Source: Corallium rubrum
Taxonomy: Eukaryota; Cnidaria; Anthozoa; Scleralcyonacea; Coralliidae
Length of the DNA: 64,000 nucleotides
Assembly: GCA_964035015.1 (NCBI GenBank)
Contig: OZ035998.1
Span: 28,970,529-29,034,528 of the forward strand
Direction of reading: 5' to 3'
The stretch's first letter is position 1. The number at the start of each line of letters is the position of its first letter. Below, in pieces: positions 1 to 64,000 of this stretch. The translations under genes were made by a program, and so were the position numbers. Under the pieces are notes generated by a model. It did not search any database and was not told the DNA's origin. It saw only the letters and a program-made list of their open reading frames with translations.

Positions 1-2
1 TG

Positions 3-2222
3 GATGATTCACAACAGTCATCTAGCACTCCTCCAATTACCTTTGGTCCACATCAAAAACTCAGCAGAGGGGATGAAATGTATGCCATGAAAGAAGAATA
101 TAATATGGTGCAAGAAAGAAAATTTGTCTGCTCTCTTGATTTACTTCTTGCAGCATTTCAAGCTAGATGTCAGACACCTGGGTGTACTGCCTTGCCCAAT
201 ATTAAATATCACTTTGTCGGCATAACCCTTATTGTGAACTGTCTATGTTCATCAGGGCATAAATATAGATTTTGCACATCCCACCAAGTCAATGAGATTT
301 ATGCCAGCAATCTCCAGGCAGCTGCTTCAATAATTCTATCTGGAAGCCATTACGCAAAAGTAGAACGCATGGCAAAATTTCTAAATCTGGAATTCCTGTC
401 CAAGTCAACCTATTACAGATTCCAACGGCTGTATTTGGTTCCAGAAATAAACGAGTGGTGGTGTTGGATGAGGGGTGAAGTGATCATGGAATTTTCTGGA
501 AAAGATGTTGTTGTTGGTGGTGATGGCCAATGTGACTCGCCAGGGTTCAATGCCAAGAATCTTTGCTACTTTATGATGGAGGTAGAGTCAAATTATATTC
601 TTGACATTGAAGTCTTGGATAAGAGACATGTTGGCCTGATCTCCACAAATATGGAAAAAGAGGCAGTTCGTCGAAGTCTTGATCGAGTTACCAAAGAAAT
701 AAAAGTGGTTGAGCTGGTGACTGATGCATCCACATCTGTGAAAGCATTACTTGGTAAGTTATAAAATTGAAAAATTCAACTTGATAATCCCATCTTCATC
801 TAGGATTCGAGGTAATATATTAATATACATGAGATGGATACTGATTTCCTTCGGGTTTTCTTGACGAATCGAGATAGCACACAGGTTAGATAGCACACAT
901 ACAGTACAACTTGGTCTATTTATTTTATTGATGAAAATTACTTTTCAATTTCAGGATCCCAATATAAAGATATAGTGCACAGCTTAGATGTGTGGCACAA
1001 GTCAAAAAGTATTAAAAAATGTCTGGCGAAGGTTTGTATATTAGACACATGATTTAGCATAGAAAACAACTTGAGGGCACTCAGATACTGCATACCCCTC
1101 CCAACACATTAAGTCAAGTAGTATATAGTATTAATATCAACTTACAGTAGCGTGATGTGGATTATAGTTGGGTAAACCAAAGGCGATGCAAAAGATTAAG
1201 GATTGGTCATCTCATATCATCAGACATTTCTGGTACTGCTCCAGTGAATGCCGACAAGATGATGCCACCTCTGACGATGAAGCACTAAGACTTATGAAGG
1301 TATTTATTTGCTTAATTGTTTGTGCACTACTAAGTAGAAATTCACCAACAAAGGTGGTTGTTAATTTTTTTATTTGTTTCATATTTGTTTAGGATAAATG
1401 GATTGGATTGCTGCATCATATTTGCAACGATCACCAGTGGCTTGGGGGTCAATGTGACCATGATGATGATGATAACCATGATGAAAGTCTCTCCTGGTTT
1501 GATCGTCGCGATAAAGACTTCATCGAACTGCAAAAGGTCATTTTGAATCCAGACCTACTTGCCAGTTTCAAGTACTATACCCGTTTCAGGTAAGGTAAAA
1601 ATGAATTGTCTGCTTTTCTTGTACTTTCACCAATTTTAGCCAATAATGTCATAATTTACATGTACCAAAAACCAAGTGGAGTAAATGGAAGTTTTTGATA
1701 TTTTAACTGTTGTAGGCATACTGGTGGTATCGAGTGCGCAAACAGTCTTGGTTTGGTTTACACTCCAAAGCGAACACCTTTCAAGTAAGTTTTTGTCCAG
1801 CAAAAAGTTTTATATGGTCAAATGCTGAATACTATTTTACTGGGAAATAATCTTTAAAATTGCAAATTTTTAGGTATCAAGTATACAAAGCAAGGCGACA
1901 ACTAACAGCCATAGACTGGAATTTCCATCTTGGCCTTAAACAGATGAAATCGCAGTCTGGTGAGGATATGGTGACAAGAAAATATAACCCCAGAACCAGA
2001 GAGTGGGATATCAAAAAAGTGAAATGTGCAAAAGGTTATGAATATATCCCATTGCTAATTTCGCATGTGTTAAGGAAGAGAGTTATGGATGTTGATGGCG
2101 TTACACAAACGGTTGATCTAAATAAGAGTGACCCTTCCCTTATTTCGCCAACCATTGCTCATGTACCACCACCACCTACAAAGGAAATTGCTGCCAGAAG
2201 AAGCAGATTTGTAAGAAAGTAG
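3..2222 (+). CDS. Transposase-like gene (GDG/DSPG family), 5' partial, six exons
   Basis: Six exons join without a stop: <3-753, 955-1031, 1168-1299, 1393-1589, 1716-1784, 1874-2222. Every intron is GT-AG and the phases match (1, 0, 0, 2, 2). The frame is open to base 3, so the N-terminus lies outside the window. Visible features are a cysteine-bearing segment (CQTPGC), the block GGDGQCDSPG, then LVTDAS, SLDVWHKSK, a histidine/tryptophan stretch, HTGGIECANS and a basic tail ending RRSRFVRK. The order D (GGDG), D (LVTD), D (DVWH) and E (GGIE) fits an RNase-H-fold DDE/D transposase. From memory, related multi-copy proteins occur in cnidarian and fish genomes; no search was run. No frameshift or stop is seen, so this copy looks functional. 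It converges on the ballast-domain gene at 3697-5405, and a degraded locus at 35.4-38.6 kb repeats that pairing. It could instead be a domesticated host gene. Confidence 0.72.
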
Positions 2223-2310
2223 ACAGATATGGAGACTTTAAAACTACAATATGCTTTCAATAAATTCCAGTTGGTAATGCAGCGTGAGATATCTTCTCTA
2301 CTATATTGAC

Positions 2311-2450
2311 CCTTTAACCTATTAACTGGCAGTACTCTTCCACTGACAAGTAAAATCATCTGGCATTAGACAGAGTAAAATACTCTGGCGCTAGACAGTA
2401 AAATACTAAAGTAGGTGCATCTGGGTGCATTGCCAGATAATGGGTTAACA
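2311..2450. repeat. MITE-like element, TTAACC/GGGTTAA ends, copy 1
   Basis: It begins TTTAACCTATTAACTGGCAG and ends with the imperfect inverse ...GCCAGATAATGGGTTAA. Inside is the phrase 'aaaatcatctggcattagacagagtaaaatac' in variant form, which recurs at 2471-2583, 8993-9095 and (reversed) 43660-43722. It has no coding capacity. Confidence 0.6.
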
Positions 2451-2470
2451 AGAGATACTGGCAGATAGTT

Positions 2471-2583
2471 GTTAACTCATTAACTGGCAATACTCTTCCA
2501 CTGACGAGTGAAATCGTCTGGCATAGACAGAGTAAAATACTACAGTAGGCGCATCGGGGAGTATTGCTAGCTAATGGGTTAAA
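2471..2583. repeat. MITE-like element, same family, copy 2
   Basis: TTAACTCATTAACTGGCAAT at the left is mirrored by ATTGCTAGCTAATGGGTTAA at the right. It lies directly after copy 1 in the same orientation, giving a short head-to-tail pair downstream of the transposase-like gene. Confidence 0.6.
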
Positions 2584-2789
2584 TGTAAATATTTTGTTGA
2601 CTTTTTTGGTAATTTTTGGGGCTTGTAAATTAATTAAATATAAGAATTTCTTTTCATATAGTGGTGACACTATTTATTAAAATGTTTCCCATGAAATAGA
2701 TATAATGTGCATTATATGTATTGTACAAAATTCAGCATTATATACAAAACAGTGGTAACTCTGAATATAAACATTCTATTGACATACTA

Positions 2790-2793
<4 letters not shown>

Positions 2794-2847
<54 letters not shown>
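2794..2847. repeat. (AT)n microsatellite
   Basis: An almost pure AT dinucleotide run abutting the tRNA-derived SINE pair that follows. Confidence 0.95.
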
Positions 2848-2849
<2 letters not shown>

Positions 2850-3372
2850 TAATATTGGGCATTTCGCTCGATTACATAGCATGTTCTAAGGATTTTAGGT
2901 GAAGGAAAATTCGAGCATAGAATATATACATTTTAAGACCAAACTGGGACCAGTTGCGAAAAATGCAACTACACAGGCCTTCCGGCAGGAATTGAACCCA
3001 CGACCTTGCGATTCTAGTGCAATGCTCTGACCACTGAGCCACGGAGGGCGTTGCCGAGAGCTTGATCGCGAGTTCTGTATATATATATAATAAGGTGGTA
3101 ATGCCAGGATTAGAATGAGGTATATTATAGGTAATATTGGGCATTTCGCTCGATTACATAGCATGTTCTAAGGATTTTAGGTGAAGGAAAATTCGAGCGT
3201 AGAATATATACATTTTAAGACCAAACCGGGACCAGTTGCGAAAAATGCAACTACACAGGCCTTCCGGCAGGAATTGAACCCCACGACCTTGCGATTCTAG
3301 TGCAATGCTCTGACCACTGAGCCACGGAGGGCGTTGCCGAGAGCTTGATCGCGAGTTCTGTATATATATATA
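2848..3372 (-). repeat. Two tandem tRNA-derived SINE units
   Basis: Two units about 281 bp apart start at 2850 and 3131. Read on -, each contains a tRNA-like core (about 2977-3049 in unit 1) with an A-box-like GGCTCAGTGG, a class-I cloverleaf spacing, anticodon-loop CTAGAAT and a B-box GGTTCAATTCC. Acceptor arms pair imperfectly. Each core is followed by a shared non-tRNA body and an AT-rich tail. The same element forms the array at 20140-21060. The conserved flanks argue against a working tRNA gene. Confidence 0.8.
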
Positions 3373-3373
3373 T

Positions 3374-3497
3374 ATTTTCGCTTACCTCAAAAGTCTGCAA
3401 CAGGCTTTTTCATCTAAAAAAGAATCTTCAGGCAGATTTTTTTTTTTTTTTTTTTAAATGAAACAGCCTGTTGCAGACTTTTGAGGTAAGCGAAAAT
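3374..3497. repeat. Hairpin MITE with about 39-bp arms
   Basis: The left arm starts ATTTTCGCTTACCTCAAAAG and the right arm ends CTTTTGAGGTAAGCGAAAAT, nearly perfect inverse copies separated by a T-rich loop. AT runs lie on both sides, with 3514-3559 being a second (AT)n. Confidence 0.8.
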
Positions 3498-3508
3498 CTA
3501 TATTTGCT

Positions 3509-3561
<53 letters not shown>

Positions 3562-3696
3562 ATAGTCAAATGTTCAAATCTATATAAAATATTCATACTC
3601 AGAGTTACCATTGTTTTGTATAGTAACCAAGTTTGGTGTAATGACTAATTCTGAAAATAGATATATTGTGCGCTGAGAATATTAAATTATACATTA

Positions 3697-5405
3697 CTAG
3701 TGTTCCCTATACCCCATGTAAATTCCAGTAATAGATGGAAATCGTTCCCTTATGTTCAATACAACACATGAAGGACAGACTCGTCTATTTCCTTTACCGA
3801 GATGACCATGGCGGGCAAGAATAAATTGTCTGTATGCTGCTTTTCGAAAAGCCCTGGTACTGCTATCTTCTCTGTCATTTCGTATGTCACTTGTATTCCT
3901 AATGCACAACTCTAGCACATCTGGGTCAAGACACAACTTTGTGAATCGAGAAGAAGATGTTATGCATTTCTTTAATTTGCAACACTTATTCTCAATTTCC
4001 TGCGGCATTGGGTGACATCTGCCACAAACACACCAATCTGGCACACCACCTGTTGCAGAATCCTGCACTTGATCTGGGTTCTGTGGGTTATTGGAGTCTT
4101 GGGTGGTTGGTCCACTGCCTGCCTGTGGTCTATCATCTGGTTGTTCAGTTAAGGATTGACCAAATTCTCCAAGATCTTCACTCTCATCAAGGTCATCCTC
4201 CAGAATTAGCAAGGTGTCAATATAATCCATGCTACCAATCCCTCTCCGTAAGCTTCGAATAGCAAGCTTCCTTACTAAAGCATCATCTAGTGTTGCGATG
4301 AAATCCTGAAATATGAAATAGATCTGGATGACATTTACAGGTCACTAAAATGCAGTACAGGTACAACATGGAGTACAGGCCCCTGCATCTAAACCCCTCC
4401 ATGTATCAGCCCTTCAAAAAATGCTTACGAACAAATACAAGCCTTGAGGGTATTGTCCGTGAATGGGGTGGGTGGGGTGGGGGGTGTTGTACCACCATCC
4501 AAAGAGTCTATACTTTATCTGTAACTGCCATAATATATATAACTCCCAAATTTGCCATTATTTTCAGTCCTTTCTATCATCAAATATACCTCACATTTCC
4601 ACTGCTGTGTTTACTGTTATTAGTCTGACACACTATAAAGTTGTATGTGTATTAATTTCACACAACACACGGTAAGACAACTGAGCATGCATTGGCCCTA
4701 CATTGGATTCCAAATACTGATCTCTTACTCTCTTTATGTCAAGAATATTGCACTAAATTCATATTTTTAGCATTTTTTGATAGCAAGGTTGCAAATTTAG
4801 AATTATATGATTGTATATACTAATACACACACACTAAAATTGAGTGCATCAGGTTACAAGCCTTGTTCTAAGAGGGGATAAAATTATATTTAAACCAAAT
4901 TTGATCGAACCAAATCGACACTTTACCTTTACATCTTTATGTTCCTTTTCCCTCTGTGCCTCCTCGGACTCAGCTGGATTGTGGCTTAGACGAAAGCCTT
5001 TCGCTCTGCCCTGCTTCGCACGTGTAGCTTTTCCGGCTGCTTGCCGTGTATTACCCCTGTCATCTCGCTCCCTTTCCGAGTTTTCTGCCATTGCCTAAAA
5101 CAAAATCACACAAGAAATCGTCAAATTTAAGGCTTTCGTATAATCATTGCAATAATTCCAATAATACATTGACAGACTTACCCTATTCTTGCAAGGTTTA
5201 TTGCGAGTACCGCAGTTGCATTCATCTGAACATTCAATATTACTCCCCTTGCAAGGACAGCCTCGAGTCCCATTTTCTTTTCTCTTGACACTGCAAGAAC
5301 TCTTACAATCGCAATGACTTGCCTATATAAAACGAAGTCATCGTCAATTCAACAATTCTCCTCTATACATGTATATGCAAATATATGCAAATTTTTACCT
5401 ACCAT
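3697..5405 (-). CDS. CXC-like cysteine cluster + P2X7 ballast-domain protein
   Basis: Four exons: 5405-5403 (the ATG alone), 5322-5182, 5094-4927 (a donor 6 nt earlier is possible) and 4305-3697. All junctions are phase 0 and GT-AG, giving about 306 residues. Exon 2 is a dense cysteine cluster (CDCKSSC, GCPCKG, CNCG, KPCKN) resembling CXC/tesmin-type or Msl2-type zinc modules. Exon 3 is charged and basic. Exon 4 has an acidic leader, then PDWCVCGRCHPMP, NKCC, FRKAAYRQF, GNRRVCPSCVV and IRERFPS, the signature of the P2X7 receptor C-terminal ballast domain, which in vertebrates binds zinc and guanine nucleotide. There are no P2X membrane segments, so it is probably nuclear or cytosolic. It converges on the transposase-like gene; a broken paralogue lies at 36390-38484. 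Function as a DNA-binding transposition partner is inference. Confidence 0.8.
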
Positions 5406-5880
5406 GTTGACAGTGTTTTCCTTCGGTTGCTTCGTTCCTCTGATGGCGGTAGGTTATTCCGATTGATTTCCGACAATTTACGAAATATCTCTGTTATGCC
5501 CAGAAAAAATGCGCACGGGGTGACACTGCTCCTTTAAGTAGACGCGTAAAAGTTGACAGCTACTGAAGCCGACTGACATACAACAGAGGTGCTAAAGGCT
5601 ATAATATAATCAAACTTGTAAGTCAAAATACAGCGCAAATGCAGTACTGATTACTGAAGTCAAAATGCAGTGAAAATGCAGCGCTGAAGTCAAAATGCAG
5701 CGCATATGCAGCGCTTTATTTTTGTGTAGATCTATATCAATGCGCTGCAGTTGCATTCAATATCGACAAAAAGTGCAGCGCATACTGTGTGGCGCATCTG
5801 CAGCGCATCTGCAGCGGATTTACAGTCAAGAAAAAGTCAAAATGCAGTTACCATGCAGCGCTGCCATTTCCGTACGGGAT
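5406..5880. repeat. Upstream region with degenerate tandem AGTCAAAATGCAGCGC repeat
   Basis: Upstream of the ballast gene's ATG. From about 5620 to 5870 the phrases 'agtcaaaatgcagc' and 'atgcagcgc' recur many times with irregular spacing. The part nearest the gene (5406-5620) should hold its promoter or an element end, but no motif is decisive. Confidence 0.5.
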
Positions 5881-6274
5881 ACAACAATAACCTAGATCAA
5901 ACCAATGGGGTCCTTGGTTGTTCTGTGTTAATGACTGAAAATAAGATTATCTGTTTGCTGCACAAAGCAGCAACTCAACCACTGTGTCTATACAGTATAT
6001 AATTAAGTTTTATAGTCACTTGCACTCACAGGAATGAGCAATAATGTAAATGTATGATGTACTGTAGGTTACTTCTCAGCAGTACTGTATTAATTAATAC
6101 ATATCTCCAGAACTGATCAAGAAATTTCTATATACAATGTAAAATCAAATAATTGAGAATTTCAGTCATATCAAGGAAAATTTATTCAGAGATTGAGGAC
6201 TCGATCAGGACTGCATAAAGAATTTAGAATATTAAGGTAAATGAATAGCTGGTACATTAGCATGATGTTCATAC

Positions 6275-6277
<3 letters not shown>
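5881..6277. other. Intergenic, nothing recognised
   Basis: AT-rich sequence without a supported ORF, tRNA, or inverted repeat. Confidence 0.5.
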
Positions 6278-6307
<30 letters not shown>

Positions 6308-6468
6308 GTTTTGTTTTGTTTTGTTTTGTTTTGTTTTGTTTTGTTTTGTTTTGTTTTGTTTTGTTTTGTTTTGTTTTGTTTTGTTTTGTTTTGTTTTGTT
6401 TTGTTTTGTTTTGTTTTGTTTTGTTTTGTTTTGTTTTGTTTTGTTTTGTTTTGTTTTGTTTTGTTTTA
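6278..6468. repeat. (TTTTG)n microsatellite
   Basis: About 37 almost perfect pentanucleotide copies, ending in TTTTA variants. Open frames across it (FCFVL repeats) are artefacts of the repeat. Confidence 0.97.
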
Positions 6469-7806
6469 TTTTATTTAATCAAGGTATATGTAAATTAAAT
6501 TTGTGTGTTTCATTACATCTATTGGAAAGAGTGGGACATTTCAAGACTGTGGAATAATTAAATGCATGAAAGCCTGCCGTCCATATTAACTGTATCCTCT
6601 TTCCTTCGTGGTAATGTAGTGACACTGGACTTTTTTTCAATATTACAGGTCAATAAAACCCTCCTAAAGTCTGGAGCCAGTGGTTAATATTAAATTGCCT
6701 CAAACATGTTCCAACCAACCTTAATTGCTACAGTCTGTATATCATCAATTATCATCAATCGGTCGATTCTGGCGCCTACAACACGGTAAGTATCCTCACG
6801 CATAGCCTTGTTTTCCATTTGTTTCTTTCCTTAGTAATTTTTGGATTTCATTTGTCAACGATTTAGGCGAAGCATGGACAAAGTAACCCTTTCACCATTT
6901 TTTGTTTTGTTTTATTTTTTTTGCTTTGATTTGGAATTTTGGACTGGGTATGAGTTGAGAAATTGTGAATTGTGAATATGGAAACTTTTATTCTATCGTT
7001 TTAGTGCAAATATGTATGTGTTGATCATCATCCCTCTATCAAAGTTATATAAATGTTTAAGTGATCTGTGCTGATTAAAAAGAGACTATAGTATTAAAGC
7101 AGTAACCACCCTCTACTATTGAGAATATGGACTGAATGGTAAGAGATTTATTGCAGTTTCTAAACAGAATTGTCTTCGTAAAGTTAACGGATTCTGTATT
7201 CAAACACAAATCCCTCATGTCTTCATATCCGTCCTATATTATAATCTTCTGTAGAGTTGCCTGTAAAAGAGGATTCCCTAACCAATAATTTTTAATTACC
7301 ATTCTATAGTTAAATATTCTGTGTTCTCTTCTGCTTTATAGGAATTCAAATCTGATATTACAGTCTGTATTTTCTTCTGTATAAACAAAAGTACTGCAAC
7401 AAGCTGTAACTATACTTACAGTCAAGTGCAATCATCATACAGTATTAGTGATTTTCATGATCAGGTAATAATTATGTAAGTAATTTATATGCACACTATT
7501 CCACTCACATTAGCACAATTTGGTGTTATAGTTAAACCAGATGTTCTCTTGCATGTGACTTTGCAATATATTGATATGCAACGTTGCAATTTGGATTGAT
7601 CATTTCAATCAGCAACCTGCAAACACTTTAATTATCACAATTCCTCAATGGGTTGCCCTAAAAATCGTTTTAAAAGCCAAACTTTGTTAGTGCGAAATTC
7701 TACATACTGCACAGTTAGAGCCATTTAATACCTTCAAGTATAACATCACATTTATGTGTATGCAAGAGAACATCCAGTTTGACTATAAATGATTTTTTGA
7801 CTACAC

Positions 7807-7873
<67 letters not shown>

Positions 7874-8780
7874 GGCATGTACAACTGGGCAATTCTTTTA
7901 CTGACTATCAATGTTGATGGTTATGTTCTTAACATATACCATCCAGGCAACCACATTTAATTTTTATGAATAACTTAATAAGTACTTTAACCAATACAAT
8001 TATGGTATTTCCCAACATTTTCAGAAACGTGAGGGACTGATTTGGCCAGTACAATTAAGTAGCAGACTTCTTTATGGTGGACCTTAGTAGTTAATACACC
8101 ATCTGTTGTCAAGCTAGCTTTCTAATGCTACTACAATACAGTTTCTTAAACAAGTAAGATTTTTACTTTTTTATTAGTCAAACTTCTTCATAAATTAAAA
8201 TTTGTTCCTTTTCAGTTCTACAAATCACTGAGCTATTTTGTGATTGTATGATCCATACACCTGATCTTTTCCGATACCCTCCTATATATATTTTACATTA
8301 TTATTGTGAATCTCTGATAAGTTTTTATGCTTTATCTGATTGCAGAAAAAGGGCATTTTTATAATTGTCTTTCAACTGGACCAAGCTAGGAAGCTGTATA
8401 TTCAGTATAGTTCACCTGAAACAGTACAGTATATGTACATGTACAAGCTGAGGCAATGGTAGAAACTTTGGTTTAGTACTATTCAATTTGAGGAATTCTA
8501 TTTAGAAAAAAATACAAACTTTATATTGATCTGTGGAAAGAAAATTATGAGCTGACAGTGCATGTTCATTACATCATGTAATTGTATTTATATAATTTAA
8601 ATACTGTAAATGTATATTATTTAAAGTAGTAGGATGTACATTAGTGGACGAGGGTATAATTAACACCTGTTTCAGTTTAGGATTATTTAATAGGCCACAA
8701 GCACTACTGTTAAGATTACAGTCAAAACTTTAGATACATTGCAACAGGCTATTCACCTGTCCAGGCTATTCACCTGACCA
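6469..8780. other. Intergenic, AT-rich
   Basis: I looked on the minus strand for membrane exons that would complete the ZIP-like gene at 9664-12705 and found none. An (AT)n microsatellite sits at about 7809-7866. No other feature is supported. Confidence 0.45.
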
Positions 8781-8850
8781 GGCTATTGACCTGACATTAT
8801 AACCTGGCATGCGCGGGCGAGGGGTTTGCGTTTACGTATTTCTAGTAATA
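8781..8850 (+). repeat. Possible Helitron 3' end (CTAGT)
   Basis: The segment GGCGAGGGGTTTGCGTTTAC followed by GTATTTCTAGT closely resembles 22024-22060 and 23325-23356, each stopping at ATTTCTAGT. CTAG before a T is the usual 3' boundary of Helitrons. A clear terminal hairpin is not obvious, so this is tentative. Just upstream (8738-8790) the phrase 'caggctattcacctg' occurs three times. Confidence 0.3.
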
Positions 8851-8992
8851 TGGCTATTGTATGGTTCATTTTATTTTGTTTCGAACGTTGTTTTCGTCTT
8901 CGGAGTGATATGCTGTTTACCTTACCTATTAATATTGGCCTTCTTGTTTACACCAGTTCGGCTTCTATTTGTTGTGTTTTTAGATAAACAGC

Positions 8993-9095
8993 TTTAACTC
9001 ATTCCTGTCCGGGGGCTTCCCCAGAGGTGAATAAAATCGTCTGGCGTTAGCCAGAATAAAATACTAAAGACCAATTCGGACAAGAAAGAGTTAAA
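8993..9095. repeat. MITE, TTTAACTC termini
   Basis: TTTAACTCATTCCTGTCCGG at the left and CGGACAAGAAAGAGTTAAA at the right are inverse copies. It shares the internal 'aaaatcgtctggcgttag' phrase with the elements at 2311-2583 and 43660-43722. Confidence 0.65.
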
Positions 9096-9302
9096 GAAAA
9101 CCAGCAGTTATGCCCCAACACATATTATTGTCCAGAATATTTGAATAAAGATACCCAATTCTCTTGATTTGTATTCAAATCAACTAGTCAGGAATTTTCC
9201 CTACAAAACTTACAGGGCCGAGGAGAAAGCGTATTGACCAGTCGGTCAATATATTAAAATCCCGATCGCTCAGGAACCAATCAGCATTGCGTATACTGAG
9301 TA

Positions 9303-9640
9303 ATGAGTAATGATTTATTTAACGTCGTAAGCACAGGATGTGGTCGCCCAATCATCCGAGCCAGAGGCTCATGTTAAAAGTGCACGACATAAGCTGAGAC
9401 ATAAGTGTTGATGATTCTGCGGAGGGAGGGAAACCGCAGAACCCTGCGCAAAACCCTCGAAGCACAGAAGAGACCAACTAAACTCTACTCACATGAAATT
9501 CAAGTTCGAGAACAGGGTTATTCCCAGACGGTCACCCATCCAAGTACTAACCCCGTCCAACTGGGCTTAACTGCAGCGCCACCCGTGCTTCCAGTGGTGG
9601 CTACAGCCCTGTATTTACACCTTATTACACCAAACCCAGC
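9303..9640 (-). repeat. 5S rRNA-derived SINE
   Basis: Read on -, bases 9582-9516 run GTGGCGCTGCAGTTAAGCCC ... GGTTAGTACTTGGATGGGTG ... CTGGGAATAACC, the internal-promoter (box A/IE/C) region of 5S rRNA with substitutions. The 5' half of 5S is missing and the rest is unrelated sequence, so this is a retroposed SINE (SINE3-like head) rather than a 5S gene. Confidence 0.7.
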
Positions 9641-9663
9641 CATATAATAATGTTATTTATTAT

Positions 9664-10435
9664 TCAGCATACCTTTTCGTATTTGCTTTTTGTATGATGA
9701 TTATCATCATCATGATGATCATCAGCCTCTCTTCGATATCTGCCTGTTCCAAGTCGTTCTGCTTTCAGATTTGTTGTCAAGGCAATCGTGTTAACTGGCA
9801 AAGATCGTCGACGACGATGGTCATGGTCATGATCAGTTTCCTTCTTGTCATTACTGGAATGTTTTCCTGCAATCTTCAGATTCTTTAAGAGTTCTTCTAT
9901 CTTCTCTTTGTTAACAACGTCATTGCTGGCATATTTTTCAAAAAGCTTGCTCACGAAAAATGAAGGACAAGGTAAAGCCGTTTTGTGTTCAAGTTCTATA
10001 CAGTGTCCGTCAAGCAGCTTAGAGACGATAATCGTACTTATGTGTGAAAATATTTCCTTGGTGATCTCCGCTTCAGTTGAGATATTTTGATCATGGAAAA
10101 CTTCGTGCATTGAAAAACACTGCAATAAATGAAATTATTTTCAGTGAGTCCAAAACAAAAACACTTTGGTTTACTTCAACAATAATGATAAGCGATTTAA
10201 CGACTGAACGAACGAACGAACGAACGAACGAACGAACGAACGAACGAACGAACGAACGAACGAACGAACGAACGAACGAACGAACGAACGAACGAACGAA
10301 CGAACGAACGAACGAACGAACGAACGAACGAACGAACGAACGAACGAACGAACGAACGAACGAACGAACGAACGAACGAACGAACGAACGAACGAACGAA
10401 CGAACGAACGAACGAACGAACGAACGAACGAACGA

Positions 10436-10466
<31 letters not shown>

Positions 10467-11571
10467 AACGAACAATGCACGAGAAAGTCTATCTTTATCG
10501 CTTGACGTGTTTTTTTGAGTAATTCCTGGTCAACACTCGAAATAAATTTCATATTTCCGCACATCCATGTATTATTCTCAATTTAAACTTCAATATGAGT
10601 GACGGTGTATTTTGATATTGCCACAACATTGAGATTTGAACTAATTTGACTGTAGTTTTTGTGTGTGTTTATGCTTCAAACTTCTTTCACTTCATAAATA
10701 GTATCTTTTTTACTGATATATTGAACTGTCACATCTTCCTACCTGCTTTCGAGACGCTAACGGGCTTCGATTACTTTAAAAAGTGACAATAAATTTTTCG
10801 CCATATTGAATTTTTAAATCGTTGAAAGTTTTCGTGGCGATAACGTAATAGTATAGATAAGTTTTGTGGAAACACCACGCAAAATATTTATTTGCTAAGC
10901 TTTGGGCCTGTTGACTCAGGCCTCCTTATTACTCTTATGAAGGCCTGAGTCAACAGGCCGAATTAAGCTTAGCAAATAAATATTTTACGTGGTGTTTCCA
11001 CAAAACATATCTATATATAATGAGCTAGTATATTATTCACTTGAGCTATAAACTAGCGCATGCGTAAACATTTTCTGCGGTGTATGCAAGTGTTCAATTT
11101 TTGCAACACCAAGAGGTATTTCATTCATAAAACTTAACTCGGTCACAGGCTTTAAATGTCAAGGTACCAGCCTCGATATATCGGCGTAAATTTGCTTAAT
11201 TTTAGAAGTGGACTTACCTTGCTCGCATCGAGCTGTTTTCCGATTGATTCATTAACATCTCTTAGCATTTGATCCAAAATCTGCTCACACAGCCCACTCG
11301 TTTGGTATCTTTTCAAAAGTTCTTTATAAACGTCGACTTTCTGCGTTACAAATTTGGTTCCGTGTTCGTCAGGTTCCTCGTCCGCTGAATGTTCTTCATC
11401 TGAGTGTTCCGCTTCATCTGAGTGTTCTTCATCTGAGTGTTCCTCATTCCGTAGAAGAGTGTAGATTATTACTGCAGCAATCTCGCCAAAATCTGTTTCA
11501 TTGACAATGTCGGCTGTTGAAATGTTGTAAAATCCGAACAATGAACTAGCCGTTACGCACTAAACAAGAAT

Positions 11572-11626
<55 letters not shown>

Positions 11627-12705
11627 TATATATTTCTTTAAAATTATTTTGCATGGTTACGGATTTCTTGATTTCAACTTGAATTCAATGTGTGGGTATG
11701 TATTCAAACCTGCATAACAACGATAAAGACTCTTTTAAATGGCTAAGGATATCTGCTTTTGCATGCAACAAACAGATTTAATTGGGCAAAGTGAAACGTG
11801 AATTTAATGTGACAGCCAGGGTGCATTCCGTGCAAGAGCTTTACGCCAAGGCTACCAATTATTTTTTATTGGACCTTTTGGTACGCCATGCACATTTGAA
11901 AATAATAAGTAATAATACGCAAAATAATAAGAAAATAATACGCCAAAAGAGGCAAAGTCCTGGTCACATTTGTTGGAACGCCAAGAAGACTGAACAAGTG
12001 CGTACCCGCCAAGATATCAAATTTTGGGTAACTCACGCTAGCACGGAATGCACCCTGGTGTGACAGGTATGCATTCAAACCTTTATAACAACGATAAAGA
12101 CTCTATTAAAGACCTATAGGGCCCTATAGGGTGTCTGGTTATGGTAAACTGAAGATTTCTGATTGCCAGTCGTAAACGTACAATATTAGAATTAAAGTTA
12201 ATCGACATCAGTGTCCAAAGTTACACTGAATTATCCCCAATGTTCCTTTTGGTAGAATGTTCATATTAATATAATGTTCCTAATGTTCCTAATGTTCCTA
12301 TTAATATAATGTTCCTAATGTTCCTAATATTCCTTGGTCAGCCGCTTAAATTAATCCGGTCGATTGAAATGTCTCTCTATTTCAAGTATAACTAAACAAT
12401 GGTATTAGGATATATTACACTGACACTGTCTAATAATTCTAGTGTGTTATATATATATATGTATATCATTCAACCATTACCTTATGATGGTGATTTGTTT
12501 TGTTTGAGCAATCATGAACTCCTAATTTCGTTAGCAGAGTGGTGAGGTTTTGAAATCTCAAGCCCGAAGAGTTGTTTAATTTCAATGTTTTCAGGATATT
12601 CTCGAAGGCATCTTCATGGTGTTCGTCTGAATGATCTTCCTCGGCGCTAACTGAAAGAGTAATGATAAGAAATACGAAAATCAACACGCCCTTGCTAATG
12701 TCCAT
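9664..12705 (-). CDS. LIV-1/ZIP-like zinc-binding ectodomain protein
   Basis: Three exons with phase-0 GT-AG joins: 12705-12481 (75 codons), 11559-11218 (114) and 10119-9673 (149). If the last donor is not used, the frame reads on to a stop at 9664. Exon 1 starts with a clear signal peptide (MDISKGVLIFVFLIITLSVS), then AEEDHSDEHHED and a helix ending LLTKLGVHDC. Exon 2 opens CVTASSLFGFYNIS and carries repeated EEHSDEE/EHSDEEHS acidic-histidine runs. Exon 3 opens CFSMHEVFHDQNIS, has PSFFVSKLFEKYASND, and ends in DHDHDHRRRR and DDHHDDDNHHTK. Signal, C-x-LF modules and His/Asp runs are the layout of the extracellular part of LIV-1-type SLC39 transporters. No membrane exons or HNFxDG motif were found to the left, so it is truncated, has distant exons, or is a secreted metal-binding protein. 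Intron 2 holds the (ACGA)n tract. Confidence 0.55.
10203..10470. repeat. (ACGA)n microsatellite, about 268 bp
   Basis: An almost perfect tetranucleotide array in the second intron of the ZIP-like gene. It generates long open frames on both strands (NERT and FVRS repeats) that are not genes. Confidence 0.97.
10852..11015. repeat. Hairpin MITE in an intron
   Basis: TATAGATAAGTTTTGTGGAA at the left mirrors TTCCACAAAACATATCTATA at the right; inner arms include GGCCTGTTGACTCAGGCCT and its inverse. It lies in the second intron of the ZIP-like gene. Confidence 0.85.
11575..11621. repeat. (AT)n microsatellite
   Basis: A pure AT run just upstream of exon 2 of the ZIP-like gene. Confidence 0.95.
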
Positions 12706-13020
12706 CTCAAGCAGCAGCAATTCATTCACTGGAATAGCGTGTATATAAAAGATTAGTGAATACTCAATGATTTTCACGTCCAATCAGAAACAGGAAAAAA
12801 TTATGCGTGACATCATTTTACTGTAGTGCATCCGAACTATTTCATTTAGAAATATTGCTTACCGCATGCGCCTATATTCGGATATAAGCGCATGCGCCTT
12901 TATCTGCAGTGCGCTGATATGCAGGCTAATAGGGTAATTCCGACGAGCATGACAGAAGCACACCTCTATGTCTGAATTCTGATAGTATAATGAACAATTG
13001 TAGTAAGTTAGCTTATACAC

Positions 13021-13071
13021 CTGATTCCACTGCGGAAGGAGGCTGACCAAAAGCAAAACTTTCAACAACAT
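13021..13071 (-). pseudogene. Orphan signal-peptide exon of the secreted-protein family
   Basis: Bases 12985-13240 duplicate 29350-29590. At the second site the exon reads MLKVLLLVSLLRAVES and ends in phase 1, as the secreted-domain exons at 52919-53364 and 55136-55578 require. Here the start MLLKVLLLVSLL is kept, but one base is lost ('ccgca' for 'cgtgca'), which shifts the frame before the donor. No domain exon follows. Confidence 0.5.
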
Positions 13072-13334
13072 TTTTCTCAGTGACGAACAATGGGATTATT
13101 CCATAAAATAGATTTTAGTTGATGTACACAGATTTGTATTCAATGTCCTTGTTTTGGTTATTGATGTGTTGATGCAGTTTTATTCAGTTTATATAGCTTT
13201 TTATCTGAGTGTATCATTGTATCATCGTCTGTCATTGACTGGGATCTATAAAATGTTGGGGGTTTTTGCTAAAACTTGTCTTAAATCTGTATCCAGCAAA
13301 ACATGTTATTGTACATGGCCGGTGTAAACGGAAA

Positions 13335-13873
13335 TTTAAATGCCACTAACCCCAAATTTTTTTCTCGCAAATCTAAGAGCCCTTATTGAGTGAATTAGAC
13401 CAGTTAATAAATTATTGGTATTGGACATTTCTTTGGTCTTCTGTAGGCCACCAAAGTTGCAAAAATTGGCATATGCATATCCCATGGCGGAGAAGGAAAG
13501 GGAATGGGTATATTCCTGGTGTTACGTCAGACAAGTCAAACAAGGAACTCCTTTGAGCTCTGTCTGGTAAATACATAGAATTTTTTAGGTTGAAAATTCA
13601 TTTTCCCAACTAACTCAATGTAAAAATTCTATGCATTCAGCAGACAGAGCTCAAATGAGTTCCTTGTTTGGCTTGTCTGACGTCACACCAGGAATATACC
13701 CATTCCCTTTCCTTCTCCGCCATGGGACATGCATATGCCAATTTTTGCAACTTTGGTGGTCTACAGAAGACTAAAGAAATGTCCAATACCAATAATTTAT
13801 TCACTGGACTGATCCACTCAATAAGGGCTTTTAGATTTGCGAAAAATTGTTTTGGGGTTAGTGGCACTTTAAA
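13335..13873. repeat. Long inverted-repeat element, about 540 bp
   Basis: AAATGCCACTAACCCCAAA at the left is the inverse of the right end TTTGGGGTTAGTGGCACTTT. The arms are about 250 bp each and meet near 13600. The ORFs inside (MACLTSHQEY..., MRFKVPLTPK...) are read from opposite arms and are not genes. Confidence 0.85.
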
Positions 13874-14738
13874 CCTCATGCCGCAAATAAAAGTAGTACG
13901 TGAGCTGTTTATGCTGCGTTGAAATATAAATTGAACTAGAAATACATATATGCAATAACACCTCGTCCACTTTTACATGAATTGCTTGTAAATACTCCCT
14001 GATTAGAAAACATATTAATGCAATATCCTCCTTACCCACTTTTCTATTGGGGGCCTGGAAATAGGCTATTGAGGCAGACGTAAAAAATTTTGTCAAAATA
14101 TTAAGGTTATATTTTACAGTTCTTTAATTCTATGTTTACAAAAAAACATCGCTACAACATCTGAAAACATTTTTCAAAAGCATTGGCTGGCTGCCACCAC
14201 TATAGTCATTAATGGCATTTCAAATTCGATCCTTTAAAGCTATTAACAAAATAAAACAATTTTTAATTTCGAAATCTGAAGTGCTGAATCTGTTTTCACC
14301 TATGAAAATAAATATTTCAACAGCATTTGTACGTTTTTACAGAAGAAAAATTGCTCCTTTTCCGAGTTTTGATGCCAAATTATGGACAAAATGAATAAAT
14401 TAATACAAAGTTTAAAATGCGCAGCGCACCACCCTGCACCACCGGATGTAGAACCCCCTTCCCTATACTACTCAGGTGTCTTGTTTTAACTATAAATAAT
14501 AAACTCAGCGCCGTTTGGTGTAGAGATCTGCAGTTGTAAGCGTAGTAAGCACAATTTTCAGCCACATGACTTGTGATCTTCTAAAAGATTCGAGGCGGAG
14601 CAATACCAGATCGATAGCACACCGCCATAACCCTAAATACATAAATATAAAGGTGAAGTAATACCAGCAACAAATTGCTGCAACATACATTGTTGCGTTG
14701 CAAGTTGAATAGCGTTGTTGCACGTATTACCACCCACC
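13874..14738. other. No gene recognised
   Basis: AT-rich. Bases 14640-14720 share 'attgttgcgttgcaagttgaat' phrases with 17370-17450, so they are part of a dispersed repeat. Confidence 0.45.
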
Positions 14739-14870
14739 TTAAACATTGTCACGCAACAATGATTTTGTTGCAAGTTGAATCAGCATGTTGCAGCAAGTAG
14801 AACTAGAGTCTACTTTTTTCAATACATTTTTTCAACTTGCAACAAAATCATTGTTGGGTGACAATGTTTA
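14739..14870. repeat. Hairpin element with 40-bp arms
   Basis: TAAACATTGTCACGCAACAA at the left mirrors the right end TTGTTGGGTGACAATGTTTA, with TGATTTTGTTGCAAGTTGAA inside each arm. Confidence 0.8.
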
Positions 14871-15657
14871 ACTCATTTTGTCCGGCCCTATGAGTCATCG
14901 TCCACCGGTGAACAATAACGTCGATTCGTTGTGGATCTGAGGGGGTTTGACCAAAATTTACCCCCCCCCCCCCCCACCCCCCATGGGCTTAAAATGACCC
15001 TGAAAGATCCCTTTTTAAAATGAGACCTTTATAATGATATGCCATGAAGTACTACCCGAGCTCTGAGCGATAATTGCCGATGAAATATGAAACCGGAAAT
15101 TTGGTCACAGCGTGTCGAAACAACAAGAAGAAAATGGCTTTTTTTGGTCAATATATAAGCGAAACCAACCAAATTTTTTGCTGTAACAGCTCCTAAAGTA
15201 AGTATAAGCATTTGTTTGATGTAATTATTTCGTAGATTAGCAATAATTTGGTAAAATTTGACGAAAACCAAATCGGCCGAACGGCCATTTTTCGAACAAA
15301 ATTTGCCTAGACTTGTTAGCCTGCGTAGCTGGCGGTTTTAAGGGGTTGGGGGGGGGGATTGGGGAGGGGGGAGGGACAGAACGGGTGAGGGCGAAGGAGC
15401 GGGCGAGGGGCGAAGAAACGGGCGAGGGAGAAAGAGCGGGCGGAAGAGCGGGCGGGCGGAAGAGCGGGCGCTGGAAATACCGCCTGCCTCAAAACCTAGT
15501 GTTTTTGAATTACGCCCCTAACTAACACATCCCAAATCTAATTAAAACTAACCAATCATACGATAGTTTGTAATTGAGTTTGTAATTCGATAGCTTGCAC
15601 ATCGCTTTCAAAACAGTAATAATAGTATCGTCTATCGAAAATCATTCTGGTGTGAAT

Positions 15658-16195
15658 ATGTCGTCAAACTCATGTGCTTGTATACAAGCGGCGAATGCAA
15701 ACTCGGACGAAAAAAGTAAAAAAAGGAAGAAAACCGAACGTTCAGAGTGCCAACGGTTTTTGCAGGTTATGTGAATGTTCCCTGAAAGTCAAATACGGTG
15801 ATTTTGAGAAAATATCGCACATTTCAACTGAAAATCTCTTTAGACATTCAAAGGGCTGCGAGGACAAGCCAACGCTACAGGAGTTGTGCATTAACCTAGG
15901 ATTTTTGGTGGACAAGTCTTCCAATCAGTCTGAACGGGTTTGCAAGTCATGTGCGCGAAAGATAAGGAATGCCTGTGAGCTGTATAATTTCATTAAAAAC
16001 AGTTTAACGACTCAAAGCTTTCGCAAGACCCAGCAAATAAAGCGGATACAAACCACAACTCACCTGTTAGCCCAACTAGATACAAGCGACAATTACCGTC
16101 AAGTGTTTCTTCACCTGATCGTAGCCCACAAGTTAAGAAAGGATTCAAAGCTAGCGAACGTATTAGCAAAAGGAACACGTCGAGAAAAAGGTTAG
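15658..16195 (+). pseudogene. ZAD-like zinc-finger gene remnant
   Basis: The reading frame covering 15674-16195 contains FCRLCECSLK, ISTENLFRHSKGC and VCKSCARKIRNACELYNFI. The paired C-x2-C motifs about 60 residues apart resemble a ZAD-type treble-clef domain. The only sensible ATG (15658, MSSNSCACIQ) is in another frame, so there is an early frameshift within the lysine/arginine-rich segment. After the domain the frame degenerates and ends at 16195, with a possible donor (AAAAG/GTTAGC) near 16188. It sits inside the TIR element, facing the helicase remnant. Confidence 0.6.
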
Positions 16196-16544
16196 CGTTT
16201 GCGAGTATAACAAGCGCAGCTCGGAAAGTTCCACGGCATTGAAGCCCAACGACTGCATCTCTGTTATCTGGTCCGAAACTATGCTAGCGAGAGGAGAGAT
16301 GACAAACACATGTAGCAGTGTCCTTCTCCACTCGTTTGAGCATCTCTTGCCTTGCGAGAACGAATATTGTGAAGATCATACTCTTTCCAAAACTGGTTGG
16401 TAAAACTGCGAGAACATCTTTTCCCAAAAGAAGTTCCTCCACAGCAAGTTCTTGTTGCTCTTTCAGAATAATTTCCCGCTGACTATTTCTCAAAATATTC
16501 AATGTTTCCAACGCTTTAACAACACACTCTTTCACAGAGGCCAT
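16190..16544 (-). pseudogene. RecQ-like helicase N-terminal fragment
   Basis: From MASVKECVV at 16544 the frame shows LKEQQELAVEELLLGKDVLA and the Walker A motif LPTSFGKS (LPTGFGKS is usual), then IFTIFVLARQ. A frameshift near 16305 is needed to continue into FVISPLASIVSDQITEMQSL, matching RecQ-family motif Ia. Motifs II-VI are absent. The fragment starts about 290 bp inside the right TIR of the element at 15317-16833 and meets the zinc-finger remnant, as expected from an internal deletion. Confidence 0.72.
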
Positions 16545-16841
16545 GTTGATGACTGTCGACGATTCAACTCATTCAAGTGAGTCAAAATCGTTTGATCAGA
16601 TCACCGTGATTGATGACAGCTATCGACAACAGCTTAAAATACTAACCAATCAGTATTTTCCGTTCACCAGTGGACGGATAATTCAAAAATACCTGGCAGG
16701 CAGTATTTCCAGCGCCCGCTCTTCCGCCCGCCCGCCCTTCCGCCCGCTTTTTCTCCCTCGCCCGTTTCTTCGCCCTCACCCGTTCTGCCCCCCCCCCCCC
16801 CCCCCCCCTTAAAACCGCCAGCTACGCAGGCTAAGACTTGT

Positions 16842-17637
16842 CGGCGTTGTTACCCGTTGTAATGGCAAACAGGAGTAAATATCATGCAAAATAACAACAA
16901 ATCTGAATAGCTGACTTAAAAACGATCTTAATGATGTATTATGGTCGTATGTTCTTGTATAATTCTGTTTTAATTTGTAAATTTCCAAAATAAGTGACGA
17001 TCCCTGCGTCACTTGCCACGCTCGCGCTCGACGGCACCACGGGGGGTCGCCCAATAAAAAATACTAAGTGCTTTTCATTTTACTTCCCCAAAGTTTGGTG
17101 CTAAAGTCATTTATTGTTTAAATATTTAACATTTTGTTGTAGATTATAATAATATTATTAATAATAATTAGCATAAATTAGCATAATTTGCAAAATGGGT
17201 TGTCTGACCAGACCCGACAACCCAAAATTTGGATAGTAGAGGTGAAAACGATTCAAATGATGTATTGTGGTATTATTTTTGTGTTATTATGCCATGCTAA
17301 TTCACAAATTTGCTGAGACCACCTGCTGTGAGTGGTTCTCGCACCAGACAAGAATGAGTGGGTGGTACGTAATACGCGCAACAACGCCTTTCAACTTGCA
17401 ACGCAAGTTGATTCAATATTGATTGAATGTCGTATTACCTCAACTTATAATAATTTGTACCTACACAGATAAGATATTCAATTGATAATATATGCGTGAA
17501 TTTAGCTTTGACGAGTTTTGATGGCGGACGCGTTTCCACCATCAAAGATCTCCCAGCTGGCGTATAATGAATTCCCCATGCATGTCATGGGGTAATTGAG
17601 CAACGTTAACATAAATATTAATACCACTTATATTTAA
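16842..17637. other. No gene recognised
   Basis: A/T-rich sequence with short repeats (GCATAAATTAGCATAA at 17170). Bases 17370-17450 share CAACTTGCAACGCAAGTTG phrases with 14640-14870. Confidence 0.4.
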
Positions 17638-17785
17638 CAAATAAAACATAAAGCTCCGTGCATATGTACTCTTATAAAGGTTCGTTTGACGTCATTTGAA
17701 CACGAAAGAAGTTGAGTAGAGTGTTCGAATGACGTCAAACGAACCTTTATAAGTGTACATAATCAGGAGCGGTATGTTTTATTTG
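17638..17785. repeat. Hairpin MITE
   Basis: CAAATAAAACAT at the left mirrors ATGTTTTATTTG at the right, and CTTATAAAGGTTCGTTTGAC mirrors GTCAAACGAACCTTTATAAG. Confidence 0.85.
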
Positions 17786-17975
17786 TTTTATAAAATAATA
17801 ATAAGAAAAAACAAGCTAAAAGTAGGATAGTTTTGAAAGTTTGCTAGATTTTCCGGCCAGGTGACGCCATCCTACGCCACTCCACACCAATTTACGTCAT
17901 TCATGATCTTCATACTCTTATAAATGCATGGAGCCCAGCCAATCAGAGCGTGCGTAGAGGACACCTTATTTTATA

Positions 17976-18480
17976 ATTTAAATCAAAATTATTCAATTTT
18001 GACGGATTTTAATTTAAAACCTTTTCAGTTCAGGGAAAATTGACAAATAACAAATCAAAATATATAGTAAGGTTAGATGTACTGCCGAAACAGGGAATGT
18101 AGAAGTCTAACGTTTTGAACGAGGACCTTCGTCAGAGAAAAGCGTAACAAATAACAGTACGGATAAATAGATTCGGAAGGAAACATTTTCAGTTTCTAAG
18201 AACTGTCAGTTCTGTGCAGACGTGACGTTGCAGTTCTGTTGCGAATGCCAAAAGGTTTCTTTTTCGCTGTAAATATACGCTCACGGCAATTGCTTCTTCG
18301 TTGCTCATTGGTTGTGTCTGCTCAGGGAACTATTTGGAACTTTCTGGTGTACTATCTAGTATGGAACTTCGTGTCCTTTTGTAGTCGCACCTGCCTCTGG
18401 GCAATTTTTTTAAAATAAAAAAATAGTAATAAAAAATAATAATAATAATAATAATAAAATAAACAAATAAATAAATAAAT
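17976..18480. repeat. Dispersed repeat, uninterrupted reference copy
   Basis: Shares long stretches with 48166-48347 plus 49016-49160 and with 53605-53725 (TTTCAACGGATTTTATTTC-like phrases, then 'cagttctgtgcagacgtgacgttgcagttctg'). At about 18203-18222 it preserves the empty site of the hAT element inserted at 48348-49015. It ends in an A/T-rich (AATA)n tract. Confidence 0.65.
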
Positions 18481-18545
18481 AAATAAAAAGAAAGTTAGGT
18501 GGATGTACAGGAGCACGTGCGGCAGAGACCAACAACTACCTGTCT

Positions 18546-18646
18546 ACTCAAGGTTAGCCTGCGTGCAGACGCTCCGTACCAGATCCCAAATAACCAGTTC
18601 TTCTCCGGGGATTTTCCGAACGTCTATGCGTAGGCTAACTCAAGGT
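18546..18646. repeat. Short MITE, AGCCTGCG family, 9-bp target duplication
   Basis: An 83-bp element, 18555-18637, begins TAGCCTGCGTGCAGACG and ends CGTCTATGCGTAGGCTA. ACTCAAGGT occurs directly on both sides (18546-18554 and 18638-18646). The first ten bases match the TIR of the element at 15317-16833. Confidence 0.78.
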
Positions 18647-18765
18647 CTATTTACGACTCTAGCTCAAACTCGAAAGTCATAACGAGGTTAGTAATTCCTA
18701 AGCGGTTACCCTCCCTCCACCACGAGAGACATAACAATGTAGACATATATTATTCACCCAATGTG

Positions 18766-18865
18766 TATCCTGGTCCCAGAAGTAATTTCTTCTCTAAAGT
18801 CCCTCTTTATAAGTTACGTGCATGGTGAAGCGGGAGAGAAAATAACACCTCTGGCATGAAGTGGT
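18766..18865. repeat. Partial 'CTGGTCCCAGAAG' MITE
   Basis: 'tatcctggtcccagaagtaatttcttct' matches the left half of the hairpin at 52040-52187; the right half is missing or diverged. Confidence 0.45.
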
Positions 18866-18887
18866 ATGAACCTTGATTACTTTCACG

Positions 18888-19798
18888 CAATAGACCTTTT
18901 CGATAATTACGTCACGCTTCATGAAAACGAGGCTCCCAGGCCAAAGTTTCACAATTTTGATTATCATAGTAATCCCGTCATATCTGTTTATGGAAGAAGA
19001 TGGCTAATAACGTCCAAACTATATATGGTAGAAATACATCGTGTACGTATGTTGTTAGGCATTTCATAAGCTTTCATTTGATGTATATTTTAAGTTTCTA
19101 TGTTATGTGTAACTTTTTAAAATGTCCAAAATGTTCGCACCATTGCTCGTCAAGTAATAATAATGAAGTCCCACAACTGTTGTAGAATTTCGGATATTGT
19201 TTTTAAAATACATAACGCACAACTTTGAAACATATATCAAACAGAAGATACTGTAAAATTTAAAACTGATGGGAAAACGTACTATTATCTTGGTCTGAGT
19301 TGTAAACAAAACAAACTTAACAATTCATATGCATCCATCAGAACAAGATAATATTAATTTTTCTCATTTTTAAAATACTCCCCCTTAAGCTAGAAACTTG
19401 AGAGTTCTACCACAAATATCACTTTACAGTATCTTCTGTTTGATGTACATTTCAAAGTTGTACGTTAAATATTTTAAAAACGGTATTCGAAATCCTACAA
19501 CAGTTGTGAGAAATCCATGTCATATTTGTTACTTGACGAGCAATGGTGCGAACATTTTGGACATTTTAAAAAGTTACACACAACACCTAAACTTAAAATA
19601 TACATCAAATGAAAGCTTATGAAATGCCTAACAACATACGTACACGATGTATTTCTTCCATATATAGTTTGGACGTTATTAGCCATCTTCTTCCATAAAC
19701 AGATATGACGGGATTACTATGATAATCAAAATTGTGAAACTTTGGCCTGGGAGCCTCGTTTTCATGAAGCGTGACGTAATTATCGAAAAGGTCTATTG
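18888..19798. repeat. Long inverted-repeat element, about 910 bp
   Basis: CAATAGACCTTTTCGATAAT at the left mirrors ATTATCGAAAAGGTCTATTG at the right. The arms are over 350 bp and almost identical inversely. Relatives occur at 50034-50250 (one arm) and 63411-63965 (both arms). ORFs in it are mirror images of each other. Confidence 0.88.
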
Positions 19799-19813
19799 TC
19801 CAATTAGCTATTT

Positions 19814-19922
19814 AACAATTAGTCACCAAAGTCGAGGTGACTATCGGTGAATATTTACCGAGCCGCGAAGCGGCGAGGTAAATACACCGATAGTCACTGA
19901 GACTGAGGTGACTAATTGTTTT
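19814..19922. repeat. Hairpin MITE with GCCGCGAAGCGGC core
   Basis: AACAATTAGTCACC mirrors GGTGACTAATTGTT. The inner arms GGTGACTATCGGTG and CACCGATAGTCAC flank a GAGCCGCGAAGCGGCGAGG stem-loop. The same style of core is at 26690-26844. Confidence 0.8.
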
Positions 19923-20139
19923 AGTATAATTTCAGAGGTTGATAAAAAACCAATAACGTTGAAACAAAAACTTTTAAACAACTGCTTTCATTTTAATCCC
20001 CTCGTGTTCGTGTGGTTCGCGAAGCGGGCCTCGCGACGCGAGGGTACTAATCTCGACGGAGTGGGCCGTAAGTCCGGTCGGGGATTGTACCCATGTTGGC
20101 GGTTTGGAGTATATTTGTGTGTATATATATATATATATA

Positions 20140-21060
20140 TAAATGATATTGGGCATTTCACTCGATTACACAGCATGTTCTAAGGATTTAGGGTGAAGGA
20201 AAATTCGAGTGTAGAATATATACATTTTAAGACCAAACCGGGAGCAGTTGCGAAAAATGCAACTACACAGGCCCTCCGGCAGGAATTGAACCCACGACCT
20301 TGCGATTCTAGTGCAATGCTCTGACCACTGAGCCACGGAGGCCGTGGCCGAGAGCTTGATCGCGAGTTCTGTATATATAATAAGGTGGTAATGCCAGGAG
20401 AGAATTGGGTATATTATAAATGATATTGGGCATTTCACTCGATTACACAGCATGTTCTAAGGATTTAGGGTGAAGGAAAATTCGAGTGTAGAATATATAC
20501 ATTTTAAGACCAAACCGGGAGCAGTTGCGAAAAATGCAACTACACAGGCCCTCCGGCAGGAATTGAACCCACGACCTTGCGATTCTAGTGCAATGCTCTG
20601 ACCACTGAGCCACGGAGGCCGTGGCCGAGAGCTTGATCGCGAGTTCTGTATATATAATAAGGTGGTAATGCCAGGAGAGAATTGGGTATATTATAAATGA
20701 TATTGGGCATTTCACTCGATTACACAGCATGTTCTAAGGATTTAGGGTGAAGGAAAATTCGAGTGTAGAATATATACATTTTAAGACCAAACCGGGAGCA
20801 GTTGCGAAAAATGCAACTACACAGGCCCTCCGGCAGGAATTGAACCCACGACCTTGCGATTCTAGTGCAATGCTCTGAGCACGGCCACGGCCTCCGTGGC
20901 TCAGTGGTCAGAGCATTGCACTAGAATCGCAAGGTCGTGGGTTCAATTCCTGCCGGAGGGCCTGTGTAGTTGCATTTTTCGCAACTGCTCCCGGTTTGGT
21001 CTTAAAATGTATATATTCTACACTCGAATTTTCCTTCACCCTAAATCCTTAGAACATGCT
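20140..21060. repeat. Tandem SINE array ending in an inverted copy
   Basis: The tRNA-derived SINE of 2848-3372 appears as units starting at 20144, 20421 and 20698 (exact 277-bp spacing, almost identical sequence, minus orientation). The third unit breaks inside the tRNA core at about 20879. A reversed copy runs 20886-21057, whose tRNA-like core reads on + (GGCCTCCGTGGCTCAGTGG to GGTTCAATTCC). The last unit and the inverted copy would fold into a hairpin of about 170 bp per arm. Confidence 0.88.
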
Positions 21061-22023
21061 ATATATATATATATATATTTATTTATCCCCGAGCCGGGCG
21101 GAGGGCCGAAGGCCCGGAGCCCGGTGAGGGTGCTAATCTCGACACGCGTGGAGTCCATTTTACACGCGTGTAGAAAAAGCGAGGGAGACGAAAACTGGGA
21201 AATAGTTTATATATATATATATATTTATATATATGTTTGGTACGGTGTCACACGGTAAGAATTGACTGGCGACGAAGAAAACTATAAACTCTCAAGCAAA
21301 CAGTATTTTGCTTTCGTTTATTTAAACGAAACGAAATGGAGCACGAAGGAAAGAAGGATGCAAACAACTCTTTAATATAGCTTGAAGAGAAACCAGAGAA
21401 CTTGAAGAAACCAAACGCCGTATGGTAAACAAAAACTCGATCTGAATTGCAGTGTTTGAGTAACTCCGTGGTCAAAATACGGTAGGATTCTTGTTGTTTT
21501 CATGTTTTCGCTTATTAACCTAAACAATATACAGCTACACGTTTTCATGCTTTCCCTTCGCTCGTCCAAATTACAGTACATGTAAATACTCATGGGCTTT
21601 GGCGATTTTTTTGGGTGTATTTCCAAATTTTCGACTGAAACGTTGTCTGTTTAATACTTCTTTCTAGAATCTGATTCTAGCGAATTGTTTTTATCTCGGA
21701 CTCTAATTTAAATGTAATTTTTGAGCTGTTGACTTTTAATTCTGCCTTTGCAAAACATGCATGTATATGTATAGGGAAGCCATTTAAAACTTGTTAAAAT
21801 AATCCCTTTTGAAACCTCTTAAAAACATATTTTGTACAACCAGAATTTAATAATGAAATCTAAGTTTTGCTTTGATATGTAGAATTATCTTGAGGATTAT
21901 CATTTGTTTATGTACTAGTACTGTATGTGTTTGTTTTTATATTTGCTGTTACATCAGTGCTTATTTTAATCAGGGTGGGGGGGGGGGGGGGGGGGGGGGT
22001 GTTTCATAAAAGCATTTAATAAA
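21061..22023. other. No gene recognised; low-complexity tracts
   Basis: AT tracts at 21060-21080 and 21210-21235, a short GGGCCGAAGGCCC hairpin near 21103, and a poly-G run at 21974-22000. Short ORFs have no family resemblance. Confidence 0.4.
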
Positions 22024-22060
22024 AGCCGGCGAGGGGTTGTTGCATTCATGTATTTCTAGT
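22024..22060 (+). repeat. Possible Helitron 3' end, second copy
   Basis: GCCGGCGAGGGGTTGTTGCA ... GTATTTCTAGT matches the terminus at 8812-8850. Confidence 0.3.
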
Positions 22061-22085
22061 TTATATGTAATGATCAACGGAGACC

Positions 22086-22600
22086 ATGTTGGGGATCCGT
22101 GGGGTGATGGTGGTTAAAAGGGTACATATGTTTCAGTGTAGTTTTTTACGTCAAAAAGCATCATCTTCGTTCGAGTTTGAGTACAAAACTACAAAATTTC
22201 GGAGAAGAAAAAATGTTTATAAGCTAGCTAGAAAAAGACAAGAGAAAGGGAAAGACAAGAGAAAGAAACAAGCGAACGAACGAAGGGAACAGGCCGAACA
22301 GCACTAGGCCAGAGCAAGATACAAGGAGAACTACAGCATGTTAAAGCGACTTGAGGAAAACAAAACACAGCGTCTAAAATTACATCAGAGTTTATAGTCG
22401 AAGAAACGAAAAGAGCGACTCGCAATATCAAGGCTAAATACGATATCTAGAACTACATCAGCGGAGAGAGGAACAGCGAGAGAAAGGCTAGAAATTATGC
22501 CAGAAAACACAGCAAAAAGGAATAGCACAAGAGAAAGAGAGACAGCGAAGAGAAAAACTTGAATTCGTGACTGAGAGATGGTATACGAAGGTACCGAGAT
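22086..22600 (+). pseudogene. Degenerate basic coiled-coil ORF
   Basis: Open from 22086 to 22307 (FRRRKNVYKLARKRQEKGKD), then interrupted frames continue with KRLEENKTQRLKLHQSL and SKKRKERLAISRLN to about 22560. The Lys/Arg/Glu-rich style resembles the N-terminal repeats of the Helitron at 47.4-48.2 kb, but there is no Rep or helicase motif, so the assignment is weak. Confidence 0.25.
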
Positions 22601-24100
22601 ATTTTTTAAAACATTTATTTATTAATAACAAAAGAAAACGATATATCTCTGTGTAGGAATTGTTGGTGGCATACATGTACTGTACAATCATGTATTTGAC
22701 ATTTTCATACATTCACTGTACTGCACATTGTTTTGTATAGTCTTTATATTTCTAGATGTATGCATTATGATTTATTATAAATTCATCAATTGGAGTAATG
22801 CCTAGCTATTCCCCCCTGGAGTGTCAGGCATAATTTGCAAACGTTTTATGCCTGGGAGTGGGGCATTTATCTACATTACTGTTCGAGGTACTGTTTATCT
22901 AAAGCTGAAAAAATTCTGGTTGCTAATTTAGTCACATACTTTCTGTGGTATAATAAGCCAATTAAACAGCAATATAACTGGGTTGTCAAAATATTGTATT
23001 TTGTGCAAAAAGACAATATAATTTGTACTGGTATGCTACAATGGGAGGTACGGGACTCCCATATATTGACTATACAGGGCTGTGCCACTGGAAAGGGAAT
23101 GGTTTTCATTTTTAGTTTGGAACAGGGTACCGGTGTAATAATTATCACACTTTTGATCTGGTGGCAGTCATTTACTCCTTTCTTTCAGTTTGGAACAGGG
23201 TACCATTTTTAGCCATTTTGTGTGAAGCCAATTTCTTTGTCTGGAGTAACCAACATAATTTAAGGGTTCAGTGGTACACCCCTGGGATTGAAGGCAGAGT
23301 GCATTAATAATAATACACAATGAACACGGGGGGTTTGCATTAATGTATTTCTAGTTAACAGTGGTGATTCTGTTTATTCACAGACGATGTTAGCAAGCCA
23401 CAACAGTCTTTGTCAGTAAATAATTTCAAAAATAGAGTAAACAACATCCTACTTTGTAACTCAACTTGTACATACATTCAAATATATGCTATCTACTGAA
23501 AATACTTTTATTCTGGTGTTTTGGATCCCGTGTTACGGCTTTTTTGCACTTAATTCATGTTCAATATGTTCTTCACTCATGACGAAGTTTTCGAAAACAT
23601 CGCTACGACCAAAACCTAGCCAAAACATACAAAAAATACGAAGAATTATAGAAAATATACTTTCTTACCTTTATAAAGTTTTGTTTTTACGATATTCGAT
23701 ATGTACAACATCTCAGTGATAAATGTTTTCAGTATTATGCTCTTTTGTTTGTCTCAAAAACTACAGACCCCATTTTGAAAAAAAAAATCAACAGTTCAAT
23801 GAATCAACAAATTCTAAAATCTCATACTTCAAAATGACAACTCAGAGGGGGAGACTGAAACGAGTAAAGTCAGTGCAGTGTTGAATAAGTACCAGTCTCT
23901 TTTCTAAAACTACTTTTAAAGAACAATTTCTTGTGATGCAATAGTCACCGCGCTAGGCGGTGACTATCACCTCAGATTCACCGCTGAGCGGACCAATCAG
24001 AAAGCTGGAAAGCCTCTTTTCCACTATGAAATTATACTAAATAGGGATAGTGAACAAACTGTTAACTAGCTATAATTCTATTGGAGCGGTTTGATCAAAT
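22601..24100. other. No gene recognised
   Basis: 23325-23356 is a third match to the CTAGT terminus seen at 8812 and 22024. 23943-24050 contains GTCACCGCGCTAGGCGGTGAC and related inverse phrases, a decayed hairpin element. ORFs are short and unconvincing. Confidence 0.4.
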
Positions 24101-24104
24101 CATC

Positions 24105-24210
24105 ACACCACTTCCTACCAGAGGTTTTCTGTCTGCAGTGCTCTTCCACTCCATTGGGTAACTTATGAAGAGTTAAAGAGAGAAAATCTCTGGGACCAGG
24201 GTACCGGCTG
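24105..24210. repeat. Half copy of the 'GGGACCAGG' MITE
   Basis: 'tcacaccacttcctaccagag ... agagagaaaatctctgggaccagggtacc' matches the right half of the hairpin at 52040-52187. Confidence 0.5.
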
Positions 24211-24374
24211 ATTATTTATAGTGCTGCATACATTTGCAGGCATGATAATGCCTTACTGGATCAGAGCGGTCAGTGCTACCCGCTTAATGTCCGTGTAAAA
24301 AGACCAACTGTATATTGGAGTAGTACATATATAGCTAGATGCATATATGGAAAGCTAAGCGTTATAATTTGGGA

Positions 24375-25020
24375 ACAGCGAATTTGAAGAGATTCTGCTT
24401 CTGGAAAAGAATTTCTACTTCATCTGTTATGCCTGCCGTTTGCCCAAAAAGAGGGGATTTCAATTTTTAATATCATCAATATTGTGAATAAATATATGGA
24501 AATTTGAAAGTCCTTGTGATTATATATAACTGTCTTACTGTCAACAAAAGCTAAGGTTAGTGACTTTTATGAATTATGACTGTTTTAAAAGTGGTTTAAA
24601 TTTGAAACGTAACAGTTTTAATTTGCGAATGCTGCGGCTGCAATAATACAATTACAATTTATTCATCTTTATAACAATACCGCAATCATGATATTCCGAG
24701 CTAAAAATCGATTTCTGTTTGCGAAGTGATGCCGATCAGGAAAACATCGGATTCTCTTTGACTAAAAAAAGAACAAGGTTTTATGAATCGAAGTCATTCA
24801 CTAATGAACCTATCGTTGAACATTGTTCTTTATGCTTGTTGTTTAAATTTTAGGAATAGATATTGCGCCGTGTGTACATACGCAGTCGGAATATCACTAT
24901 AATTATAATTATAATTTTAAAGCACGAAAATGTTTAATATGGAAAACACTAAAATCATTAAACGTTGAATAAAAGCCCAAGGTGTCAGTGCATTTCGATT
25001 GAAACTTTGCTCTAGTCACT
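24375..25020. repeat. Segment duplicated in inverse orientation at 57362-58472
   Basis: Landmarks in order: CAGCGAATTTGAAGAGATTC, GTGAATAAATATATGGAAAT, CAACAAAAGCTAAGGTTAGTG, CCCAAGGTGTCAGTGC, AAACTTTGCTCTAGTCAC. All are present reversed at 58472 down to 57362, where about 350 bp of extra sequence interrupts them. No conserved ORF links the two. Confidence 0.75.
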
Positions 25021-25847
25021 TTAACACATTCTTCCACCTTATAATAAATTCCTAATGTACTCATAATTTACCGGGCGCACATGCATGCACGCTACGATTT
25101 TAAATCGGCCAACTAAATTTTGAGCTTTCGACTAAAATCGTTACGTGTGCGGTGTCATTACTGAGCAATTTTTTTCGACCGATTTTTATCATACAATGTC
25201 AAACTGTTTGATCAGTATTGTCCGATTAAAATCGATCAAAATATCGCATCATGCCGTGTGTGGCGATTAACAATTTTTATCGTTCACTGACCACTCATTA
25301 TTCTTCCTGAAGTTATTTGGTTTGATGATCGTAAAAATGGTGACTCCAGTTGCTAAATGGCCGGCACACCTGTATGGTAAACACCGATTTTTATCGGTTG
25401 ACCAGCCGATAAAAGTCGGCCGACTAAAATCGTAACTTGCGCGCCAGGTCCTAGGTGCAACAGAACACAAACAATCAAATCTGGGGCACTACGAACATTG
25501 CTCTTTGCATTAAAACGGTTAAAAAACTAAGACGGTAACAAAAGAAATTACCATTTCAGACATTGTCCCTGTGCTGTGATTACTTCGCCGTCTTTTTAGT
25601 TCCTACAAATCATACTAGCCCACCCCAGTAAGTTACTAATTTCTCTGCGAGACATGTGACCAACACCGACTATGCAGATCTAATTCGCAGCGCGCGTGGG
25701 GAGGTAGCAAGCAGAGGTAAGACTCTGGGTACGACGTTGGATTGGCTCCACATCTATATTACATAAACACACTTGAACACGAACAAAAAAAAGAAGAAGA
25801 CATTTCATTCAATCAGTGAGCGGAATAGACAGAGCGGAATAGACAAA

Positions 25848-25850
<3 letters not shown>
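25021..25850. other. No gene recognised
   Basis: Repeated short phrases around CGATTTTTATCGG (25100-25440) give several imperfect inverse repeats, probably a decayed MITE. Bases 25700-25740 contain an 'agactctgggtacgacgttgg' phrase related to the elements at 56040 and 58800. Confidence 0.4.

Positions 25851-25887
<37 letters not shown>
25851..25887. repeat. (AT)n microsatellite
   Basis: AT run immediately 3' of the truncated secreted-protein copy. Confidence 0.95.
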
Positions 25888-25892
<5 letters not shown>

Positions 25893-25901
25893 TCTATTTC
25901 A

Positions 25902-26093
25902 TTAAATTGACATGCAGTAGACATGTCGTGTTCGGTGTGGCCAAACAGATCTTTCACCATACCAGATCCTTATTTGTTCGCCATTCGCGAGATACTTTGG
26001 ATAAGCAATGTCAGATAAGATGAGCTCAGGCGATGTCGAAGTGTACCCTGGTAGTTTATACCAAGCCCATTGAAGACATAAGCTATAAGTCAT
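25902..26093 (-). pseudogene. Truncated secreted-domain exon, copy 1
   Basis: Reads AWYKLPGYTSTSPELILSDI, AYPKYLANGEQIRIWYG, then loses the EDL...TEGDN segment seen in copies 2 and 3 and resumes at VYCMSI. The upstream half of the domain is missing; homology stops near 26070. The next upstream exon on this strand that fits is the signal-peptide exon at 29413-29461. Deletion plus 5' truncation make it a probable pseudogene. Confidence 0.65.
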
Positions 26094-26094
26094 T

Positions 26095-26690
26095 TTGAAT
26101 TTTTATTGTCAGAATCGCGCCATCGCGGGTTTGTTTGTCGACACTCCAGGATATGATCTCAATACTGAAGATCGAAGCCCACAACATATACAAAAGGAGT
26201 TAGATTGCAAGGTCAACCAACTGAATCGTTCAACTTTTGGGAAGTTTTTGTTTCATGCATTTATTTCTTTCGCCGGTGAGTTCATGCGAGAAGAAGAGGA
26301 GACGAGTTTGTGGAACGATCGACCAGTACGAGTACTGATCCTTTTTGTGTTTAAACTATTCATTATATATTTTTAATAAAATTCTTACAAGAACTTTAGA
26401 ATATGATAATTTTAGTGTATTTGGCTCGATCTTGTATCTACTGCTACGAGAAAGGTTGCTACGAGAAAGGTTGCTACGAGCATACGGAGAAAAGCTATTT
26501 CTAAATGAACCATTTTATTGGCTGAAAGCCATCACGTGCTCGGTAGTTGCACTCCCCTTCTCTTTTCCCTTCCCGCTCCGCCCTCGCGTGTCTTCCGAGA
26601 GTATTCGGCTCGCTCGTCGGGGGCTCATATCGTCAGCGGTTTTATCGAACTCGGCGACTCGCACAAAACGTCAACAACTTTAGTATAGGT
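26095..26690 (+). other. Unassigned ORFs
   Basis: Bases 26095-26376 encode 93 residues (VDTPGYDLNTEDRSPQHIQK and FGKFLFHAFISFAGEFM) with no recognised domain; bases 26345-26683 carry a short RERLL repeat. Nothing supports expression, and the first starts exactly where homology to the secreted-domain copy ends. Confidence 0.2.
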
Positions 26691-26844
26691 AATCGCATGG
26701 GGCCGAGGAAAATTAAGGTTTAATTTCACGAGTGTTTTCAAAATTCTACAAAATTGCCCGAGTCGCGAAGCGACGAGGGTAATTTGTAAGATTTTGAAAA
26801 CACGAGTGAAATTAAACCTTAATTTTACGAGAACTCATGCGATT
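26690..26844. repeat. Hairpin MITE with GTCGCGAAGCGAC core
   Basis: TAATCGCATG mirrors CATGCGATTA. The arms around AATTAAGGTTTAATTTCACG and its inverse flank a GAGTCGCGAAGCGACGAGG stem-loop. Confidence 0.85.
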
Positions 26845-27297
26845 ATGTGTTAATAATATAGCGGGCAAAATTATTCAAGAGCTATGTTATGTCCAGAAAA
26901 TGTCGAAGTACAATGTACCTTATCACGGTCGACGCTCGGCAACATTCCAAATTTCCCTCGCTCTATCGCTGTGCATGTAGCTTTCTTTTTGTAGACACAG
27001 GCAAAAGTTCGTAAATTTTCTACTGTATTCATTTTCACTCATAGTTTACACTCCTTCAATAGTTCAAAGTAGTTCAAAGTAAACAAAAAAGCATTTTCAG
27101 ACCGAAAAACCTTGCAGATTTGTGGAAAACATTGTCAGTCCTCTGAGGTTCACTGTTACTAAGTAACCAAGCGACCAATCACATGCAAGTACTGCTGATC
27201 AAGGAACCAATCAAGTGCAAGTAATTTTGCCCTGAATTACAAAAAAATACCTTCTTCATTAGCCAATCATATTCGAGAAATTTTGCCCTCTACATTA

Positions 27298-27813
27298 CTA
27301 CCATTTGCGTTCAAGTGTTTAGTGTTTAGCGAATTAACTAGTTGTTTTCAGGTTTTGAAACAAACGTTGTCCAATGACAACTCATCGGTTTGACAGATCA
27401 AACAATGACGAATAGGGGGTGTAACGTTTCGTTGTCAAGACTTGTCATCGTTCATGTCAGACCGCAGCGTTTGCTTGGAATATACTTTTCTTTGGCTTAA
27501 TTGTGAGAATTGGAATGATCAGCAAACGTAGGTCGCTTAGATAAGGGTAGTTCCACATCAGTGGGTAGTTCACTTCGATATGACGGCTGCCGAACGCATT
27601 TATTTTGTATTCTATGTTTGCCGTGGCCCGTGAGAAAATATCAACAAACCGTTGAAACTTGAAACGGAAGCAATAACAACGAAAAGTTACACCCCCTATT
27701 CGTCATTGTTTGATCTGTCAAACCGATGAGTTGTCATTGGACAACGTTTGTTTCAAAACCTGGAAACAACTAGTTAATTCGCTAAACACTAAACACTTGA
27801 ACGCAAATGGTAG
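27298..27813. repeat. Inverted-repeat element, about 516 bp
   Basis: CTACCATTTGCGTTCAAGTG mirrors CACTTGAACGCAAATGGTAG. Arms of about 137 bp (to 27434 and from 27677) include ATCAAACAATGACGAATAGG and its inverse. The central 240 bp has no ORF. Confidence 0.85.
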
Positions 27814-29300
27814 TATTAGGTAAGTAAAGTTTAGTTTATTTACGAGAACTATCACATTCTAACGTGCTCCCTTGTATGGTCTATTTAATAAAGCATTTCA
27901 TCTGGCCAGACGGTTTCTTCGGAAACATTGTTTTCAAGACAAGAGAAGCCCTATATCCCGTGGCTAGAAAGGGCTGATATATTAGAGAAACCTTCTACCC
28001 AACCATTTTTACTGCAGACAAACGCGAAGGAAAGCTTTGAATTGAGAGTCAAGCGCGACAAGGGGATTGAACGCATATTTTCATTGTTTTGATGCAATTA
28101 TTTTAACAAACACGGACTCCAGGTAAAATAACGTTTTTAAATATTTAGAAAGAAAGTGCTGCTGAAAAACCACAACCTTCCAGATCATCTGAATATATCA
28201 AGCATAAAAATATAATGAAAACAAAACAAGCGCTAGCATATGTCGTTATGTTGAACATCTTGTCAGCCTGCGTTGATGTCTGATCAAATCTTTCTCGTCT
28301 CGGATGTGTTTTGTGTGTTCACAGACATAGTTATTGGGCAGTATAAATGTCGCTGGCAAGTATCTTGATATTATATACGCTTACAATTGCACACGACGTT
28401 GATTAAGTGAACTTGCAGGTGATACTTTCAGTCTAGGTAAACAATGAAGCTGTGTAATAAGGCGAAGAGACTCTATTGAATGCTGTACATGTGTGGAAAT
28501 AATACTTTCTTTCTTTGCTTTCCTGATGTCTGATCAAGTCTTTCTCATAGACATAGTTATTGGTCAGTAACGTCGCTGGCAAGTATCTTGATATTATATA
28601 CACTTTAACAATCGCACACGCCGTTAATAGTTGTGTTGATATTTGATACCCGAAGAGACGCGACATATAATTCTAGCTTTACAGCTATTTACTGTGGTTG
28701 GTATGATTAGGGTTTTCTACGTATATTATAATTTATCAATGGCAAAAGTGTTTTACCTGCCAGACCACAAATTAGCTAAAACATATAAACAGACTCTGGA
28801 AATTACAGAAACGGAGATAAATACAGAGTTGCCTACGGATGTGGCTAGAGATGAATATGTTATAAAGGGAAGACATGCAGCTTGACAGGACGATATCAGA
28901 CTGCTTGTTTTGTTTTCATTATATAAATATTCAAGAGTAGATGTATTTCAAGGGTATGGAAGATTGGGATTTTTCACTGGTATTTGAGTCTTCTTTCCTA
29001 AATATCTAAAAAGTTTTTATACCGATAAAAGTATTTAAACTCATTTCCTCATGATCAGTTCCCAAAACTATTCACACCGGACGGTCAAGACGGACCGAAA
29101 AGGTAGTCGGATCAACAATTCGGGACCGACTTTTTCAACCGACTCACGCTAATGTGCGCCCCTGCGTATGTAATTCTGAATATTTCATAAAAGAAATAAA
29201 GAAAATAGTTACTATAGTCACTTTGTCTTTATCTAATATAAAATACTGAGAAGAAAATTCGTTCCACTTTGTTTCTCTTTATACTCCTTTATGAAAATGA
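27814..29300. other. Mostly unassigned; local tandem duplication
   Basis: Bases 28265-28420 and 28520-28635 are diverged copies of one segment ('tgatgtctgatcaa', 'cgctggcaagtatcttgatattatata'). Bases 28643-28885 (+) encode 80 residues (AKVFYLPDHKLAKTYKQTLE) with no recognised family. Confidence 0.35.
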
Positions 29301-29373
29301 TTGTATATACAATGTCTATACATGCAATGGTTTAGTTCATTTACTATACTTATTAACAACTGTAGTAAGTTAA

Positions 29374-29412
<39 letters not shown>

Positions 29413-29414
<2 letters not shown>

Positions 29415-29461
29415 GATTCCACTGCACGAAGGAGGCTGACCAAAAGCAAAACTTTCAACAT
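29413..29461 (-). CDS. Signal-peptide exon of the secreted-protein family
   Basis: From ATG at 29461 the exon reads MLKVLLLVSLLRAVES plus one base, then the donor GT at 29412-29411. The hydrophobic core and small-residue end fit a secretory signal. Phase 1 matches the acceptor phase of the domain exons at 53364 and 55578 (G/GA TCA TGG, giving SGSW). Its nearest downstream partner on - is the damaged exon at 25902-26093, so this is probably the first exon of a dead copy. An (AT)n run (29377-29412) abuts the donor. Confidence 0.45.
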
Positions 29462-29745
29462 TTTTCTGGACAAACAATCCGATTACTCCAGATAATAGAT
29501 TTTAGTTGATGTGCACAGCCTTGTATTCAGTGTCGATGTGTTGGTTATTGATGTGTTGATGCAGTTTATATCATTGTATCATCGTCCGTCATCGATGTTG
29601 GACTAAAGTGTTTTGCTGTTTTTTTGCTGGCAGACATCCGTGTGAGCAACACATGTTATTGCGGCTGGTGGAAACGGAAGTTTAAACATCTTGAATAATG
29701 CCGGAAATAATCCTCGAAACGACATTGTATGAAATATCTTCACAG

Positions 29746-29785
<40 letters not shown>

Positions 29786-32574
29786 ACGAAAGGTCTTCGT
29801 TTCTCTGTGATGGGTCTTCGCTCGAAAAGTTAGAAATTTACGTTCAATAATATCGGCAGTACTCCAACCTTATTATATTTCGATTTGTAATTAAACTGAC
29901 AGATTGACAGTCCACGATCAATTTCTTGGAACATGCAAGAAATATTTAATTAAGCATGTATATGCTACTACTGCATGTCGCATGCCGGTTGTATTCTTGA
30001 TATTCATGCATATGGTTTCATAAAAATTGCTCAAATATAGGTTAGTTACCGCACGGTTAATAGAAGGGAATCGTGGTTACCTTAGACGAAAGTTATAGTT
30101 AGCTTAGTAAGCTTATCCGTAACTTGAGAGATACTAATGAGACGATAGGCACATAATGAGAAAACAGAACAACTTTCAGCAGTTAGAAAGCCAATTACAA
30201 CTCTTTCACGAAGTTTTGAAGCCATGTACAGAGGAGGGTTTATCAGCACAGGCGTATAGCAGCCCAATTCGGTGTCTTTTTTTGTTTTTTGGTGGTTTGT
30301 TTGTTGTTGTTTTTTTTGTTGGTTTTTTTTTGGGGGGGAGGGGGGGGGGGGGGGGGGGGGAGATATTTGCCAGAAAAATTTAGGGTTAAATATACTTGAT
30401 TTTTATAAGTCGTATTTTTCAGTCTTAGTTTAACGTATACGGATTCTGCTTGAACATTTCACAGCAATACATATCGAAATTGCCAGAAATTCCCTGCAGA
30501 AAGTGCCCGAAGTTCCCTTTTTCAAATATTTTGGGAAGGCAATTGCCCATCGGAGTCAGAAGGAAAGCCGCCCCCCGCGATGAGATATATTTTTGGCTGC
30601 GTGTTTATTAATTCGTTGTATCTGGCAAAAACTCTGGACAGTCCCATCATACCGAAGTGTTTTTTTCCTGGTGTTGACATGTATTCACATGCATGCATGC
30701 AGAGGGTTCACAATAGATTTAGTGGGGTTATGCAATGACCAAGGTTAACAACTGGTAACCGCGCATCGCACAGGATGAACGCAATTAGCAAACAGCACGA
30801 AGGGCGTGCTTGGAGACTGGGCCGAGTTACTGCGCATCGCGCACTACGCTATTGCTTGACTTGTTGTCACACACAAGGTCGAGAGCGCCGCAAATTTCAA
30901 ACCCCCACCATCCCTCCCTTCAATTCAAAAAGACTGGTAAGTTTGTTTGTTTGTTTTTTTTCTCCACCAATTTATTGGTGTGAAGGTGTTAGCTGTCCCG
31001 AGGGGGTGGTCAGCTCAAGATACCACCTGGTTGGATCTTAACCTGATTCCAAGTACCACTTCTCGCTCCAGTCCAAGGCCCCCTCGGCCAACAGCTTGCA
31101 CCTAACCAACCAACCAAGCGGGTAAGTAAGGTGAACGAAGATGTTAATCACGGGGCATGGGATAAACATTACAAGAAACAGGATACAAGAGAAAAATATC
31201 GACGTGATTCGGATTTCAAAAACGAGATCTAGGAATTTTGCCGTCGGGTTTGGGAAATCGAAAGAAGCCCGCGTGTGGACTGGCGTCATGCAGTGCATGA
31301 TTAATTCGTCTAGAATATATTTTCATTCTCAAACGACATTAGGAAACATGATATATATACACACAAGATCAACTGATGAGTTTCAACTATACATTTCCTG
31401 CCGTTATATCATTCAGTGCTCATTGCTGTCTGTGGGTAAAACACGGAACAGCGAAACACCGGAACACGGAACAGCGGAACAGCAAAAAATTGAACACCTG
31501 TTACGGAAATTAAGCTGAACCGGGCTTTATTTGTTTCATGTATTAATTCAAACCATCACGAAATGGATGTTTGAAACAGGGTAAAATGTATAAACCTTAA
31601 CGGAAACGTATCATTTTACCGCATTTGCTTGGCCATTTTTATTTATTGCGCACGCTGAGAGCCTTGCAAACGTCTTTTATCAGTGCTACAATCATGGAAT
31701 AATTACATTGGGACAACTTGCAACAATGTCACTTCTAAGCAAAGATGCATTTTGTACAGTTAAGTTATCCTCCTCCTCCCCCCCCCCCCCCCCCCCCCCC
31801 CACCCTAAAATGTTGGTTCACAAACATGGTATGACGTTCGGGTAAGGCCTACCCCCAGGGACCAACATTGCAATGGTGGGGGAGAAGGGGGGAGGGTAGA
31901 CTTGTGAGGGTAGAGGAAGACCTGTGATGGTGGTTTGGAGCAGGCGACAGTTTTTTTTTAAGTTTACGATGCCGTCAGAAATCGCGCTCCCACGGAAAAT
32001 GTCCCAATTAATTATTCTATGATTGTAGTAGCATCAATGGAGCTGCGTGAATTTAAACCACAGCAGCTAGGTTATTGTTATGATTCTTATTCTGATCTCA
32101 GCCTGCGCAATAAACCTGGCTAAGCTTTTAAATTCGGTAAAATAATATGTTTCCATTAAGGTTTATAGACTTTACCGTTTCAAACATCGTTAAAGTTAAT
32201 GTATGAAACAAACAAAGCCGGGCCCGTGTCAGCTTAATTTCTGTCCACAGCCAGATCTTATTATTTAGGTGTTCATTTTTGTGGGTACTGGTTGCTAAAC
32301 CATATCCGCTATGTCATGAGCGCGGTTGTGTATGTGTTTGTGTGTACGAATGTTTTCGTCAATCACGTGATCAACGCAAACGACCAATAGCGGATCCGAA
32401 TCAGCATGTTCGAACGGTTTACGAAGTGTGCGTGCAACCAGAACAGCGAAAAGTTGGGTTTTGTTTCAGGTAATGAACATTTGCGCGTTATCACAAGACG
32501 CCAAGGAATATATGACAAGTCGACAGCTGACAGTGGGCTACTGGTCTGTCGGTATAAATTTGAACGGTTTTGAG
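29462..32574. other. Repeat-rich stretch without a supported gene
   Basis: (AT)n at 29749-29782; a T-rich then G-rich tract at 30275-30360; poly-C at 31778-31801; a GGAACAGCGAAACACC-type repeat at 31440-31490. ORFs at 30775-31041, 31038-31298 and 31141-31518 overlap on both strands and show no domain. Confidence 0.4.
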
Positions 32575-33420
32575 AATTTTTGCGGATTGTCTGGTTTCGA
32601 AACAATATGTATTTCAGCATTTTAATACATTTTTATGTATGTATGTATGTATGTATGTACTGTTGTTTTATACTATAAATACAAGCGCGCGGTGACTACA
32701 TATTTACATGCAATACCTTCTTGTGTTCAATAAAGCATTTCACGACCCCATCAGCTTTTGCTGTATATATACCTATCGTGATTAAATAAATGCTTACTGC
32801 TAAATGCTTACGTAATAAAACCATACAAGGTGTTACTATAATAATTCCGGAACGCGTTTCGACTTTGTCGCCTAAACGACAAGCTTCCCAAGGACGAAGA
32901 AACAGTGTGAGCGCTTGTTTGGCTTCGGATGAAAGGCTTTCTGAAATCTGAATGCCCTTTAACTATTAAATGTTTGAAGTGTTTACGTGTTAGGCGCTCG
33001 GCCAAGATCAGCCTGCGCCGCAGACGACTAAACCCCGGTATAGTACCATACCGGGGTTTAGTCGTCTGCGGCGCAGGCTAGGCCAAGATGTTTACACGCA
33101 GAAATCCACCGTGTGTTACATGTAGACGTATTCAATACTTATTCAAAAAACGCGTTGAACATTGATTTATTGAGACGCATCTATAAAACATAAAAATATC
33201 ATATTCTTTAACAATGCGATTAGCTTCCGCGTTTCCTGTTTTTGCCGATTTTACCTAACCGTGAGTTCAAACAATTTAGTATTAGGGGTTGGGGCTGTGA
33301 TTGGGGTTAATCGTTCGAAATTAACGATTATTGTTATTTCTATAGGTGAGACGTTAGAGTACATTCAGCCTTTGAATTAATGTTTGAAGTGTTAACATGA
33401 CTGATAAGCGCTGGGCCGAG
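32575..33420. repeat. Segmental duplication, copy 1
   Basis: Matches 34628-35345 over shared landmarks: GCGGATTGTCTGGTTTCGAA, a (GTAT)n tract, TTCCGGAACGCGTTTCGACT, AACGCGTTGAACATTGATTT, and GAAATTAACGATTATTGTTA. A third diverged partial copy is at about 41985-42365. Confidence 0.85.
33000..33089. repeat. Perfect-palindrome MITE with 9-bp target duplication
   Basis: A 72-bp hairpin, 33009-33080, from CAGCCTGCGCCGCAGACGAC to its near-exact inverse ending GTCGTCTGCGGCGCAGGCTA. GGCCAAGAT lies on both sides. The duplicate segment at 34980-34998 has one GGCCAAGAT and no element: an empty site. Confidence 0.9.
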
Positions 33421-34627
33421 CTGTTTAACTATAATTCACAAGCGGAAATTTCCATGCTGTGCTTTGCGCCGGTGTAACAGGACCAGATGCCCCCCTTCAG
33501 AATGCCCCCCGGGCATCTGGTGCCATGACCAGTTGCCCCCCTTCAGGACCAGATGCCCCCCTTGTGAAATCCTTTAAAATATTTCTTAAACCAAGTTCGA
33601 AATGTACTGAAACTTGTTTCGAAACTAACACTAAAACTCTTAGATGGTTAAATGAGTTCACAAGCGTTCTATAGACGTTGAAATGTCTTCCAAAGCGCCA
33701 TCAGGAAATGTTAATCGTGGTCGGCAATGATTAATGGTGGTTTTTCTAGTTTTGAAACAGCTTCGGAATGAGAACCTGTGCCGAAATAGTGCCTTTTTCA
33801 GAGTATGCTAGACCCGAAAACCGAGGTCTATTTCAACGCTTCGAAACATCAGCTCAACGATGTTACAATCAATAAGAAACAAAACTGGAACATCTGTTTA
33901 ATAAATTGGAAATTCGGCATGACCAATGACCCTGACCATGGACAAAATTGAAATTCTAATGTCCTGTAGTCGTCTATTAAGTAGCGTGGGTAATTAGCTC
34001 TATGTAGCAGATCCTGATACGTAGATTGTTTATCCCTAAAAACTGCTCTCAGTCCTCTTTCCTGTATTCGTTCGAGCCTTCTGGTAGCTTTACAAAAACG
34101 CGCTACCCGGACCCCGGTTCAAACTAGCCGTAATGACGTCGCAAAAATAAAAAAAGTCAACATAACAAGTTCTGCTGCGACAATTTTAAGAAACAAAAAA
34201 GGTAAAACGAACTTACTGTCGTAGATGCTAACCTATATGGCAAGATATACTGTGCCTTCCGGTTCAAACCAGCTGTTACACGTCATAAATATAAAAAGTA
34301 AACATAACAACTTCTGCTGCCAAAATCTGCTTGTTGCCAAAAGTTTTTAAAGATTACAAACTGTCTCACATTTCTTCTTTAATACAACAACATAGAAAGG
34401 GAAAACAACATATTTCTCTGTAAAACGTGACACATCATTTATCCAAGCACAAGATTTCTTCCACATCCTCTGTAACATTTGAAAGCTAGTCATTTTTTAC
34501 GCAACCTTGTAGATATACATATATGTATACAGTGGCGTGGTGGCAAGTTTCAGGCTGGGGTAACCAGATTAGCTTTGGCTTCCTCACCCCTCACACCCCC
34601 CCCCCCCCCCCCGCAAAAAAATATATT
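33421..34627. other. No gene recognised; GATGCCCCCC repeats
   Basis: Bases 33480-33565 repeat GACCAGATGCCCCCCTTCAG with variants. Bases 34090-34340 contain two related segments ('ggttcaaac tagc/cagc ... cataacaa c/g ttctgctgc'). Poly-C at 34598-34612. Confidence 0.4.
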
Positions 34628-35345
34628 TTTGCGGATTGTCTGGTTTCGAAACAATATGTATTTCAGCATTTTATACATTTTTATGTTCATGTATGTATGT
34701 ACTCTTGTTTTATACTATAAATACAAGCGCGCGCCGCGCGGTGACTGCATATTTACATGCGATACTTTCTCGTGTTCATCTCAGCATCACGTAATCAAAC
34801 CATACAAGGTGTTTATACGCTAATAATTCCGGAACGCGTTTCGACTTTGTCGCCTAAACGACAAGCTTTCCAAGGACGAAGAAACAGTGTCAGCGCTTGT
34901 TTGGCTTCGGATTAAAGATCTTTCTGAAATCTGAATGCCCTTTTAACTATTAAATATTTGAAGTGTTTACCGGTGTTAGGCGCTCGGCCAAGATGTTTTA
35001 GCTATAGGTTTACACAGAAATCCACCGTGCTTGGCACTGTTTATGTTACATGCAGACGTATTTAATACTTATTCAAAAAACGCGTTGAACATTGATTTAT
35101 TGAGACGCATCAATGCATATGTTACCAGAGTCTAAAACATAGACATATGAAACATAAAAATATCATATTCTTTAACAATGCGATTAGCGTCCACGTTTCC
35201 TGTTTTTGCCGATTTACCAACTATGATTTACCTAACCTTGCCGTGTGTTCAAACATTTTAGTATAGGGGTTAGAGATTGCCAGATTGGGGTTAATCGTTA
35301 GAAATTAACGATTATTGTTATTTCTATAGGTGAGACGTAACAGTA
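34628..35345. repeat. Segmental duplication, copy 2
   Basis: Partner of 32575-33420, without the palindromic MITE. It ends just before the left inverted repeat of the two-gene relic. Confidence 0.85.
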
Positions 35346-35495
35346 CATGTTGAAGGGTGTAGTCAATTTATAACGTTTTGGTCTACAGTCGGTTCTGCGC
35401 ATGTGCCAAGTGGGGGGCTCCACCGGAAATCGGTTTATCGTTCTCAGTCTAATCGGCTGTGCGCGTTGTTTACATCGTGTCAGTGCTCGAGGAAG

Positions 35496-35727
35496 ATGAC
35501 CGACGCACAACCTTCGACTTCGAATCCTAACCCTCAAGTCAAGACAAACGATACATTGAAAAGAGTACTACGCTAGAAGAGATGCCTCTAGAGTGTGCTT
35601 ACTTAATGCTTTTGAGAGATGGAAAACGGTAAAGTTAGAAAATAATCTAAAGAACGAACTCGATTTATACGCTGCTGATAAATCCATGTCGGACTCACTG
35701 ATTTTATTACTAATATTTCTTGAGTGA
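35496..35727 (+). pseudogene. Broken first exon resembling the transposase-like family
   Basis: An ATG at 35496 opens MTDAQPSTSNPNPQVKTNDT but hits a stop at 35574. Shifting frame at about 35563 continues YYARRDASRV, then LNAFERWKTVKLENN and a hydrophobic end stopping at 35725. The N-FERW-K segment recalls an N-terminal motif I associate from memory with the GDG/DSPG protein family. A one-base insertion would explain the break. No downstream exons of the family are seen between 35727 and 36390. Confidence 0.4.
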
Positions 35728-36389
35728 CAGTGTTTCCTAGGCATGCTGATGAGCCCTGATATTGGGTGAAATAGCTAAATACTATGGATCTATAAGTCAA
35801 CATGCTAATTCAGTGAGTAACTGTACTTGTATTGCATGTTATTTCACTTGTTTGTATATAGGGAAAAAAATATAGACAAACCATTCTCAATATTTCCAAG
35901 ACAATACAGATTCATGACCAAAGTTAAAAAAATTTATTAATTTAACTTCTCCAACTATTATTAATCTAACCCTGCTGGCTGAATATGTAAATACCAATAT
36001 AATCCATTGTTTAGTATCAATAGAATTACAGTGCAAGAAAAGTAGTGTTTTAATACCCCAGATAGTGTCAAAAAATGTCCATCTAAAATGAAGGTCTAAC
36101 ATTTAGGCAAACACTCTTCGTCAGAAAAATATGATTAGGGCCATCGTTCGAAACATCGATATTAGACCTTCCATTTCGATTTCTGATACACTGGTTGCTT
36201 ATATCATTGACTGTTGGGAATTCACTGACAAAAGTATGATATGTATACTAACATGTATATTATATATAACTATAATTTCGACATATTTGTCAACATATGC
36301 AATACATGTAATAGAGTGTGAATTCCTTTGTGTTAAAATACATGCAATGATATAAGCAGCACAGTACTGAAGAGTGTAGAAAATAGGAG

Positions 36390-38484
36390 TTACAAATGTA
36401 ACATATAAAAATATTCATAAATCACATGATTCATATTAAATCTTGCAGGCCTATACCCAGTGTATAAACCATTTGGTGAAGGGTACGGAGCACGTATAGC
36501 AACTATGCAACAACTGGGTACAACTCTCCTGTTGCCCCTTCCAAGTGACCATGTTTATTTTTGTTTTATTTTATTTTATTAGCTTTGCCAGTTACACATT
36601 ACAATTACAATTACAAAGATAATTATACAGAAAGAAAACATTTTGGCTGGGACACTGCGACAGCAAAAGCCAGTTACTGCAGGTCCAAGTTATAATACTG
36701 TCTATATGCTGCATGTTGAAAATTTTCATTATTTCGAACATAATTCAAGACAAGTACATCCTCACTATAGCACATAGCAATGTCTAAAACATTGGCATCA
36801 AGAATAAGCTGTTGAAAAGTGGAGTTAATGATATGCAGGGGCATGCTGTTCTGGTACAGCATTTATTTTCTTCTTGAGTGGGTATAGGTGTGCAGTGGCC
36901 ACAATAACACCATTCTGGAACATTGTTGTCAGGTGGGGGATTAGGTGGTTGTAGTCGAAGAAGCTCTAACACAAGCCTTCTTAGCATCCCAACATTTAGG
37001 GCTTCCACTAAGTTCTGAAATACGGAGATATTTTTCTATTAGTGGAAATTCAAGAAAACATGGGATATTATATAAACTTATCACTGCCACACTCCACATT
37101 GGTGTTGAGAAAACATGCAGCATGAAAGTTAGGTTTACTGTAGTTGTAACAACAAATGAATACTGTAAACTCACATAAACCCCATTAAGTACATTGATTG
37201 GTTACAATATTATTATTTATCAAGAATATCTTACCATTAATTGTTGTTTATAATTTGCCTGATTCTGAGCAGCATTCTCTGCACCATCCCTTCCTCTTGC
37301 ACCACCCCTTGCTTGTCCTCTACCACGTCCCCTAGCTTGTCCTCTACCACCACCCCTTGCTTGTCCTCTACCACCACCCCTTGCTTGTCCTCTACCACCA
37401 CCCCTTGCTTGTCCTCTACCACCACCCCTTGCTTGTCCACTACCACCACCCCTTGCTTGTCCTCTACCATGTCCCCTAGCTCTCCCACATCCTCTTCCTC
37501 TCCAACACCCTTTTCCTCTTCTTTCTTCTTCAGAATCCTAAAAAAGTAAACACACCATGCTAAATATTTATGATGTGCAAAGGCAAAACGCAACAGAAAT
37601 TACCCTATTTTCGCATTATAAACAAAGTATAAAACAAGAATAGCATGAATGAATTCATATTTATAAATACAAGTTGTTTTGATTATTTGACGCTTGACAA
37701 AAGCCATGATTTATCAACCTTCAACATTGCCCTTCATAAACAATCAATCTGAAAATATTCTATTTATACTTATAATTATGTAATGCAGCTGCTAAAGGCT
37801 GAAAATTACGTCTACTGAAACCCATACATACACTAAGTCTTTATTAAAAACAAAAACATTCAATATGTTTTTGACTGATGGAGGTTGAGACTGTATACAG
37901 GCTAACTTCGCGTGAATTTGTGGAGGAGAAATAACTAACGATGCATTTAGAATCATATACTAATATACAGAATGTTTTAAAGGAAATTGAACGACAAAAT
38001 CGACAAACACAGTCTGAATTATATAATCTCAACTTTGCGCGGATTAAGCCCAAATATTTAGCGTCACTCGCTACAAAGATTCCAGTCCCGATTTAGTCCG
38101 TTGCCCAGAAATAAATTACATATAGTTGGATACAAAAAAAAATAAACTTACCGCCATATCATATCTGAAATGCCGAGGTGTTTTCCCACTGTCGCTGTCG
38201 CTTTCTTGAACTCGTCTGTTGTTCATACATTGACCGAAGTCTTCGCCATGGCACGCGCTTGAACAAACATTTTTCAGACTTGTACAGGAAAAAAATTTCT
38301 GGCCCTTTTCTCTCAGACAGTGGCCACGACATGTGCACATAGTTATGTTATCGATGTTAGGCAATGCCACGAACTGTTCTACTTGACTGAATTCCAAATC
38401 TTCAAGCGAAGCTTTCTTCCGCTCTTCGAGTAAGTCAGCCAATGACGGTGAAAATACCTCGCGGCCGCATGAGGTGTACTTCAT
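36390..38484 (-). pseudogene. CXC / RG-repeat / P2X7-ballast gene, disrupted copy
   Basis: Exon 1 (38484-38152, 111 codons) starts MKYTSCGREV and contains CTCRGHC, then spaced cysteines up to GQCMNNR, matching the layout of the CXC exon of the gene at 3697-5405. Exon 2 (37537-37235, 101 codons, phase 0) is a tandem RG-rich segment (GGGRGQAR repeated) ending ANYKQQLM. Exon 3 starts at about 37014 (NLVEALNVGM) and contains VPEWCYCGHCTPIP and NKCC, shifts frame near 36830, gives LILDANVLDIA and AAYRQY, is split by an insertion at about 36555-36688, then resumes with HGHL and, after a 1-nt shift, GRGNRRVVPSC and YPSPNGLYTGY. At least two frameshifts and the insertion make the ballast exon non-functional, while exons 1 and 2 are intact. 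Confidence 0.75.
36555..36688 (-). repeat. Retroposon 3' fragment inserted in the ballast exon
   Basis: Read on -, a segment with CTGCAGTAACTGGCTTTTGC and GCTGGGACACTG-type sequence ends in an A/T-rich (TAAAA)n tail and separates AAYRQY from HGHLG codons that are adjacent in the intact gene. Similar sequence with a (TAAA)n tail is at 57795-58150. A 5'-truncated LINE or SINE tail is the likely source; ORF-bearing parts are absent. Confidence 0.6.
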
Positions 38485-38606
38485 GCTGCGACATTTATAT
38501 GGATCAAAACAAAAACGTAAACAAACCTTCGCACATGCGCAGAACCGACTGTAGACCACCTTTAAACAGTTCGAATCAATATTTCTGAAACCTGTGATTT
38601 TATGTG

Positions 38607-41440
38607 ATTGTTTAACAGAGGTGGTTGGACAAGTACCACGTGAATATCTCGACCAATGAAATGGCTTATTTTCTCATCGTTTGATCGGCTGAAAATTTTG
38701 CATTGGACTTAGAATACCGAATATTACGCTATTGTCATTCATTTTTTTCTCTAAAAAAACAGCGATATCGTTTGATATATTGTTGGACTATCCATATCTG
38801 CAGGATTTTGCAAGGTAAATGTATTTTTCTATTTTATTTTGATGGTTTATGTAGGTCGTGTCGCGCTAAGCGAAGACCCCACTTCCGGTTTGTCAACAAT
38901 CTTCAAAGCAAAAAATCTCGAATTCCCATGGTTCGAATTCTCTAATTTTTGCGTAATAAGTTGAAGAAATGTCTAATCTTGGATTCTATCCGGACGCCCC
39001 CCCTCGCCCCCGCAACCGTTTTCGAGATATTCGCCGTTGAACCGACCATGGTATTTTCGGCTTTCGCTAAGATGGCGCCCAATATTTTAAGAGAGACTTT
39101 CGCCACTAAAGTTTGTTTTTTTCTCAAGAATTTTGGAAGTCTCCTAATATTTAGAGCATTATTCCTTTGAGTAAGTGTAGAATGAGTGGTGGACAATTAT
39201 TAAAGAGTAAAATTTGAGATTTGTCTTTTTATGGTCCAAAACGCTTGCCCTCGCTGTATAAAAACACCATCATTCTGAAAAAATTGTATACATATCACTA
39301 GGCCTACATACATTTGTAATTATTACAGGATGTACTGAACTTTCTTAAAGATCTGCTATATCTGTATACAGAACTGATACGTATAGCTATTTTTCATTTA
39401 TTAAATAACATTGTGTTCCATGACAGCAGTATTATTAAAAATGTATGTGTGGATTATTTGTAGTTTATTGTTAGTCATTGTTGTTGTGAATATAAATATA
39501 TTGTAGTTGTAGTATTTTTTGCTTAGTATTGCTAATTTGTTATAATTTGTTGTTCGTATTATTTTTCAGTATACAAATATATATTATTCCTTTTGCCAGT
39601 TGTCCCATTTCAACTGATCATGAGTCAGTGATATGAGAAGCAAGCTGATGGGTGGGAAGTGTACACTTTCAAAAGTCCCTTGAGGCACATGTCTTCTGAT
39701 GAAGAGCTTTTTTATTGCAAAAGGGGCTCTAACCAAGTGGGGATGGGGTGGGGGGTGTTGGCATGTGCCCCTGTGTCCACCCATAAAGTGAATACAATAG
39801 TTGGACATGAAAGGGTTAATAATTCAATCTCACATCCCATTTTTTACAGGAAGTGAAGATATACAGTACAGATGTCAGTGTTGGAATAACTTACTTTGGT
39901 GGTGTTCAGACTGAGTGCCCAGGCACAAGCACCAGTCTAAACAGGATTTTTACAATGATAAATTGATGGATTCTCTTTTACTAAATAACATTAAAATAAT
40001 ATGTAGTTTGAAGTTTTGCATATGTTGTCATGTTATCTAATTACATAATGCAATGCATAATAATTGTGGACATAACTAATAAAATTTTACAGAAGTATTA
40101 TCTCGCATATTATTGATACAATCCAAATACTGGGTCTCAAAGCCTAATTAAATGCCTGGGTATTATTCATCCCTTCGCCTTTGAGTGCTACTGCATGTAC
40201 ATACTAATAAACAGTGAACTATGTCTCTAAAACAGACACCCTTGGATTGGACTTTGTCTGACTTATAATAGTTCATTCACATGTCTACCTTAATACAGTA
40301 ATTTTTCTGATGCCCTCTCTAAATGTGCCGAAGTTGATGTTTTCTTGGCAGATGGGGGTGGGGGTGGGGTGCATCACTGAAAAATGTTGGACCAATGTTA
40401 AAATGTTGACAATGCCCCTGATTGAATACCTGTATCAGTATCAATATGGTAGTGCTTTAGAAGTAACCAAGATCAATATTGAGATAAAATATTTTAATTT
40501 TGTTCAAGTTCCTTATTTACATATATGTTGAGGATACAGGAAATACACTTTATTTGATAAAATAGAAACATTTGACCAGTTATATACCAAATTTATCAAT
40601 AGATTTTGGAGGAAATCCAATAAATTATCTCGATTTTGAATTCACCTTAATACAAAGAAAAATACAAGATTGTTATTGAATAATAAATTTTAAGCTAGCT
40701 TTATTCACAATTTTATAAAATTTGGGATACAAGTACAGTAAATATAAAGGAAACAAGAGTGTTTTATTAAAAAATTGAACATCCTCCCCCTCCCCCGATG
40801 ATAGTTGTATCTGGTTGAACCAGATAATTGCTACACACAACAATTAGAAGTTAACAGTAATATTGCAGAATGCAAAACATTAAACCACGGAAAATGCATC
40901 CATCATAAGGTTAGAATGGGAAGAATTTGAGAGGGAAATCATTAACCACTAACAACAAATAATGTTGATTTCTAACCTCAAGTTTTTCTCAGCTCCAGTG
41001 AGTCGGTATTAACGAATCACACGTTGCACAGCACAACCAAATCCTTCTTTGTTGTAAATATCTAATTTGTTTCTGATTTGTTCCATTATTTGTAACATAA
41101 AATGCGTCGAATTCAGTGGTCGAATCCGAATGAACTTGAGCTATCTTGAATGCCCATCCGCCATAACGCCATTCTCACGAATATACGCCAAATAAAGCAC
41201 AATCTGATCATATTAATTGTCTATGATAACCACGAATTGTTCTCGTGTTTTGCTGACCATCAGATTTATCAATTCTGGATCAACTGTGACGAGTTTTCAA
41301 ACGTTTTTGCGCATCTAGTCCACCGAGCAGAGTTCATTCCTCGTCTGAGGTCAGAGGTAGAGTGAGACGCCCACGCAAAAATGAAAGCCAGCTGACCATG
41401 ATGCTTTGCGCGGCTTGTCCAACCTCCTCTGATTGTTTAA
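38607..41440. mobile_element. TIR element copy A, 9-bp target duplication
   Basis: The element is 38616-41431 (2816 bp). It begins CAGAGGTGGTTGGACAAGT and ends with the inverse carrying one mismatch (CTTGTCCAACCTCCTCTG). ATTGTTTAA is duplicated at 38607-38615 and 41432-41440. Copy B at 59808-62281 is collinear throughout. No frame is conserved between the copies, so it is non-autonomous. The 9-bp duplication suggests Mutator-like or Merlin-like integration, though the CAGAGGTGG start is hAT-like. It inserted 58 bp outside the right end of the relic at 35380-38557. Confidence 0.9.
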
Positions 41441-41984
41441 GTAATATTTAAAACATGAGCGTTGGCAGCAGTGTTTTATCAGATTTTAAACACGAGGCGA
41501 TAGCCGAGTGTTTTAGATCTGATAAAACACGTATTGCGAATGTTTTAAATAGCTTCAAAAACGACCCCCGTTATATTCCCCACGTTATTTTGCCCATCCG
41601 CGTTTTATCCCCCATCCGCCTTTTCTCATCCGCGTTTTATCCTCCATCCGCCCTTTCTCATTCGCGTTTTATCCCCCATCCGCCTTTTCTCATCCGCGTT
41701 TTATCCTCCATCCGCCCTTTCTCATTCGCGTTTTATCCCCCATCCGCCTTTTCTCATCCGCGTTTTATCCTCCATCCGCCCTTTCTCATCCGCGTTTTAT
41801 CCCCCATCCGCCTTTTCTCATCCGCGTTTTATCCTCCATCCGCGTTTTATCCTCCATCCGCCTTTTCTCATCCGCGTTTTATCCTCTATCCGCCTTTTCT
41901 CATCCGCCATCCGCATCCGCCGTCCGCTATCCATATCCGCGTTTTATCCCTACCCTAGCTATATGTCTGATTGTCTGTATATAT
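41441..41984. repeat. Minisatellite of CCATCCGC / CGCGTTTTATCC units
   Basis: From about 41567 to 41956 a 33-36 bp unit (CATCCGCGTTTTATCCTCCA and CATCCGCCTTTTCTCATCCG variants) repeats about eleven times, in a higher-order alternating pattern. It leaves one long + frame (PPSAFSHPRF repeats), probably by chance because the unit is near a multiple of three. Confidence 0.85.
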
Positions 41985-42365
41985 ACGCAGAAAGAAATCA
42001 ACTGTACTTGGTACTGCTTGAGTTACATGTAGGCGTATAAAATACTTATTCAAAAAGCGCGTTGATCATTGTTGAGACAGATCAATTCATGTGTTACCAA
42101 TACCAGAGTCTGACGTAGTAAAGATTAGAACGAAAGCGATATATTATCACATTCTTTTAACAATGTGATTAGCGATCGGGTTTCCTATTTTTCCCAATTT
42201 ACCTATAAAATTGTCATTTTAAGATTAGAGCTAAGATTAGGGTTGGGGCCGGGCTTGGGTTAGGGATTGGGTTGGAGTTTAAGTAAGGGCTAGAATTAAG
42301 CATTATTGTTAAGTTATTAAGGGCATTTAAAAATTAATAATTATTGTCGATTCTAGATGATACGT
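41985..42365. repeat. Diverged third copy of the 32.6/34.6 kb segment
   Basis: Shares AGAAATCAACTGTACTTGGT-like, TACTTATTCAAAAAGCGCGT and CAATGTGATTAGCG phrases with 35015-35340, without the left part. Confidence 0.6.
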
Positions 42366-42519
42366 GAGAGCATATGCTGATATGTCGCAAGGTTATCAAG
42401 CATTTTCAGTATGTTTTAGTGAACAATTTACGTTGTTATATACCAAAGACTTTCGTTTGCCAAAGATGAAATCCTATTGGTCAAATCATGGTCACGTGTT
42501 GTTTAACAAACTCAATGTT

Positions 42520-43090
42520 TCTTTCTGCCGAGGGAAAAATTGCACTGTTTCCCTCTGGCGTCAACAATGAAGAGGGAAACAGTGCAATGTTTCCCTCTGA
42601 CGTCGCTTTAATCATGCGTTGTTCACGTGAATACGCGATTATTGCATCAGATCAAGAACTTTGGAGTTTTCGGAAACAAGAGCTTGTTTCGAGCTTATCT
42701 GGTTCGAAATAGTCCATTTTCCAAAGGAAAGAATATCTATACATATCTTCAAAGGTCTGAAAATAACCTGGATAAATTTAAACCTGTTCTTTGTACTTGT
42801 TGAGTCTGGTGTATTTGTTTAGTTAAATTGAAACTACGAAGACAAAGTCAATTGAGCGTTTTGGTATGTCTTTTTGCCTTTTGCAAGTTTCGAGTCATTT
42901 GGTATTTTGTATTTTAAAAGTCTTTGGTATATAACAAAACGCTTGTTGACTTTTGCGTCTAGAAACATCGAGTTTTACGGTCCCTCATGCTTCAATGTCA
43001 CCCTCGGGCTAAAGCCCTCAGGTGACATTGAAGCCTTCGGTTCCGTAAAACTCGATGTTTCCCTCGGCGCCAGTCAACAAGTGTATATTG
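42520..43090. repeat. Hairpin elements with CCCTCGG motifs
   Basis: Bases 42527-42600 hold GAGGGAAACAGTGCAATGTT and inverse phrases. Bases 42945-43086 form a larger hairpin: CTTGTTGACT and AAACATCGAGTTTTACGG mirror CCGTAAAACTCGATGTTT and AGTCAACAAG around CTCGGGCTAAAGCCCTCAGG. The ORF across it comes from the palindrome. Confidence 0.75.
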
Positions 43091-43361
43091 TTCAATCATT
43101 ATCTGTAGGCCAAATAAATACCAGTATCCGCATGTACGCATTGCGTACCTATTGTTCTAAATCCATTGAAGTTTCAAACCGAACTGTGTTGAAATTAGCT
43201 GCAGTATACTGTTGAGCTTATAATTCACTATAATGTCCAACACGCATCCTCATCTTCTAATTTTTAGACTTACAAGACCGCTCAAAAATTATACAGAGCC
43301 AGAGGTGGACCGCAGAGCAAAGGAGGTAGGGCCATCCTATTTTGAACCTTATATAGTAAGG

Positions 43362-43440
43362 TTTGATATACTGCCGAAACAGAAAACGTAGAGGAGTCTA
43401 ACATTTCGAGCGAAGGCCCATCGTCACAGAGAAACGTGAT
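43362..43440. repeat. Dispersed repeat fragment
   Basis: 'tatagtaaggtttgatatactgccgaaacag ... gtctaacatttcgagcgaaggcc' matches 18060-18130; a shorter match lies at 36092-36125. Confidence 0.6.
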
Positions 43441-43659
43441 CCTTAACTGGGACGTGCCTTATTTTCATGCTTAACTGGGGGCGTCTTATCTGATTTCGCG
43501 TCCTGCGTATTGTCAATACTGAAAACCCAAAACCTTCTGTAAGTCTATGGGCTCTACGGGCAGGAATGTTGTCTGCTTTCAAATGGCAACAAAACATTTC
43601 ATTCAGTGACTTAATTTCTCTCTGAAGGTTTTTGTGCGGTTAACCTATAACTAATATTA

Positions 43660-43722
43660 AATTTTGGTCTTGGGTATTTTATGTAACGCCAGACGATTTT
43701 ATTCACCTCTGGGGAAGCCCAT
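43660..43722. repeat. Reverse partial copy of the TTTAACTC MITE
   Basis: CGCCAGACGATTTTATTCAC followed by CTCTGGGGAAGCC is the inverse of 9016-9056. Confidence 0.65.
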
Positions 43723-43726
43723 CACA

Positions 43727-43785
43727 TAGCCTGCGTGGCAGGCGTTCTGTTTGCGGGCGGAAGTTAATGCCTGCCACGCAGGCTA
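43727..43785. repeat. Short AGCCTGCG-family hairpin
   Basis: TAGCCTGCGTGGCAGGCG and its exact inverse surround a 23-bp loop. The termini match the TIR of 15317-16833. No clear target duplication is visible. Confidence 0.75.
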
Positions 43786-43864
43786 CCTACCAATCACACT
43801 GTCTTGTGCGTTAATAATGTATTTATTTCCTGTGGATCTTTAATAAACTGTTTCATTATACTCA

Positions 43865-46800
43865 TCAACATTGTTTTTTATGAAGAGACGAGGATCTTCT
43901 GTTGGGCAATTTATTTATTGATACTTCATCTAATAATATTAGTTTCACACCACCTAGTTGATATCTTAAAGTGTTTAACCAACTGGAGTCCAGTGGTCTG
44001 TAATTTTTTAAAGATTGACTAGCTGGGATTGCAAGAGCACTGTGTATTGTGCTACCTTTAATAATATACGCAGCTTTTCCAGTTGGAGCCAATAGTAATA
44101 TTTTTACCTGATGAAAATCTTCACCAGCACGTGTGTTATAGTATTTGAGTGCAGCTTGATAGACTGATTTTGTTAGGTGAGATTTACCGACACCTCCTCC
44201 ACCTCCACCACTTAAAAACAGTAAAATGGTCTGTCAGATGTTTTAATAAGGTGTAAAGCACGACAGAAAAACTCCTTTTGTTTTTTATTTAGTGATTGCA
44301 CCATTGCTCTGTACTCACCATCTTGCATTTCTTTAACACAAGAGGTTCATTTTTTAGTGATGTTGATGGGATACCAATATCATCTGATAGATCATACCTT
44401 TCATTAAAATCAGGATGTAAATCAACATTGCCCTCATTCTCATCTTGTAGTTCATCATGCTGTGTAACTGGTACTATTGGTCCAAATTGATCATCATCAT
44501 CATGCTGGTCTAAATGTTGTTGAATTTCATTCAAGTCATCTCCACAAACTGTATATTGGTTCATCTGTTCAGCAATTTCATCAGCTAAAGCTAGATAACG
44601 TTCTTTGTAAGAGGAACATTTTTTGATTAAATCAGTTGCTTCATTTCTCCATGGAGTAAAGAGCATAATGAGCTCACGATAATGCTTTTCTGGTTGAGAT
44701 TCTTTATTAAACCAGACACTTCTAATGATTCTGGCATTTGATCGTTTTTTAGTTTTGTTACTTGTTTCACTGTTTTTGATCAAATTGATCAAATATTTCA
44801 TCATCATTATTTTCATCATCAACTGTTGTTTCCATTGGAAGATTATCAATATCTAATTTGTTGTTTTTTTGTGGTAGGGTTTTCCACATGAATCATACCA
44901 TGCTGCCCAATCAGCTAAAGTAACATTTTGTAAGCACGTATGACGATCAACATATCGTTTTAAAAGCCCACCTGAATGAATTTCTTCACATTCATCTTCC
45001 ATTTCTTGAATCTCACTAATTGCAGGCTTTAAGAGCTGAACTCTTTCATCAGGAGGTGATGCGTTAATAAATACAACGTACTTGGCGTGATGATTTTCTC
45101 ATTGGTAATTGAAGAACAATGTAAACTGCTTCTTGAGCACTAATTTCTACACTATTTAAAAATTTATTGCCAAAGCCTTACTTGCTGTTTAATACTAGCA
45201 TTACCTTCTTTTGCTTCATCACAAGCTTTTTGCAATAATTCACTCATTCCTTTTTGTGCTTTGGAAATGTAAGAAATTATGTATATTGCACAAGCATAAA
45301 CATCAAGAACATACTGAATATCCATATTAGCTTGCCATGCACTCAGACATGCAGGGTTATAATTATTGACTCTTAGTTCATTTGGTGTTCCTTTTAAAAA
45401 ATATGGTAGGACAATTAAGAGATGATCTAATTGCTAAAATATAGTTTTCCTCAGTCACAGTTAAATCACTCATAAGTTGATCAAAGCTGATATCTTCTCC
45501 CTCTTTGAGATCATTTAGTGTTTTTGAGATATCTTTCCATGATTCTTTCAGTTTTTTTATATCAGTTGGAGAAAAGTTGTCGTGTAAAGGATATAGTATT
45601 TTAGTTGTGCTCATCGGTGGTTGTGGTAATTAAACCTACACACATTTTTTGACCTTTTACGGCAAGTGTGAGAATGTCTGTGAGTCTGTCTATTTACAAG
45701 ATCAAGTAGTGTGGAATTATTGTCTGGTTTTTGGCAAGTAATAATTTGGTAAATAAATGATATTACATCATCATCCTCGTCAACTCCAAATACAGGTGCA
45801 CCTTCTAGCCAGATTAGCATGTGAATATGTGGTGAGCCTCTTTGTTGATATTCTACTCTGTAAAACCAATCTTTAATTTTTCCTACAGGTACAATGTTGC
45901 TCATTAAGAATTTTTTTAAAAATGTACTGAATTGATAGTCAAAATGTCTTGCACAAGTTACTCGGTCACTTTGAATTAATCTACATTTTTCATCCCAATT
46001 TAGGTTTTCTAGCTCATTATCACTGTAGTCTCTATGGTAAACAAGTTTACCAAGTATTCTGAGCTAATGGATCCATTTTGTTTCAGCTGATGAAAAGCTA
46101 CAAAACAATGTTGCTGGACCTAGTTGTTGGATCATAGCAAATAAATATTTTTTTTTGGTTTTTCAAAATATGGTGGAGAGCCTCTCAATGCTCTTAAGAA
46201 CTTATACCCTTCATCATGGTGAATAAGTCTTTCTAAACCACCCTGTCGCTTTAACTGACCAGCTGTTATTCTTCGGTTATTCCCTTGTTTACATTTTCTT
46301 AAAGCAATTTGAGATTTTCCTAACAAGATTTTCATTTGTAGCTTTTTAGTTTTGAAAAAAAGTATTTTCAACACACATGGCAGCTCTTCGGTCAGACCTT
46401 CTCAATTCGGATTTACAAATATCACTGTAGTAAACACTGACTAACCGCTGTTTGTCTTCTGGTCTTTTTTGACCTAAGAATATTCCAGGGTAAGCTAATT
46501 AATTCTTCTGAATGTTTATCTCGGAATATATACTGAGTGGTTTATTTCCTTCTCCAGGTGCAACATTATGAATTTGCTCTCGTTCACTGTCATTAAGAAA
46601 GTCAGTAGCTGTTAGCATACTATCAGTGGTGACTCCTGCAGGTATTTCTGCTTCATCTTCACTAAAACCATCATAATTTGAATCTGCCATGTTATTTTCT
46701 GAAGTATTTTGTGTATTACAGTTCTCTTCAGGCCCATTTACTTGAAATTGACCTGCATCATTATGGCTGCCTTCATTAAAGTTTATTGCCCAATTTTAGT

Positions 46801-48200
46801 CAAATGTTAATTCCCTCTTCTTGATATAGGGTACTAGTGTTTGCTAGCCAGGCTGCTGCTTGTAAAACCTTATGTGGTCTCACATTTAAAGACAGTGCTG
46901 AACTCTTATACTGTAATCGGCGTTTTAATTGAACGTTTATTGTACCAGTTTCCTGTGGTAGCCTTGGTAACACATTAACAGTGTTAGTTACATCTGCTGG
47001 TACATTTACCACTGACATTACCATTTATTTTCAATTGCTTTCCCCTTGGAGCTTGCATGATCTTTTGAAATGCTAATCTTGGTGCAATAAGTCTGCATTC
47101 TAATTCATTCAAATAAAAAATATCAGATTTTTGTGGAAACTTCATGCCATTTGCAATTGCGTAAGTTGGAATTTTAGTTTTCCTTAAATATTTGTTGCAA
47201 GATTGGCAAAGCCACTCCAGATTGTTTACACTAATTATTTATGTTGTTCAGGTATTTGATTGAGTCAGGATTTGATAGCCGGATTTTTTCTGCTAGACAA
47301 ACACTATGTTTGTACCATAATTGATCACAACATGTGCCTTGTGATACAGCATTGTGAAATTCACTTATTATGTCACAGTCTTTGATTGTTGTATGTTTTT
47401 GTTATTTTTATATTCTTGCACCTGTGATAGTCTTTTTTTCTTTGCGTCTGTTGATCCATTTTGTCTAGTTACTTTCATCCTTTCACAGTTTTTGACTAGT
47501 CTCTTTTCTTTACTTTCAAAAGATTCATTTTGTCTGGTTACTTCCATCCTTTCACAGTTTTTGACTAGTCTCTTTTCTTTACTTTCAAAAGATTCATTTT
47601 CTCTAGCTACTTCCATCCTTTCACAGTTTTTGACTAGTCTCTTTTCTTTACTTTTAAAAGATTCATTTTGTCTAGTTACTTCCATCCTTTCACGGGTTTT
47701 GAATAGTCTGTTTTGTTTTCTTTCAAAAGATTCATTTTGTCTAGCTGCTACCATCCTTTCACAGTTTATGACTAGTCTCTTTTCTTTACTTTCAAAAGAT
47801 TCGTTTTGTCTAGTTACTTCCATCCTTTCACGGGTTTTGACTAGTCTGTCTTGTTTTCTTTCAAAAGATTCATTTTGTCTAGCTGCTACCATCCTTTCAC
47901 AGTTTTTGACTAGTCTCTTTTCTTTACTTTCAAAAGATTCATTTTGTCTAGCTTGTTTAACCCTATCACACTCTTTGGCTAATCTTTTACACTAGTCTGG
48001 GTGGATTCATTTTGTTTTGCTAATTTAAGTCTTTGGCGATTTTTGGTTAATCTTTTCTGTCTACTTTCAGCAGACTCATTTTTTCGCCTCTCTCTGGCAC
48101 GCTCACGTGCTTTTGCTAATCGTTTTTCTTTTTTTCTCAGCAGATTCATCATTTCTCCTTTCTTTGTATTTTTCTCAACGTTAACTTGTACACAAACGTG
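43865..48200 (-). mobile_element. Degenerate Helitron (Rep-helicase)
   Basis: Read on -, order is N to C. Bases 48.2-47.37 kb encode basic 23-residue repeats (RQNESFESKEKRLVKNCER type). Next, 47024-46800 has VNVPADVTNTVNVLPRLPQE and LNVRPHKVLQAAAWLANTST, the usual pre-Rep region. At 46374-46132, RITAGQLKRQGGLERLIHHD. At 45904-45611 is the Rep HUH motif in EYQQRGSPHIHMLIWLEGAP, followed by frames with AIYIISYISKAQKGMSELL (Rep Tyr motif region, about 45280). At 44225-44150, GGGGGGVGKSHLTKSVYQAA is Walker A of the Pif1-like helicase, and 44092-43865 has APTGKAAY and LILLDEVS. Multiple stops and frameshifts separate these blocks. Later helicase motifs are missing at the 3' side. Termini were not placed. 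Confidence 0.88.
47368..48000 (-). repeat. 69-bp tandem repeat in the Helitron N-terminal coding region
   Basis: About nine units of 23 residues (M-E/V-x-x-RQNESF-x-x-K-x-x-RL-x-x-x-x-ER), alternating between two subtypes (FERKQDRLVKTRER and FESKEKRLVKNCER). The frame stays open for 174 codons. Confidence 0.85.
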
Positions 48201-49160
48201 CCAATTTTATTTTAATTCAAAATTATTTAATTTCAACGGATTTTATTTCAAAACTTTCCCACTAGCAAAAAGTAGCAAATAACAATACGGATAACTAGAT
48301 TTGGAAGGAACATTTTCAGTTTCTTGGAGTTGCCAGTTATGTGCAGACAGGGTCGCCGAAGGGCAAGAGGGGAAAACTCCCGTCAAGGAATCAAAGGGCA
48401 CTTTTATTGATATCTATTTTTTTTACTACTGCTAGGTTACCTTAACTTACCATGTATGTACAGTGTAATTTTTTTATGTATTTAACAATCAACTATTTAC
48501 TAAGCTAATTTATTAGCTAAACTAAAAGTAAGTACCACAACAACGTTCATATATATCTTTATTCGAAAACCCGTACAAATGTACGATTCACGGAACTACT
48601 TCCAAAATGGTTGATAATAATCATGAATTGTAAAGTAATATATATATTTCAAATTGAATATTAAACTAAAAAATGTATATTTTGATCAACAGGAATTAAA
48701 CTACAAAATGTTTTGTCGCGTCATTTGCGCCATACATTAAATAAATGTACTTTATATGTGATTAAGCGCTTTAAAATATTCTCCTACTATATCAGGTATT
48801 TTACAGTTTACTATGTTTCTTCGCAGTGTGTCGAAGCACAAATGCGCATGTTAGACCATATGAAACAGTTTGCGTACTATTTGACAAGTATATTTTTAAA
48901 AACCAAAGGGCACTTCTGCCCCCCTTGCCCTCCTGGCAAAAGGTGTTAGGGGGCGACCGCCCCTCCTGCCACCCCCCACCCCCCCACCCCCCCTCCCCAG
49001 TTCTGGCGTCCCTGTGTGCAGACGTGAAGTTGCAGTTCTGCTGCGAATGAATGCCAACTCAATTTTTTTCTTTCTTTGCTGTATACGCGCAAATACAATT
49101 TTTCTAAAATGCTCAGAGCTCAAATGCTTTAGTCAAGGAGCCATTTGGAACTTTCTGAAA
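48166..49160. repeat. Dispersed repeat, copy interrupted by a hAT element
   Basis: Collinear with 17976-18240 and beyond on both sides of the insertion at 48348-49015; part of it recurs at 53605-53725. Confidence 0.7.
48340..49023. mobile_element. Non-autonomous hAT-type element with 8-bp target duplication
   Basis: The element, 48348-49015 (668 bp), begins CAGGGTCGCC and ends GGCGTCCCTG. TGTGCAGA is present on both sides (48340-48347 and 49016-49023). The homologous repeat at about 18203-18222 has a single copy of the site and no element. No transposase frame is present. Confidence 0.92.
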
Positions 49161-50033
49161 ACTAGGTAGATCGTAGATGTACAGAAAGGACGTACGGCAG
49201 AGACCAACAACAACCAGTTTACTCACAACAACAACCTTTATTTGTATATATCCTCTTCTACTTAACACATTTACAAATTAATAAACTGAGTACTAAACCA
49301 AATGGATAAGGATACTAGCTTTATTCAGAAATATATAACTATATATAAAGCTAAAAATGCCTGAAAGCCAGTCGACAGAAAATAGTTCAGTATATAGTTT
49401 AAATAACAAGGTCGGAAAAAAGAAGTAATACGCAAACATACAAACACAAATCTATCTTAAAGTTATATACAGTGTATAGAGTATACGTCCGTTTGTCTAA
49501 TATTAGAGAAAAAAATGCAAATACTGTATTCAAAGATACTAATATAAATCTAAAGGTGAATTTTTCAGTTTATCTTCGAATTTAGAAAGAAGAAAAGATT
49601 TTATATATTTTTCAATTGAATTTCATACTTTTGGCCCTTGAAATCTAACATTAAAGATTCCATAATTTGTTCTTTGCTTTTGGCAGATAATAAGACTGTT
49701 TTGCTACAGATCATGTGTATAATGTATAGTTATGAACTTTATTAACTGCAAGAGGTGATTATGAACTTTAAACATAAATACTGCAATATGCAATGTGACC
49801 TGCAAATCAAATAACTTAATCATGGGTCATATAACTCAAGATTGAAAGTCATAACGAGGTTAATAATTCCTATTTTTATATGGCAGTAGCGCTGAGAGGT
49901 CCGAATACGAGAATCCTGCAATTTGATTGGTTCATAAGCGGTTGGATATTTCCCGTATCCCCCGCTCAGAGAGGAATCTGCCATTCGGGACCGTATATGT
50001 TTTACTGATAGACATAATGGCAGTCATGTCAGT
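49161..50033. other. No gene recognised
   Basis: Very AT-rich. Bases 49870-49990 contain an imperfect inverse pair (GCTGAGAGGTCCGAATACG and CATTCGGGACCGTATATG), probably a decayed MITE. Confidence 0.4.
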
Positions 50034-50250
50034 AGGCTATATGCAACAAGATAATTTCAGACTACTCATTGTTGGAATATATCGTGCAGGTATGTTGTAA
50101 GAAATTTTATAAGCTTTCATTTGATGTATATAGTTCGAGTTTCCACGTTTTGTGAAAGTTTTTAAAATGTCCAAATTAAAACGTTCGTAACACAGTTCGT
50201 AATATAACATTTAATTCTCACAAGTATTTAATAGAATTTCAGATCTTTTT
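50034..50250. repeat. Single arm of the 18888-19798 element family
   Basis: 'ttataagctttcatttgatgtatat', 'aaagtttttaaaatgtccaaa' and 'tcacaagtatttaatagaattt' match the arms at 18.9-19.8 kb and 63.4-63.96 kb; the opposite arm is absent. Confidence 0.6.
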
Positions 50251-50435
50251 TTCTTAACGTACGACCTTGAGCAATATGTCAAAGAAAAGCAATTGAAAAA
50301 TGATATTTGGGGTAAAAGGTTAAGGATTCTACCTAAACGGAAAGTACTTTAACAAACGGTACGCTATGCGTACATGTATCTGCGAAATTAGCCTAAGGAA
50401 CTGTTTTCAAGTATATCAAAATTAGCCTAAGGGAA

Positions 50436-50565
50436 GGTTTACCCTAGCATCCGGGTTACCCTTGCATCCCAATTACCCTAGCTCCCGTACATTTCTTGTT
50501 TTTTTGTTTTGTTTGTTGTGTTTATTAGGATGCTAGGATAACCTGGGTGCTAGGGTAACCCTACC
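50436..50565. repeat. Hairpin with ACCCTAGCATCC arms
   Basis: TTACCCTAGCATCCGGGTTACC-type sequence at the left mirrors GGATAACCTGGGTGCTAGGG at the right around a T-rich loop. Confidence 0.65.
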
Positions 50566-51443
50566 TCCTTGTAAACATTTTAGACACCATTGCACCCATG
50601 CATTGAAGAAAATTTGGGAAGTGTCAATTAATCCAGCCTGATAGTTAATAGAAAATATACATGGTTTGGAAACCTGGCAAACTTCAAAGCAGTTAACAAA
50701 GTACAAGGCACATGAAGGTGTATAAATCCTTTGGTTTAAGTTTATTAATATTTAAACAGTACAGTTTAGTGATTGAACCCAAACGTTGCTGTTGGATGAT
50801 TGCTTCATTATACAGAAAACACAATATGTTCAGTAACCATGAAAGTGCACAAATTTCCATAAACCTGAACAAAAACATAAAACAATGACTGACTTTTGTT
50901 GAGCTTCCAAACCATGTATATTTTCTATTAACTATGAATTTCTATAACTCCAGCTCAGATAACGTATTAATTAAACGATTGAGATGAAAGGTCAGTCCCT
51001 TGATATTAAATGCAATTAAAAAGATAACGTGGGGGCAGATCATGGCTACTTTATACAGCAAACAGTCAAGGAGTACACGTGTGCACTGTACTGCTAACCA
51101 ACTTGATTGCATTAAAAATGTAAAATGATACTAGAAATATATACTTGTAAGATATATACTTGTAAATTTCCTCCAAAGACAATTGTTTGTCTTCCGAAGA
51201 GTGATATGTTTGTCTCTTGAAGACCACGGTCCTAATTCATAAACAGTTTACACGTGTCATTAGTCGCCTGACTCGATAAATCGCCCAACGAGTTGAAAAC
51301 CTTTTCTCGACAAAAATTGTGGTAGATCACACTTGCAAGTTTACTACAAGTCATGTTAAAAATACTTGCCATTTGTATCAGCAATATTGCCTTTCTTCGA
51401 AAATATATGGTTAAAGAATACTTGTTTCCACCGTTCAAACTGA
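50566..51443. other. No gene recognised
   Basis: An inverse pair lies at about 50641-50672 (TAGTTAATAGAAAATATACA) and 50905-50936. The ORFs are short and AT-driven. Confidence 0.4.
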
Positions 51444-51632
51444 CAGCTCGCCAGAGGCGGATTAAGGGTACCTGAGGCACCTGGCTGTATTTCTGATTGG
51501 ACCCCCCGGGGCATTCTTTTTTTAATAAGACATCAGCGGCCCCGGGCCCCCCTAGGATCCGTGAGGCCGCGGGCCCCTGGCTGTAGCCCAGTCAGCCCCC
51601 CCCCCCCCCCCTAATCCGCCACTGCAGCTCGC
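51444..51632. mobile_element. Short hAT MITE with 8-bp target duplication
   Basis: The element, 51452-51624 (173 bp), runs from CAGAGGCGGATTAAGGG to CCCTAATCCGCCACTG. CAGCTCGC is duplicated at 51444-51451 and 51625-51632. A poly-C tract (51597-51611) adjoins the right TIR. Confidence 0.92.
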
Positions 51633-51808
51633 ACAAAAAAGTTAACAGACAGATATATTGCTATCGTGTTTTGTGTATGTTTGCTGCGCAGATAATGGGA
51701 AAATGTCTGTCATTTTCGTTTAGTTCGCAAGAAAGATGGTGGCGACTACGAGCCTAGCACTTTGTCGAGTTTTCACAGAACGTTTACAACAGTTATGGCA
51801 ATATAATA

Positions 51809-51970
51809 AACTACTTATTGACCTCGCTTGTTCGGTCTGCTGTACTAGTGGAATATCGGACCTCTGTTTTTTGCACATACCTCAACTCGCTGCGCCCGTC
51901 TCGGTCCGTACTAAAAACATCCGTCCGATATTTTACTAGTACATACCTCACGCTCGGTCAATAAGTAGTT
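51809..51970. repeat. Palindromic MITE
   Basis: AACTACTTATTGACC mirrors GGTCAATAAGTAGTT; inside, ACTAGTGGAATATCGGACCT is related to the inverse of GTCCGATATTTTACTAGT. Confidence 0.75.
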
Positions 51971-52013
51971 AGTATAGGAGGTCACCCACCCCTAACCTGA
52001 GCGATAACAATGT

Positions 52014-52918
52014 AGACATATGCATTATTTACCCAATATGTACCCTGGTCCCAGAAGTAATTTATCTCTTTATAAGTTACACGGTGGATTAATCATCACA
52101 CCGCTTCCTACCAGAGATTACCTCTGCCCCTCCACTCCAGTGGATAACATATAAAGAGAGAAACTCTCTGGGACCAGGCAGGATACTGGGTCGGACTGGT
52201 AGGTGCAATTAACCCGCCAAATGCACTCTTTAAAAAAACTAAGTGTATATCGGAGTAGTACATAAATGCATAATTATTATACACAAAGAGTTATAATTTG
52301 GCATTACCGCATCAGTGACAATAATTTAGACCGACCAGTTTTCAGTGTAAATGGTATATAATGTATAGCATATTATAAGTAACACAACAACGAGTGACAA
52401 TTACAAAGTGGCGCATGGCTAACAACACTTTATTGAGCCTTTATTGAGCCATTATACGAGTATACAAACATACCGATATCAATGCATGAAAATCGATTAC
52501 CATGTGCTTAATAGCTCGACAGGGGACCGACAAGTTATCGCATGAGTTTTCATATTTCTATATTCACTTACCTCTGCTTTGACGGTATACCTACTAATAC
52601 TAATTTGGTAACTTTACTGACTTAAGTGAACATCTAAACAACCCTTGAAGGCACTCATCGCAAAAACCCACTGGCAGCTTGCTGCGAGTACTTGTATCTT
52701 ATTAAGACGAACTCACAACGAGAAAACAAGCATTGCGAGTTGTTTTTTGCAAACACTCGCAGCCTACATATTTATGAACTTAACCCACCTGAACACAAAC
52801 AAAAAAGTTACATTTCTTTCAATTTATAAGAGGAATAGACAAAAATATATAATGTCCTTACACGAATTGTATAAAACTACGTTGTTCATTTTACAAAGTA
52901 CAGTATCAATGCTGTCCA
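52014..52918. repeat. 3' flank of secreted gene copy 2, duplicated
   Basis: Landmarks 'ggtgcaattaacccgccaaat', 'ttataatttggcat', 'aacaacactttattgagc' and 'cattgcgagttgttttttgcaaac' recur at 53945-55135, so the duplication unit includes this flank as well as the gene. A 'GGTCCCAGAAGTAATTT' hairpin MITE occupies 52040-52187. Confidence 0.8.
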
Positions 52919-53364
52919 TTAAATTGACATGCAGTAGACATAGACGCGCATGCATGTCCGTCCGTGGTTGTCGCCCTCGGTGCGGTCACGCAGATCTTCA
53001 CCGTACCAGATCTTCATTTGTTCGCCGTTCGCGAGGTACTTTGGATAAGCAACATCAGAAAAGATGAGCTCAGGCGATGAGGAGGTGTACCCTGGAAGTT
53101 TGTACCATGGATAATTGCCGACATTAACCAGTCTTGGCGAAGGGTAAATGACTTGATTGTTTAAATCTGTAATGAACATACCAATGTCGGTGTGTGCTTG
53201 GTCACATCCCCAGTATGAACGCGCTGCGTGATAACATCCAACATAACCGGACGAGTGAACCAGTTTTATTCCTGCTATAAAGCAAGATGATCCGGTGTAT
53301 TTGATCTGCTTAAAGTCAGTAGATCTTGCTCCAACGCAGCCATAACCAATAAATGTCCATGATC
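52919..53364 (-). CDS. Secreted-domain protein exon, copy 2
   Basis: A terminal exon with acceptor AG at 53366-53365 and phase 1 entry (G/GA TCA TGG). It reads SWTFIGYGCVGARSTDFKQI, CFIAGIKLVHSSGYVGCYHA, WGCDQAHTDIGMFITDLNNQ, WYKLPGYTSSSPELIFSDVA, IWYGEDLRDRTEGDNHGRTC and ends VYVYCMSI. Six to seven cysteines and the WYGEDL...N-G-TC ending match an extracellular domain I associate with cnidarian secreted or membrane proteins; I know no enzymatic role. The signal-peptide exon belonging to this copy was not found nearby; one of the right type and phase is at 29413-29461. About 146 codons, no disabling change. Confidence 0.65.
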
Positions 53365-54359
53365 CTAAATAAATAGATAAATATAATCATTTATACCTAT
53401 ATAGATGTTCAAGTAATATAAGTAACTGAACAAACCCCTCACCATGTACGATTGGTATAATGGCATAATGACAAGAGTGAATTTAGCTTTGACCAAGTGA
53501 CTAATTTTTAAGTTTAAAAAAACGGTTTACGCCATTAACACCCCCAGCTGCATAGCGTGTAATTAATACCTTTGTCTTGTCGGGTAACCACGCGTAGTCA
53601 TTGAGCAACGTTAACATAAACATGCCAATTTTATTTTAATTCAAGATTATTTAATTACAACGGATTTTATTTCAAAACCTTCCCACTTGCAAAAAGTAAC
53701 AAATAACAATACGAATAGCTAATATATATATTAGCCCGGGCAATTAACTTGATTTATGCGTGGTTGTCGGGAGTAACTACAGTATTATAAATAAACAACC
53801 GCGGTACATCAAAGAAAACTGAGGTGATCGTGAACTAAGACTGTTTTGTTTAACTAAGGTAATAAAATAATCATTAAATACTGGGGGCAAGAGGTGATTA
53901 TGAAATTTAAACATAAAGGCTGCAATATGCAATGTGACGGTGTGTCGGTGCAATTAACCCGCCAAATAACCCCTTAAAAAAACTAAGTGTGTATCGGAGT
54001 AATTCATAAAGGCATAATTATACACAAAGAGTTATAATTTGGCATCACGGTATCAGTGCCAATAATATAGACCAACCAGTTTTCAGTGTATGTATAATGT
54101 AGATCATATTACAATAATCCGATTAATAAGTAACAACGAGTGACAACAAAGTGGAGTATAGCTAACAACACTTTATTGAGCAAAGCATTATACGAGTATA
54201 CAAACATACCGATATCCAACCTGACCAATATCAATGTATGAAAATCGATTACCATGAGCTTAGTAGCTTACCGTGTGCAAGTTATCGCACGAGTTTTCAT
54301 ATTTCTATATTCACTTATCTCTGCTTTGACGGTATGCCTACTAATACTAATCTGGTCAC
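53365..54359. other. Between tandem copies: repeats and duplicated flank
   Basis: Bases 53605-53725 match the dispersed repeat at 17976 and 48166. Bases 53930-54350 are the duplicate of 52200-52620. No exon upstream of copy 2 was recognised. Confidence 0.5.
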
Positions 54360-54800
54360 TTTACTAGCCTGCGTAGCGGCGCTTGGGATTGGGGGGGGGG
54401 GGGGGTATCATCGGTTTCAAATTATGAAGCTTAACCATCCAATAAAACCATCCCACAAGCGGGATGTTAAACTTGAACACATAAAGGTAAAAACTCTATA
54501 GGGGTGTTGTGGTCGGGGTCTGAGAGGTGGGACATTTTTCCGGGGGGTTGTGGTTAGGTTTAGGGTTTCCGGGGTGTGTGATTAGGTTTAGGGTTTCCGG
54601 GGGGGGGTATGGGGGTGAGGTTTCGTTTAAAAGGTTGTCTAATCAGATGGTGGTTTTAGTAGTTGGTTAAGCTTCATAATTTGAAGGAAATGATAGCTCG
54701 GGGGGGGGGGGGGGGAATTGAACACGGGTCGCAGAGGTGAAAGGCACATGCGCTAAACACACTGTGCCACCAACACCCCTAAGTGCTAACCACTGTGCAA
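54360..54800 (-). repeat. Insertion with AGCCTGCG end, poly-G tracts and a tRNA-Glu-like core
   Basis: At 54364 TAGCCTGCGTAGCGGCG leads into a poly-G run (54391-54404). At about 54715-54783, read on -, GTTGGTGGCACAGTGTGTTT ... CCTTTCACCTCTGCGA ... GTTCAATTCC has A- and B-box spacing and a TTC anticodon, so it is tRNA-Glu-like. A second poly-G run (54700-54713) abuts it. The segment is absent from the parallel copy near 52620, so it is an insertion into the duplicated flank. Confidence 0.55.
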
Positions 54801-55135
54801 CCAATACACCTACTGACTTAAGTGAACATCTAAACAGCCCTTAAAGGCTCTTTTCCGCTCATCGCAAAAACCCATGCACTCACAGCTTGCTGCGAGTACT
54901 TGTATCTTATTAAGACGAACTCACAACGAGAAAACAAGCATTGCGAGTTGTTTTTTGCAAACATTCGTAGCCTACATATTTATGAACTTAAACCCACCTG
55001 AACACAAACAAAAAAAAGTTACATTTCATCCAATTTATTAGAGGAATAGAGAAAAAAAATATGTGTCCTTACACGAATTGTATAAAAATACGTTGTTCTT
55101 TACATGTATCAATACTGACACTAAAACACTGTTCA

Positions 55136-55578
55136 TTAAATTGACATGCAGTAGACATAGACGCGCATGCATGTCCGTCCGTGGTTGTCGCCCTCGGTGC
55201 TGTCATGCAGATCTTCACCGTACCAGATCTTTATTTGTTCGCCTTTCGCGAGGTACTTTGGATAAGCAACGTCAGAAAAGATGAGCTCATGCGATGAGGA
55301 GGTGTACCCTGGAAATTTGTACCATGGATGGTTGACATTAACCAGTCTTGGAGAAGGGTAAATGACTTGATTGTTTAAATCTGTAATGAACATACCAACG
55401 TCGGTGTGTGCTTGGCTACATCCCCAGTATGAATTTGCTGCGCGATAACATCCTACATTACCATACCAGTGAACGAGTTTCATTGCTGCAATAAAGCAAG
55501 ATGATCCAGTGTATTTGATTAGCTTATAGCTAGTGGTTCTTGCTCCAACGCAACCGCTACCAATAAATGTCCATGACC
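55136..55578 (-). CDS. Secreted-domain protein exon, copy 3
   Basis: Acceptor AG at 55580-55579 with phase 1 entry, ending at a stop at 55136. Reads SWTFIGSGCVGARTTSYKLI, CFIAAMKLVHWYGNVGCYRA, WGCSQAHTDVGMFITDLNNQ, WYKFPGYTSSSHELIFSDVA, IWYGEDLHDSTEGDNHGRTC, VYVYCMSI. It is nearly identical to copy 2 with scattered conservative changes and shares its flanks, so it is a recent tandem duplicate. No first exon was found upstream. Confidence 0.65.
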
Positions 55579-55829
55579 CTAAACAATGTGAATATGATCA
55601 TTGATATACCCACGCAGTTATTCAATAAATCATATACTAACGAGACAAGCCAGTGATCATGAACACCATGCATGCAAGAAAGCGAAATTGGTAATGATAA
55701 GAGCGAACTTGATAGAACTGACTAATTTGAGTTAAGTCAAGTGAGGAGGATATTTTGACGCACACACACGCACACACACATAGATGTAATTTTGCGGAGA
55801 GGTTCTCGACGATGGGTCTGTTGAGCGGG

Positions 55830-55833
<4 letters not shown>

Positions 55834-55892
<59 letters not shown>
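55834..55892. repeat. (AT)n microsatellite
   Basis: AT run preceded by an (AC)n tract at 55759-55780. Confidence 0.95.
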
Positions 55893-55897
<5 letters not shown>

Positions 55898-56039
55898 AAT
55901 AAAATGCGGTTGTTGTTACTCAGAGTTTCCCACCCGCATGACCAGAAATTAGCGACATCTGAGCCTCAGGTGGTCAGCAGCTATCCCTCAAAACATAGAC
56001 TGTACCCAGTCCCTCCTGAAGACGGCGCGCGAGAGAAAA

Positions 56040-56135
56040 GGAACAATGTCGCAACCTCGTACCCAGGGTCTTATCTCCGCTCCCCCGCCCCCGCCCACCG
56101 CTGCGAAAAGACCCTGGTCTGGGCTGGTCACGTGT
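56040..56135. repeat. 'CTCGTACCCAGGGTCTT' MITE, copy 1
   Basis: 'aacctcgtacccagggtcttatctccgctcccccg' with 'cgaaaagaccctggtctgggctggtcacgtg' is the inverse of 58795-58885. Short inverse ends GACCCAGG-type. Confidence 0.6.
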
Positions 56136-56147
56136 CACGCAGACTTA

Positions 56148-57015
56148 CTGGGAGCTCTCTCCTCCGCAGAGGCTTTGCGTGGATAATGAGGTCTAACATG
56201 AAGTAGCTACGTGCTACGAGGGAAAACCGCTAGTGGAAGAAACGTGGGCGTAAGGTCAGAGGCGTGCGGTGGACCCTGGGAAGACGGAAAACGAGAAAAG
56301 AAGCCTCTGCCAGATAATGTGCCGTTCTCTGGACAAATCCGCGGTTCTCTGGTCATGGCAGACAGCGACGATAGTTTGCACGAAGTACATTGTTTTCTTC
56401 AAGATCTAAGTCTAGAATGTACTTCTGGATGTTATTCTGAATTTTTCTATGGAATCACCTGCCGAACGGGTCGAAAAATTCGAAACGCTGCCAGACTGAC
56501 AAACGTTTCATCGAACGTTGTCAACTGCCTGGAAGCTTTCCACTCCTGATTAAGTATTAACTTGATAAACAAAGCCGACGAACAGCGCTAGAAATATTCT
56601 CGGTGCTAACTTTCTACGACATAATGGTAAGATCTATGTTTACAACAGTTCGTCCTTTGAGATGAATGATAAACTTTCTCATGTAGCGTTTGTTTTATAC
56701 TTTTATTTGCATAAATTCAAAACCGGAAAATCCTGTCCTTGTGTTGCAGTAACATTGTCGAGTTGAGAAGTATCAGCGATTTAAATGTGTCTTTTGTCCA
56801 CAGTTTAGTGATTTCCGACTTTTGCGTAGTAGATTTGTTGATTATATAATGAAATCCCGAGTCTGGCGCCTAGTCCATCACGGAATTTGGGCGCCATATT
56901 GACATCATTATCTGGCAGAGGCTCACTTTCTTTCCCTCTTCCCATCATTCCCCGCGCATCTTCCCTCACCCGCACGCCTGCCCCTCCGAGCCTCTGCGGA
57001 GGAGAGAGTACTGGG
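56148..57015. repeat. Inverted-repeat element, about 870 bp
   Basis: CTCTCTCCTCCGCAGAGGCT at the left mirrors GAGCCTCTGCGGAGGAGAGA-type sequence at the right. An inner inverse pair is GCCTCTGCCAGATAATG (about 56307) and CATTATCTGGCAGAGGC (about 56913). The 112-codon ORF at 56211 has no recognised domain. Confidence 0.6.
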
Positions 57016-57361
57016 AGTGGGCTAGTAGGATTTGTAATTTTGTAGGAACTATAAAGAAGACCGCGGAATAATCACACAGAGACAATGTTTGAAATGTTAA
57101 TTTCTTTTATTGGTTGATTTATATATAGCACCTTCCAATGTGTTATTTGAAGTTTGCTTCACCAAACCGTCTTGGTTTTAAAACCGTTTTCAAAGAACAA
57201 TGTTTGTTGCGCCGCACTTGAATTGATTGTTTGCATTCTAGATCTGTTGTAGTTGCAGAAATTAACTACCAGACGAAATTACACCTAAATAACAATGAGA
57301 GTATTGGTAAATTACGAATACATTAGGTATTATAAGGAATAGAAGAATGTGTTAAAGTGAC

Positions 57362-57796
57362 TAGAGCAAAGTTTCAATCGTAATGTACTGACACCTTGAG
57401 CTTTGATGTATATTTATGAAGTAACAGTATACTAAATATTGTTCGATACTCAGTAGTTATGTGATTGCTATATTATTCAACATTTAATGATTTTTGATAA
57501 CATGTTGAGCACTTTTTTATTATCCTGACTGCTTTATGCACTCACGGCGCAATTATATCTATTCTTAAAACAACAAGTGTATAAAAGAACAACGCAATAT
57601 CAACAACGTTCAACAATTAACAATAGGTTCATTAGTGAGTAACTTCGATTCATATTAAAAACCTTGTTGCTTTTTTAGTCAAAGGGGAATTGATATAGAC
57701 TAGTGATATTAATATGTTATTAAAAGGTCAGTGTTTTCTTGATCAGGATGATGGCATCACTTCCCAAACAGGAATCGATTTTCAGCTCTGATCATT

Positions 57797-57827
<31 letters not shown>

Positions 57828-58472
57828 TTATGTTTTTGCCAACAGTGTATGAAGAATATTTATACCTTCACACAAATAAATATATACATAATCAAACGAC
57901 AGACGAACATGCACATATACAAACTAAACTTTAAGAGAAGTGGCAAGGATAGCCGCAACAGCGTGTGCCAATTACTGCGGTCCCGTACATAAATAGATTA
58001 ATAAGAGGAAACACACAAAAAAACTCAAAAAAAGTTCACTTCAGATCAAAAGAAAAATAAATAAAGGAACGATGAAAATCCGCATAGTAAAAGCTGTCAA
58101 GTACAACAGCAAAGGTCACCAAGCAAGCTCCGGGCGGAGTTACAATCATGCATCATGATTGCATGCGGTATTATTATTTGCTTCCGCTGCATTCACATGA
58201 CTGTTGCGTTACAAATTTAAACCACTTTTAAAACAATAATAAAATATGTCACTAACCTTAGCTTTTGTTGAAAGCTATAGGTCGAGTTTTGGCGATCTTG
58301 GCGATGTTAAATCACAAGGACTTTCAGATTTCCATATATTTATTCACAATAATGATGACATTCCAAATCCTCTCTTTTGGCAAACGGCAGGCGACAGGCG
58401 TAACAGCTTGGCGTCGTAACTGATGAAGTAAACATTCATTTCGAGGAAGAGAATCCCCTCAAATTCGCTGTT
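57362..58472. repeat. Inverse duplicate of 24375-25020, interrupted
   Basis: Collinear in reverse with 24375-25020. A foreign stretch at about 57795-58150 starts with (TTTA)n and contains 'ggatagccgcaacagcgtgtgccaattactgcggtcc', related to the retroposon tail at 36555-36688. Confidence 0.75.
57795..58150 (-). repeat. Retroposon 3' fragment with (TAAA)n tail
   Basis: Read on -, unique sequence runs into a (TAAA)n tail at 57833-57795 and interrupts the duplicate segment. It resembles 36555-36688. No reverse transcriptase frame is visible. Confidence 0.55.
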
Positions 58473-59798
58473 CGTCGGAAGTTAGGAAAGATATAGGAAA
58501 AATATCCACAAATATCACTGACAACTTTTCAGTAAAATGTTGCCGCACTGTTGCGAAGCGCCTTGTCGTTTCTTGGCCTTACCGAACAGCGAAGTGTCTG
58601 AGGGTCTTTAACCAAATGTTTTGCCAATGTTTTCCCGTCGGCATATTATATTATCGTCGGCATATATCGGTGTTTATTTTAAGATACTCTTGCGACTTGC
58701 CTCCACCAGTCTCGATAGTCTCCGTACAATGATGACAAATCCTAAGTTCTCTAACCCCTCCCTAACGACAAAGTTGAAAAATCTCCCAGAATATGGGAGA
58801 CACGTGACCAGCCCAGACCAGGGTCTTTTCGCAGCGGTGGGCGGGGGTGGGGGAGCGGAGATAAGACCCTGGGTACGAGGTTGACAATGTCGTTGAAGTT
58901 GCGTTTGTCCTAGGCTCCGCCCAGTAATTTTTTCCAATTTTATTAACTATTAAAATTTCTCAATATTATTCGTTAGATTGAGTTTATAATCTCACTGAAC
59001 GTAGAACCAGACCCATATAACCAAATTATGTATATGTCAACATGATCGTTTGAATATGACGAAAATATTGATTCAAACAAGGTGAAGATCGGATGTCTGT
59101 GAGAAAATGAATAAGCGATCGGACTCTGTCATTCCCTATTTATATTCGACAACTGAAATTATATTTCACTACTCAATGCCTCCTGGAGTTTTTGACTCTT
59201 TAAAATTTAATTAAGCCGTTATAATTTTGTAACAAAAATGTTTCCAGTACCTTGCAGTTTATTTTCATATCAAAATTTGTTACAGACGTATCGTTGGATG
59301 AAGAGATATTCGAACGCGGCTTTCTTGTTTACACTGTGTTTATGTTCGTCGAGACAAGAGTTCGTTGTCCCTTGGTGAAATCAGAAATGTATTATCTGAT
59401 CTCAGATAAACGTCGCTGTTATTACATGTTGAAATGGTCAGCAAATCAAAGTAGGTTGACTTCATGTAGCAAACAAGCGTATATACAATCAGGATACAAC
59501 CAGACAGGACCGTTCGTGTTCTCGGCTTCTCCGTTCTTGCCCTGTTAACCCAGCTAACCTGTCGTCAAGAGAATACAGTTTATACGAAGAACACTTTTCT
59601 TTTCAGCTAAGAAATAATTGCCAACCTGATTAATTCGTGTTCTTTATTTAAAATTAAAACAAATATCACAGCGATAATGCGATGTGGATCGTAGATCTGT
59701 AAAGTACGTTCATCCAGACGATTGATTATTCTTAAATTTTAATTAGACTTGACCTGTCAATCAACGATTTCAGCCAATGGGAATTTTGCGTTTGTCAG
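58473..59798. other. No gene recognised
   Basis: 58795-58885 is the inverse copy of the MITE at 56040. Bases 59252-59548 (+) encode 98 residues (LVYTVFMFVETRVRCPLVKS) with no recognised family. Confidence 0.4.
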
Positions 59799-60830
59799 GG
59801 CACGGGACAGAGGTGGTTGGACAAGTACCACGTGAATATTTCGACCAATGAAATGGCTTATTTTCTCATCGTTTGATCGGCTGAAAATTTTGCATTGGAC
59901 TTAGAATACCGAATATTACGCTATTGTCATTCATTTTTTTCTTTAAAAAAGCAGCGATATCGTTTGATATATTGTTGGACTATCCATATCTGCAGGATTT
60001 TGCAAGGTAAATGTATTTCTCTACTTTATTTTGATGGTTTATGTGGGTCGTGTCGCCCTAAGCGAAGACCCCACTTCCGGTTTCTCAACAATCTTCAAAG
60101 CAAAAAATCTCGAATTCCCATGGTTCGAATTCTCTCATTTTTGCGTAATAAGTTGAAGAAATGTCCATTCTTGGATTCTATGGAGGCGATCCCCAGCGAT
60201 CCCGGCACCGTTTTCGAGATATTCGCCATTGAATCAACCACGGTATTTCGGCGTTCGCTAAGATGGCGCTTAGTAAATTTAAGAGAACCTTTCGCCACTA
60301 AAGTTTGTTTTTTTCTCAAGAATTTTGGAAGTTTCCTAATATTTCGAGCTTTATTCTTTAGAGTAAGTGTAGAATGAGTGGTGGACAATTATCAAAGAGT
60401 AAAATTTGGTATTTGTCTGTTTTTATGGTCCAAAACGCTTGACCTCGCTATATAAAAACACCATTCTGGAAGAAATGTATACATATCAGGCCTACATATA
60501 TTCTGTAAATATTATTATAGAACGTACTGAACTTTCTTAAAGATCTGCTATATATGTATACAGGCCTGATATGTATTAATATTTTTTTATATATTAAATA
60601 ACATTGTGTATTTGTGTTCCATGACAGCATATGATTATTAAAATTGATGTGTGGATAATTATTTGTAGTTTACCTGTATTGTTGTTGGTCATTGTTATTG
60701 TGAATAATATATTATAGTTGTAGTATTAATTTTTTTTTTGCTAATTTGTTATAATTTGTTGTTGTTCGTATTGTTTTTAGTATACAAATATTTATCATAG
60801 GACTTTAGCCAAGTGTGTGTCTGTGTGTCT

Positions 60831-60862
<32 letters not shown>

Positions 60863-62290
60863 CGTGCAATTGTGTCCACCCCTTGATTTGTACACCCATG
60901 AAGTGAATACAATAGTTGGGCATTGGCTATACAGTCAACTTTTAAGACACGAAAAGGTTAATAATTCCATCTCACTTCCTATGTTTTACAGGAAGTGAAG
61001 AGATACAGTACAGATGTCAGTGTTGGAATAACTTGCCTTGGCACAAGCACCAATCTGAACAGGATTTTTATGATTATAAATTGATGGATTCTCTTTTGCC
61101 AAATAACATTCAAATATGTAGTTTGATGTTTTGCATGTTATCAGTTGTATAATTACATAACAATGCATAATTGTGGATATAACTAATAAAATTTTAACAG
61201 AGGTATTATCTCACATAGTATACAATTCAAATGCTGTGTCTCAAAGCCTAATTAAATGCCTGGATATTATTCATCCCTTTGCCTTTGAGTGCTACTGCAT
61301 GTACATACTGATAGACAGTGAACTCTGTCTAAGACAGACACCCTTGGGCTGGACTTTGTCTGTCTTATAGTTCATTTTATTGGACTTTGTCTGTCTTATA
61401 GTTTGATTACCCATTCACTTTTCTGATGCACTCTCTAAAGTTGATGTTTTCTTGGTAGGGGGGGGGGGGGATGCTTGACTGCAAAAATGTAAGATCAATA
61501 TTGAGCAACATTTTAATTTTATTCAAGTTCCTTATTTACATATATATTTAGGATACAGGAAATACACTTTATTTGATAAAATAGGAATATTTAAACATTT
61601 GACCAGTTATATAACAAGTTTATCAATAGATTCTGGAGGCAATTCAATAAATTATCTCGATTTTGGATTTTGAATTAACCTTAATACAAAGAAAAATACA
61701 AGATAGTTATTGAATAATAAATTTTAGGCTAGCTTTATTCACAATTTTATAAAATTTGGGATACAAGTAAGCTAAAGTATAGGAAAAGGGAAATCATAAA
61801 CCACTAAACAACAAATAATGTTGAGTTCTCAAATCTCACCTCACGCTTTTTTCCAGTTGTAACGAATCACACGTTGCACCACACTACCAAATCATCCTTC
61901 ATTGTAAATATCTAAATTCATTTCTGATTTGTAACATAAAATGCATCGAATCAGGATTGAGTTAGCCTGTAAACAGACTGTCTTCAGGGGGGTGTAGGAT
62001 TGAGTAGTCCTTGAAAACGATCTTGAATGGCCATTGTCATGAATATACGCCAAATAAAGCACAATCTGATCATATTAATTGTCTATGATCGTCACGGATT
62101 GTTCTCGTATTTTCTTGCCCATCAGATTTATAAATTCTGGATCAACTGTGACGAGTTTTCAACAGTTTTTGTGCATCTAGTCCACAGGGGCAAGTTCATT
62201 CCTCGTCTGCGGTCAGATGCAAATGAATCGATTTTAGCGTTAGGACCATGATGCTTTGCGTGACTTGTCCAACCTCCTCTGGGCACGGGA
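59799..62290. mobile_element. TIR element copy B, 9-bp target duplication
   Basis: The element is 59808-62281 (2474 bp), with the same termini as copy A. GGCACGGGA is duplicated at 59799-59807 and 62282-62290. It is shorter than copy A through many small and a few large deletions. A (TG)n then poly-G tract (60820-60860) stands where copy A has GGGGATGGGGTGGGGGGTG. The 160-codon ORF at 59895 is broken in copy A, so it is not a conserved gene. Confidence 0.9.
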
Positions 62291-62375
62291 AATGCAACTT
62301 CAACGACATTGTCATTCTCGTCCCCAGAGCCTCTCCCGTGCTGGCGCGCGGTAAAGGCTCTGGGAATCCATATAT
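62291..62375. repeat. 'CCCAGAGCCT' MITE, copy 1
   Basis: ATTCTCGTCCCCAGAGCCTC ... GGTAAAGGCTCTGGGAATCC. Its inverse relative is at 63048-63110. Confidence 0.7.
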
Positions 62376-63040
62376 CATCGCGATCTGATTGGTTGTTCAA
62401 ATTCAAAGGCCTATATATAACGGAGCTTGTTTATAAATAAACAGTATTTGAAACACGAAAACTGACAACGAAGCACAATTCTAATCATAATTCTAATCCG
62501 AACAATTTAATCGAACGTTTATCAAAGCAATCAACCTGTTTCCCCTTATATATAATTAAATCAAACACAGAAGACAGATAGCAATTTGAAACAGATAGAC
62601 GATCGACCGAACACTGCAGGCTGTTCGTGCATGGTACATATTAAGAATCTCAATGTATAGATCAAATATAAACGAACGGTGCAACAAATTAAAGAGAACT
62701 ACCTTCACCAAAAGAGGCCGTAAATACGAAGAAATTCCGACGTGGCTCTATTGCCAAGCTCGGAAGCGAACTGGTATTAAAATTTTAATGTCTTCTGTCC
62801 CGCCGAGTAAACACGGCGATAAGCCACGCTTGACAAATACCTTCTTCGAACGGAATGTCCCACAATCACAACTGTTCTAAAGTCAAACGAGTTAATACGA
62901 GGCAGCCAAATCGCCAGAATCGAAAACAAAAGGAAAATTTATATTCCAAACAACTGTCGATGATCTCGTGTCCAAGTCCCAAACCGCGAAGTTAAACGCA
63001 TGCGCTTTTGAAAGAACACCAAAGAATCTTGGTGTTCCGG
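62376..63040. other. Unassigned
   Basis: Bases 62653-62880 (+) encode 75 residues (KRTTFTKRGRKYEEIPTWLY) with no recognised domain. A TATATATAA-like box lies near 62411, but no gene model can be supported. Confidence 0.3.
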
Positions 63041-63047
63041 TTTGGAT

Positions 63048-63180
63048 TCTCCCAGAGCCTTTACCGCGCGCCAGCACGGGAGAGGCTCTGGGGACGAGAA
63101 TGCGACATTGTCCACAGTCCCTCCATTCTCGTTCCCAGAGCCTTCTCACGCGGGCCGCGCAAACGAAGGCTCTGGGATAA
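63048..63180. repeat. 'CCCAGAGCCT' MITE, two abutting copies
   Basis: Two adjacent hairpins, CCCAGAGCCTTTACCGCGCG ... GAGGCTCTGGGGACGAGAAT and TTCTCGTTCCCAGAGCCTTC ... GAAGGCTCTGGGATAATCC. Confidence 0.75.
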
Positions 63181-63410
63181 TCCATTTCAAATCGACATTC
63201 TATTGGTTGAATAATTGACATTTGAAAATCTGTATTCCTTGTTCTTTCGAAAGCCTTGAGGGTTTCAAATTTTATCTGGCGACTGAAACTTGTCAAGAAC
63301 CAAACCTCCGGAACCAAACAGCAGTTGAACAGCAAGTATTCGGTGGCTTATGAATGGTTTCGAAAGGGAAAGCGGTGAGTACTGAAGTGGCGTGTTGCCC
63401 GAGGTGCGGT

Positions 63411-63965
63411 ATCTTGTCAGTTGTGGAACAAGATGGCTAGTAATTTCAGAACTACATATCGTTGAAGTATATGGTGTACGTATGTTGTTAGGTGTTGAAT
63501 GAACATTTTATTAAACTTATTAAAATGTCCAAAATGTGCGAACCACTGTTTGAAATAATATTACAAATAAACAGGAAATTGACTTCTCACGAGTATTACA
63601 GAATTTTAGATATCTTTTGAAATACTTAACGCACAACATTGAGATATATATCATACAGAAGCTATTGAAAAATTCTATTCGTGGTGAAAATTTAAGGTTC
63701 TAGTTAAACGGGAAATATTTAAAAATTGGAAAAACGTCTGTCGTTTTGGTTCATATAGCGTCGGTTTCCTGTTTATATTATTACGAACAGTGGTTCGCAG
63801 TTCGCACATTTTGGACAGTATAACAAGTTTCATAAAACGCCGAATCTTGAACTATACATCAAATGAAGTTCATTCAACATCTAACAACATACGTACACAA
63901 TATATTCCAACGATACGTAGTTCTTAAATTACTAGTCATCTTGTTCCACAGTGACAATATGCCGT
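63411..63965. repeat. Long inverted-repeat element, relative of 18888-19798
   Basis: GTGGAACAAGATGGCTAGTA mirrors TACTAGTCATCTTGTTCCAC-type sequence at the right; both arms contain GTACGTATGTTGTTAG or its inverse and AAAATGTCCAAAATGTGCG-type sequence, as in the 18.9 kb element. Confidence 0.8.
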
Positions 63966-64000
63966 ATTGCCGCCGTGCCACCTTGGCTACGACAAGTTTG

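Follow-up and report, generated by a model that had tools for sequence, protein, structure and literature searches.

A probable Kolobok transposon of Corallium rubrum encoding a transposase and a P2X7 ballast-domain protein

DNA transposons encoding a protein with the ballast fold of P2X7 are already described. According to the available text of Kojima and Bao (2022, PMC9587614), KolX shares this fold, and the P2X7 tail arose from it as a captured KolX domain. The Kol0 elements with KolX presented there resemble the element described here in their TTAA, their 5'-RR .. YY-3' ends, their DDE transposase with a C/DxxH and a zinc motif, and their ballast-fold KolX. The coral element differs in that its transposase has no THAP domain, and its KolX carries a CXC-like cysteine cluster of which no mention was found in the available part of that article. 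By prediction, the coral transposase gene is interrupted by ten introns and the KolX gene by three. The Kolobok elements of Xenopus (PMC6004289) likewise have TTAA, AG ends, a DDE transposase and an H2CH motif. In the available sections of that paper, Kolobok transposases usually carry THAP and most of the Xenopus ones retain THAP motifs, unlike the coral element; the name KolX has 0 occurrences in it.

Among host proteins, the P2X7 ballast and ZCD of Rump et al. (2020, PMC7016195) share with the coral KolX, as far as the available text goes, seven zinc cysteines and the equivalents of R546, Y550 and R578. ZCD genes are given there as one or few (<10) per species, without large families, in contrast to the 145 loci counted here in one genome. 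The P element transposase (PMC7776569) combines THAP with an RNase-H transposase, and in the sections available its GTP domain lies inside the transposase; a guanine nucleotide cofactor is the sole parallel drawn, and a guanine-nucleotide role of KolX is speculative.

The window is the whole stretch of C. rubrum DNA that was analysed, 64,000 nucleotides long. Alignment of seven near-identical copies and their ends gave an element of 7,692 bp, both TTAA counted. It is cut by the window edge, its left 2,155 bp (from genome C8:28968374) lying outside. Its features in the window are as follows.

1..5537, no strand: portion of the element inside the window, from the alignment of the seven copies and their ends
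1..752, plus: transposase exon 6 (start 107 bp before the window), within which lie a zinc-binding region, the first Asp (GDGQCDSPG) and the second Asp (VTDAS)
954..1031, plus: transposase exon 7, DVWH (C/DxxH) motif
1168..1299, plus: transposase exon 8
1393..1589, plus: transposase exon 9, H2CH motif
1716..1784, plus: transposase exon 10, with the third catalytic residue (HTGGIE)
1874..2222, plus: transposase exon 11, including the stop
2838..3372, no strand: two direct repeats of about 250 bp between the transposase and KolX genes
2976-3048 and 3258-3331, minus: tRNA-Ser-like stretches, one per direct repeat
3697..4305, minus: KolX exon 4
3706..4182, minus: P2X7 ballast domain (PF20478), seven conserved cysteines
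4927..5094, minus: KolX exon 3, basic linker
5182..5322, minus: KolX exon 2, with the CXC-like cysteine cluster at 5191-5313
5403..5405, minus: KolX exon 1, the start codon
5496..5533, no strand: right terminal inverted repeat, 34/38 matches to the left one
5534..5537, no strand: right TTAA target-site duplication

A sequence-only reading of the window had proposed a two-gene mobile element ending at 5405 and advised that its termini be defined by aligning the flanks of several copies. Such alignment revealed 38-bp inverted repeats and a TTAA duplication bounding both ends, with termini AG..CT, i.e. 5'-RR .. YY-3'; the mobile element is borne out by its TTAA, inverted repeats and copies, and its right end is moved to 5537. 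The two genes are not single-copy, as seven copies more than 99% identical are present in the genome. TTAA is found at both ends in five of the seven, and also in a C20 derivative, the remaining two having lost one or both ends. The predicted transposase exon frames are open in all seven. The KolX frame is open in six, the copy at C1:87.7 Mb lacking a single base at the end of exon 3. Uninterrupted counterparts with a single TTAA were found for three of the five insertion joins searched, at 30, 9 and 1 places; in the one read for each join, 64, 64 and 62 of 64 letters match across the TTAA. The element end motif (at most one mismatch) occurs at 197 places in the genome, and at 0 in the control. 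The element is apparently an autonomous DNA transposon that spread recently.

The exons of both genes are predictions. The full transposase gene is predicted to have 11 exons encoding 779 residues, with a start about 2.06 kb upstream of the window. The D/D/D-WH/E motifs of the six-exon plus-strand gene read earlier were recovered; its start at 3 was not, as the window edge cuts the longer gene. An H2CH zinc motif, HHICNDHQWLGGQCDH in exon 9, lies between the second D and the E, likewise in relatives. The D, D, DVWH, H2CH and E are conserved across six lineages whose transposases are pairwise 26–68% identical. The Pfam match is to the Mutator-like PF20700, with 30.5 bits for the window part and 29 bits for the full prediction (cut-off 26.5). 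THAP is absent from the 779-residue transposase by Pfam and from the element by tblastn; it is found in the relatives C23, C2 and C22.

The minus-strand gene is KolX, with four predicted exons. Its ballast matches PF20478 (P2RX7_C) with E about 1e-27 and 97.6 bits (cut-off 23.5), and P2X7 chains with E 8e-14 in sequence comparison. The intact four-exon gene joining a cysteine cluster to a P2X7 ballast was correctly recognized from the letters. The seven ballast cysteines are conserved in 10 of 11 rows of the KolX alignment, the 10 being those that span them, and all 11 rows have the equivalents of R546, Y550 and R578 unchanged. The rat guanine-nucleotide site comprises R546-H547-R574-R578-K583 in the available text of PMC7016195; H547, R574 and K583 differ in the window KolX. 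A conserved site was dropped as evidence of function, only the R546 and R578 equivalents being kept.

Ballast loci were counted among scored candidates in this one genome, giving 145. A Kolobok-like transposase lies within 12 kb of 82 of them, where about 1 is expected by chance, and all 82 pairs are convergent, the orientation in which the sequence-only reading had advised looking for further copies; widening to 20 kb brought in one same-strand neighbour. Convergent pairing is kept between lineages with transposases 26–33% identical, and in the window's own lineage 31 of 35 transposase loci have a convergent ballast within 12 kb. Ballast genes elsewhere are strongly associated with the transposase, and TTAA and inverted repeats bound the window pair. 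No transposase match was found within 12 kb of 63 of the 145 ballast loci, and no ballast match at 80 of 161 transposase loci. Eleven initially unpaired ballast loci were inspected (L018, L028, L029, L031, L032 and L036–L041). In L029, L031 and L032 the transposase is divergent, and these three are among the 82. Nine of the 63 were inspected: five (L018, L028, L037, L038 and L039) are elements that have lost internal parts and retain clear pieces of the transposase, two have a weak N-terminal match only (L041, E 0.004; the damaged pair of the window, E 0.001), and L036 and L040 have no transposase match in the stretch fetched. After inspection of the eleven, the use of transposase-less ballast loci as counter-evidence was rejected; the 63 loci without a match still weigh against the transposon reading, as do the 80 transposase loci. 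The one locus inspected among these 80, L030, has a KolX missed by the profile.

The damaged pair, noted earlier at 35380-38557, is real; it is strongly damaged and belongs to another lineage than the window element. Three remnants were recognized.

35560..35685, plus: transposase N-terminal exon remnant of another KolX lineage (E 0.001)
36438..37014, minus: KolX ballast exon of that lineage, damaged
38146..38409, minus: CXC-like exon of KolX in this pair (E 9e-18)

No catalytic core was found there with the transposase queries used, and the best inverted repeat around the pair, 11 of 20, is at chance level.

The CXC-like label rests on cysteine spacing, and the Tesmin/TSO1 CXC profile (PF03638) has no match in KolX at E≤10. 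With the same profile, the transposase tail of C22 gives E 0.051 and 14.3 bits, under the cut-off of 23.5, and that of C273 no match. The cluster is on the N-terminus of KolX in the window and C299 lineages, where THAP is missing, and on the C-terminus of the transposase in C22, which bears THAP, and C273, which has a THAP fragment; it is absent from C23 and C2. A THAP-less transposase combined with a CXC-like cluster on KolX, the cluster being elsewhere on the transposase C-terminus, was not found in the literature searched. The presence of a DNA-binding-like zinc cluster on either partner, depending on the lineage, looks new.

The TTAA 4-bp duplication, RR..YY termini, DDE with C/DxxH, and H2CH make up the published Kolobok set, and because of these the element was assigned to Kolobok, by features and motifs. 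It encodes a KolX with a ballast domain, by sequence a Kol0 feature; THAP, usual in Kolobok but not universal, is missing from its transposase. The element is very probably a KolX-encoding, Kol0-like Kolobok transposon, recently spread and apparently autonomous, the role of KolX being included as a proposal. Membership of another superfamily, Mutator-like or piggyBac, is very improbable: Pfam does name the transposase Mutator-like, and in the available text of PMC9587614 TTAA duplication is also a trait of piggyBac, a few families of which encode a protein resembling the C-terminal part of KolX, but the 4-bp TTAA duplication, the ends, DVWH and H2CH together are those of Kolobok in the available parts of PMC9587614 and PMC6004289. 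That transposase and KolX are host genes, neighbours by chance, would accord with their open multi-exon structure; the seven near-identical copies, the TTAA-bounded inverted repeats and the uninterrupted insertion sites led to rejection of this reading, to which we attach almost no probability.

By analogy with the Kolobok family, movement is presumably by cut and paste. The DDE transposase of RNase-H type would excise the element at the inverted repeats that TTAA flanks and insert it at another TTAA, which would be duplicated. We infer that the ballast protein is an accessory factor of the transposon. The agreement of the transposase and KolX trees over six lineages (six taxa), and the CXC-like cluster on either partner, suggest that KolX and the transposase act jointly. 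We see about an even chance that KolX belongs to the transposition complex as a subunit whose CXC-like zinc cluster contacts DNA and whose ballast fold holds the transposase or a nucleotide; with transposases devoid of THAP, KolX would supply part of end-binding. Somewhat less probable, within the same transposon, is a role of KolX outside the complex, whether in regulating transposase expression, in counteracting silencing or in nuclear trafficking. Relatives with internal deletions can lack the catalytic core and still have a ballast exon that is open (L028 and L038; frame-shifted in L037), which would fit a factor of use in trans, but these copies were found by ballast search and may owe their KolX solely to recent spread of the family. 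The ballast domain is not known to touch DNA, which counts in favour of an outside role; the shared tree and the occurrence of the cluster on either partner count against it. A passenger gene devoid of any role in transposition is improbable. Four of the 35 transposase loci of the window lineage have no ballast match within 12 kb (for one of them a convergent ballast lies at 20 kb, and another has a nearby KolX-type CXC exon), but orientation is fixed across lineages with transposases 26–33% identical and the zinc cysteines are conserved.

Returning to KolX within the complex, a tentative extension, less likely than not, is that the CXC-like zinc module passed from one of the transposon's two proteins to the other, KolX being a true subunit that shares end recognition. 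The P2X7 ballast would then be a domesticated part of the complex, its guanine-nucleotide site perhaps left over from a time when the nucleotide served as cofactor, as GTP does for the P element. That the ballast protein belongs to a transposon and that the P2X7 tail is of mobile origin, both proposed from the letters, is right but not new, as judged from the available text of PMC9587614. In this two-gene Kolobok family, which multiplied recently and has open frames, what KolX does, and hence what the P2X7 ballast originally did, can be tested directly. At least 82 of the ballast loci of this genome stand beside a transposase, in contrast to the small host gene sets published.

The two direct repeats of about 250 bp between the genes are SINE-like, and are matched in the other six near-identical copies.

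The window lies at C8:28970529-29034528 in a 474-Mb genome. When the region, together with its upstream neighbour, was compared with seven other loci, a repeat unit of 7.69 kb was delimited, reaching from 2,155 bases ahead of the window to position 5537. The sequence-only reading had proposed a two-gene mobile element at 3..5405; the repeated two-gene unit stands, with TTAA and inverted-repeat ends, but its limits had to be moved outwards. Over long pieces, six of the seven loci are 99.2-99.7% identical to the window copy, and the seventh (C20) is a shorter relative. The alignment of flanks that the reading had suggested yielded the termini: TTAA bounds the unit on both sides with AGGAGC... 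directly inside, and as inverted repeats the ends agree at 34 of 38 positions. Both ends are present in five of the seven near-identical copies, with differing flanks, while the copy at C8:15.6 Mb lacks the right end and that at C1:4.08 Mb lacks both. In the latter (loci L011, L012, L024), about 34-38 bp are gone at each end, and an extra KolX stretch lies in tandem about 3 kb off.

For five insertion sites, the flanks were joined at a single TTAA and the joins were searched against the genome. Counterparts crossing the junction were found for three sites, at 30 places for the window site, nine for C1:70.05 and one for C49. One counterpart was compared per matched site, and 64, 64 and 62 of 64 letters agree across the single TTAA. 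No counterpart of the two remaining joins occurred among the best 40 of 2,872 candidates, all 40 of which belonged to the first three sites. A 19-base end motif, with at most one mismatch, occurs at 197 places genome-wide, versus none for the reversed control. Some of these motifs face each other in pairs about 0.4 kb apart, which are likely miniature derivatives of the window element's family; examples are C1:4164252-4164701 and C1:30837333-30837765.

The plus-strand gene, read earlier as an intact gene of six exons, does have open exon frames but is not whole in the window: 11 exons and 779 residues are predicted, exons 1-5 and the start of exon 6 lying upstream. With exons placed as in the window copy, the transposase frames are free of stops in all seven copies. 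Pfam gives this protein a weak Mutator-like match (29 bits). The minus-strand gene, KolX, has four exons encoding 306 residues and matches the P2X7 ballast domain PF20478 with 97.6 bits; its nearest solved chains are P2X7. KolX is kept in six of the seven copies. The copy at C1:87.7 Mb has lost one base where exon 3 ends, a change that disrupts the frame provided splicing uses the same site, and the C20 derivative carries a one-base insertion in exon 2. Among 11 aligned KolX proteins, the equivalents of P2X7 R546, Y550 and R578 are invariant and seven cysteines are conserved, the partial L030 row being without the first three. Three deleted relatives (L028, L037, L038), bounded by TTAA and 2.39-2.44 kb long, have lost the catalytic core but retain the KolX exons and both the first and the last coding parts of the transposase; the ballast exon of L037 is frame-shifted. 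Another derivative, L018, measures 2.85 kb. As deleted relatives were found through the ballast search, transposase-only elements would be under-counted.

Pairing was examined with a ballast profile, of which the best 150 of 325 candidates were scored and merged into 145 loci, and with four transposase queries giving 161 loci after removal of repeated rows. A transposase lies within 12 kb of at least 82 of the 145 ballast loci, always in convergent orientation, as the reading had anticipated, with about one pair expected by chance (1.07 with 140 transposase loci, 1.23 with 161); these counts are lower bounds because only the best candidates were scored and the queries reach some lineages only. 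No match was listed for the other 63, nine of which were looked at individually. Conversely, 81 of the 161 transposase loci are accompanied by a ballast locus within 12 kb and 80 are not. At 20 kb, 84 pairs are convergent and one is on the same strand. Among 35 window-like transposase loci picked by hand from the matches of one query, 31 are paired. At C39:3054865-3057111 (L006), one longer ballast match is followed by five partial pieces with 375-bp spacing.

The motifs D, D, DVWH, H2CH and E are present in all six lineages compared (window, C299, C23, C2, C22, C273), the C299, C22 and C273 transposases being read as exon pieces. Six-taxon trees of transposase and KolX agree in their topology, (window, C299), (C23, C2), (C22, C273), with support of 82-100, the transposase block being partial for C299, C22 and C273. 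The C23 element is 4.0 kb long, with TTAA ends, GG..CC and 20 of 20 matching terminal letters. The usual Kolobok set, according to the consulted portion of the Xenopus paper (PMC6004289), comprises TTAA, AG ends, DDE, THAP and H2CH. THAP precedes the transposase in C23, C2 and C22; C273 has a THAP fragment (E 0.003) below the Pfam call, and the stretches of the window and C299 lineages yielded none. The short first exon of these THAP-less transposases (L009:7937-8169, L035:77-346) reads roughly K-x-Y-L ... W ... SD ... LL, a likeness judged by eye.

A cysteine pattern scan matched ten of 19 stretches. In eight of these (window, C299 and related loci) the CXC-like cluster belongs to the N-terminal portion of KolX; in C22 and C273 it lies at the transposase C-terminus. 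The nine stretches without a pattern match include C23, C2, C20, L036, L039 and the damaged window pair; in the last four the CXC-like exon is broken, missing or beyond the stretch. Genome-wide, 61 of 70 KolX-type CXC exons lie at most 7 kb upstream of a same-strand ballast locus. The C22-type cluster has eight matches: four close copies, each on the strand that carries the transposase in its own element, and four weak ones elsewhere. The two types show a weak similarity in a two-sequence comparison (E 7e-4), which makes a common origin plausible; chance cysteine matches call for caution.

The main inference of the reading, a transposon protein at the origin of the P2X7 tail, is correct, yet in print since 2022: in the portions consulted, Kojima & Bao (PMC9587614) describe a ballast fold in KolX of the Kol0 lineage and a P2X7 origin by fusion with KolX. 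One review also mentions Kolobok and P2X7, once each. Rump et al. 2020 (PMC7016195), as far as consulted, put the number of ZCD genes at fewer than ten in each species; 'transpos' is absent from the text. No report of the CXC arrangement in Kolobok or KolX was found in the part of the literature searched; the variant that lacks THAP and bears a CXC-like cluster may be new, as may the switch of this module from one partner protein to the other.

Structure, target, spread, pairing and shared history are established. By family and motifs, the DDE transposase would move the element by cut-and-paste. KolX would be a partner in the transposition complex, because of the shared tree, the fixed pairing and the position of the module. 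A guanine-nucleotide role for KolX, prompted by analogy with P elements as covered in the consulted part of PMC7776569, is speculative.

The interval that separates the genes' 3' ends contains, at 2838-3372, two SINE-like direct repeats of about 250 bp, about 98% identical, with tRNA-Ser-like stretches; the six other near-identical copies all have matches to them. Just outside the element, a long (TTTTG)n-type simple repeat occupies 6186-6498.
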